Source: Clostridiales bacterium (GTDB lineage: Bacteria; Bacillota; Clostridia; Christensenellales; Borkfalkiaceae). Taken from it: a stretch of DNA of 38,085 nt. Shown here piece by piece: positions 1-38,085 of the stretch. Positions within the stretch are counted from its first letter, which is position 1. Every line of letters begins with the position of its first letter. The stretch spans positions 1-38,085 of the forward strand of contig SVIJ01000011.1 of the NCBI GenBank assembly GCA_015069565.1, written 5' to 3'. The notes under the pieces are model-generated. The model saw only the letters and a list, made by a program, of their open reading frames with translations, made no database searches and was not told where the DNA came from. The position numbers and the translations under genes were made by a program.

Positions 1-337
1 GACGCATTCGGCAAATCGGCGTTTTCACCGCCTTGATAACGTCGGAAAGCTTACCGACGCCCGACGGCTCGATGATGATTCGATCGGGCGCATACTCAGC
101 CGCCACCTGTTTGAGCGCCTTTGCAAAGTCCCCTACAAGCGAACAGCAAATACAGCCCGAGTTCATCTCGGTGATATTCACGCCAGCGTCTTCCAAAAAG
201 CCGCCGTCTATCCCGATTTCGCCGAACTCGTTTTCGATCAAAACCACCTTTTCGCCCTTGTAGGCTTCCTGCAACAGCTTTTTGATGAGCGTGGTTTTGC
301 CTGCGCCCAAAAAGCCCGAAAAAATATCAATTTTCAT
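1..337 (-). CDS. CobW/COG0523-family GTPase, N-terminal part (runs off left edge)
   Basis: Only the first 112 codons are inside the window. The protein opens with a P-loop, GFLGAGKTT at residues 8-16, followed by the ENEFGEIGID stretch (about 35-44), the diagnostic metal-binding motif C-I-C-C at 62-65 (GCICCSL) and an EPSG motif near 97. These are the hallmarks of the CobW/YjiA/ZNG metallochaperone GTPases, which bind Zn, Co or Ni and use GTP to hand the metal to a client enzyme in the cytoplasm. An AAAGGTGG ribosome site lies just upstream of the ATG. It is the last gene of the RNase J operon, 53 nt after the M29 metallo-aminopeptidase; that neighbour is metal dependent, so metal delivery is a possible but unproven link. 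The C-terminal CobW domain is not visible, so the exact subfamily cannot be set. Confidence 0.9.
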   Translation of the reverse strand, partial: MKIDIFSGFLGAGKTTLIKKLLQEAYKGEKVVLIENEFGEIGIDGGFLEDAGVNITEMNSGCICCSLVGDFAKALKQVAAEYAPDRIIIEPSGVGKLSDVIKAVKTPICRMR

Positions 338-369
338 TTGTTTACCACCTTTTTTGATAATTTTATCTA

Positions 370-383
370 CGCCGTGAACGGCG
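370..383. other. Small perfect hairpin between aminopeptidase and CobW genes
   Basis: CGCCG-TGAA-CGGCG forms a 5-bp GC stem in the 53-nt gap. On the minus strand it is followed by TAGATAAAATT, too poor in U to be a convincing terminator, and the CobW ribosome site follows almost at once. It may attenuate or stabilise the operon mRNA between the two genes. Confidence 0.4.
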
Positions 384-390
384 TGAACAA

Positions 391-1617
391 TTAAAACGCC
401 CAGTTCCCGTCACGGAAAATCGCAACGCGCTTTCCGTCCTTTGTCACACCCGTAATGGACATGTCCTTCGTACCGATCATAAAGTCTACGTGGATCATAC
501 TGTCGTTGATGCCCGCCGTCTTTCTCTCGTCCGCGCTCATTTTTTCAAAGCCCTGCAAGCATTCGTTAAAGCCATGCCCCAGCGCTAAGTGACAGCTCGC
601 GTTTTCATCAAACAACGTATTGAAGAACAAAATCCCCGATTTACTAATGGGGGAATCGTAAGGAATGAGCGCCACTTCGCCAAGCATCGCCGCGCCTTCA
701 TCCATCGAAACCATCTTTTTCAAGAGCGCTTCACCCTTTTCCGCCTTCACTTCTACCACTCTGCCGTTTTCGAAGCGCATCGAAAAATTGTCGATGATTT
801 CGCCCATATAGGACAAGGGCTTAGAAGAGTAGACAATCCCTTCCGCCATCCCTGCCTTCGGCGTAGAGAACACTTCTTCCGTCGGAATGTTGGGATTGAA
901 TTTTCTACCGTTCAAGAGCTTTTCTTGACCTCCGCAGAACAAGCCGTTTTCCATCAGCCCTACACTGAGCGAAGTACCGTTGGAGCTGGAATATTCAAGC
1001 GCCGCAAGCCCTAAGCTATTCAAGTACGCAGAACGCGCCAGCAGATCGGCGTTGTGTTCCTTCCACGCCTGTACGGGGTTCTTGCCGTCCGCGCGCGACG
1101 TATACAAAATCGCCTTCCACATCGCTTCCACCGCCTTGCTTTCGGAAAGCTCGGGGAAGACCTTCTTCGCCCACGCCTTTCCAGGTACAGCCGCGATACA
1201 CCATTGATGCTTATTTTCCATTTTCTCACGGAAAGGCTTGATGATCGGGTACAGCGCGCGGCGCGCCGCGCTCATCTTTTCCTGATCGCCCCCCTTCATA
1301 CCATCGGGATCTTCCGACTCTAAGAAAAGTCTGCAAGCGTATTTTTCCGCTTTGTATTCCCACTTTGCCAAATTCCAAGGCTTCATCGACGAAAGGGATT
1401 CAAGCGAGCGATAGTTCGAAGAAAGCTTTTCGACAGGTTGGTGGCTCCATTCCACGAAGACTTCGCTTGCGCCTGCTTTATAACATTCTTCGACAACCAT
1501 CGTGACGAACTCGGGCTGATCGAGCCCTGCCGCGATAAATACGGATTGACCTTTTTTGACGTTCAATCCAACCCTGGCTATCAGTTTTGCATATTTTTTC
1601 AGTTGTGACTTTCTCAT
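391..1617 (-). CDS. M29-family metallo-aminopeptidase (AmpS/PepS type)
   Basis: The 408-aa product has the usual length and layout of family M29 aminopeptidases, cytoplasmic dinuclear metal enzymes that remove N-terminal residues from peptides. The N-terminal domain starts LKKYAKLIARVGLNVKKGQ, typical of the family. The C-terminal half carries the expected metal-ligand segments: LGEVAL (Glu), CHLALGHGF (His) and a late HVDFMIG (His, Asp). An AAGGAG ribosome site precedes the ATG. It lies 19 nt downstream of the L-asparaginase gene in the same orientation, so the two are probably co-transcribed; both act in amino-acid and peptide catabolism. Nothing is truncated. Assignment to the family is firm; the natural substrate is not known. 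Confidence 0.93.
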   Translation of the reverse strand: MRKSQLKKYAKLIARVGLNVKKGQSVFIAAGLDQPEFVTMVVEECYKAGASEVFVEWSHQPVEKLSSNYRSLESLSSMKPWNLAKWEYKAEKYACRLFLESEDPDGMKGGDQEKMSAARRALYPIIKPFREKMENKHQWCIAAVPGKAWAKKVFPELSESKAVEAMWKAILYTSRADGKNPVQAWKEHNADLLARSAYLNSLGLAALEYSSSNGTSLSVGLMENGLFCGGQEKLLNGRKFNPNIPTEEVFSTPKAGMAEGIVYSSKPLSYMGEIIDNFSMRFENGRVVEVKAEKGEALLKKMVSMDEGAAMLGEVALIPYDSPISKSGILFFNTLFDENASCHLALGHGFNECLQGFEKMSADERKTAGINDSMIHVDFMIGTKDMSITGVTKDGKRVAIFRDGNWAF

Positions 1618-1636
1618 AATTGAAACTCCTTAATTG

Positions 1637-2629
1637 TTATCCGATTAAATCATAATTTACGTTTTTATAGAACAACTCTTTGATTTTATCGTCGTCCTTC
1701 GTGTGCCCCAAAATCCACATCAGCTTGGTGGTGATTGCTTCATAGGTCAAGTTGTACCCTTCCAACAAATCAAAGCGGTTTTTCCAGCCCCTGCCCACTT
1801 GATAAACGCTCATATCGCTACCTTCGTGCTGTACCTGCGTAGTGACAACCAAGGTTTTGCCCTTGCCTTCCCAGCTTTGAATAACGTCGTAAAAGCCGTA
1901 ATATTCCCCTTCGGGAATTCCGCCCGTGCCATAACCCGACAAAACGACGGCGGTATTATAGCGGAAAAACATATCCAAAACTTCCGCTTTCAAGCCAGGC
2001 GTCAAGGTCAAAACACCCACTTTTTCGTCTAACTCTAAGAAAAACTCGGGCTTGCCTTGCTTCGGGGTTTTGATATACTGAATAATTCTTCCGTCGCGAA
2101 TGTTCGCAAGCACGGGAAAATCCATACTCTCAAAGGCGTTATAGCTCTTGGTGCGGAGCTTTTTCGCACGCGTCCCTGCAATTACCTTGCCTTGGAAGAC
2201 GATTACAACGTCCGCTGAATCATCGGAGAGCGCATAAAGAAAGCTATCCCTAAGATTGATACGCGCGTCGGTATCTTCCTTGTCGATCGGCTTTTGCGAG
2301 CCCGTCAAAACGATGGGCTTGGGTGAATGCTGTACCATGTAGGAAAGCGCCGCCGCCGTATACGCCATCGTATCCGTGCCGTGACAAATCACAAAGCCGT
2401 CGTAATGCTCGTACGCTTCTTTGAGCACGGAAGCGAGCTTCACCCAGTGCGCAGGCGTGATATTCGTACTGTCGATATTGTACGGTTGCACTATATCCAC
2501 AAGGCAAAGAGAACGGATTTCAGGCACGTAGTCGAGCATATTTGCCCCACCCATGTCTGGCTTCAAGCCCATATCACCGCTTTTTGAAGCGATTGTACCG
2601 CCCGTGGCAATCAAAAGAATTTTCTTCAT
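1637..2629 (-). CDS. L-asparaginase, type I-like
   Basis: The 330-aa protein hydrolyses L-asparagine to aspartate and ammonia. The N-terminus has ATGGTIAS with the nucleophile Thr12; the second signature CHGTDTMAYT gives Thr85 and Asp86; a Lys in the TRAKKLRTKS stretch (about 166) fits the catalytic Lys. No signal peptide is visible, which fits a cytoplasmic (type I, AnsA-like) enzyme rather than the secreted type II form. The start codon overlaps the stop of the upstream U32 gene by 4 nt (ATGA), so translation is coupled. Position in an operon of tRNA-modification and RNA-decay genes is unusual but may only reflect a housekeeping transcription unit. Confidence 0.94.
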   Translation of the reverse strand: MKKILLIATGGTIASKSGDMGLKPDMGGANMLDYVPEIRSLCLVDIVQPYNIDSTNITPAHWVKLASVLKEAYEHYDGFVICHGTDTMAYTAAALSYMVQHSPKPIVLTGSQKPIDKEDTDARINLRDSFLYALSDDSADVVIVFQGKVIAGTRAKKLRTKSYNAFESMDFPVLANIRDGRIIQYIKTPKQGKPEFFLELDEKVGVLTLTPGLKAEVLDMFFRYNTAVVLSGYGTGGIPEGEYYGFYDVIQSWEGKGKTLVVTTQVQHEGSDMSVYQVGRGWKNRFDLLEGYNLTYEAITTKLMWILGHTKDDDKIKELFYKNVNYDLIG

Positions 2630-3828
2630 CCTTCTATCCTTCTTCGTAAGTAATCCCCTTCAAAAACTTCGACGGGGCAAGCAAGCTTATAACGGTGGCA
2701 AACGAGCTTTCCATCGTCCGTCCGCTCGCCGCTTTCCGTATAGATTTCATCGACCGTAAACGAGCGCAAGAAGCCGCTCTTGGGGGAAAGAATTTCCAGC
2801 ACGTCCCCCTGCTTGAAGCGGTTGCGCATTTCAACCACCGCATATCCGCCCGACCAAGAAAGGACGTCGGCAATATACACGCAATCTCCCTTCGACTGGC
2901 TGTGCGCGTAATGCACCGTTTCGCTGTTTTTGCCAAACGCATACGCCGTCGTATATTCCCTGTGCGCAACGGCGGAAAGCTCCGCTTCGCAAACGGAAAG
3001 CTCCTGCCCGTCCAAGCGCCGACGATAAGCATTGATCACCGTCGCAAGATAGTAGCCGCTCTTCATCCGACCTTCAATCTTAAACGAGCAAACGCCCGCC
3101 TTTTCGAGCGCGTCCAAATGCGCAAGCATATTCAAATCCTTGCTGTTGAAGATATACGTGCCTTTTTCGTCCTGTTCAATGGGCAGCCATTCGCTTTCGC
3201 CGTTCGTTGCGTTCAAGGCGCGAAGCTCGTACCGCCAACGGCAAGCCTGCACGCACGCGCCGCGATTGGAGCAGCGCCCGTCCAAATAATCAGAAAGCAA
3301 GCATCTGCCACTATACGAGATGCACATCGCACCGTGCACGAAGGCTTCCAGCTCAACGTCGGGCACAAACGCATGAATTTCGGCAATTTCTTTGAGCGAA
3401 AGCTCACGCGCCAAAATCACGCGCGAAACCCCTTGCTCCTTCCAAAACTTGACCGAATACTTATTCGTGGTATTCGCCTGTGTGGACAGGTGAATAGCGA
3501 GCTTAGGCGCAACCGTCTTGACAAAATAGATCATGCCAGGATCGCTGACGATCACGGCATCCACGCCGATTCTTTCGAGCTCCTGCAAATAGCCTTCTAA
3601 GGCGTTAAAATCCGCGTTTCGAGCAAAAATATTCGCCGCAACGTACACTTTTTTGCCCTTTTCGTGCGCCAAAGCCACCGCTTTTTGCAACTCTTCTTGC
3701 GTAAAATTATCCGCAAACGTGCGCAGGGAAAACTGCTTTCCGCCCAAATATACAGCATCCGCGCCAAAGTTCAGCGCCGTTAAAAACTTTGAATAGCTCC
3801 CTGCGGGAGCAAGCAATTCCACGCTCAT
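2626..3828 (-). CDS. trhP: U32-family protein, likely tRNA U34 hydroxylase (TrhP type)
   Basis: The 400-aa protein has the U32 signature AFVHGAMCISYSGRC with Cys169 and Cys176, then Cys186, Cys192 and Cys196 in DGRCSNRGACVQACRW; the conserved cysteines of this family are thought to hold an Fe-S cluster. The C-terminal part (about 290-400) resembles the small beta-rich U32 C-terminal domain. Although annotated historically as peptidase (collagenase-like), the B. subtilis members YrrN/YrrO and E. coli YegQ are known to make 5-hydroxyuridine at tRNA position 34, using prephenate-dependent chemistry. The partner methyltransferase gene lies immediately upstream with a 4-nt overlap, as in the B. 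subtilis yrrMNO cluster, which supports the tRNA role. One U32 gene is present here rather than the B. subtilis pair. Confidence 0.88.
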   Translation of the reverse strand: MSVELLAPAGSYSKFLTALNFGADAVYLGGKQFSLRTFADNFTQEELQKAVALAHEKGKKVYVAANIFARNADFNALEGYLQELERIGVDAVIVSDPGMIYFVKTVAPKLAIHLSTQANTTNKYSVKFWKEQGVSRVILARELSLKEIAEIHAFVPDVELEAFVHGAMCISYSGRCLLSDYLDGRCSNRGACVQACRWRYELRALNATNGESEWLPIEQDEKGTYIFNSKDLNMLAHLDALEKAGVCSFKIEGRMKSGYYLATVINAYRRRLDGQELSVCEAELSAVAHREYTTAYAFGKNSETVHYAHSQSKGDCVYIADVLSWSGGYAVVEMRNRFKQGDVLEILSPKSGFLRSFTVDEIYTESGERTDDGKLVCHRYKLACPVEVFEGDYLRRRIEG

Positions 3829-4457
3829 TTTTTCTCTCCAAGGTACACCGACAGCGCCACGCCGTCGCCAACGTCTAAAACGGACGTAATCAGCTCGGGA
3901 TCGTTTGTCACCGTGTGAAGGTAGGAACGAATCTTATCCACGATCGAATGCCGCTTTTGCGGAGTGGGCTCTTCGCCGCTCACCCAGCCGTATAAAAGCA
4001 CGTCGTCAGCAAAGAGCGTTGCGCCCTTTTTCATCAGCCGCTTTAAGTCAAACAAATACTTCTCGTACTGCGCCTTAGGTCCGTCCAAAAATACAAAGTC
4101 GTATTCCCCGTCCATCATCGCAAGAATCTCGCCTGCGTCGCCAAGATACGCCGTCACGCGGTCCTTCACGCCGAGCGACGCAAAGTTTTCCTTCGCTTCC
4201 AAGTAGCGATCTTCTTCAAGCTCCATCGTCGTCAAGCGAGCTTCAGGGCAGGCAAGGAGCATCGCCGAACCTGAAAGCCCGACCGCCGTACCGATTTCTA
4301 AAATCCGTTTAGGCTGCAAAGCCTTCACGGTCAGCAACAAAAATTGCAGCGTTTCGTCGTCCGCAACGGGAATTTCCCGATCCAGCGCCTGTTTGCGAAG
4401 GCGGGCAATCCGCTCGTCAATATTCAATTTTACAAGCGATGCAGTATACTTATTCAT
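3825..4457 (-). CDS. trmR: SAM-dependent O-methyltransferase, likely tRNA 5-hydroxyuridine methyltransferase TrmR (YrrM)
   Basis: The 210-aa protein is a class I methyltransferase of the O-methyltransferase-3 group. Motif I is ILEIGTAVGLSG (about 65-76), the acidic loop is MELEEDRYLEA, and the metal-binding segments are FVFLDGPKAQY and FADDVLLYG. In B. subtilis the homologue YrrM/TrmR methylates ho5U34 of tRNA to mo5U34 with SAM. The directly coupled U32 hydroxylase gene makes this reading much likelier than a catechol-type methyltransferase. It starts 10 nt after the RNase J stop and has only a weak, distant GGAAG upstream, so translation may depend on coupling to RNase J. Confidence 0.87.
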   Translation of the reverse strand: MNKYTASLVKLNIDERIARLRKQALDREIPVADDETLQFLLLTVKALQPKRILEIGTAVGLSGSAMLLACPEARLTTMELEEDRYLEAKENFASLGVKDRVTAYLGDAGEILAMMDGEYDFVFLDGPKAQYEKYLFDLKRLMKKGATLFADDVLLYGWVSGEEPTPQKRHSIVDKIRSYLHTVTNDPELITSVLDVGDGVALSVYLGEKK

Positions 4458-4467
4458 TCGTAATTTT

Positions 4468-6516
4468 TTACACTTCCAGTATGTTCACCACGACCATGGG
4501 TGCTTCTCTCATTCTCTTAAAGAGATAATTTCGCAAGCTTTTGCGAACGTGTGCAGAGAGTTCTTCCTTGCCGCCGTAGGTATAACGGTAATTTTCAAGC
4601 GCCTTTTTCGCCACCCCGACAAGCTCGGGAAGGGTGCACTTATTTTCAGACGTGACAACGCCGATGGACGTGATTTCAGGGTCGCCTACAACGTAGTCGC
4701 CTGTCACTGCCAAGGATACCAGATAGATGCCGTCCGAAGACATCTTCAAACGCTCCTTGACCACCGAGCCGTTCTCGCCCCCTTCGACCACTTCGCCGTC
4801 GATGAGCATCGCGCCCGCAGGGATACTCTCGCCAAAACGCATCGAGCTTTCCGTCAACTCAACGCAGTTGCCGATTTCCGCAATCAAGGTGCGCTCCGCA
4901 GGCAAGCCGAGCGTTTGCGCCAAATCAACGTGACGCTTCAAATGCCTATATTCACCGTGCACGGGAATAAAGAATTTCGGTTTTAAGAGATTGTGCAAGA
5001 TCTTGTGTTCTTCCTTGCAGGCGTGACCTGAAACGTGGATATTTTCCAAGCTCTCGTAAATAACCGTCGCGCCAAGCTTGTACAGATTATTGATCACGCG
5101 ATAGACCATCTTTTCGTTGCCAGGAATGGGGTGCGCGGAAATGATAATCGCGTCGTTTGCCCCAACCGTCACCTTGTTGTATTCGCCTTGCGACATTCTC
5201 GTCAGTGCGCTCATCGGCTCACCCTGCGAACCCGTCGATACGATTACCAGCTCGCGATCGAACATATTCTTCGTTTGCTCGATGTCGATGAGTACCCCTT
5301 CGGGTATCCTAAGCTCGCCGATTTTCATCGCCGCTTCGGTGACGCGCAGCATACTGCGCCCCGAAAGCGCTACTTTTCTGCGGTATTTCACCGCCAAATC
5401 AATGATTTGCTGCAAGCGGTGCACGTTGGATGCAAAGGTCGCGATGATGATTCGCTTGTTCATATGCTCGCCAAACAGATGATCGAGCGTTGCACCCACC
5501 ACCGTTTCGCTCATCGTATAGCCAGGGCGTTCTATGTTGGTCGATTCCGCCATATACAAAAGCACCCCTTCCTTGCCAAGCTCGGAAATGCGGTTCAAGT
5601 CAATCGGATCGCCTGCAACAGGCGTCAAATCAATCTTGAAGTCACCGCTATGATAAATCAAGCCGCAAGGCGTGCGAATCGCAAGCGCGCAAGCACCCGA
5701 GATCGAGTGATTCACGCCGACAAATTCCACTTCGAATGCGCCTGCCTTGACTCTATCCCCAGCCTTGACTACTCGTTGCACAACGCCGCTAACGCGATTT
5801 TCCTGCAACTTGTTTTCCGCAAGCATCAAAGTGAGCTTCGTTCCGTACACGGGTGTGCCTTCTTGCAATTCCTTCATCAAATAGGACAGTCCGCCGATAT
5901 GGTCTTCGTGCCCGTGCGTGATGAATACGCCGCGCACCTTTTCTTTGTTTTGCGCCAAGTAGGTAATATCGGGCACAACCGAATCAATGCCTGGCATTTC
6001 TTCCATATTCGGGAAGGTCATACCTGCGTCAATGATGATGATATCGTTGCCATACTCGATGGCGGTCATATTCTTGCCGATTTCGCCAACGCCGCCCAAA
6101 AAGAGCACCTTAACGGGCTTTTGCTTGGATCTTTTCACCTTGACGGGAGTAATCGTAGCCGCAGGCGTTTCTTGGATAAAATCCGCCTTCAACGCCGTTT
6201 TTTTGGACGTACGGCTGACCGCCGTGCTTGTCCGCGTAGATTTCACCGTTTTTGTTTGCGCCGTCTTTTTAGGTACGTTAGAAACAGCGTTAGGCTCGTT
6301 CTTCTTCGATGCGCGGGGCGGTTTGACTGTCTTTTGTCTAACGGAAGCTTGCACCGTTTTATTTGTCGCGCCCTTAGCGCCGCTAGCGTTTCTAACGCTC
6401 TTGCCCTGCGCCGAAGCTCTTCTCGTCGTTGTTTTTGTTGTTCTTTCCGTGGGCATCTCAAAGGACGTGCCCATCGGCGAGCGAGCTCTATTGCCCGCTC
6501 CTGTCGTTTTCTTCAC
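4468..6516 (-). CDS. rnj: Ribonuclease J with a long basic N-terminal extension
   Basis: The catalytic core (about 134-682, near the usual 550 aa) is a metallo-beta-lactamase/beta-CASP RNase: HGHEDHIGG at 201-209 binds the two metals, IYHSGDFKID and the STNIERPGYTMSE segment complete the fold, and SGHA and PVHGEYRHL lie in the beta-CASP/metal region. RNase J does 5'-to-3' exonucleolytic and endonucleolytic mRNA decay and rRNA maturation. The start is GTG with TAAGGAG 8 nt upstream. Residues 1-133 are an extra, low-complexity region rich in Lys, Arg, Thr, Ser and Ala with no hydrophobic core, predicted disordered. It heads the operon; the only clear terminator upstream ends the previous gene, so a promoter must lie in 6517-6600, where I see no strong match. 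Confidence 0.95.
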   Translation of the reverse strand: MKKTTGAGNRARSPMGTSFEMPTERTTKTTTRRASAQGKSVRNASGAKGATNKTVQASVRQKTVKPPRASKKNEPNAVSNVPKKTAQTKTVKSTRTSTAVSRTSKKTALKADFIQETPAATITPVKVKRSKQKPVKVLFLGGVGEIGKNMTAIEYGNDIIIIDAGMTFPNMEEMPGIDSVVPDITYLAQNKEKVRGVFITHGHEDHIGGLSYLMKELQEGTPVYGTKLTLMLAENKLQENRVSGVVQRVVKAGDRVKAGAFEVEFVGVNHSISGACALAIRTPCGLIYHSGDFKIDLTPVAGDPIDLNRISELGKEGVLLYMAESTNIERPGYTMSETVVGATLDHLFGEHMNKRIIIATFASNVHRLQQIIDLAVKYRRKVALSGRSMLRVTEAAMKIGELRIPEGVLIDIEQTKNMFDRELVIVSTGSQGEPMSALTRMSQGEYNKVTVGANDAIIISAHPIPGNEKMVYRVINNLYKLGATVIYESLENIHVSGHACKEEHKILHNLLKPKFFIPVHGEYRHLKRHVDLAQTLGLPAERTLIAEIGNCVELTESSMRFGESIPAGAMLIDGEVVEGGENGSVVKERLKMSSDGIYLVSLAVTGDYVVGDPEITSIGVVTSENKCTLPELVGVAKKALENYRYTYGGKEELSAHVRKSLRNYLFKRMREAPMVVVNILEV

Positions 6517-6600
6517 TATATTTTTCTCCTTACAATTTACGTTATGTAGGACGATGGAAAGGATGTCTTAGCCGCTCCAAACGCAACGGAAACGGCTACC

Positions 6601-6637
6601 GATAAAATAGAGAGCCGAAAATTTCTTATCAGCTCTC
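6601..6637 (-). terminator. Intrinsic terminator of the 555-aa protein gene
   Basis: On the minus strand GAGAGCTGA pairs with TCGGCTCTC (9 bp, one G-U) around a 10-nt loop, then TATTTTATC. The U-tract is imperfect, so some read-through into RNase J is possible. Confidence 0.65.
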
Positions 6638-6665
6638 CACCTTTTCAGTAATTTTCAATTGTCGA

Positions 6666-8333
6666 TTAGAAATCGAGAGCAACCTTCTTTTCTTTCGTTG
6701 CTTTAATCAAGCCTTCTTCCAGCATTTCTTCGTCCGTTGCCATGGGATACATTGCAACGTAGTCAACCGCTTCGAAAGCTTCTTCCTTATCCGTACCGAG
6801 CTTTTCAGCAAGCGCTACAACCAAACGAAGCGCCTTCTTCAAGCCGCCGTCACTCTTAATCTTAACCATGAACGGCGTGCCTTCGTATGCCTTTTGCTTG
6901 CTTACGTCCTTCTGACGGTATACGGTTTGCTTGAATTCGGGATCTGCGGGATCAAGCGCAAGATACAAGCCGAGCGTCTTACCGATGATTGTGATTCTCG
7001 CAACCGTGTCGCGACCGAAGTTGAATCTATCGCCGTGCCAGCTAATGTTGGAGTTAATCTTCTTGTATTCGGTAAGCGCGTTCTTCAATACGCTGTAATA
7101 GCCCTTGATGTCGTCTTCGCTCTGTTTAAGCTTTGCAACGAAGCTCTTCTTCAAACGAATCACCATGCCGCTGTCCGCTTCCACCAAGCCGATAACGGGA
7201 GCAGGTGCTGCAGGTTCTTCTTGAACCGCTTCCGCAACCGCCGTTTCTACCACCGCAGGTTCTTCCACGGGAGCTTCCACCACTTCTTCTACAACTTCTT
7301 CTACGACTTCTTCCACAACGGGTTCAGCCACTTCTTCCGCAACAGGTTCTTCCACCGCTTCTTCCACGGGAGCTTCTTCCGTCACTTCTTCAAACGTGAA
7401 GGTTTCCACGCTGAGTCTTTCAAGCAATACGTCTACGATTCTGTCGTAATCGACGGGATCGGGAACGATTTGCGCCGCTTGCGCCGCTTGACATACTCTG
7501 TCGTAGTCGATGGCTGCGTCCACCTTCAAGGTATCTGCAAGCTTGCTTGCTACGCTGTCCGCGATATCCTGTACGCCGTCTGCGTCGATGAATACTTCGC
7601 TCGTTTCTTCCTTGCCTGCCATCTTTTCCGCAACCTTTTCCGCAAGAAGGTCGTAGTCGATTGCAGGAGCGGATACCTTCGCCGCTACCATATCGGAAAG
7701 CTTTTCATAGTCGATCTTTTCAACGGGGGGAAGGCTTTCGATTACCTTTTCAGCCGTTTCGTAAACGATGCGCGCATAGTCTACGTTTTCTGCAACGGGA
7801 ATTGCCGCAACCGCGTCAAGCACTTGCTTGCTGTGTTCAGCCGCAACTGCTTCTGCCTTTTCCGCAACCGTTTCGCCGATCTTATCGTAATCAACTTCTT
7901 CCTGTGCGGGCAACGCAGCCACTACCTTATCCGCAATCGCGTCGCCGTCGATTTGCGCAATCTTTTCTTCCAGTTCATGGATTGCCTTGTCGATTTCTTC
8001 CAAGAGCGCGGAGCTACCTGCTACCGCGTCAAGCTTCGAAGAAACTTCTTCTTTAATCGTTTCGGAAATATCGGTATGTACTGCCTGATTTTGTTGAAGG
8101 CTATACTTGAGCTCGTTCGAAAGCGCCTTGATTGCCGCAAGCTGTTCTGCAAGCTTCGCGGAAAGGCTCTTCTCCACCGATTGCGATTGCACCGACGAAT
8201 ACTTTACTTCGCTTACAATGGAAGATTTTGCGGAATCAATATCCTTTGCAATTTCGCTGTAAATGCCATCAAGCACAAGAATCAATTCGTCTTCACTCGA
8301 TGCGGGTTGCATACCCTTGTTGTTTTCAGTCAT
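6666..8333 (-). CDS. Uncharacterised coiled-coil/repeat protein with conserved C-terminal domain
   Basis: I do not recognise a function for this 555-aa acidic protein. No signal peptide or membrane segment is visible. Residues 1-135 are predicted helical coiled coil. Between about 146 and 300 a short unit recurs six times, starting [VI]DY and followed by [IVL]..x.VAEK-like helix (DY at 148, 185, 208, 226, 276, 295). Residues about 315-385 are a Glu/Val/Pro/Ala low-complexity linker (VEEVVEEVVEEVVEAPVEEP). The C-terminal part from about 393 is a compact conserved-looking domain containing SFVAKLKQSEDDIKGYYS, ISWHGDRFNFGRD and GKTLGLYLALDP; I have the impression that this domain recurs in uncharacterised clostridial proteins. 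It has a private strong sigma-A promoter and terminator, so it is a monocistronic, probably abundant protein. An AGGTG ribosome site precedes the ATG. Confidence 0.85.
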   Translation of the reverse strand: MTENNKGMQPASSEDELILVLDGIYSEIAKDIDSAKSSIVSEVKYSSVQSQSVEKSLSAKLAEQLAAIKALSNELKYSLQQNQAVHTDISETIKEEVSSKLDAVAGSSALLEEIDKAIHELEEKIAQIDGDAIADKVVAALPAQEEVDYDKIGETVAEKAEAVAAEHSKQVLDAVAAIPVAENVDYARIVYETAEKVIESLPPVEKIDYEKLSDMVAAKVSAPAIDYDLLAEKVAEKMAGKEETSEVFIDADGVQDIADSVASKLADTLKVDAAIDYDRVCQAAQAAQIVPDPVDYDRIVDVLLERLSVETFTFEEVTEEAPVEEAVEEPVAEEVAEPVVEEVVEEVVEEVVEAPVEEPAVVETAVAEAVQEEPAAPAPVIGLVEADSGMVIRLKKSFVAKLKQSEDDIKGYYSVLKNALTEYKKINSNISWHGDRFNFGRDTVARITIIGKTLGLYLALDPADPEFKQTVYRQKDVSKQKAYEGTPFMVKIKSDGGLKKALRLVVALAEKLGTDKEEAFEAVDYVAMYPMATDEEMLEEGLIKATKEKKVALDF

Positions 8334-8413
8334 AACACACCTCGTCCTTTTTTAACATTTTTTCCATCTTTTCCGCGTACCATGTATAAAATGAGCGGAA
8401 TAAACTTTAGTTT

Positions 8414-8442
8414 ATTATAGCACAAGATTTTTTACCCGTCAA
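8414..8442 (-). promoter_or_regulatory. Sigma-A promoter of the 555-aa protein gene
   Basis: On the minus strand TTGACG, a 17-nt spacer and a perfect TATAAT. The predicted start lies near 8407, giving a leader of about 75 nt. Confidence 0.85.
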
Positions 8443-8503
8443 GGGTTTGACGAAAAAAAACTTGCCTGAAAAGCAAAAAAATTGGCATTTTTTTGAAAAA
8501 ATC

Positions 8504-8520
8504 CTTCAATCCATACCTGC
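8504..8520. repeat. Direct repeat copy 1 (CTTCAATCCATACCTGC)
   Basis: An exact 17-bp sequence repeated at 8546-8562 in the same orientation, 25 nt apart. The spacer contains the hairpin GGGG-tatttatt-CCCC (8524-8539). Both copies lie 60-120 bp upstream of the -35 box of the 555-aa protein gene, so they could be paired regulator sites. Confidence 0.7.
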
Positions 8521-8545
8521 TTCGGGGTATTTATTCCCCTTTTTA

Positions 8546-8562
8546 CTTCAATCCATACCTGC
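8546..8562. repeat. Direct repeat copy 2 (CTTCAATCCATACCTGC)
   Basis: Second exact copy of the 17-bp repeat at 8504-8520. Together with the flanking terminator and promoter, the 313 bases between the 555-aa gene and the microprotein gene hold no other recognisable coding or RNA feature. Confidence 0.7.
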
Positions 8563-8571
8563 CCCAAGGCT

Positions 8572-8615
8572 ACAAAACGAAAAAGGCACGACCAAAAAAT
8601 GATTAGCCGCGCCTT
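8572..8615 (-). terminator. Intrinsic terminator after spoIVA-microprotein unit
   Basis: On the minus strand AAGGCGCGGC pairs with GTCGTGCCTT (10 bp, two G-U pairs), followed by TTTTCGTTTT. It lies 25 nt after the microprotein stop and closes the spoIVA transcription unit. Confidence 0.75.
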
Positions 8616-8640
8616 CCCTTTTGTTCCGCCCATTAACAAA

Positions 8641-8727
8641 TTATTCGTCGTTTTTCTTCGTTAAATCGGCAAGATATTTTGCATATTCTTCTTCCGTCAG
8701 TTTGCGTACCTTATTCTTTTTTGCCAT
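8641..8727 (-). CDS. 28-aa hydrophilic microprotein downstream of spoIVA
   Basis: A 28-codon gene with a very good ribosome site (AGGAAGGTGG, about 5 nt before ATG) starting 37 nt after the spoIVA stop and ending 25 nt before an intrinsic terminator, so it should share the spoIVA mRNA. The product begins MAKKNKVRKLTEEEYAKYLA and is highly charged: a Lys/Arg-rich head, then a predicted amphipathic helix with EEEYAKYL, then a KKNDE tail. There is no signal peptide or membrane segment. It does not resemble the known SpoIVA partners SpoVM or CmpA in sequence. Codon choice matches neighbouring genes. I infer a sporulation-linked small protein; function unknown. Confidence 0.72.
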   Translation of the reverse strand: MAKKNKVRKLTEEEYAKYLADLTKKNDE

Positions 8728-8764
8728 ACTCGCCACCTTCCTTTTCGGTCAGTATGCCCGCCTT

Positions 8765-10234
8765 TTATAAAAGTATGCACAAAAAGCTCCCCTTCCCTTC
8801 GTTGACGATTTTTCCAAGCGTTCGACGCAGCTTGCCTTTCAGCTCTTCGGGCACACCCTTGTTTTTGCCGCTGAGCTCACTCTCTAAAAGCTGCCTTACA
8901 CTGTTGCCGAATACGTTTGTTTCCCATACCTTTTCAGGCTCGGTGGCATAATCCTCCGCAAGCGATGAGCAAAAGCTTTCCCCCTGCGCTTTATCCCCAA
9001 CGATCGGCTCTACCTTGCCGCCAACGTCGATCTTCAAAATATGATAGCTTGCGCCGCCTGCCGCAAAGCGAACGCCATAGTTGCTTCCGCGCTTTACAAG
9101 CTCGGGCTTATCAAGCGTAAGATCTTCCATTTGCGGTGCTACGATGCCGTATCCCGTCGCTTCCGCTTCTTCGAACGCAGAACGAATTTTATCGTACTTT
9201 CTTCCGTCTTCCGCAAGCGCTTTTAAGCGCATCATCAACGCGCAATCGTCCGCAATATCCACGCCGCACTCATGCGACAGCGCACGGAAAAACAATCCGT
9301 CCGCCGCGCCGATCCGCACCGTCGCCACGCCTATACCTGCGTCCATATCCACGCTGATGGGATTGACGTAATCGCTTTCTTCCCCAAAGAGCGAACAAAG
9401 CAACGCGCAATCCTTCATCTTTTTTATGTTCGGCGCAACGCTTCGCAAAGCCGACATCGCACCATCCACAAACGGATTGTCTTCGGGGAGCGCCTGCAAC
9501 CACGCAGGGAACTCGATATCCAGCCGTCGAACGGGGAATTCCAAAAGCGCGGCTTGCAGCACCGCCGTCGCGCCTTCTTCCCCCATTCTTTCGACGTTGA
9601 GCGCGACCACGGGTACGCCGTATTTTTCTTCCATGCTCGCGCGCAGGCGCTCGCACGCGCTCGCGTCTACACAATTTAATAGGATCACGAACGGTTTTCC
9701 AAGCGCTTTCAGCTCCGCCGCCGCGCGCGCTTCCGCCTTTTCGTATTCCGCACGCTCAATCGGCGTAAAGCTTCCGTCCGTCGTCACAAGCACCCCGACC
9801 GTAGAGTGTTCGCGAATCACCTTTTCCGTGCCGATCGTCGCCGCTTCCGCAAGGGGGATGGGAGCATCCGACCAAGACGTTTTGACAAGGCGCGGCTGAC
9901 CGTCTTCTTCAAACCCGACCGCACCATCCACAACGTATCCCACGCAATCGACCAAGCGAACGCTTGCCTTCATGCCCTTGGGCGTGACGATTTCGGCGGC
10001 TTTTGCAGGCACGAACTTCGGCTCGGTGGTCATAATCGTCTTTCCCGACGAAGCCTGCGGCAACTCATCCGCCATCTCGGCTTTTGCGTTCTCGTCCGCA
10101 AAGGGAAGAACGAGTGTTTCCATAAAGCGGCGAATAAAGGTGGATTTTCCCGTCCGAACAGGACCTACCACCCCCAAGTAAATATCCCCGCCCGTGCGGC
10201 GCAACATATCTTCGTATACACAATAATTTTCCAT
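8765..10234 (-). CDS. spoIVA: Stage IV sporulation protein A, spore coat basement ATPase
   Basis: The 489-aa product matches SpoIVA in length (B. subtilis about 492 aa) and layout. The N-terminus has RTGGDIYLGVVGPVRTGKST, with the Walker A Lys at residue 30 as in B. subtilis; the C-terminus ends in a short hydrophobic SFLCILL like the family tail that contacts SpoVM. SpoIVA is a TRAFAC-class protein that hydrolyses ATP and polymerises on the outer forespore membrane as the base for coat and cortex assembly. I chose the ATG at 10234 because it is preceded by GGAGGT at ideal distance and because family members begin 10-15 residues before the RTGGD motif; an in-frame upstream start at 10285 would add 17 unrelated residues. 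Presence of an intact copy argues that the organism sporulates. Confidence 0.97.
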   Translation of the reverse strand: MENYCVYEDMLRRTGGDIYLGVVGPVRTGKSTFIRRFMETLVLPFADENAKAEMADELPQASSGKTIMTTEPKFVPAKAAEIVTPKGMKASVRLVDCVGYVVDGAVGFEEDGQPRLVKTSWSDAPIPLAEAATIGTEKVIREHSTVGVLVTTDGSFTPIERAEYEKAEARAAAELKALGKPFVILLNCVDASACERLRASMEEKYGVPVVALNVERMGEEGATAVLQAALLEFPVRRLDIEFPAWLQALPEDNPFVDGAMSALRSVAPNIKKMKDCALLCSLFGEESDYVNPISVDMDAGIGVATVRIGAADGLFFRALSHECGVDIADDCALMMRLKALAEDGRKYDKIRSAFEEAEATGYGIVAPQMEDLTLDKPELVKRGSNYGVRFAAGGASYHILKIDVGGKVEPIVGDKAQGESFCSSLAEDYATEPEKVWETNVFGNSVRQLLESELSGKNKGVPEELKGKLRRTLGKIVNEGKGSFLCILL

Positions 10235-10253
10235 GGCTACCTCCGTTTGTCTT

Positions 10254-10282
10254 ATTCTATGATGAAACGGCGCGGTATATGC
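10254..10282 (-). promoter_or_regulatory. Candidate sigma-E promoter of spoIVA
   Basis: On the minus strand GCATATA, 14 nt, CATAGAAT. This fits the mother-cell sigma-E pattern (-35 like KMATATW, -10 like CATACAAT, 14-15 nt apart) with one mismatch in the -10. The predicted start lies close to the spoIVA ribosome site. spoIVA is a sigma-E gene in studied sporeformers. Confidence 0.6.
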
Positions 10283-10349
10283 CAAAAAAGAGTTTTTGCC
10301 GCCTATTTGAACGTTTTTTCGATGTTTCCATCACGGGAAAAATCGTTTT

Positions 10350-10366
10350 CTATTCTATAAGAATAG
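10350..10366. promoter_or_regulatory. Operator-like palindrome abutting the nuclease -35 box
   Basis: CTATTCTATAAGAATAG: perfect 7-bp arms around ATA, ending exactly one base before the TTGCAA -35 hexamer. Such placement suits an activator or a repressor of the endonuclease gene. The regulator is not identified. Confidence 0.55.
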
Positions 10367-10395
10367 TTGCAATCTACAAAAACATGTGCTATAAT
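10367..10395 (+). promoter_or_regulatory. Sigma-A promoter of the endonuclease gene
   Basis: TTGCAA, 17-nt spacer, perfect TATAAT. The -10 box ends 6 nt before the ATG at 10402, so the predicted transcription start falls on or next to the start codon, implying a leaderless mRNA. Confidence 0.75.
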
Positions 10396-10401
10396 GAGCA
10401 T

Positions 10402-12504
10402 ATGAAACGTTTTACTAAAATTTTAACAACGGCTTTGGCGACTCTCGCCTTTGCCTGTATTCCTGCACTCACGACGGTGCGCTACTCGGCACAGCCTGCT
10501 ATCGTCGCAGACGCGGCAAGCTTTTTCACCACTACTCCCACAGGCTATAGCAAAGCTTCGGACGTTCAGTATACCACTTCGGGAAACTATGTCTACAACT
10601 GGGGCGCACGCGGCGAAGAATGCGGCTTCCTTTCTCCCAAAGCCGTTGACTTCTATACAGGTAGCAACACCTATGAAGTCTTCTCGCAAAAGAGCGGTGG
10701 TACTACGCAGTCGAATGCCAGCTCGAGCGCGCTGTACTCCGCGCTGAAAACGTTTATGACGAGCAAGCATTCTCATATAACGTCCTATGATGAAACTCGT
10801 TATCAGTATCAATACACCGATTGTACAAATGGTGGCGGAAAAATTTCTTCTTTCTATTCAGGAGATTTAATAGGTCCATCTTGGGACTCTGGAAACACAT
10901 GGAATAGGGAGCATGCTTGGCCTAGAAGTAAATGCATCAATCAAAGCAAAGCCCAAGATTCAGCAGATTTGATGACTCTACGCCCTACCTCCATAAGCGA
11001 AAACTCCTCGCGCGGGAATAAGGCATACGGCGAAAGCAGCTCTTTCTATCATCCCAACAGCGAAAGCGGTGGCAAATTTGACCTGCGTGGCGACTGTGCG
11101 CGTATCGTATTATATGGCTATACCCGCTGGGGCAACACCAGCTATATGTGGGGCTCTAACGGCGTTATGGAAAGCAAGGACGTCCTTCTCAAATGGATGC
11201 AGGAAGACCCTGTGGATACTTGGGAAATGGGTAGAAACGACGCGGTGCAGTCGATTACGGGCACGAGAAACGTGTTCGTAGACTATCCCGAATTCGCTTG
11301 GCTCCTGTTCGGCGAATCGATACCTACGGGCTTCAATACCCCTTCGGGAATTGCGAACGGCGGCTCGGTTATCCCCCCGGCGGTAGATCCCGACCTGCCC
11401 GACACGCCCGACACTCCTGACGTTCCCGAACTGCCTGCGGCAGGCTCGACACTTTCAATTGCGGACGCGCTTGCAATCGGCGGAGCAATGACGCACGATA
11501 CGACCACCGCAGGAAAGTATTACTTAACTGGTAAGGTTGCCGATATTTCCAACACGGAATACGGAAACATGCATATCCAAGATGATAACGGCAATCAGAT
11601 TTACATCTACGGTTTGTATAGCGCGGACGGCAAGACCCGCTATGACGCAATGACAACAAAGCCCAAGGTTGGCGATACCATCACCGTATATTCGGTTATC
11701 GGGAATCACAACGGTGCGCAACTGAAAAATGCTTGGATCACGAGCATCAACGGCGGCTCGACGCCCGACACCCCTGATACTCCTGATACACCCGATACGC
11801 CTGTCACTCCCCCCTCGGGCGGCGACGTCACCCTTGACGACGTGCTTGCAACCTTTGACTTCGGCGCAAACGGCTCGGCACATTTCGACGGCAACGAAAC
11901 TACTTCGAAGACCTACACAAACAACGGCTATTCTTTAAGCCTTACCAACGGCAAAAAGTTCTACGTCGGTGCATTTGACGAAAAAGGCAATTCCTGTTTA
12001 AAGCTTGGCTCAAGCAGCAATACGGGATCGTTTACCTTCACCGTTCCTTCCGACGTGGTTTCTGTCACCTTTGAAATTGCAGGATATAAAAACAAAACAA
12101 GCAAGGTGACCATCAACTCTCAAACGTACACCATTAGCGGCTCATCCAACGACGGGGAATACGATACGATTACCGTAGACACCACTAGCACGAAAACGAT
12201 TTCGGTTGCAACTGTAAGCGGCGGAACGCGTGTGATGATCAACACGATTTCTTTTATCGGCGCGGAAACGCCTGACGTACCTGATACACCTGACGTGCCC
12301 GACGTGCCCGATACACCTGTCGTTCCCGACACACCCGACACTCCTACCGACTCCACGCCTATCGGCGATTCTACGAGCAATTCTACGCCCGATATCAACG
12401 CTTCTGAAAGCGACGAAGGTTGTTCGTCGTCGGTGAACGGCATCTTTGCAAGCTCGATCCTTTGCATCGGCGCACTGTTCCTTCTCAAAAAGAAAGAAAA
12501 CTAA
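10402..12504 (+). CDS. Secreted multi-domain endonuclease I-family nuclease with C-terminal Cys/membrane anchor
   Basis: The 700-aa product begins with a signal peptide (MKRFTKILTTALATLAFACI, cleavage around 30-40). Residues about 100-330 form an endonuclease I (EndA/NucM-like, His-Me finger) domain with NREHAWPRS at 168-176 (catalytic His171), DLMTLRPT and RGNKAYG. Two further modules follow, separated by Pro-Asp-Thr linkers (DTPDTPDTPD type): an OB-fold-like domain (SIADALAIGG...GKVADISNTEYG) and a beta-sandwich-like domain (ATFDFGANG...). The end is GCSSSVNGIFASSILCIGAL plus a KKKEN basic tail, an anchor or sorting signal. No ribosome site precedes the ATG; the promoter position implies a leaderless start. 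Likely an extracellular DNase/RNase for nucleic-acid scavenging. The stretch 10780-10985 has AT-rich codons unlike the rest. Confidence 0.9.
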   Translation: MKRFTKILTTALATLAFACIPALTTVRYSAQPAIVADAASFFTTTPTGYSKASDVQYTTSGNYVYNWGARGEECGFLSPKAVDFYTGSNTYEVFSQKSGGTTQSNASSSALYSALKTFMTSKHSHITSYDETRYQYQYTDCTNGGGKISSFYSGDLIGPSWDSGNTWNREHAWPRSKCINQSKAQDSADLMTLRPTSISENSSRGNKAYGESSSFYHPNSESGGKFDLRGDCARIVLYGYTRWGNTSYMWGSNGVMESKDVLLKWMQEDPVDTWEMGRNDAVQSITGTRNVFVDYPEFAWLLFGESIPTGFNTPSGIANGGSVIPPAVDPDLPDTPDTPDVPELPAAGSTLSIADALAIGGAMTHDTTTAGKYYLTGKVADISNTEYGNMHIQDDNGNQIYIYGLYSADGKTRYDAMTTKPKVGDTITVYSVIGNHNGAQLKNAWITSINGGSTPDTPDTPDTPDTPVTPPSGGDVTLDDVLATFDFGANGSAHFDGNETTSKTYTNNGYSLSLTNGKKFYVGAFDEKGNSCLKLGSSSNTGSFTFTVPSDVVSVTFEIAGYKNKTSKVTINSQTYTISGSSNDGEYDTITVDTTSTKTISVATVSGGTRVMINTISFIGAETPDVPDTPDVPDVPDTPVVPDTPDTPTDSTPIGDSTSNSTPDINASESDEGCSSSVNGIFASSILCIGALFLLKKKEN

Positions 12505-12515
12505 CGTTTAATAGC

Positions 12516-12546
12516 AAAAGCCGCACTATTGCAGTGCGGCTTTTTT
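12516..12546 (+). terminator. Intrinsic terminator of the endonuclease gene
   Basis: AAAAGCCGCACT and AGTGCGGCTTTT form a 12-bp stem with a 5-nt loop, running into TTTTTT. It begins 11 nt after the stop codon. Confidence 0.92.
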
Positions 12547-12568
12547 CGTGCGCTTTTTCGTGCAAACC

Positions 12569-12597
12569 AACCCCCGACGGGTATTCCGTCGGGGGTT
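12569..12597. terminator. Bidirectional terminator between convergent genes
   Basis: AACCCCCGACGG-GTATT-CCGTCGGGGGTT forms a 12-bp stem readable on both strands; it is followed by CTATTT on plus and GGTTTG on minus. It separates the endonuclease from the seven-gene MoxR operon ending at 12654. Confidence 0.8.
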
Positions 12598-12653
12598 CTA
12601 TTTAGCTATTTACCCATACCGTGTATGTATCGAACAACCATTTTACAAAGCTT

Positions 12654-15434
12654 TTACGCGACAACGTACCCGTCGGGATTCATATTTTCTTGGGTGCAGG
12701 TAAACGTAGTGACGTTTCCAGTCACGTTGTTTTTCTTTTTCACAACAATGCTGCTACCGCTCACAAGAATCTCATAGCTTGTATTGTCGTCCACGAGTTC
12801 TTTTTCACCAAAGTCAAGCTGCAAGCCGCCACTCGTAGTAAAGGTATACGTACCTTCCACTTCAAACTCCGACTGTGGATCAAGGAACTTGACCGTACCC
12901 GTAAGCGTATCATTCGTTGCCGACGTGGGCGTGAAGGTCACTTCCACATTTCCATAATAATCACCATCGCTAAGCGTCACGCCTTGCTTATGAACGCCGC
13001 TAAGTAGCTTCATTTGTTCATACAAAGGATGATCGGCATTTGCATCCTTTTCTTCTTCGATGATTTCGCCGCCGACCTTGGTAAGCGCGTAGCGCGTACC
13101 GTCTCTTTCGACGTAGAGCTTGAAGGTAGCCTTATCCATCACAAGCGTTTGCGTCAAGGTTGCAACGCCGCCCGTGCGAGTGAGCACCAAACCGTTTGCA
13201 GGGCTGTAAGCATACGCATAGATAACCGAGCCTTGGTTGCGCCAGTACACGTCCACCGTACCCGTAAGGTTGCCAGAGCCTTCGTCAGGCGTGAAGGTTA
13301 CCTTATAGAGTACACGCACGCTCTCTGAAAACTTCATCGTGTATTCGTATTCACCCGAAAGAACGTTCGACAGATCGGGCAACTTCGAAACTTGTATGGT
13401 AAGTTGCGTTTTTACCGAGCTCTTTCTCGTCGACGTCAGCTCGATGGTATAAACGCCAACCTTACCGTTGAAGACGTAATCACCCGTCTTATCATCTCTA
13501 ACAAGCGTTGCGTCCGCCGCATTCGCGCTGGTGATTTCCGCCGTGAAAGAGTTATCCGCGTAGGACACGTTTGCTTCCGCATTGAACTGTACATTCATGT
13601 CTTCGTAAGTTTCCACAAGCGTCTTCGTTTCATACACTTCGCCGCTCCAAACGCTAGGTTTCAAGGACGTAGGCGTTTTGGGAATAACGTTAAAGGTGAT
13701 ATCCTTTTGAACGTCACCCATCTTAAACGTGAGCTTAAATTCACCGATTTGATACTGCGCGTTTACGCTGAGTGCATTTGCATCGGAAATATACGTCGTC
13801 ATCAAGCGCGCGTCGAAGAAATCGGCAGGCTCTTTACTATCGTTGATATAGAAGAGCGCAGGATTGAGTTCAGGGATCGCCGTTGCAGGCGTAATGTTTT
13901 GCAAGTAATAAAGATTTTGACCGCTATCCGCTTCCAGCGTGATATAGTCGGGAACAGCGACAAGCAAATCGTTCGAACCCTCCATCATAAGGTCGAAGGA
14001 AGAAATCAAAACCTTTGCAGGATCGTACGGGTTTTCCACGTTTTCGTTTTCGCATTCCGTGAATTGCGTCAACGTAATTCTATAATTATAGAACGCAGTT
14101 GCCACGGTAGGCACAGCCTTGCCGTCCGCATTTTCTTCAAACTGCGAGCTCGTGTACTTGTAGCTATACACCGTTGCACTTTCCAAGAAATCGCCTTCGC
14201 CAAGGATAAACTCGACGTTCAAACGGAAGAAATAACCGTCCGCCTTATCGTAATAGCCAAAGCTGAACGTACAAACAATCTTTTCATCTATTACTCTAAA
14301 TCTTTCGGTATAATCGCCGTTCGCATTGATGTCCCCTTCTTCTTGCAGGATGGCAATCAAGTCTTCCGCGCCATAGAAATCGACAACGCTATCCAAAATG
14401 ATCGAATTAAACTGGAAGCCTTTTACGTTCTTTGCGCTATACGCATAGTTATTCATTCTTGCTTCGCCGTTTTTTTCCACGCGCACAGAATAGGGCTCGC
14501 CGTTCGATTTGAGCATATAGTAGACGTTCGATTTATCATACTGATTATCGACGAAGAAATAGCCGTTTCTATATTCATAAGCGTTCGTTTCAGGTTCATT
14601 CCAATTTCCTTCCGTGCCGCTCGTATAGGACGTTGCGCCTGCCTTCACCAAGGATTTCGCATCCGTGAACATATCGACAAAATCGATCATATCGTACGTG
14701 TCTTCCACGTCCTTCCAGCAGATTTCACACATACCGAGCGCGTTGATATCGTGCTCTTCCTTTTCACCGATCGCGCCGCACTCGCATTCCTTCCAGTGGT
14801 GATTGCTATCTCCATTGTCGATTGTATAGCTGTGGCTCTCTACCGTTGCCGCGCCCTTTGCGCCGCATACGCATTCCAGCCAATGCTGCGCATCGTCTTT
14901 GTTCGCCTGCGTATAGTTATGCGCTTGGAAGCTGGGAACGCTCGGCGTGCCGCAATCCGCGCACACGTACCAGTGTTCCGTTTCGTCCGAGCGAAGCTCG
15001 CTGTAATCGTGTTCGGTCGAAAGCGCGCCGTATGCCTGATTACACGTTTCGCAGGTTGCCTGCGTCGTACAGGTAGCGCTACCACCCGTATGCTCCCCTT
15101 CGCTGTCCGCTTTCACGTCACCGCAAACGGAGCATTCCTGCCAGTGCTTATCTTCGTCCGACTTCCACTCATAGGAATGTTCAGGCTCTTCACCGTACGC
15201 TATACCGCAAACGTCACAAACAGCCTTTGCCGTACAGGTCGCCGTTCCGCCCGTATGCGCGCCTGCCGCTTCCTTTTCATCACAGCCGCCGCAAGCGTGC
15301 CAGTGCTCGGTGGCATTGAATTTCCACTCTGCGCCCCAGCTGTGTTCGTGCCCTATCTTCTCACCGCACCCAGCCGCAACGAGAGCCACCGCCGCCGCGA
15401 TCAAAGCGATCGCTAATTTGGTAATTCTCTTCAT
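12654..15434 (-). CDS. Large lipoprotein with five His/Cys repeats and duplicated C-terminal domains
   Basis: The 926-aa protein has a lipoprotein signal (lipobox VAAGC, Cys23). Residues about 28-240 contain five repeats built as [E/D]xHW..C..CG, the first two extended by HTGG.ATCT..A.C..C; they look like small zinc-ribbon modules. The middle (about 245-560) is unrecognised, with a beta-rich FKLTFKMGDVQKDITFNVIP segment like an Ig-type domain. At the C-terminus two segments resemble each other: both have SG[EV]..., V.FTP, LTGTV and a final [KI]LYV/ILVSG strand, suggesting a duplicated beta-barrel or lipocalin-like domain. It is the last gene of the MoxR-VWA operon, 35 nt after another lipoprotein, with AGGAGAG before the ATG. 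It is probably membrane-anchored and surface exposed; role unknown. Confidence 0.85.
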   Translation of the reverse strand: MKRITKLAIALIAAAVALVAAGCGEKIGHEHSWGAEWKFNATEHWHACGGCDEKEAAGAHTGGTATCTAKAVCDVCGIAYGEEPEHSYEWKSDEDKHWQECSVCGDVKADSEGEHTGGSATCTTQATCETCNQAYGALSTEHDYSELRSDETEHWYVCADCGTPSVPSFQAHNYTQANKDDAQHWLECVCGAKGAATVESHSYTIDNGDSNHHWKECECGAIGEKEEHDINALGMCEICWKDVEDTYDMIDFVDMFTDAKSLVKAGATSYTSGTEGNWNEPETNAYEYRNGYFFVDNQYDKSNVYYMLKSNGEPYSVRVEKNGEARMNNYAYSAKNVKGFQFNSIILDSVVDFYGAEDLIAILQEEGDINANGDYTERFRVIDEKIVCTFSFGYYDKADGYFFRLNVEFILGEGDFLESATVYSYKYTSSQFEENADGKAVPTVATAFYNYRITLTQFTECENENVENPYDPAKVLISSFDLMMEGSNDLLVAVPDYITLEADSGQNLYYLQNITPATAIPELNPALFYINDSKEPADFFDARLMTTYISDANALSVNAQYQIGEFKLTFKMGDVQKDITFNVIPKTPTSLKPSVWSGEVYETKTLVETYEDMNVQFNAEANVSYADNSFTAEITSANAADATLVRDDKTGDYVFNGKVGVYTIELTSTRKSSVKTQLTIQVSKLPDLSNVLSGEYEYTMKFSESVRVLYKVTFTPDEGSGNLTGTVDVYWRNQGSVIYAYAYSPANGLVLTRTGGVATLTQTLVMDKATFKLYVERDGTRYALTKVGGEIIEEEKDANADHPLYEQMKLLSGVHKQGVTLSDGDYYGNVEVTFTPTSATNDTLTGTVKFLDPQSEFEVEGTYTFTTSGGLQLDFGEKELVDDNTSYEILVSGSSIVVKKKNNVTGNVTTFTCTQENMNPDGYVVA

Positions 15435-15469
15435 AATACTCTCCTTTTATTGAGATTTGTTTTTATCCT

Positions 15470-17290
15470 TTAATCCTGATAGTAGCAACAAGCAAACAGC
15501 CACTGATCTTCTTCCAGCGCGTCCACCGAAGGGCTTGCGTACACTTCCGCAAAGCCGTTGCCGTCGTTGAACAAGCGTTGGCTGACGCTGAATTTTTGGA
15601 AAAACTCTTTAAGCTCTGGCGTGACGGGAACAAGTCCGTCGCCATTGACGAAATCCGCATAGCCAAGTGCCTGCTTATAGAGATCGGGGAAGCCCACGGG
15701 CATACCCTGCAGCTGACCGCTTGAATCAATCGGCTGATTTGCCTGCACATTGATGTTATAGAATCCTTCAATGAAGAGCTTATAGTTTTCCGTACCGTTG
15801 GAAACGGTCAACGCCTTGTTGCCGTGGTACTCGATTACCGTCAAGGCTTCGCCGCCGTCACCGATAAAGCGAATAGGCGAAGTGATCTTGCCGTAGAGTA
15901 CAGGCCCAAAGCCCGCACCAAAGCCGTAGGGATCGCTTGCGTACTTCGTTTCATCATAGAGATGGTACACGCCCGTATTCGGCGAAAGGCGATAATTTTC
16001 CCCACGGAAAGCCAAAATCGAAGTGTTGCTACCTTCGGGCGTATAATACTGCTCCGCGCCGACAAGCGTTCCGCTGTTTTGCAGACTGTCAAAGTATGCC
16101 CGTACCTTCGCGACCAAATAAGTACGGATATAGCAGTCGATTTCGCGGACAGGCTTACCCTTATCGTCGTAGGTCAAATCACAGTCTTCAATCTTGTATT
16201 CCAGTGCGTTTTGAATCGCGTCGGGGCTTGAATAGTCTTCAAGCGTCAGTTGTTGTAAAACAACGTATTCTTCCGCAAGCTCCTTCATAATTTCCGACGG
16301 TGCAAGCGCCGTGGAAATGTTGTTATAAACGATGTCTATCGTCTTTTGCAAGAAGGTTTGTTCGTCCATTGCCTGCAATTCCAGCATATACGCGCCCATC
16401 AAGCCGTACAGATCGGCAGGGAGTTTCCATTCCGATTGCGTGCGGTCGGCTGTATACGAATCGGCGCGCTTCAACATGAATTCCACGTTGGCGGGATATT
16501 CGTCGTTCTTCGCTTCGGCGTGAACTGCAAACGTCCATACGCCGCCGATATTGCTATCGTCCACGTTGATTGTATGCTTAAAGTTTCTGGTATAACCCTT
16601 GGAATACCCACCTTCGTCCAAGGTGTAGCCGTAATTTTTATATACGGCACTGCCATAATAAACGTCCAGTTTCGGGTTAATTTTCCCTTCCGACGCGTCC
16701 ACCCAAGATTCGATTACGTATTCGCCGTTTTCCGTCGGTTCAAACTCGTAGAAAACCACTTGATCCTTGGAAAGGACTTCCGTGCGATACACGGTATCCA
16801 CGTAGCGGCATTTAAGGCAATCATACGCGTCTTCGCCACTGCCGCCGCGAGCGGTCATAATACGGTATACAGGGATTTCAATTTCAGGCGTGAGCGACGA
16901 AGTTCTATTGCCGTTCGGGTTGTATGCGTATTTATCGTTCAGCCCGATGAGTGAAACGGTGTAATCTCCGTCCAGCCCCTTCGTCTTTGCAACGCCGTTG
17001 ACAAAATCCGCTTGGAAATAATCAAAGCCGTTCGTCCATTGCGCCTTTACCCCATCCGTATCGACGTAGGGAGCGCCTGCGTTGGTGAGCCGCACAACGT
17101 ATTCCACTTGGGCTTCCTGGGTAGGATCGCCCGACGTAGAGCCGTCGTCCGCGCCACCCGCGCTATCACCGCCGTCGGACGTAAAGCCGCCCGACGTCTG
17201 CGCGTTTTTATCCGTATACTGCAAATCGCAAGCAACCAAGGTAAATACCGTCAAAAGGCTCAAAAGACAAGCTAAAATTCGTTTCATCAT
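15470..17290 (-). CDS. Uncharacterised lipoprotein of the MoxR-VWA operon
   Basis: The 606-aa protein starts MMKRILACLLSLLTVFTLVA followed by Cys in a lipobox-like LVAC. A Ser/Gly/Asp-rich flexible spacer (about 30-60) leads to a beta-rich region (about 60-150), a single CLKC pair near 150, and a domain with ENGEYVIESWVDASEG resembling a secreted beta-sandwich (pre-peptidase C-terminal-like). The middle (about 280-370) is helical; the rest is unrecognised. Its first ATG overlaps the stop of the double-VWA gene by 4 nt (ATGA), with GGGGGT upstream, so expression is tightly coupled to it. I infer an outer-face partner of the VWA proteins. No catalytic motif is seen. Confidence 0.8.
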   Translation of the reverse strand: MMKRILACLLSLLTVFTLVACDLQYTDKNAQTSGGFTSDGGDSAGGADDGSTSGDPTQEAQVEYVVRLTNAGAPYVDTDGVKAQWTNGFDYFQADFVNGVAKTKGLDGDYTVSLIGLNDKYAYNPNGNRTSSLTPEIEIPVYRIMTARGGSGEDAYDCLKCRYVDTVYRTEVLSKDQVVFYEFEPTENGEYVIESWVDASEGKINPKLDVYYGSAVYKNYGYTLDEGGYSKGYTRNFKHTINVDDSNIGGVWTFAVHAEAKNDEYPANVEFMLKRADSYTADRTQSEWKLPADLYGLMGAYMLELQAMDEQTFLQKTIDIVYNNISTALAPSEIMKELAEEYVVLQQLTLEDYSSPDAIQNALEYKIEDCDLTYDDKGKPVREIDCYIRTYLVAKVRAYFDSLQNSGTLVGAEQYYTPEGSNTSILAFRGENYRLSPNTGVYHLYDETKYASDPYGFGAGFGPVLYGKITSPIRFIGDGGEALTVIEYHGNKALTVSNGTENYKLFIEGFYNINVQANQPIDSSGQLQGMPVGFPDLYKQALGYADFVNGDGLVPVTPELKEFFQKFSVSQRLFNDGNGFAEVYASPSVDALEEDQWLFACCYYQD

Positions 17291-20169
17291 GCTCTCTTAC
17301 CCCCTGCTTTTGATTTTTTGAATAAGCCGACAATGTCCACCCAGCGAAGTTTTCTTACGATAACGTCCACGATGAACATAACCACCGCCGCGATCATCAA
17401 AGGCGCAACCAAATACTGCGCGTGCATTTCCACGTCTTCCTTATCGTTCGACAAATCAAGCGAGCCGTCTTCGCTTACGTTGCCGCGATGTCGAATAATC
17501 TTATGAAGAAGGGAAGGATCGTAAGCCGTAAACTCGTCGTATTCCGCGTTATAGCAAAGGTGGAATACCGTTGTCGACTCATAAGTGACGCCGTTGCGCG
17601 TGTACGCGATATCTAATGTATATTTACCTAAAGCGTCCGTTTTGAACTCATGATAGAAGCGGCTCTTATCGAAGATCAGGTTTTGCGCTTCCAGCTTCTC
17701 GCCGCTTGGCAAGGTCAGCGTTGCAACCACTTCGGTGGCAGGGCTCAACTGATAGGAAGATACTTCCACCAAGGTTTTTGCTTCCGATTGCGTGAGCTTT
17801 ACTCGGAAAGGCTGATCGTTCTTTTCTTCGGGGGTATTCTCTTTCAAGACGTTGCCCATAAAGGCTTCCCCTTCTGCACCCTTCCATTCCTGCGTCCAAG
17901 CGCCTGAAAGCTTACTCGTAAACGCCGCAACCTTTCCTTCGCCGTAATCCCAGTAGGTATACAACGGCGTTTCTACCCAACCGCCCGATTCCTTTTGGTA
18001 TTTTACCGTCAAGACGGGGGTTGCGCTTGCTTTTTGCGTCGTCGTCAAGAAGCCTTTTACGTTGGGCAGGGATACAAGCCCATCCAACACGTCGTCCGTA
18101 TAACGCTTGATATGTACCTGCGTATCCTTTTCAATCACCGTATCGTTGACTTCTTCCGCGATCTCTTCAAGCACCAAGCTCGAAAGATCTTCTTCCGTTT
18201 CCGCATAGTAATAGGAGCCGCCGCCAAGCGTTGCCAAGTTTTTCAGCTTGGCTTCCCCTTCGCCGCTACCCGTATTGATAACGGACATCACAATACTCGA
18301 CGCACGCATATCCCGAACGACCGTTTCGGGATCGTCCGCTTCTGCGGTATGCGACATACCGTCGGTGATGAGCATCACTTGCTGTTCATAGAAGGAGCTA
18401 TCCTGCATAAACTCCAACGTCTTTTTAAGCGCCGCACCAAGGTAAGTACCTTGGCGAACGTCCAACGCTTCAATGCTTTGGACGATCTCCGCACGGCTCG
18501 AGCCTACGCGCTTGGGCATTTGCGTAAAGGTGACGTCGCCCGAGAAGGCAACCACCGTCACGTAATCGTCTTCGCCAAGCAGGTTGACAAGCTGAATTGC
18601 CGCCAGCTTTGCCATTTGGAAATGCCACAGCTTTTCCATACTGCGCGACGCGTCCAAGACAATCCCGTAAAGCTTGGGATCCTGTTCGCCCGGACGATAG
18701 TTGACGGGAAGCATCTTTTGAAGCGCAACAAGCGGCGCGTCGTCCGCTTCTTCTGCCCCTTCATCATTTTCCCCGTTTTCACCGTCCGTCGCCTTTTCTT
18801 CGTTTTGTCCGTGCAACTGCAAGTCGCCCGCTACAAGCAAGCTCTTGCCGAAAACAGATACCGCCGTTTCCAAGTTTTGAACGAACACGATATCGTTTTC
18901 CATCGTACGAACGTCAAAGTCCGAAAGTACGATTTCATCGTAAACACACAGCATTTCCACGGTGTAGGGAATAATCACTTCCCCTGCTTCCACCGTCACG
19001 TCTGCGTCCGCAAACAGGCTCTTGACTTTTTCGCCGTCCTTTGCATCCTTCGTTTTGATACGCACTAAGCGCTTATCGTCTTCCGTCTGAATGGCTACTT
19101 CGTACGTGACCGTCATGGGCACTAGCTGACCCATCGAATCATACTTTTCTTCCTGGCGGCGCACGTACACGTCCAAATCGCTGCCTTCCGCGTAGTAGTC
19201 TTCTAACGCCACTACGTCGTCAAAGATAGACGTGATGGCAACCACACGCAATCTGCCTTCCACCGTCTGGGTGAAATCGTAGACGTTATTATCCGCCACT
19301 TCGTCACCTTCGACGGAAAGCTCCATACGATAATCGAAAACGCCTTCTTCGTCCGTAGCCAAGTTGAACTCGACGACGTTGAAGCCCTTCGAGAGCTTTT
19401 GCGCGTGAATCGCTTCCTGCTGATATTCAGCGCCGTTCGTTGATTTTTTCAACGTGATGAGCGCGTCCGTTTCAAAGGAAGACTGCACCAGCACCGATGC
19501 GGTGGCTTCGTGCCCCAAATAGGTGTTTTTCGTGTAGTCCACACCCGTGATTTGCGCTTCCTTTTGCGTTTCCTTCAAATTGCTATCCAAATAGATAGCG
19601 TCCACCTGCACCCCTGCGGAATGCAAGCCTTCCACTGCGGAGATGATATTCTCCGTCGTTTGACCGTCCGTTTGCTTGCCGTCCGTAATCAAGACAATCC
19701 GCTTGATTGCCTTTTCATCGAACAGCTCGCCTGCGTATTTGAGTACGCCTGCAATATCGGTTGCGGAATCGTCCACTTTCGAGCCGCTCACCGTGCTAAA
19801 CTTTTTTCCGAGCGGCGTCTTCATCTCGTAATCACGACCGAACACCACCACGCCCAGCTTCGAGTTCATAGGCAAAGCGTCTTCCACGCCGCGAACGTAA
19901 TCGTCCACCTGCTTCAAGTTCTTGCTTGCCGAATGGGAAACGTCCGCAAGCACGTACACCTGCGTTTCCGTCGCAACCGTCTTGATATTCATACCTGCCG
20001 CCCCGAATGCCACGCAAACGGTGATGAGCAAATGCAAGACTAGCGACGTAATTACCTTCTTCGAGCAGTTTTCCTTTCGAATGGCGATAAAGAAAGGAGT
20101 GAGCAACAAGACGAGCAAGGGCACCGCGATCAGCAACAAATAGGGATTATCGAAGTTGATACTTTTCAT
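17287..20169 (-). CDS. Membrane protein with two VWA domains and a GATase1-like domain
   Basis: The 960-aa protein has two N-terminal membrane helices (about 8-30 and 38-60) and one near the C-terminus (about 915-938), followed by a basic tail. Between them are a first VWA domain with metal-site motif DVSHS (Asp76), a glutamine-amidotransferase-like fold without visible catalytic residues (about 300-470, ending FGKSLLVAGD), an acidic insert, and a second VWA domain with DASRS (Asp506). The region after about 700 is beta-rich. This order (TM-VWA-GATase-VWA-TM) is known in large proteins encoded next to MoxR ATPases. Both MIDAS motifs look intact, so both could bind Mg and a protein ligand. The start overlaps the BatA-like gene by 23 nt and has GGGGAG upstream. 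Confidence 0.88.
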   Translation of the reverse strand: MKSINFDNPYLLLIAVPLLVLLLTPFFIAIRKENCSKKVITSLVLHLLITVCVAFGAAGMNIKTVATETQVYVLADVSHSASKNLKQVDDYVRGVEDALPMNSKLGVVVFGRDYEMKTPLGKKFSTVSGSKVDDSATDIAGVLKYAGELFDEKAIKRIVLITDGKQTDGQTTENIISAVEGLHSAGVQVDAIYLDSNLKETQKEAQITGVDYTKNTYLGHEATASVLVQSSFETDALITLKKSTNGAEYQQEAIHAQKLSKGFNVVEFNLATDEEGVFDYRMELSVEGDEVADNNVYDFTQTVEGRLRVVAITSIFDDVVALEDYYAEGSDLDVYVRRQEEKYDSMGQLVPMTVTYEVAIQTEDDKRLVRIKTKDAKDGEKVKSLFADADVTVEAGEVIIPYTVEMLCVYDEIVLSDFDVRTMENDIVFVQNLETAVSVFGKSLLVAGDLQLHGQNEEKATDGENGENDEGAEEADDAPLVALQKMLPVNYRPGEQDPKLYGIVLDASRSMEKLWHFQMAKLAAIQLVNLLGEDDYVTVVAFSGDVTFTQMPKRVGSSRAEIVQSIEALDVRQGTYLGAALKKTLEFMQDSSFYEQQVMLITDGMSHTAEADDPETVVRDMRASSIVMSVINTGSGEGEAKLKNLATLGGGSYYYAETEEDLSSLVLEEIAEEVNDTVIEKDTQVHIKRYTDDVLDGLVSLPNVKGFLTTTQKASATPVLTVKYQKESGGWVETPLYTYWDYGEGKVAAFTSKLSGAWTQEWKGAEGEAFMGNVLKENTPEEKNDQPFRVKLTQSEAKTLVEVSSYQLSPATEVVATLTLPSGEKLEAQNLIFDKSRFYHEFKTDALGKYTLDIAYTRNGVTYESTTVFHLCYNAEYDEFTAYDPSLLHKIIRHRGNVSEDGSLDLSNDKEDVEMHAQYLVAPLMIAAVVMFIVDVIVRKLRWVDIVGLFKKSKAGGKRA

Positions 20170-22006
20170 AACAATACACTCCCCAATCTGCCAAGAACAC
20201 GAGCGCCAAGATGATGAAAATCACCGTCAAGGGATCGTACGTTCCGTCCAAACCGCCGTCGGTTGCTTCGCCCTGCAAGCCGACGTACTCTGCCGAAGTA
20301 TACGGGTTTCTTTCCCCATCGGGAACACCCGCGTATACGTGATAAACTCTTTGTTCGCCACCGTTATAACCAACGGTCACCGTATGCGTACCGATCTCGT
20401 CGAAAGGATATTCCGCGATCACGCCGTACGTAGAAAGGTATACGTGATTTCCGCTCGGGGTATCCACGCGTACCGATTGCATATTCGCCTGCAAGTTGAC
20501 TTCCAGCGTTTCGCCGCTAAAATACGCCACCTTTTCGATTGCCGAAGGATAGGAATAATCGAGCAAATTCCGCACCAAAACGATGAAATCCAAGCTAAGC
20601 GGCATATCCGAAGCGTGAATATCGAACGCAAACACCACTTCGCGACACTCGTTTGCCGTCGTCCCGACAAAGACGACAGGATTGCTCTTATACGTCAAAA
20701 CGGTGGTAAATTGACCGCTTCTGCCATAACGAATATACTTTGAAATATAGATATTTTTGCCTTCCATTCCCTTCGTCAAGCGTTGCGCAAGCGAAGACGT
20801 GGACGTAGACAGCGAAAGGGTCGCGCCGCCAGAGAGCTCTTCTTCCCCTTGGAAGCTAAATCCCGTCCCCGAAACACTGCTTTGCAGGTTGATAAACCAA
20901 ATCGCGCCGTCGCTCGGCAAGCTCGTCGGCGTGTAGCCGTCAAAGACGTACAGAGCATAGCCCGTTTCGCCCTTGTATTCAGCCGTCGAAACCACCTTCA
21001 CCTTCGAGCCGCTCACCGCTTCGATTGCCGAAGAAATCAAGTACGGCTGATCGCTGACGACGATGGTATCGTATGCGTTTTCGTGCTGAACGTTGTAAAA
21101 GACGCTTTCATCGTCCGAAGCAAGCGCGTCGGTATGGTTTGCAATACGCACGCGCAAGGACGCAAACTCCTGCACTTCGTCCTGCACCCATGCAAACTCC
21201 GTAGGTGCGCTGGCGCTCACTTCCATGGTATGCGACTGCGCAACTGCGTCCGAGCCGTCGAACAAAAGCTCCAACGTCAACACGGTAGAACGCGAACCCG
21301 TATGCGCGGCAACGCTACCTGAAACGTGCACCTTCGTGCCTGCCAGCTCCACGTTCAAAGGGGATACGCCGTAGTTTTGTTCGCCGTCCGCAAAATTGAT
21401 CACTTCTACGTTTTCCGACGTCGCATAATCGACGTCCGTAAGCAAATACACCTTCACGCCAGGGTTGGACGTAAAGTAGGATTGCGCCAACGCCACCGCG
21501 TCCGTAAACTCGGTATCGACGTAGCCGGGCTGCATCGCGGCGATCAATTCCTTTACTTCTTTTTTGTCCCTGCTCTTTTCGCAAACGATCTCCGTATTCT
21601 CAGAAACGTACAACAGGGAATACACACTGCCGTCCACCGACGAAGAAACTTGGCTATCCAAGTACGCCTGCGCCCGCTGAAAACGGGTTTGTCCGTTCTT
21701 TTGCATATTCATGCTCGCGGACGCGTCCACGATATAGCAAATTTCCTTCGCTTGGTTGGGCAAAACGATCACAGGCTGCGCGATGGCAAACGAAATAGCC
21801 GTCACCGCCAAGATCTGCAAAATCAAGCTAATCAGCCCCGCGATCGGATTGACCTTCTTCTTTCTCTTCAAGAACTTTTCGGAAAGCTCCCAAAGCCACG
21901 TAGAAGGAACGGTTTGTTCCGTGTATTTATTCTTGATTAAATAGATGATGATGAGAATGGGAACGCCGATTAAGCCGAGCAGCCCCAAAGGATACAAAAA
22001 TTTCAT
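20147..22006 (-). CDS. BatA-like membrane protein with VWA domain
   Basis: The 619-aa protein begins with the BatA N-terminal hairpin: a membrane helix (about 5-24), a basic loop with VPSTWLWELSEKFLKRKKK, and a second helix (about 57-80). A VWA domain follows with metal site DASAS (Asp94). A GATase1-like segment (TIVVSDQPYLIS...YVFDGYTPTSLP) is visible near 330-400 and a last helix (TVIFIILALVFLADWGVYC) sits near the C-terminus. BatA proteins work with MoxR ATPases and DUF58 proteins; their molecular role is poorly known but includes envelope stress tolerance. It is translated from an ATG overlapping the DUF58 stop by 4 nt with GGGGGT upstream. Confidence 0.88.
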   Translation of the reverse strand: MKFLYPLGLLGLIGVPILIIIYLIKNKYTEQTVPSTWLWELSEKFLKRKKKVNPIAGLISLILQILAVTAISFAIAQPVIVLPNQAKEICYIVDASASMNMQKNGQTRFQRAQAYLDSQVSSSVDGSVYSLLYVSENTEIVCEKSRDKKEVKELIAAMQPGYVDTEFTDAVALAQSYFTSNPGVKVYLLTDVDYATSENVEVINFADGEQNYGVSPLNVELAGTKVHVSGSVAAHTGSRSTVLTLELLFDGSDAVAQSHTMEVSASAPTEFAWVQDEVQEFASLRVRIANHTDALASDDESVFYNVQHENAYDTIVVSDQPYLISSAIEAVSGSKVKVVSTAEYKGETGYALYVFDGYTPTSLPSDGAIWFINLQSSVSGTGFSFQGEEELSGGATLSLSTSTSSLAQRLTKGMEGKNIYISKYIRYGRSGQFTTVLTYKSNPVVFVGTTANECREVVFAFDIHASDMPLSLDFIVLVRNLLDYSYPSAIEKVAYFSGETLEVNLQANMQSVRVDTPSGNHVYLSTYGVIAEYPFDEIGTHTVTVGYNGGEQRVYHVYAGVPDGERNPYTSAEYVGLQGEATDGGLDGTYDPLTVIFIILALVFLADWGVYCYEKYQLR

Positions 22007-22890
22007 TTCAGTACCCCCATTTCCACCAAGTTCTCAAAGAATATTTTCGTCACCGATTCTTCCGCGGATACAAGCAAGTAATCCCCGCCGCGCGCGCCGA
22101 CGTAGTTGCGAATACGGTCGGTTGCCCAAGCGAGCGCCTTTTTGTACGCGGTGATGATCTCCTTATCAATATTCTTTCTATAAAAACGGTCGGCGTTCTC
22201 CGAATCGAAGAAATGCACCTTTCCGCGCACCTGCGGCAGAAGCTCTTCCTTCGAGAGAATCTGCATACAGACGACGTGCCGTTTTTTATCTGCCAAATGG
22301 TCGATAACCGTTTCAAAATCGTTGTCCGTCAAAAAGTCGGAAAGGATCACCGACATCCCGTCGCCGTACCCTACCGAAGAAGGCAGGATCGCTTCCGAGA
22401 TACAGCAGTCGCCCGAGAACTCGATTTCATTGAGCTTCAAAATCGAGTGCATATAGGCGTCCTTGCCGACCATCCCGACAACAACGTCTTCTATTTTATT
22501 TTCCTTGACGGCAAAGATGGATACCTTATCCATTTCGCATACGGAAAGGTAGGCGATTGCCGCCGCAACGCGGATTGCCTGCAACGCCTTTTTCCCGTCG
22601 CCGTATTCCATCGAGCGGCTGGCGTCTATGTAGATTCTCGTATGCATCTGCCGTTCGTCAAGGTAGAGCTTTAAGTACAGCTTGTCAAACCTTGCAAACG
22701 CATTCCAGTCAATTTTCGTCACGTCGTCGCCTGCGATATAATCGCGGTAATCGGCGAACTCACAGGACGAGCCGAAGGACTTACTTTGTCGATTTCCCCC
22801 GAACATCCCTGCTACGTTATTCTTGACCAGCATTTGCAACCGTTCGAGCTGTTGTAAAAACTCTTCGTTGATTGCCAATTCTTTTGCCAT
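22003..22890 (-). CDS. DUF58 family protein (VWA-like)
   Basis: The 295-aa protein has the DUF58 signature FADYRDYIAGDDVTKIDWNA (about 45-64) and a VWA-type metal motif DASRS (Asp89). It lacks membrane helices, so it is a cytoplasmic member. DUF58 proteins are regularly encoded right after MoxR ATPases and are likely their clients or adaptors. The gene starts 20 nt after moxR; its ribosome site (GAAAG) is weak, so translation may depend on moxR. The 4-nt overlap with the BatA-like gene downstream argues for fixed stoichiometry. Confidence 0.92.
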   Translation of the reverse strand: MAKELAINEEFLQQLERLQMLVKNNVAGMFGGNRQSKSFGSSCEFADYRDYIAGDDVTKIDWNAFARFDKLYLKLYLDERQMHTRIYIDASRSMEYGDGKKALQAIRVAAAIAYLSVCEMDKVSIFAVKENKIEDVVVGMVGKDAYMHSILKLNEIEFSGDCCISEAILPSSVGYGDGMSVILSDFLTDNDFETVIDHLADKKRHVVCMQILSKEELLPQVRGKVHFFDSENADRFYRKNIDKEIITAYKKALAWATDRIRNYVGARGGDYLLVSAEESVTKIFFENLVEMGVLK

Positions 22891-22910
22891 ATTCTTTCGC
22901 TTTTCGTCCC

Positions 22911-23897
22911 TTACTTAGTTTCCTTGATCAGCAAACCGATCACGTCGTCCACGGTGAGATGGTCGTTGATTGCGCTGTAATTAATCTTAATTCTGTGACG
23001 CAGAACGGGATATGCCAGCGCGTTGATATCTTCATAGGAAACGTTGTAGTTGCCGTTCATAAGCGCGCGTACCTTAGCGCACGTAATGAGCGCCTGCGCC
23101 GCACGGGGGGACGCGCCGTACTTGACGTATTTCTTTGCCGAAGCGGGAGAAGTAGCAAGCTCGGGATGCGTACCAGAAACCAAACGCATTGCGTATTCCA
23201 TGATTTCGTCCATCACAGGCACGGTGCTTGCAAGCTTACGCATTTCGAGCACGGTAGGCCCGTCGATCACTGCGGTTGCCGTTTCGTCCATCGTGATCTG
23301 CGTCATGTTGACGATGTCTTTAAGTTCGTCCATCTTCGGGAATTCCATGATGAGCTTGAACATGAAACGGTCCATCTGCGCTTCGGGCAAGGGATACGTA
23401 CCGTCCTGCTCGATGGGGTTTTGCGTAGCCAAAACGAAGAAGGGTTCTTCCAAGCGGTACGCCTGACCTGCAACGGTCACCTTATGCTCCTGCATTACTT
23501 CGAGCATTGCCGACTGCGTTTTCGGGGTCGCACGGTTGATTTCGTCCGCAAGCACAAGGTTTGCGAAGATAGGACCTTTGCGGAAGCTCATCGTAAGCTT
23601 GCCGTTTTCGTCCTTTTCCGCAACGTTCGTACCCGTCACGTCCGAAGGCATAAGGTCGGGCGTGAACTGAATACGCGAGAAGGGAAGGCTGAGCGTTCTA
23701 CCCAGCGAACGCACCAAACGGGTCTTACCTACCCCAGGAACACCTTCCAGCAAAACGTTCCCGCCTGCAACGATTGCGATGAGCACGCTGTCAATGATCT
23801 CCTTTTGCCCTACGACGTCTTTTGCAAGCTCTGCTTTTACCGTAGCGATAGATGCGCTAAATGCTTTTACCTGTTCTTCTTTTTCCATAATTTCCAT
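22911..23897 (-). CDS. MoxR-family AAA+ ATPase
   Basis: The 328-aa protein has Walker A GVPGVGKT (52-59), Walker B LVLADE (Asp118, Glu119) followed by INRATPKTQSAMLEVMQE, and sensor 1 ATQNPIE, the exact MoxR pattern. MoxR proteins are AAA+ chaperones thought to mature or insert metal into VWA-domain partners. Three VWA-type proteins are encoded directly downstream, so this is the likely motor of the operon. GAGGT precedes the ATG at 23897 by about 8 nt. All key ATPase residues that can be judged are present. Confidence 0.95.
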   Translation of the reverse strand: MEIMEKEEQVKAFSASIATVKAELAKDVVGQKEIIDSVLIAIVAGGNVLLEGVPGVGKTRLVRSLGRTLSLPFSRIQFTPDLMPSDVTGTNVAEKDENGKLTMSFRKGPIFANLVLADEINRATPKTQSAMLEVMQEHKVTVAGQAYRLEEPFFVLATQNPIEQDGTYPLPEAQMDRFMFKLIMEFPKMDELKDIVNMTQITMDETATAVIDGPTVLEMRKLASTVPVMDEIMEYAMRLVSGTHPELATSPASAKKYVKYGASPRAAQALITCAKVRALMNGNYNVSYEDINALAYPVLRHRIKINYSAINDHLTVDDVIGLLIKETK

Positions 23898-23921
23898 ATC
23901 AAATTACCTCACTTGGTATTT

Positions 23922-25397
23922 TTATTCTTTTTTATTCGTCGCAAGCATGTCGAAGTACGCCTGCAATATCTTTTCTAAGTTGGGGTCAATCTTGCCTTGA
24001 TGTACCGCGTCGGTGTAGATCGCGTAGTACTTGGCAAACACTTCCCCGTACGGTTTAAGCTCGCCCGTTTCAGGATCGTAAATCAGCTCGTTGCTGCCGT
24101 AGTTGACGTCACCCGTTCCCAAGCCGCCGTCGTTCAAGTTCGAATCGTCCTTATCGTCTTCACCGCCCGTCGTCGGCGTATAGTCCTGACTGAGCGGGGG
24201 TACGTTCGCATCGTCCAAGCCGAAGATTTCGCAGAGCTTATCGATCGTGTAGTCGCGCACGTCGTTGTTGACGATCTGCTTGTTCATCGCGTTTGCAATC
24301 GGGCCTTGGCAAGTCCCGAACACCGTTTCCATACGGTTCGCCCAAGACTCCTGCGTGTAGTAGCCGAAGGTGCTAGGATCGAGCTCCTTCACCACCGCTT
24401 CGTTCAACGCCTTCAAGGCTTGTACAAGCTCATCCGCGCCATCCACCTGCGACATCGCAAGCGCAATTTGCAATCTCGTGCTGAACGTTTCAATCGTATC
24501 CTTTGCCGTCGCGCCCTGTTCGCCGTATTCCTTAAAGGCTTCCCAGAACTTCACGTACTGATCGGTAAATCTCTCGATATCCGTCGCGCCGACCGCGTTG
24601 GCAAGCTTCCGCAAAGTAGCCGCTTCCGCTTTTTCAAACGCCGTTGCCAGCTCGTAGCCAGTATTCTTCGCTTCCGTTGCCGCGTCCACCGCTACGATCG
24701 TTCCCGATACAAGGACGAGCATTTCCGAATGCGCTTCCACGTCTACGATTTTTTCCAGCAAGTCTTCCAGCGCCGCCACCGTCGCCGTCTTCGGTTCGTC
24801 CTGCATTCCCGAATCCTGCACGTATTCGATCAGTTCTCGAAGGGCTACCAGCTGTGCGGTGCTCACTTCAAAGGGAATCACCGTTTGAATGGAGCTATCA
24901 CCGCCGCCGTCACCGTTGCCACCGCCGCCCGTCGAGCCCTTGCCAAGCATGGGAACGACCACTGCCGAAGCGCAGGTAGCCACCGCCAAGCAAACCGCCG
25001 CAATACATTGCCAGATCCGCTTGAACTGCGTATAGGTGGCAGGCAACGCGGCAAGTCGGGCTTCGGTGTCCTTCCGTTGCAAAACGGACATTTCCTTTTC
25101 GTCCGATGCAAATTCCAGCATCGTCTGCACACGCTCTTCACGCCCCAGCTCGTCGTCCAGTTTTCGAGCGAGCTTTCTTTCAAAGGGATACAGGCACAAA
25201 AGCAGCGTCCCAAAGACAACCGCCCCCAAGCCGATTCCCCCGAGTACAAAGATCCAAGGCTCAACCTTCACTTTGAGAAGCTCGCATACCAGCGCGCCTA
25301 TGCTCGCCGACGCGACTCCTGCCGATCCGCCTAGGATCCCACTGCGAAGAAAAGCGTTTCTTGCAAGCTTCCTTTTGATGTCGTTAAAGTTCTTCAT
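23922..25397 (-). CDS. Uncharacterised membrane protein heading the MoxR operon
   Basis: The 491-aa product has three predicted membrane helices near the N-terminus: about 18-40, 44-67 and 125-150, the first two close together and the third after a basic, helical loop (FERKLARKLDDELGREERVQ). The layout resembles the N-terminus of large DUF4175-type proteins often next to MoxR genes. The remainder is a helical soluble domain after a Gly/Asp-rich spacer (KGSTGGGGNGDGGGDSS), then a Pro/Asp/Asn-rich tail before the end. I chose the ATG at 25397 because AAGAGAG lies before it; an upstream in-frame GTG would start inside a leader hairpin. No catalytic motif is recognised. Confidence 0.83.
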   Translation of the reverse strand: MKNFNDIKRKLARNAFLRSGILGGSAGVASASIGALVCELLKVKVEPWIFVLGGIGLGAVVFGTLLLCLYPFERKLARKLDDELGREERVQTMLEFASDEKEMSVLQRKDTEARLAALPATYTQFKRIWQCIAAVCLAVATCASAVVVPMLGKGSTGGGGNGDGGGDSSIQTVIPFEVSTAQLVALRELIEYVQDSGMQDEPKTATVAALEDLLEKIVDVEAHSEMLVLVSGTIVAVDAATEAKNTGYELATAFEKAEAATLRKLANAVGATDIERFTDQYVKFWEAFKEYGEQGATAKDTIETFSTRLQIALAMSQVDGADELVQALKALNEAVVKELDPSTFGYYTQESWANRMETVFGTCQGPIANAMNKQIVNNDVRDYTIDKLCEIFGLDDANVPPLSQDYTPTTGGEDDKDDSNLNDGGLGTGDVNYGSNELIYDPETGELKPYGEVFAKYYAIYTDAVHQGKIDPNLEKILQAYFDMLATNKKE

Positions 25398-25424
25398 AAT
25401 TCTCTCTTTTCTATGTATTTTTTC

Positions 25425-25444
25425 TTGCGTGTGCACACACGCAA
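25425..25444. promoter_or_regulatory. Inverted repeat in the MoxR operon leader
   Basis: TTGCGTGTGCACACACGCAA: perfect 9-bp arms around CA. It sits between the predicted start (about 25466) and the first ribosome site, so it could be a repressor operator or a stabilising RNA hairpin in the 5' leader. Confidence 0.6.
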
Positions 25445-25472
25445 AACATCTCCCGATTATAATTTTGATTAT

Positions 25473-25501
25473 ATTGTATCACATTCAATCGAAAAAGTCA
25501 A
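25473..25501 (-). promoter_or_regulatory. Sigma-A promoter of the MoxR-VWA operon
   Basis: On the minus strand TTGACT, 17 nt, TACAAT. Directly upstream of the -35 lies an AT-only inverted repeat (ATTTATAT-ATAC-ATATAAAT, 25501-25520) that may act as an UP element. Confidence 0.85.
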
Positions 25502-25539
25502 TTTATATATACATATAAATCAAAATTTCCGCAAAAAAA

Positions 25540-25572
25540 GGCAAAAAAACAAGCGCCGCAAATCTGCGACGC
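25540..25572 (-). terminator. Intrinsic terminator after the esterase gene
   Basis: On the minus strand GCGTCGCA-GATT-TGCGGCGC (8 bp, one G-U) followed by TTGTTTTTTT. It ends the long mnmE-to-esterase run. Confidence 0.85.
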
Positions 25573-25603
25573 CGTTTTGTTAAAACTGTTAAGTAAAAAA
25601 CAA

Positions 25604-26434
25604 TTAGTACGGTTCTTGAACGTAGATACGGAAGAACTTGCAGCACTCGTCCACCCAGCCGTTTGCGCAAGCCGTTCCTTCTTCCGAATACATACAGGAA
25701 ATTTCTCTATCCGAAGTGGAAAGTCCATGCTCGCCAAACGGATAAATATGCAACGCAAAGCGCACGTTTGCCTTTTTGAGAGCCGTAGCGTAGCGCAAGG
25801 CGTTTTCACAAGTGACAACGCTATCTTCAAAGGTCGACCAAATAAACGCAGGGGGCGTATCTTGCGTGACCAGCTCATCCATGCACAGGCGGTTTATGAG
25901 CGCTTCCCTTTCTTCTTCGGGCAGGTTTGCTGTCAAATTGATATACGAGCCGATATGCCCCACGTTGTAAATCACGGGATAGGAAAGCCCCACCGCCGTA
26001 GGCTTACAATCGAGCGGCTTGCCATACAGCTCTTCTATGCGCATATGCTCACAGGAAATATTTGCCACCAAATGTCCGCCCGCGGAAAAGCCGACCGCAA
26101 ACACTTCTTCGGGGTTGACGGAGTATTCTTCCGCATTTTTACGCACATAATCGAACGCCGCCGCAAGCTCTAAAAGCTGTTCCGGGTAAGCAACCCCGTC
26201 GTTCACCGTCGTATAGGTCAAGATGAACGTTTGGAAGCCTCGCGCCAAGAACGCCGCCGCCACCGTTTCCGCTTCACGCTTAGAGCACATTCCGTACCCG
26301 CCGCCGGGAACAACAATCACCGCAGGGCGCTTCCAGTCCATTTTTTGATCGAAGGGCATATCGATACACAAAGACGACAATTTGCCCCCCTTCAAGCCGT
26401 ATTCTTTTCCAAGATCCAACGTTTTACAAATCAT
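25604..26434 (-). CDS. Alpha/beta-hydrolase, esterase/acetylesterase type
   Basis: The 276-aa cytoplasmic protein has the oxyanion-hole motif VVPGGGYGMCSKRE (about 41-54), the nucleophile elbow GFSAGG (Ser117), an acid Asp in WSTFEDSVVT (about 211) and the final His in YPFGEHGLS (about 243). This is the esterase/lipase fold of the BD-FAE and acetyl-xylan esterase-like enzymes, which deacylate small or carbohydrate esters. No signal peptide is visible, so the substrate is imported or internal. AAGGGGAT precedes the ATG. It follows gltX by 36 nt and is the last gene before the terminator. Substrate cannot be read from sequence. Confidence 0.9.
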   Translation of the reverse strand: MICKTLDLGKEYGLKGGKLSSLCIDMPFDQKMDWKRPAVIVVPGGGYGMCSKREAETVAAAFLARGFQTFILTYTTVNDGVAYPEQLLELAAAFDYVRKNAEEYSVNPEEVFAVGFSAGGHLVANISCEHMRIEELYGKPLDCKPTAVGLSYPVIYNVGHIGSYINLTANLPEEEREALINRLCMDELVTQDTPPAFIWSTFEDSVVTCENALRYATALKKANVRFALHIYPFGEHGLSTSDREISCMYSEEGTACANGWVDECCKFFRIYVQEPY

Positions 26435-26470
26435 ACTATCCCCTTTGCCAAAATCGGCTTATTGTTGTCA

Positions 26471-28111
26471 TTACAATGCAGAAATTGCCGCATTCCATCT
26501 TGCGCGAGTTTGCTCTTCGCCCAAAATTTGCATGATCGTCCAAAGGTCGGGGGTATTCGTCAGCCCCGTCGTCGCTACGCGAAGCACTTCCGCCACGTCC
26601 GCAACGCTACCGGGGAAGGCTTCGGGATTCGCCTTATACGCCTTCATATCCGTTGCAAAGCCGTTTTGCTCCGCAACCCCCTTCACCTTGCCAAACCAGC
26701 CTTGGTTGTCGTCCGCGTGATCGTACGCCGCCGCAAAGTCTTCGAGAATCTTCTTCACCGTCACGCTATCCAGCTTATAGGTGTATTCAGGCTTGAAACT
26801 ACCTTCAAAGAACCAAGCGATAAGTTCGAGCGCCTGCTTCGCGCAAACAAAGTCCTTTCTACGCTTCTTGCCGCCGATCCCCATATACAGCGTAAGGATG
26901 TTGAGCATACGCTCTCTATCCACAAAGTAGCCCTTTTGCTCGTCCGTGCCGTATTCGTTTGCCCATTCGCGCAAGAAATCGAAGGTCTCTTCCGCAGAAA
27001 GGGTTGCCATATACGTCTTGGCAATGTCGTTGAGCTTCACGATATCGAACAGCGCGCCGCTCTTGCCCATTTTGCCGATGGAGTACTTGAACTCGTCAAG
27101 CGGCGTTTCGGGATTTTTGAGCAGCCATTCTTCAAAGTTGGAGTTCAAAAGGGTGAGCATGTACGTCTTCACCGCCATTTTGTGATACCCCTGCTCGCGA
27201 TAGAAGGTGAGCGAAGCCTCGGGGTCTTTACGCTTGGAAAGCTTGCGGCGCACGTCCCCGTCAATCTTTTGAATGGAGCAGTTGTGTCCGTAGCGCGGAA
27301 GCTTGAACCCAAGAACGTTGAAAAGCTCGATATGGATGGGCAAGGAAGACAGCCATTCTTCCCCACGAATCACGAGCGTGGTACGCATAAAGTGATCGTC
27401 GATTGCGTGCGCAAAATGGTAAGTAGGAATTCCGTCCGATTTCAAGATTACGACGTCTTGGTTGTTTTCAGTGACGGTGATCTCCCCCTTCACCGCGTCG
27501 CGGAAGGTGTGCTTTTTCTCCACGTCCCCCTGCGAGCGCAAGCGGATAACGTACGGCTTGCCCGCCTTGACGTTTGCGATGATCTCTTCTTCCGTCAAAT
27601 CACGGCATTTTGCAAACTCCCCGTAGTAGCCGGGCAGAAGCTTGTTTTCCGTTTGATAGTTGCGGATGCCTTCCAAATCTTCTTCGGTGCAAAAGCAAGG
27701 GTACGCCAAGCCGCGCTTGATCAAATCCTTTGCAAACGCATGATAGACTTCCGCGCGCTGACGTTGATAATAAGGTCCATAATTGCCACCCATGTCCGCG
27801 CCTTCGTCAAATTCCACGCCAAAATATTTCAGCGAAGACTGGATAACTTCCACCGCGCCTTCCACCTTTCTTTTTTCATCCGTATCTTCAATACGCAGGT
27901 AGAAAACGCCGCCGCTTTGGTGGGCGATGCGCTCGTTTGCCAAGGCAACGTACAGGTTGCCGATGTGCATAAAGCCCGTGGGGCTGGGGGCAAGACGGGT
28001 GACTTCCGCGCCCTTTTCCAGCGCACGCTCAGGATAAAGCTCTTCGTAGTATTCGAGCGGCTTTATATCCGCATCGGGAATTAAAATCTCCGCGATCTTT
28101 TCGTAGTTCAT
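26471..28111 (-). CDS. gltX: Glutamate--tRNA ligase
   Basis: The 546-aa class I synthetase has APSPTGFMHIGN (HIGH motif at 49-52) and KLSKRKDPEA (KMSKS motif near 290). It charges tRNA-Glu in the cytoplasm; in organisms without GlnRS it may also mischarge tRNA-Gln for amidation. The protein is longer than the typical 485 aa, with about 36 residues before the VTRLAPSPTG strand and an enlarged C-terminal part, a form I know from some Clostridia. I chose the ATG at 28111, preceded by TAGGAGTG at 7 nt; a longer frame to 28159 has a basic non-homologous head. No T-box leader is seen in the 93-nt gap to the previous gene. Confidence 0.95.
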   Translation of the reverse strand: MNYEKIAEILIPDADIKPLEYYEELYPERALEKGAEVTRLAPSPTGFMHIGNLYVALANERIAHQSGGVFYLRIEDTDEKRKVEGAVEVIQSSLKYFGVEFDEGADMGGNYGPYYQRQRAEVYHAFAKDLIKRGLAYPCFCTEEDLEGIRNYQTENKLLPGYYGEFAKCRDLTEEEIIANVKAGKPYVIRLRSQGDVEKKHTFRDAVKGEITVTENNQDVVILKSDGIPTYHFAHAIDDHFMRTTLVIRGEEWLSSLPIHIELFNVLGFKLPRYGHNCSIQKIDGDVRRKLSKRKDPEASLTFYREQGYHKMAVKTYMLTLLNSNFEEWLLKNPETPLDEFKYSIGKMGKSGALFDIVKLNDIAKTYMATLSAEETFDFLREWANEYGTDEQKGYFVDRERMLNILTLYMGIGGKKRRKDFVCAKQALELIAWFFEGSFKPEYTYKLDSVTVKKILEDFAAAYDHADDNQGWFGKVKGVAEQNGFATDMKAYKANPEAFPGSVADVAEVLRVATTGLTNTPDLWTIMQILGEEQTRARWNAAISAL

Positions 28112-28204
28112 ATATTTCACTCCTAATTTTGTTCTATTTTTTGCCCGAAATTTACGCAAATTTTAGCATAAATTTACGGTTTTTTTCGTGTTTTTTGCGC
28201 CATT

Positions 28205-29236
28205 TTATAGCATAAAATCGACGTTTTTGGGCGTAATTTCATACAATCCGTTTTCAATTCCGTGCACGATTTCCACCGCAAGAGCCGACGTCGGCGTTTC
28301 CACCCCGACTTCCTTCCCTGCTGCAACCACCGCGCCGCAGACAAAATCAACGTCGCATTTTTTACCCTTTTCGATATCGGTGAGCATCCCTGATTTCAGC
28401 CGTTTATGCCTTCTCATCGCGTAAGGAAAGAGCAAATGCGCCACCCATGTCTTCAACCAACCGCTTCCCCCGAAAAACTTTTCGAGGTCGTGACCCTGCA
28501 ATTTTTCCAAGGCTACGCCGCTTGCCTTTGCCACCGTCACCGTTTCCTGTATGATCCTTATGGCAAGCCTTTTGGTCTTTCTTCCCTTTGCCACCTGCCC
28601 GAAGGTTTGCCCCGTGATCGTCGAAAGGGTGGAAAGCGCCGCATTGATGGCAAGCTTTGCCCAGCGCGCCCCTGCTAAGTTTTCCGTCGTTTGCACAAAC
28701 GCAGGATTGCCGATCGCTTCCCCTGCCTTTTGCAAAATCGAGTACAAAAGCGGGGTTTTGGAATTGTCGTTTTGATAGCCGCCGCAAAGGACGGACATTG
28801 CAGAGAGCGAAGACGTGAGCGCCATTTCACCGCCGCCGATAAAGGTTGCGCCGAAGGACATCACCGCGCCGTACGCTCTATCCGCGCCCAAAACCTGCGC
28901 CACCGAACGCTCGGGCAAGCCGTTTTGCGTCGTGCAAACAATCCCGTCTTCCGTCAAATATTCCTGCAAAAAAGTGAGCACTTCGACGTTCTTGCTCTGC
29001 TTGGTCATCAGGAAAATTACGTCGTATTTCCCCTGCATTTCATCAGGCAACAGGGCGGAAACCTTTACGTTTTTCACCACCCCGTCCGCTTCGCAACGCA
29101 CCGTTGCGCCGTGGCTCTTCATTCCTTCCACGTGCGCGCGGTTGCGGCTGATTAAATCGACCGCCATGCCCCCTTCCGTCAAAAACGCGCCAAGCACCGT
29201 ACCCATCGCACCCGCGCCGTAAATTGCTACCCTCAC
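28205..29236 (-). CDS. 2-dehydropantoate 2-reductase family protein (ketopantoate reductase)
   Basis: The 343-aa protein opens with the NAD(P) Rossmann motif VAIYGAGAMGT (GxGxxG at 7-12). The C-terminal domain has ENLAGARWAKLAINAALSTL with the catalytic Lys, and MLTDIEKGKKCDVDFVCGAVV, which matches the substrate-side signature of PanE/ApbA. The family reduces ketopantoate to pantoate for CoA synthesis, but several paralogues act on other 2-oxo acids, and no panB/panC is adjacent, so I leave the symbol open. The start is GTG, overlapping the shikimate kinase stop (GTGA) with AAGGAG 8 nt upstream. Confidence 0.88.
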   Translation of the reverse strand: MRVAIYGAGAMGTVLGAFLTEGGMAVDLISRNRAHVEGMKSHGATVRCEADGVVKNVKVSALLPDEMQGKYDVIFLMTKQSKNVEVLTFLQEYLTEDGIVCTTQNGLPERSVAQVLGADRAYGAVMSFGATFIGGGEMALTSSLSAMSVLCGGYQNDNSKTPLLYSILQKAGEAIGNPAFVQTTENLAGARWAKLAINAALSTLSTITGQTFGQVAKGRKTKRLAIRIIQETVTVAKASGVALEKLQGHDLEKFFGGSGWLKTWVAHLLFPYAMRRHKRLKSGMLTDIEKGKKCDVDFVCGAVVAAGKEVGVETPTSALAVEIVHGIENGLYEITPKNVDFML

Positions 29237-29727
29237 AGGACAAGCTCCTTGATGCGCTGCGCCGCTTCTTCCACCGTCAGCCCGTCTAAGCATACGATAA
29301 CGTCCGCATATTTTTCATAGAGCGGCGTTCTTTCGTCGTACAAATCCTTTAAGGTAAAGCCGTCTTTCAGGGCAACGCCGCGCGCCTTTAAGTCCCCCAA
29401 GCGGCGGTCAATCTCTTCATAAGAGAGCTGCATATAGACAACCTTACCGATCTTTTTGAGCGCTTCCACCGCCTTTTCGCGGTAGATAACGCTCCCCCCC
29501 GTCGCAATTACACAACGGGACGCGCAAAGCTCGGAATTGACCTTCGCTTCAATATCCAAAAAGGCTTCCCTGCCCTTCTTTTCGATAATCTCGGGCAGGC
29601 GCATACCTTCGCGCGCGACAATTACGCTATCGCTATCAATATAGCCGTAGCCGATATATTCGGATAAATACGTGCCCACCGTGGTTTTGCCGCAGCCAGG
29701 CATACCGATCAAGATAATGTTTTGCAT
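29233..29727 (-). CDS. aroK: Shikimate kinase
   Basis: The 164-aa protein phosphorylates shikimate at O3 with ATP in chorismate synthesis. It has Walker A GMPGCGKTT (8-16), IDSDSVI (Asp31/Asp33) for Mg and shikimate, GREAFLDIEAKV with the substrate Arg, ATGGSVIY (the GGG motif with Ser in the third place) and the DERTPLYEKYAD segment with the late Arg. Length is typical. GGAGAA precedes the ATG, which lies 3 nt after the Nudix stop. No other aromatic pathway genes are adjacent. Confidence 0.92.
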   Translation of the reverse strand: MQNIILIGMPGCGKTTVGTYLSEYIGYGYIDSDSVIVAREGMRLPEIIEKKGREAFLDIEAKVNSELCASRCVIATGGSVIYREKAVEALKKIGKVVYMQLSYEEIDRRLGDLKARGVALKDGFTLKDLYDERTPLYEKYADVIVCLDGLTVEEAAQRIKELVL

Positions 29728-29730
29728 ACT

Positions 29731-30132
29731 TTATTCTCCAAAGACCCGTTTGATGGAATTGACAATTTCCGCGTCCGCAGGCGCCCATTCGTCCGCATTC
29801 AGCTCAGACGGCGCGAACCAACGGTAGCTCTCGTGTTCCTTCAAGACAAACGCCGAGCGCATTTCGCACTCGTACAGCCAAAGGGTGATGATAAAATCGG
29901 GATACTCATACGTATCGCTTGCATACAAATTGCCTACACAAACGTCCATATCGAGTTCTTCCTTCAACTCTCTTTTTACAGCGTCTTCGCCCCGTTCGCC
30001 CTGTTCGATTTTACCGCCAGCGAACTCGTATTTGTGCGCGACGTAGGGATACGGGCTATCCCCGCGCTTGGTTGCCAGCAGCTTTCCGTCCTGAAAGATG
30101 AGCGCCGCCGCTACTTGCACGTGTTTTTTCAT
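29731..30132 (-). CDS. Nudix hydrolase, MutT-like
   Basis: The 133-aa protein carries a complete Nudix box, GKIEQGERGEDAVKRELKEEL, preceded by KYEFAGG, as in MutT/CTP-pyrophosphohydrolase type enzymes that clean up oxidised or excess (d)NTPs. I prefer the ATG at 30132 (MKKHVQVAAAL): AGGCAGGT lies 9 nt before it but touches the upstream in-frame ATG at 30141, which is too close for initiation. The box residues REL and EE are all intact. Co-transcribed with aroK and the phosphatase gene upstream. Confidence 0.9.
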   Translation of the reverse strand: MKKHVQVAAALIFQDGKLLATKRGDSPYPYVAHKYEFAGGKIEQGERGEDAVKRELKEELDMDVCVGNLYASDTYEYPDFIITLWLYECEMRSAFVLKEHESYRWFAPSELNADEWAPADAEIVNSIKRVFGE

Positions 30133-30170
30133 TAAACGCATACCTGCCTATCTGTTTTTTGCTGTTTTAA

Positions 30171-30902
30171 TCAATCGTGTCGATCGTCGGAATGGAAGAT
30201 TTCGCAAAATCTTGCCGACGAAGACGGCTCTTCACCGCCTGCATACAAATGGCTGACGTCCCCAAAGCCGCAACAACGGAATACCGCCGTGCCTTCCCTG
30301 CGCTCTTCGGTATAGAGCGTCGTCACCGACGTGGGCAACGCCACGAAATGATGCCAAAGCGGAATGGGAGAAATGCCGCATAAATGCGAAAGCAATACCA
30401 TTTCCAACCCAAAGTGGCAAAAGAGCACGATCGTTTCCGTATGCCCCTGTTCTGTGCGGTAAACGTTGCCGTCACGCTTATAGCCGTGGGAAGCCAAAAG
30501 CTCGTCCAAACCGTCCGTCACCTTGCGGTATCGCTGTTCCATACCGCCCTTGACGTAATAATCCTGCTGATACCAGCGATCCTTATCGTACATTTGCGCA
30601 TCGTCAATCCATTCCGCAGGAAGCATATCCCAAGGAATATCGCGAAGCCGCCCCGAAGGGAGCGTGCAGGTACAGCCAAACTCTTTCAGCCAGTCCTTGA
30701 TTACCACTTCCGACTGTTTGCCATGCGCTTTCGCCACGTAATCGCAGGTATGCCTTGCCCTGCCAAGCGGTGAAGAATAGAAATGATCGATCTTTTCCTT
30801 CGAAAGCTTTGCGGCAAGCAACGCCGCTTCGCGGTGTCCTTTTTCCGTCAAGGTATCGTGCTCATAATCGGGATCGCCGTGACGAACGATCAAAATTCTC
30901 AT
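30171..30902 (-). CDS. Histidine phosphatase superfamily protein (phosphoglycerate mutase-like)
   Basis: The 243-aa protein begins MRILIVRHGDPDYEHDTLTE with the RHG catalytic motif (His8), followed by YSSPLGRARHT with the phosphate-binding Arg, and a later LFCHFGLEMVL with the second catalytic His. These are the hallmarks of branch 1 histidine phosphatases, which remove phosphate from small metabolites or proteins. The ATG overlaps the hemW stop by 4 nt (ATGA). The substrate cannot be deduced; the family spans mutases, phosphatases and cobalamin or sugar phosphatases. Confidence 0.9.
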   Translation of the reverse strand: MRILIVRHGDPDYEHDTLTEKGHREAALLAAKLSKEKIDHFYSSPLGRARHTCDYVAKAHGKQSEVVIKDWLKEFGCTCTLPSGRLRDIPWDMLPAEWIDDAQMYDKDRWYQQDYYVKGGMEQRYRKVTDGLDELLASHGYKRDGNVYRTEQGHTETIVLFCHFGLEMVLLSHLCGISPIPLWHHFVALPTSVTTLYTEERREGTAVFRCCGFGDVSHLYAGGEEPSSSARFCEIFHSDDRHD

Positions 30903-32020
30903 ACGTCTTTTTCCTCCAAGAAGGGCATCAAAACGGAATTTTGTACGTACAGGTATTCGTCCTTGATGCGAAGGCTATCGCCCACCAGCTCCAAATACGG
31001 CAGACTCTTTTGGAACGCCTTCGGGAAATCGTCCCCGACGTTCGTGCCGAATTGCTTTTTGTACTCCTTCAAGGAAACACCGTATTTTGTACGTAGTCCG
31101 AGCATAATAAACTCGAACTTCGCTTCGTCTTCCGTCACCTTTTCGCAGGTGACCGCAGGATAGAAGCCCGAAATGATACACTTCATGTATTCGTCCAAAT
31201 CGAAGGTATTGGTGAAGCGCTGCCCGAGCATAAACGAGCTTGCCGAAACGCCAAAGCCGATATATTCGCCCCGCTTCCAGTAGATGAGATTGTGACGACT
31301 TTCGTACCCTTCCATCGCAAAGTTGGAAACTTCGTAGCGGGTATATCCCTTCTCTTTAAGCAGGGAATAGCCGTAGGCGTAAAGCTCCGCTACTTCGTCG
31401 CTATCGGGCAGTTCGCCATTGAGATAATCGGTGTAGATCGGCGTGCCGTCTTCCACCGTCAACGCGTACATGGATATGTGTTTTGAGCCGCAAGCGTGCG
31501 CAAGCTCGATCGTTTTGCGGACGTCTTCCTTCGTTTGATTTTTCAGCCCCAGCATAACGTCCGTGCTGAAATTTTCCCCTTCCAAAAGCTTGGTGGCATA
31601 GACGTAGTCGCGTACGTTATGGATACGTCCAAGGTCTTCGAGCTGTTCGTCGATTGCCGTTTGTAAGCCGATGGAAAAGCGGTTGATTCCTGCTTCCTTA
31701 TACGTCTTGACCTTCGCTTCGCTGATCGTACCAGGGTTGAGTTCAAGCGTGATTTCCGCATCGTCCGCAAGCGTGAAGCAAGCGCGGATTTGTTTCATCG
31801 CGCCCGCAATCAGCTTCGGGGGAATATAGGAAGGCGTACCGCCACCGAAATAGACGGTGTCGAATACGTAGTTTTTCAGTTCTTCCCCACGCATTTTCAG
31901 TTCCTTATAAAGACAAGCCATATACGCTTCCGCGTAAGTGATCCTATCGGGAAAGGATACGAAATCGCAATAGGTGCATTTATGCCGACAAAAAGGCACG
32001 TGGATATAGATACCAGGCAT
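30899..32020 (-). CDS. hemW: HemW-type radical SAM heme chaperone
   Basis: The 373-aa protein starts MPGIYIHVPFCRHKCTYCDF, with the radical-SAM CxxxCxxC cysteines at 11, 15 and 18, then YFGGGTPSYI (SAM site) and ELNPGTISEAKVK, typical of HemW (formerly HemN-like oxygen-independent coproporphyrinogen oxidase homologue). HemW binds heme and delivers it to respiratory enzymes; it lacks the HemN extra N-terminal residues. I chose the ATG at 32020 because AGGAG lies 8 nt before it; the frame extends upstream into the hairpin element but that part is not protein-like. In many Bacillota hemW follows lepA, as here. Confidence 0.93.
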   Translation of the reverse strand: MPGIYIHVPFCRHKCTYCDFVSFPDRITYAEAYMACLYKELKMRGEELKNYVFDTVYFGGGTPSYIPPKLIAGAMKQIRACFTLADDAEITLELNPGTISEAKVKTYKEAGINRFSIGLQTAIDEQLEDLGRIHNVRDYVYATKLLEGENFSTDVMLGLKNQTKEDVRKTIELAHACGSKHISMYALTVEDGTPIYTDYLNGELPDSDEVAELYAYGYSLLKEKGYTRYEVSNFAMEGYESRHNLIYWKRGEYIGFGVSASSFMLGQRFTNTFDLDEYMKCIISGFYPAVTCEKVTEDEAKFEFIMLGLRTKYGVSLKEYKKQFGTNVGDDFPKAFQKSLPYLELVGDSLRIKDEYLYVQNSVLMPFLEEKDV

Positions 32021-32037
32021 ATGAGTACTCCTAAAAG

Positions 32038-32246
32038 AGTGAATTGATTTGCGTTGCAAATCGTGCATTGCGCCTAACGGCGCGTGAATTGACAGCTTCG
32101 CCGTCGTGAATTGCTTGCCTATCGGCAAGCGTTATGGAAATATTAAAATAATTCCGCAACGCAAGGCAATGCCTTGCATTTCACGTTTTCGCTAGAAAAG
32201 AATTCACGAAAACTCTGTTTTCAATTCACACCGCAGGCAATTCACT
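32038..32246. repeat. Branched palindromic element: hairpins joined by 9-nt linkers of mirrored orientation
   Basis: The 256-nt gap between lepA and hemW is nearly filled by one structure. In the left half the linker cgtgaattg (32038-32046, 32062-32070, 32083-32091, 32105-32113) alternates with short hairpins: ATTTGC/GCAAAT, CGCC/GGCG, ACaGC/GCcGT, CTTGCC/GGCAAG. A central AT-rich loop (32138-32152) is closed by CGTT..GGAA / TTCC..AACG. In the right half the linker appears as its reverse complement (catttcacg, gaattcacg, caattcaca, caattcact) between hairpins CAAGGC/GCCTTG, TTTTC/GAAAA, AAAAC/GTTTT and a tiny CC/GG. The outermost linkers, AGTGAATTG and CAATTCACT, are exact complements. The whole can fold into one stem bearing side hairpins. 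It shows no coding potential. Probably a mobile or RNA-level element. Confidence 0.8.
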
Positions 32247-32276
32247 GTATTGTATTGCGAAGTATATTCTTGACTT

Positions 32277-34085
32277 TTAATCTTTGTTGGTTTTAAGAAT
32301 TTCCATAAATACTTCGGACGGCACTTCTACGCTGCCCACTTGGCGCATACGCTTTTTGCCTTCCTTTTGCTTTTCAAGAAGCTTTCTTTTACGAGTGATG
32401 TCGCCGCCATAGCACTTCGCCAAGACGTCCTTGCGTACCGCCTTGACCGTTTCTCTTGCAATGATCTTACTGCCGATTGCCGCCTGTACGGGAATTTCAA
32501 ACAGCTGACGGGGAATCGCCCCCTTCAAGTTCTCGCAAAGCGTTCTACCGCGCTCGTAGGCGCTGCCTTCGAACACAATCGACGAGAGCGCGTCGCAAAT
32601 TTCGCCGTTCAGCAGGATATCCAAACGGACAAGCTTCGATTTTTGATAGCCTGCAAGCTCATAATCAAAGCTTGCATAGCCGCGCGTACGCGATTTCAAG
32701 CCGTCGAAGAAATCGTATACAATTTCGTTCAAGGGCAAGGTGTATTCCAGCTTAACGCGACGCTGATCAACGTAAGTCATGTTCTTGAACACGCCACGCT
32801 TTTCCTTGCAAAGATCCATCACCGCGCCCATATAATCGGACGGCGTGTAAATTTCTGCCTTGACAATCGGCTCTTCCATGTATTCGATATCCGAAGGATC
32901 GGGCAGATGCGACGGGTTGTCCACGTAGAACTCTTCCCCGTCCGTCTTGTGCACCAAATAGCTTACCGACGGCGCGGTGGTGATGATGTCGAGATTGAAC
33001 TCACGCTCAATCCGCTCTTGGATGATTTCCATATGCAAAAGCCCCAAGAAACCGCATCTAAAACCAAAGCCGAGCGCCACCGAGTTATCGGGCTCGAAAA
33101 TGAGCGACGCGTCGTTGAGTTGAAGCTTCAAAATCGCTTCCTTTAAGTCGTTAAACTTACTGCCGTCGAGCGGATAGATACCGCAAAAGACGACGGGTTG
33201 TACTTTTTTATAGCCAGGCAGGGGCTCTGCCGCAGGTCGCAACGCGTGCGTGACCGTATCCCCCACCGCTACGTCCTGAATGGATTTGATGGAAGCCGCA
33301 ATATACCCAACTTGCCCCGCTTCCAGCCTTTCCTTCGGGAACAGGTTGGGCGCGAACACACCCACTTCCGTCACGTCGTAGGTGGTATCCGAAAGGAAGG
33401 TGCGGATTTTATCCCCTACCTTCACTTCGCCGTCCTTGATGCGAACGAACAGGATAACCCCTTTATAGTTGTCGTAATAGCTATCGAAAATCAATGCCTT
33501 CAAGGGCGCTTCCGTGTCGCCGTCGGGGGCAGGAAAATAGGTGGTAATCGCTTCCAAAAGGTCTTCAATGTTCGTGCCTTCCTTTGCCGATACGCAGGGA
33601 ATCCCTTCCGCATCCAAGCCGATTACGTCTTCGATCTCCGCCTTCGCATCGTCGATACGAGCGCTGGGCAGGTCGATTTTATTGATAACGGGCAAGATTT
33701 CCAAGTTGTTTTCAAGCGCAAGATAGACGTTGGCAAGCGTTTGTGCTTCCACGCCCTGCGTTGCGTCCACAACCAAAATCGCACCTTCGCACGCCGCCAA
33801 GGAACGGCTGACTTCATAGGTAAAGTCGACGTGACCAGGGGTGTCAATCAGGTTGTATTCGTATTCCGTACCGTCCTTTGCGGTGTAGTACATTCTTACG
33901 GGCGTGAGCTTGATGGTAATGCCGCGTTCACGCTCGATGTCCATGCTGTCCAAAAGCTGTTCTTCCATATCGCGTTTGGATACCTGACCCGTCTTTTCAA
34001 TCAAACGATCGGCAAGCGTGCTCTTGCCGTGGTCGATGTGCGCGATAATGCAGAAATTGCGTATATTTTTATTAGGTTTCGCCAT
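32277..34085 (-). CDS. lepA: Elongation factor 4 (LepA)
   Basis: The 602-aa translational GTPase has the P-loop AHIDHGKST (15-23), switch I/II segments [10 protein letters not shown] and [11 protein letters not shown], and NKIDLPSA for guanine. The C-terminal part has the LepA-specific domain ([40 protein letters not shown]). Length is exactly as expected. It binds ribosomes and aids initiation/assembly or back-translocation under stress. The ribosome site (AAAGAGTG) is weak. It lies 43 nt after the LysR gene, and the branched element separates it from hemW. Confidence 0.97.
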
Positions 34086-34128
34086 AAATGATCACTCTTT
34101 TCGTTCTCTATAATTTTGCTGTTTAGAT

Positions 34129-35022
34129 TTAGATTTTTACGCCGAACTGTTCTAAGAACATTCTAAGCGCGTAGGATGCCGTCACGTTTTTGGGAAGCGC
34201 CAAGCCAACCGAACGAACGGGCAACGCAGGATCCGTTTTCACGATTTTCAGCGTTCCATCCGCGATTTCCTTCTCCGCGTATTCCTTGGGCAAAACGCCG
34301 ACGCCCATACCCTGCGCAACCAAGCGTTTCATCATTTCAAAGCTACCGACTTCTATGGATGCGGACATCTCCATCCCTACGGAAGACAAGAAGCCGTTTA
34401 AGGATTTTGTGGCTACCGTGTCCGCATCGAGCGTAATAAGCGGATATTTTTTAAGCGTAGAAACGGGAACTATACCGTTTGCAAGCTCGGCATACTTTTC
34501 GCCCACGACAAACACGTCCGTCAAGCGTTTGAAGCTACCGTGCAGTACAAGCGAATCGTCCACCTTCATCGGCAGGTTGACAAATGCAACGTCGATTGCG
34601 CCGTTCTTTAATTCTTCGGATGCCTTGGGGGAATATTCGGATAAAATTTCAATCTTTACCGCAGGGTATTTTTCGTGAAATTCCACGATTTTATCCGCCA
34701 AAACGTGCTGCGCAATCGTATCCGACGCGCCAATGCGGATCGTACCCGTTGCGCTGCTATTGATTTGAGAAAGCATAATTTGCGCTTCTTCAAACAACTC
34801 GAGCGCCTGCTCGATCTTATGAAAAATCACCTTCCCACCTTGCGCGGAAAGCTCCATGCCCCTGTGCGTACGGTTAAAAAGCGAAACGCCAAGCTGGGTT
34901 TCGAGTTGCTTAATCGACTGCGATACCGCAGGCTGCGAAATGTACAGCTCTTCCGCCGCTTTCGTTAAACTGCCGCATTTTGCTACTGTGTAAAACACCT
35001 TGTAAAGCTCTAAGTTGACCAT
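34129..35022 (-). CDS. LysR-family transcriptional regulator
   Basis: The 297-aa protein has the N-terminal winged helix-turn-helix (LELYKVFYTVAKCGSLTKAA...SQPAVSQSIKQLETQLG, residues 3-45) and a linker helix, then a substrate-binding domain from about 90 (GTIRIGASDTIAQHVL...). It resembles the CysL/CbbR branch, but the effector is unknown. LysR proteins usually regulate a divergent gene; here the gene sits inside a co-directional run 21 nt after mnmE and 43 nt before lepA, which is unusual. AAGGGAAT precedes the ATG. Confidence 0.93.
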   Translation of the reverse strand: MVNLELYKVFYTVAKCGSLTKAAEELYISQPAVSQSIKQLETQLGVSLFNRTHRGMELSAQGGKVIFHKIEQALELFEEAQIMLSQINSSATGTIRIGASDTIAQHVLADKIVEFHEKYPAVKIEILSEYSPKASEELKNGAIDVAFVNLPMKVDDSLVLHGSFKRLTDVFVVGEKYAELANGIVPVSTLKKYPLITLDADTVATKSLNGFLSSVGMEMSASIEVGSFEMMKRLVAQGMGVGVLPKEYAEKEIADGTLKIVKTDPALPVRSVGLALPKNVTASYALRMFLEQFGVKI

Positions 35023-35043
35023 AATATTCCCTTATCTTTCGTA

Positions 35044-36390
35044 TTATTTGCCTACGCAAAACTTTTCAAATATTTCCGTAATGATTGCTTCCGTTGCCGT
35101 TTCGCCCGTAATCTCGCCCAGCGCGTCCCACGCCGCCTTGACGTCGATGCCGATCAAGTCGAGCGGTTGGGTTTCGCAAGCCAAAATGGCTTGCGACAAG
35201 TGCATACTTGCGCGAGTGAGCGCATCAAAGTGACGTTCTTCGATCAAAAACGCCGCATCTTCCGTCCGAGCGCCACCAAAACCCTTCTCGTATAAAAGCT
35301 GTTTTAAGGCGTTAATCCCTTCCCCCGTCACCGCCGACGTATGCACGTCCGCGTCCGTTTCCGTTTCATCCGAAACGGCGTCCGTCTTGTTAAAGACCTT
35401 GATGAGCGGCTTGCCTTGCAGCATTTCGAGCACACGAGCGTCTTCTTCGTCCAAGCCGCGGCTGATGTCTGCCACGAACACCGCCACGTCGCAAGCGCGA
35501 ATGATGCTCTCCGCGCGCGTGATACCGATACTCTCGATGGCGTCTTCGCTCTCGCGCACCCCTGCCGTATCGTAAAGATTGAACTTCGCGCCGCCGATTT
35601 CAATCGTACCTTCTACGGCGTCACGCGTCGTTCCTGCCACCGACGATACAATCGCTTTATCGTAGCCGAGCAAACGATTAAGAAGTGAGCTCTTCCCCGT
35701 GTTCGGCTTTCCGCAGATCGCCACCGTCACGCCCGATTTAATTTTCTTGCCCGAAGCGTAGGTTGCAAGCAAGGCTTTCAGCTCCGTTTGCATTCCTTCA
35801 AGCGCAAGCTTTAATTCGGCAACGTGCTGTTCTTCAATGTCTTCTTCGGGATAATCTACCGAAACGTCAATCCCTGCAAGCAGGTTTTTCAAACGCTCCT
35901 GCGCGGCAACCACCTTTTGCGTGAGCTTTTCGCTGTACAGCATATAACCCGCCTTGACTTCCGCTTCGCTCTCGCCGTTGATCATATCCGCAACCCCTTC
36001 TGCGGACGCAAGCGAAAGCTTACCGTTCAAAAAGGCGCGCTTGGTAAACTCCCCCCTGCCCGCGCTTCTTGCGCCTTGGCGCAGGGCTTGTTTGAGTACG
36101 CCGCGCGCGATGCTCTCACCGCCGTGGCATTGAAACTCTACAACGTCTTCCCCCGTGTAGCTATGGGGCGCTTTGAAGTAGACCGCCATACCGTAATCGG
36201 TAAAGCCGCCGCAGTCAATCTCGCCAGGGTACATACGATAGGGCAAAAAATCCCCCACCTGCGTCGAGCCCGTAGGCGTGAACATCCTTTTTGCAATTTC
36301 AAGCGGATCTTTGCCGCTAAGCCGAATAATTGCGACTCCGCCCTTCCCCGCAGGCGTTGCGATTGCGGCTATCGTTTCTTCAAAAATCAT
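35044..36390 (-). CDS. mnmE: tRNA modification GTPase MnmE
   Basis: The 448-aa protein forms the 5-carboxymethylaminomethyl group at tRNA wobble U34 together with MnmG. The N-terminal tetrahydrofolate-binding domain starts MIFEETIAAIATPAGKGG; the inserted G domain has GKPNTGKSS (217-225), AGTTRDAVEG (K-loop/switch) and DTAG; the C-terminus ends with the conserved CxGK (FCVGK). I chose the ATG at 36390, 7 nt after GGAG; the frame extends 8 codons upstream without family similarity. The 5' leader contains a stem CCCGCCAA/TTGGTGGG (36407-36428) just before the ribosome site. MnmG is not in the window. Confidence 0.96.
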   Translation of the reverse strand: MIFEETIAAIATPAGKGGVAIIRLSGKDPLEIAKRMFTPTGSTQVGDFLPYRMYPGEIDCGGFTDYGMAVYFKAPHSYTGEDVVEFQCHGGESIARGVLKQALRQGARSAGRGEFTKRAFLNGKLSLASAEGVADMINGESEAEVKAGYMLYSEKLTQKVVAAQERLKNLLAGIDVSVDYPEEDIEEQHVAELKLALEGMQTELKALLATYASGKKIKSGVTVAICGKPNTGKSSLLNRLLGYDKAIVSSVAGTTRDAVEGTIEIGGAKFNLYDTAGVRESEDAIESIGITRAESIIRACDVAVFVADISRGLDEEDARVLEMLQGKPLIKVFNKTDAVSDETETDADVHTSAVTGEGINALKQLLYEKGFGGARTEDAAFLIEERHFDALTRASMHLSQAILACETQPLDLIGIDVKAAWDALGEITGETATEAIITEIFEKFCVGK

Positions 36391-36449
36391 CTTTCGCTCC
36401 GTCTTCCCCACCAAGTCTTTTTGGCGGGCTAGGTATAACTTTCTTTAAT

Positions 36450-36478
36450 ATTGTATCATAACTTAGTTATGATGTAAA
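36450..36478 (-). promoter_or_regulatory. Sigma-A promoter of mnmE and the downstream run
   Basis: On the minus strand TTTACA, 17 nt, TACAAT; predicted start near 36443, leader about 50 nt. Confidence 0.78.
36455..36473. promoter_or_regulatory. Perfect palindrome filling the mnmE promoter spacer
   Basis: ATCATAACTTAGTTATGAT: 8-bp perfect arms around TTA, lying exactly between the -35 and -10 boxes. This is the classic place for a repressor operator or a MerR-type site. The regulator is not identified; the arms do not fit a symmetric LysR T-N11-A box. Confidence 0.65.
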
Positions 36479-36498
36479 CTATTTGCGCATAGTTTTTT

Positions 36499-36530
36499 AT
36501 AAAAAAAAGCGGAAAATATAATTTCCGCTT
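36499..36530 (-). terminator. Intrinsic terminator after the membrane protein gene
   Basis: On the minus strand AAGCGGAAA/TTTCCGCTT (9 bp, 6-nt loop) running into eight T. It separates the truA/membrane-protein unit from mnmE. Confidence 0.92.
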
Positions 36531-36563
36531 ATCTTTATACAAATTTTTCTTACTGCGAGTTTC

Positions 36564-37445
36564 TTACGCAAAAGGATCGTCGTCCGCCTTCGGTTTTTCC
36601 GAAAACTCCCCAAACGGATCTTCGGGCGAAGAAGGGGCTTGCGAGCCACTATTTCCAGCGTTTCCGCCTGCGTACGGACCTTGATTTCCATACGGTCCGT
36701 TATACGTGCCGCCATACGGATTTTGCGTGTTTTGCCACTGCTGTTGGCGACGACGAATCTCTTCCTGCCGAGCGCGCATAATCGCTTCGTAGTCCACCTG
36801 CTCACGATTGCGAAGCACGAAGGTGGCAATTCCATTGAAGAAGGGAATAAAGATTCCGCCCAGCGACAAAATTACGTTGTTGCGATAGGAATAGCGCTTG
36901 TAGAAACCAAGATAAAGCATGAGTATTACGATCGCATGAATCAAGCTCATAATTTCAATCACAAAGGTGGAAATATCGTAAAACTTTTTCCAACCCAGCG
37001 CATAAGAAGATAAGTTCGTCCATTGCGGATAGTTTGTGACAATCTCGATATTCGGTCCGTTCTCAACAAACAAAACGTACAGCGAATACGCGAATACCAC
37101 GTAATAGACAGCCGCGACGATTTCCAAAATAAGCGCATACAAGCCCAAACGACGGATTTTATGCCCAAAGAATGAGATTTCCCCTGCAAGCTCGCCCACT
37201 AAAAAGATTTGCCCAAAGGGCACGAACGCTAAATAGCGGCGCTTCACGTTTGCCTTTTTTGCCATTTTGTAAAGACCGATCCCCTGCAAAATGAACACGG
37301 CAAGCCAAAGCACAAAAGCAACGATCGACAAAACGAGCGTTTCCTGCCAAGACATCACGCCGCCGCTTGAAAGGCGCAACATCACCAAGGATAAAAACGC
37401 CCCGTAAAACACCGAGAACCAGCTCGGATAATAAGCCACAAACAT
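36564..37445 (-). CDS. Uncharacterised multi-pass membrane protein with Gly/Pro/Asn-rich tail
   Basis: The 293-aa protein has about five predicted membrane helices (about 8-28, 34-56, 72-90 weak, 100-125, 160-185, 190-212) and then a cytoplasmic-looking tail: a charged helix YEAIMRARQEEIRRRQQQWQ (about 219-238) followed by a low-complexity GGTYNGPYGNQGPYAGG stretch and an acidic end. No enzymatic motif is recognised. AAGGAAG lies upstream of the ATG. It follows truA by 46 nt and is closed by a strong terminator. The topology resembles small DUF-type membrane proteins with Q/R-rich coiled tails, but I cannot name a family. Confidence 0.82.
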   Translation of the reverse strand: MFVAYYPSWFSVFYGAFLSLVMLRLSSGGVMSWQETLVLSIVAFVLWLAVFILQGIGLYKMAKKANVKRRYLAFVPFGQIFLVGELAGEISFFGHKIRRLGLYALILEIVAAVYYVVFAYSLYVLFVENGPNIEIVTNYPQWTNLSSYALGWKKFYDISTFVIEIMSLIHAIVILMLYLGFYKRYSYRNNVILSLGGIFIPFFNGIATFVLRNREQVDYEAIMRARQEEIRRRQQQWQNTQNPYGGTYNGPYGNQGPYAGGNAGNSGSQAPSSPEDPFGEFSEKPKADDDPFA

Positions 37446-37491
37446 ACTCTTTTCTTCCTTTTTTCTATTCCTTTTACTGTATTTTGCGAGA

Positions 37492-38085
37492 TTATTTCGT
37501 TTCGTATTCCACCGACATCATCGTCAAGCCCTTCGCAGGCATCGTCTTGCCGAGCAAGCCGCGATCCCCCGTTTCATAGGCTTTGAGCAAGCTTTCTTCC
37601 GTGCGACGTCCCAAGGCAAGGTCGAGCAGCTCGCCCGCCATCGTGCGCACCATATTGTACAAAAAGCCGTTGCCCGTCACATACATTTCCACAACGCGAA
37701 CGCCGTACTCTATCTTCTCTACGAGCTCCACCAAATAGACCGTCCGCACCGTCGTTTTCACCGAAGAGCCGCTGGCGCAAAACGCCTTAAAATCGTGCTC
37801 CCCTTCCATAAGCTTCGCCGCCTTTTGCAGCTTCTCCATGGAAGGCAAGGTTTCCACACGGCTTGCATAGTGGTCTAAAAGCGGATGTTCCCACGCGCTC
37901 TCGTATAAACGATAGCGGTAAGTCTTGCGTTTTGCGTGCCGACAAACGTCGAAGCCGTCCGCGCCTTCCCACCCTTCCAAAATGCGAATGGACGGGGGCA
38001 GGTATCGATTTAAGCAATCAGGCATACGGTCAGCAGGGACGGAAACGTTCGCAAAAAACGAGCAAACCTGCCCTGCCGCGTGCAC
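37492..38085 (-). CDS. truA: tRNA pseudouridine synthase A, 3' part (5' end outside window)
   Basis: The visible 197 codons begin inside the TruA core at VHAAGQV, directly after the catalytic-Asp motif (RTDxGVHA), which lies beyond the right edge. Inside are KRKTYRYRLY with the conserved Tyr, EGEHDFKAFCASGS, and the family signature GNGFLYNMVRTMAGELLDLALGR. TruA makes pseudouridine at tRNA positions 38-40. The gene is apparently intact up to its TAA at 37492 and is followed by the membrane protein gene. Start and promoter cannot be seen. Confidence 0.95.
   Translation of the reverse strand: MHAAGQVCSFFANVSVPADRMPDCLNRYLPPSIRILEGWEGADGFDVCRHAKRKTYRYRLYESAWEHPLLDHYASRVETLPSMEKLQKAAKLMEGEHDFKAFCASGSSVKTTVRTVYLVELVEKIEYGVRVVEMYVTGNGFLYNMVRTMAGELLDLALGRRTEESLLKAYETGDRGLLGKTMPAKGLTMMSVEYETK

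Follow-up and report, generated by a model that had tools for sequence, protein, structure and literature searches.

A comb-like palindromic element between lepA and hemW, probably a short form of a mobile element encoding an IVP/S23 protein

The lepA-hemW Locus

The stretch of DNA under analysis (38,085 nucleotides, hereafter the window) harbors, between lepA and hemW, a comb-like palindromic element of 207 bases (Table 1). Direct reading of the sequence discloses 4+4 near-invariant linkers, with the heptamer core GTGAATT/AATTCAC, which alternate with eight small hairpins and surround a center of the type CGTTNNGG…CCNNAACG. The first-pass annotation, made from the window alone, had described a comb of hairpins and mirrored linkers at this place, and the comb is real, its ends lying at 32039 and 32245. 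Its outermost linkers are indeed exact complements, hairpin 3 has one mismatch and the last hairpin only two base pairs, as it had been claimed; the degenerate fifth linker pair described there corresponds to the two sides of the center, CGTTATGG and CCGCAACG. The centre of this copy, 32 nt long, does not contain a gene for an IVP (see below).

Table 1. Features of the comb and of the two adjoining genes (positions refer to the window).
Feature	Position	Strand	Basis
Whole comb, short form, no ORF	32039..32245	.	Direct reading, BLAST, parsing
Linker L1, GTGAATTG, exactly complementary to the outermost right linker	32039..32046	+	Direct reading
Hairpin 1, GATTTGC-GTT-GCAAATC, closing G-C common to linkers	32046..32062	+	Direct reading
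Linker L2, GTGCATTG, 1 mismatch	32063..32070	+	Direct reading
Hairpin 2, GCGCC-TAAC-GGCGC	32070..32083	+	Direct reading
Linker L3, GTGAATTG	32084..32091	+	Direct reading
Hairpin 3, GACAGC-TTC-GCCGTC, one mismatch	32091..32105	+	Direct reading
Linker L4, GTGAATTG	32106..32113	+	Direct reading
Hairpin 4, GCTTGCC-TATC-GGCAAGC	32113..32130	+	Direct reading
Center, CGTTATGG (32130-32137) ... CCGCAACG (32154-32161), 32 nt	32130..32161	.	Carries CGTTNNGG..CCNNAACG
Hairpin 5, GCAAGGC-AAT-GCCTTGC	32161..32177	+	Direct reading
Right linker, CATTTCAC, 1 mismatch	32177..32184	-	Direct reading
Hairpin 6, TTTTC-GCTA-GAAAA, non-pairing G/G at base	32185..32200	+	Direct reading
Right linker, GAATTCAC, 1 mismatch	32200..32207	-	Direct reading
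Hairpin 7, GAAAAC-TCT-GTTTTC	32208..32222	+	Direct reading
Right linker, CAATTCAC	32222..32229	-	Direct reading
Hairpin 8, A-CC-GCA-GG-C, 2 bp only	32230..32238	+	Direct reading
Outermost right linker, CAATTCAC	32238..32245	-	Direct reading
lepA, upstream gene, stop 31 nt from the comb	32277..34085	-	
hemW, ATG at 32020	30899..32020	-	Start read from sequence

An AGGAG Shine-Dalgarno sequence is located at 32027-32031, 7 nt beyond the end of the comb and in front of hemW. In the list of open reading frames, hemW starts at a TTG embedded in the comb (window 32020-32128); the ATG at 32020 is the likelier start, so that a longest-ORF call would add 36 false residues to the protein.

The region 32000-32290 folds at -94.7 kcal/mol, against -69.3 +/- 4.7 for shuffled sequences (z -5.4; none of 200 shuffles as low); hence, the comparison with shuffled sequence proposed by the first-pass annotation yielded a fold far better than expected from composition. 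The comb alone folds at z -7.6 (30 shuffles), and the median z is -6.6 over 17 of the 85 parsed elements described below. The scan of the window against Rfam 15, at gathering thresholds, gave no matches.

Copies, Layout and Distribution of the Combs

Further copies of the comb, whose search had also been suggested, are numerous. In the assembly of this gut bacterium itself (G000, 1.27 Mb, 82.8% complete), BLAST retrieved 74 matches, merged by eye into about 42 dispersed places; 40 of the 66 first-look candidates were scored. The whole element has BLAST matches in 16 out of 61 genomes (G000 and 60 relatives), and a pattern of three linkers is found in 17/57 genomes of the genus, the reversed control pattern in none of the 57. 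In a sample covering the whole order, arrays were detected in 5 of 396 genomes, i.e., G000 and four genomes belonging to two other families. No match to the window element was retrieved by BLASTN from plasmids and phages, and the two pattern matches found in viral contigs were discarded, both being simple repeats devoid of hairpins.

Most of the copies of G000 share, side by side, the layout aGTGAATTG-hp-CGTGAATTG-hp-CGTGAATTG-hp-CGTGAATTG-hp-CGTTNNGG…CCNNAACG-hp-CAATTCACG-hp-CAATTCACG-hp-CAATTCACG-hp-CAATTCACt (hp, hairpin). Parsing of the two-armed short copies, which left out the clusters lacking at least two linkers per side, gave 85 elements in seven genomes, 83 of which are 165-259 bp long; the exact 4+4 layout recurs in 38 of them. 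The center motif CGTTNNGG…CCNNAACG (at most one mismatch on each side) is present in 84 of the 85, versus three after shuffling, and the centers of these 84 span 23-70 nt, which leaves no room for a gene. Arrays of another linker class, GTGAAGTT, are found in nine genomes of the genus, and G000 has combs of this class (3+2 pattern matches).

Some peculiar loci deserve to be mentioned. One arm at L179 (G066:C40, 1755-1965) is made up of head-to-tail copies of a two-hairpin segment of 44 bp, which represents a possible route of arm growth. The flanks of the combs in L024 and L028 contain a TCATTCTGAGCG(A/G)AGCGATAG repeat that can be drawn as a tandem-G.A mini-hairpin and that may be related.

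Dispersal and Insertion Sites

The combs are dispersed, multi-copy elements. Two copies of G000 are 95% alike in the element and only 24-25% in the 60-nt flanks; in the same way, the 55 pairs formed by 11 copies have a median identity of 89% in the element versus 32-35% in the flanks. Some other near-identical pairs have flanks in common as well, with values reaching 92% on one side, from which it follows that segmental duplication also occurs. In the parsed copies, direct flank repeats of 2-10 nt are at chance level, i.e., no target-site duplication was recognized.

The inspection of empty sites in relatives, suggested by the first-pass annotation, did not disclose a precise one, the nearest genome being only 83% identical in lepA. 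Judging from match positions, no more than 30 nt separate lepA from hemW in 12 of the 30 readable relatives (31 entered), and in many others a short ORF, alkyltransferase-like by eye, is embedded between them. A GTGAATTG comb was found at none of 80 hemW loci. At L300 (G076:C50:14552-17845, approximately 1368-1950), in another species, an IVP-coding comb with ATGAATT linkers is located directly upstream of hemW; it sits behind a def-like gene instead of lepA (gene names by eye).

A second junction, fhs-glnS, was examined in 30 of the 57 genomes, five of which carry there an IVP-sized element with arms. In G071, G035, G036 and G033, the spacer contains scar-like remnants, for instance a single GTGAATTG or one hairpin plus CAATTCACG; the other spacers are only ~66-80 nt long, or longer and without these arms. 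The scars and the comb-free spacers suggest that the copies at this junction are dispensable. The loci concerned (L295, L291, L293, L294, L301 and L344-L373) are one and the same site, a record of either decay or repeated insertion. In the genome of the window itself, this spacer (L345, G000:C10) harbors a one-sided comb of the heptamer class GCGATAT.

The Hairpin Units: Free Sequence and Constrained Pairing

The hairpin units were cut between linkers of the same direction (at most one linker mismatch, gap of 6-22 nt, other gaps dropped), skipping locus L010, which is contained in L195. In the resulting 597 units from eight genomes, 95.6% of the stem pairs are Watson-Crick, against 36.7% in shuffled interiors (maximum of 50 shuffles, 39.3%), even though the perfect 5' arms are of 118 distinct sequences. 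In 526 linkers, accepted at no more than one mismatch, the core positions are 93-99.6% constant, and the bases flanking GTGAATT act as the closing pair of the hairpin (G-C in 556 and T-A in 17 of the 597 units). Unit length ranges from 8 to 21 nt. The building block of the arms can thus be regarded as an invariable heptamer accompanied by a hairpin, the sequence of which is free. An alignment of 14 related G000 copies revealed changes on both sides of the stem in 10 of 43 pairs, where 2.6 were expected (0/500 shuffles); when the structure was shifted by 1-3 columns as a control, 0-3 such pairs remained. The idea of the first-pass annotation that structure, rather than sequence, is selected is thus upheld by the pairing and covariation tests and by the polarity of the loops.

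Indeed, GNA and GNNA loops number 229 on the strand reading AATTCAC and 23 on the other one, a bias that persists when only distinct units (138 vs 12) or one unit per distinct arm (35 vs 5) are counted. The same holds for the GTGAAGTT class (17 vs 0), the 56 distinct units of which are 97% Watson-Crick paired versus 36% after shuffling. The commonest loop-closing pair is C-G (464/593), and the tandem G.A hairpin GAGC-loop-GCGA occurs 25 times on the AATTCAC-reading strand and never on the other. It is known that d(C-GNA-G) and d(C-GNNA-G) loops and sheared tandem G.A pairs form unusually stable DNA mini-hairpins. The polarity of the GNA/GNNA loops, the lack of a GNRA preference among the tetraloops (31 GNRA vs 57 GNYA) and the prevalence of 3-nt loops (392/597) are therefore taken as favoring single-stranded DNA, without amounting to proof.

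The strong RNA folding and the covariation of the stems would also fit structured RNAs, i.e., intercistronic or 5' leader elements that stabilize, process or regulate mRNA, and that were spread by transposition but kept for their RNA fold; some copies (window, L186, L190 and L234) even end just before a Shine-Dalgarno sequence. However, among the 67 copies with both neighbors of at least 100 codons, 23 lie between divergent genes, nine between convergent and 35 between co-directional ones, and the loop types, as well as the apparent dispensability of the fhs-glnS copies, speak against an RNA function. On the mRNA strand of co-directional copies, G.U pairs exceed A.C pairs by only seven to four, which speaks neither for RNA nor against it. 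This explanation appears unlikely; in particular, the mRNA role between lepA and hemW envisaged in the first-pass annotation is not general to the family, given the variety of gene orientations and the short distance between these two genes in 12 of the 30 readable relatives.

IVP-Coding Long Forms in the Genus

In G066, two arms enclose an ORF of 117 aa. Its product and that of the G028 gene match TIGR02436 (E 8e-31); moreover, the G028 protein matches PDB 2RLD (E 8.7e-31; E 9e-38 with a profile of seven IVPs). On the basis of these matches, the arm-enclosed ORF of G066 encodes an IVP/S23 four-helix-bundle protein. One IVP was tested against PHROGs and PADLOC, with no match. The existence of such long forms, and the heptamer rule outlined below, go beyond what the sequence of the window alone could reveal.

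Overall, PF05635 was found in 21 of the 57 genomes of the genus, at 28 loci. Six of these (L291, L293, L294, L295, L300 and L301) lie between arms of the GTGAATTG or ATGAATTG type, and two more (L305 and L311) between GTGAAGTT arms; at L296, the IVP ORF is placed between two separate combs rather than between the arms of a single one, and the center motif is absent. Some other IVP loci adjoin repeats of the heptamers ATGAAAT, GCGATAT or AATATAA. Repeated 8-mers flank 15 of the 28 IVP genes and none of 29 lepA genes, the other 13 IVPs being without them. At the borders of seven IVP ORFs, the center motif (at most one mismatch) is recognizable six times on the 5' side and four times on the 3' side; L295, which reads CCACAACG and was cut off in the slice scored, represents a fifth 3'-side case. 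Where the linker is ATGAATT, the border motif is CATT/AATG. The long forms, therefore, have the same kind of arms and center as the short copies, and the short ones would derive from a coding form with the same ends.

The linker class follows the phylogeny of the protein. In a tree of 27 of the 28 IVPs (one weak match was dropped), with 16 rows classed and 11 unclassed, the five linker classes require four changes, the minimum, against a mean of 8.5 for shuffled classes (0/200 as low); the TGAATTG group of seven IVPs, L296 included, forms a clade with weak support (52/57). The four genomes with a GTGAATTG-armed IVP all belong to the 17 array genomes (chance ~0.006), and each of them also has array matches away from the IVP locus; similarly, both genomes with a GTGAAGTT-armed IVP are among the nine with GTGAAGTT arrays. 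Arrays of the ATGAATTG class were detected in just three of the 57 genomes, in one of which the match is the arm of the IVP element itself; arrays being so few, short copies do not accompany the IVP in this class. At the level of whole genomes, the presence of IVP and that of arrays are uncorrelated (7/17 array genomes vs 21/57 overall). Ten of the array genomes gave no PF05635 match, among them G000 (82.8% complete) and G035 (93% complete), so that the dependence of the present copies on an IVP is only proposed. In G000 and G035, the IVP might have been lost, might be encoded in missing contigs, or the copies might have had another mover.

IVP Genes and Heptamer Arrays beyond the Genus

The search within the order embraced 21 genomes, with 17 from the family f16 besides the four that bear arrays. 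PF05635 was found in 15 of them, including all four array-bearing genomes, beside the IVPs of which no GTGAATTG arms were seen. Repeated 8-mers flank 23 of the 30 IVP loci of the order, again versus 0/29 lepA genes. Direct tandem heptamers are rare both in the order (3/30) and in the genus (3/28), where combs take their place.

Using one IVP as a query, tblastn retrieved 25 plasmid and two phage records. In named records (14 plasmids and one phage), 12 of the 15 IVPs whose surroundings were analyzed have exact repeats at lag 7 (at least five positions) in their flanks. These records total 509 positions at lag 7, against 0-6 at lags 4-6 and 8-13 and six in the control stretches, and the heptamer repeats are inverted in eight of the nine loci having both sides. 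As an example, IVP genes of Nostoc plasmids are located between (AATTCGC)n and (GCGAATT)n; several of the Nostoc loci (L440-L442) have common neighboring genes and are not independent. In a sample of the phylum, where 72 of 398 genomes were positive and 30 loci were taken, the pattern is less marked: after dropping L403, a run of N responsible for most of the background at other lags, lag-7 repeats were present at 13 of 29 loci and were inverted in 13 of 21. A hairpin-density test of the same sample gave nothing consistent, 18 of the 30 loci having been skipped because no ORF was found by motif.

The neighborhoods of some IVP genes are worth reporting. At L434, on a plasmid of Monoglobus pectinilyticus, a type I restriction system has the IVP gene between its hsdS and hsdR; at L438 (Anabaena cylindrica pANACY.01), the IVP gene is located between cas2 and cas1. 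At L388, L390, L391 and L393, from the phylum sample, arrays of the heptamer CAGGAGA or AGGAGTC lie beside the IVP genes; they are purine-rich and possibly overlap the ribosome-binding site.

Discussion

The window comb is probably the non-autonomous, shortened version of a palindromic mobile element that, in its long form, encodes an IVP/S23 protein between arms of the same kind. Among the three roles suggested in the first-pass annotation, that of a non-autonomous mobile element is the best supported; that of a protein-binding array may be partly right, the IVP being the candidate protein. The most likely scheme is the following. Each arm is a row of one heptamer (GTGAATT, mirrored as AATTCAC), spaced in this lineage by hairpins with free sequence but constrained pairing and loop type. 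In single-stranded DNA, which would be the active form, or in a transcript, the heptamers of the two arms might pair to give a rod, from which a hairpin would branch off at every junction. The arms would be recognized and bound by an IVP oligomer with specificity for their heptamer class. This oligomer might bring in some polymerase or nuclease, by which the element would be copied to other intergenic positions, no target-site duplication being produced; the copies lacking the ORF would ride on the IVP made elsewhere, acting in trans. The IVP/S23 proteins have been described, in the passages of PMC4990558 concerned, as having no known function, and thus the scheme accounts for no catalytic step.

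The absence of a target-site duplication and hairpins with single-strand loop polarity might also point to a REP/RAYT-like element moved by an IS200/IS605-type (Y1) transposase that reads single-strand hairpins, the IVP being a mere passenger; Y1 enzymes use such hairpins and leave no target-site duplication, and a weak match to a Y1 domain was found in G000. However, Y1_Tnp (PF01797) is present in 21 of the 57 genomes and was not found in the array-rich G035 and G028, the combs have no GTAG or CGTC tag, and the centers of the parsed short copies are too small for a gene, which makes this explanation very unlikely. Still less probable is a mutational by-product with no selected function, in which slippage would expand the arrays and template switching in the replication fork would keep the stems perfect. 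Quasi-palindrome correction is known in bacteria, the stems change wholesale and yet remain perfect, and the arm made of tandem 44-bp copies at L179 is in agreement with slippage; nevertheless, the near-invariant heptamer, the recurrent 4+4 layout and center, the dispersal to unrelated sites and the concordance with the IVP clades would all be left unexplained. Finally, a chromosome-organizing or decoy array, with a nucleoid protein on several hundred double-stranded GTGAATT sites, would fit the near-invariant heptamer and its many sites per genome, but it is highly improbable, as hairpin pairing is irrelevant in double-stranded DNA, the variable unit length gives no helical phase and the presence of the arrays is sporadic.

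The mobile-element interpretation can be extended, in a more tentative way, well beyond this lineage. The IVP/S23 proteins of Bacillota, Cyanobacteriota, Spirochaetota and Bacteroidota, together with those of the 23S rRNA IVSs, could all serve a single, undescribed class of mobile elements as sequence-specific recognition proteins; the arms of this class would be inverted heptanucleotide arrays, each IVP clade reading its own heptamer. In the order to which the window belongs, DNA mini-hairpins of free sequence would separate the heptamers, and short ORF-less copies, including that of the window and maybe part of the heptanucleotide repeats known from cyanobacteria, would be the non-autonomous progeny. 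Dozens of dispersed combs and their IVP-coding relatives offer a way to learn the role of the IVP: as the heptamers go with the IVP clades, a binding assay would be simple and would contain its own specificity controls. As an instance of selection, the comb is unusual, in that the fold of a single-stranded nucleic acid is selected while the sequence of the stems is hardly constrained. The link between IVP and heptamers may also give a cause for the heptanucleotide repeats that, in the passages cited, are reported as over-represented in bacteria (PMC4692102).

Comparison with Known Systems

Intervening sequences (IVSs) of the 23S rRNA gene are excised by RNase III. Those of, e.g., Leptospira and Coxiella are among the closest known systems; according to the passages of PMC4990558 concerned, they are elements bounded by inverted repeats, with an IVP/S23p gene in their interior, and have been termed selfish; an earlier theory regarded the IVS as a mobile element, its spread being a matter of hypotheses, and in the Coxiella IVS tandem heptameric repeats occur just upstream of S23p. 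In contrast, the window copy is located outside the rRNA genes and has no ORF, and the arms of its family combine heptamers with variable hairpins, occupy tens of places and include gene-less short forms. Diversity-generating retroelements are characterized by a reverse transcriptase together with template and variable repeats. PF05635 resembles their Avd protein, which is essential to retrohoming, as stated in the part of PMC10053308 concerned. Among the matches listed from open-access PMC, none tied IVP or four-helix-bundle genes to heptamer arrays or combs, and a search with the linker string and "palindromic" gave no such element among the matches listed.

MITEs are palindromic, non-autonomous, multi-copy forms of coding elements, produced by internal deletion. 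The combs resemble them in being multi-copy, short, delimited by terminal inverted repeats and devoid of an ORF (85 copies in seven genomes), and because a coding element with the same ends and a similar center motif exists (6/28 IVP loci); unlike MITEs, they lack a target-site duplication, have arms of heptamers and free hairpins, and their partner is not a transposase. A further likeness is that with the heptanucleotide repeats of Xanthomonas and Nostoc, known as STRR. These are intergenic tandem repeats of 7 nt, including an inverted pair, for which no hairpins between the heptamers are described in the passages concerned (PMC4692102).

Finally, in the REP/REPIN sequences with their RAYT, as portrayed in the relevant parts of PMC3733652 (see also PMC3116915), short palindromic intergenic repeats likewise coexist with a partner gene flanked by them. 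The combs differ from REP/REPIN in that they lack the GTAG/CGTC tag (the linker being CGTGAATTG), their stems are not family-specific, as the 118 distinct perfect arms indicate, each element has eight hairpins, and the partner is an IVP instead of a Y1 transposase, PF01797 not co-occurring consistently with the arrays. The combs would thus work like REP with RAYT, or like a MITE with its parent element, while relying on a partner protein that is unrelated and on arms of a new kind, as judged from the open-access literature.
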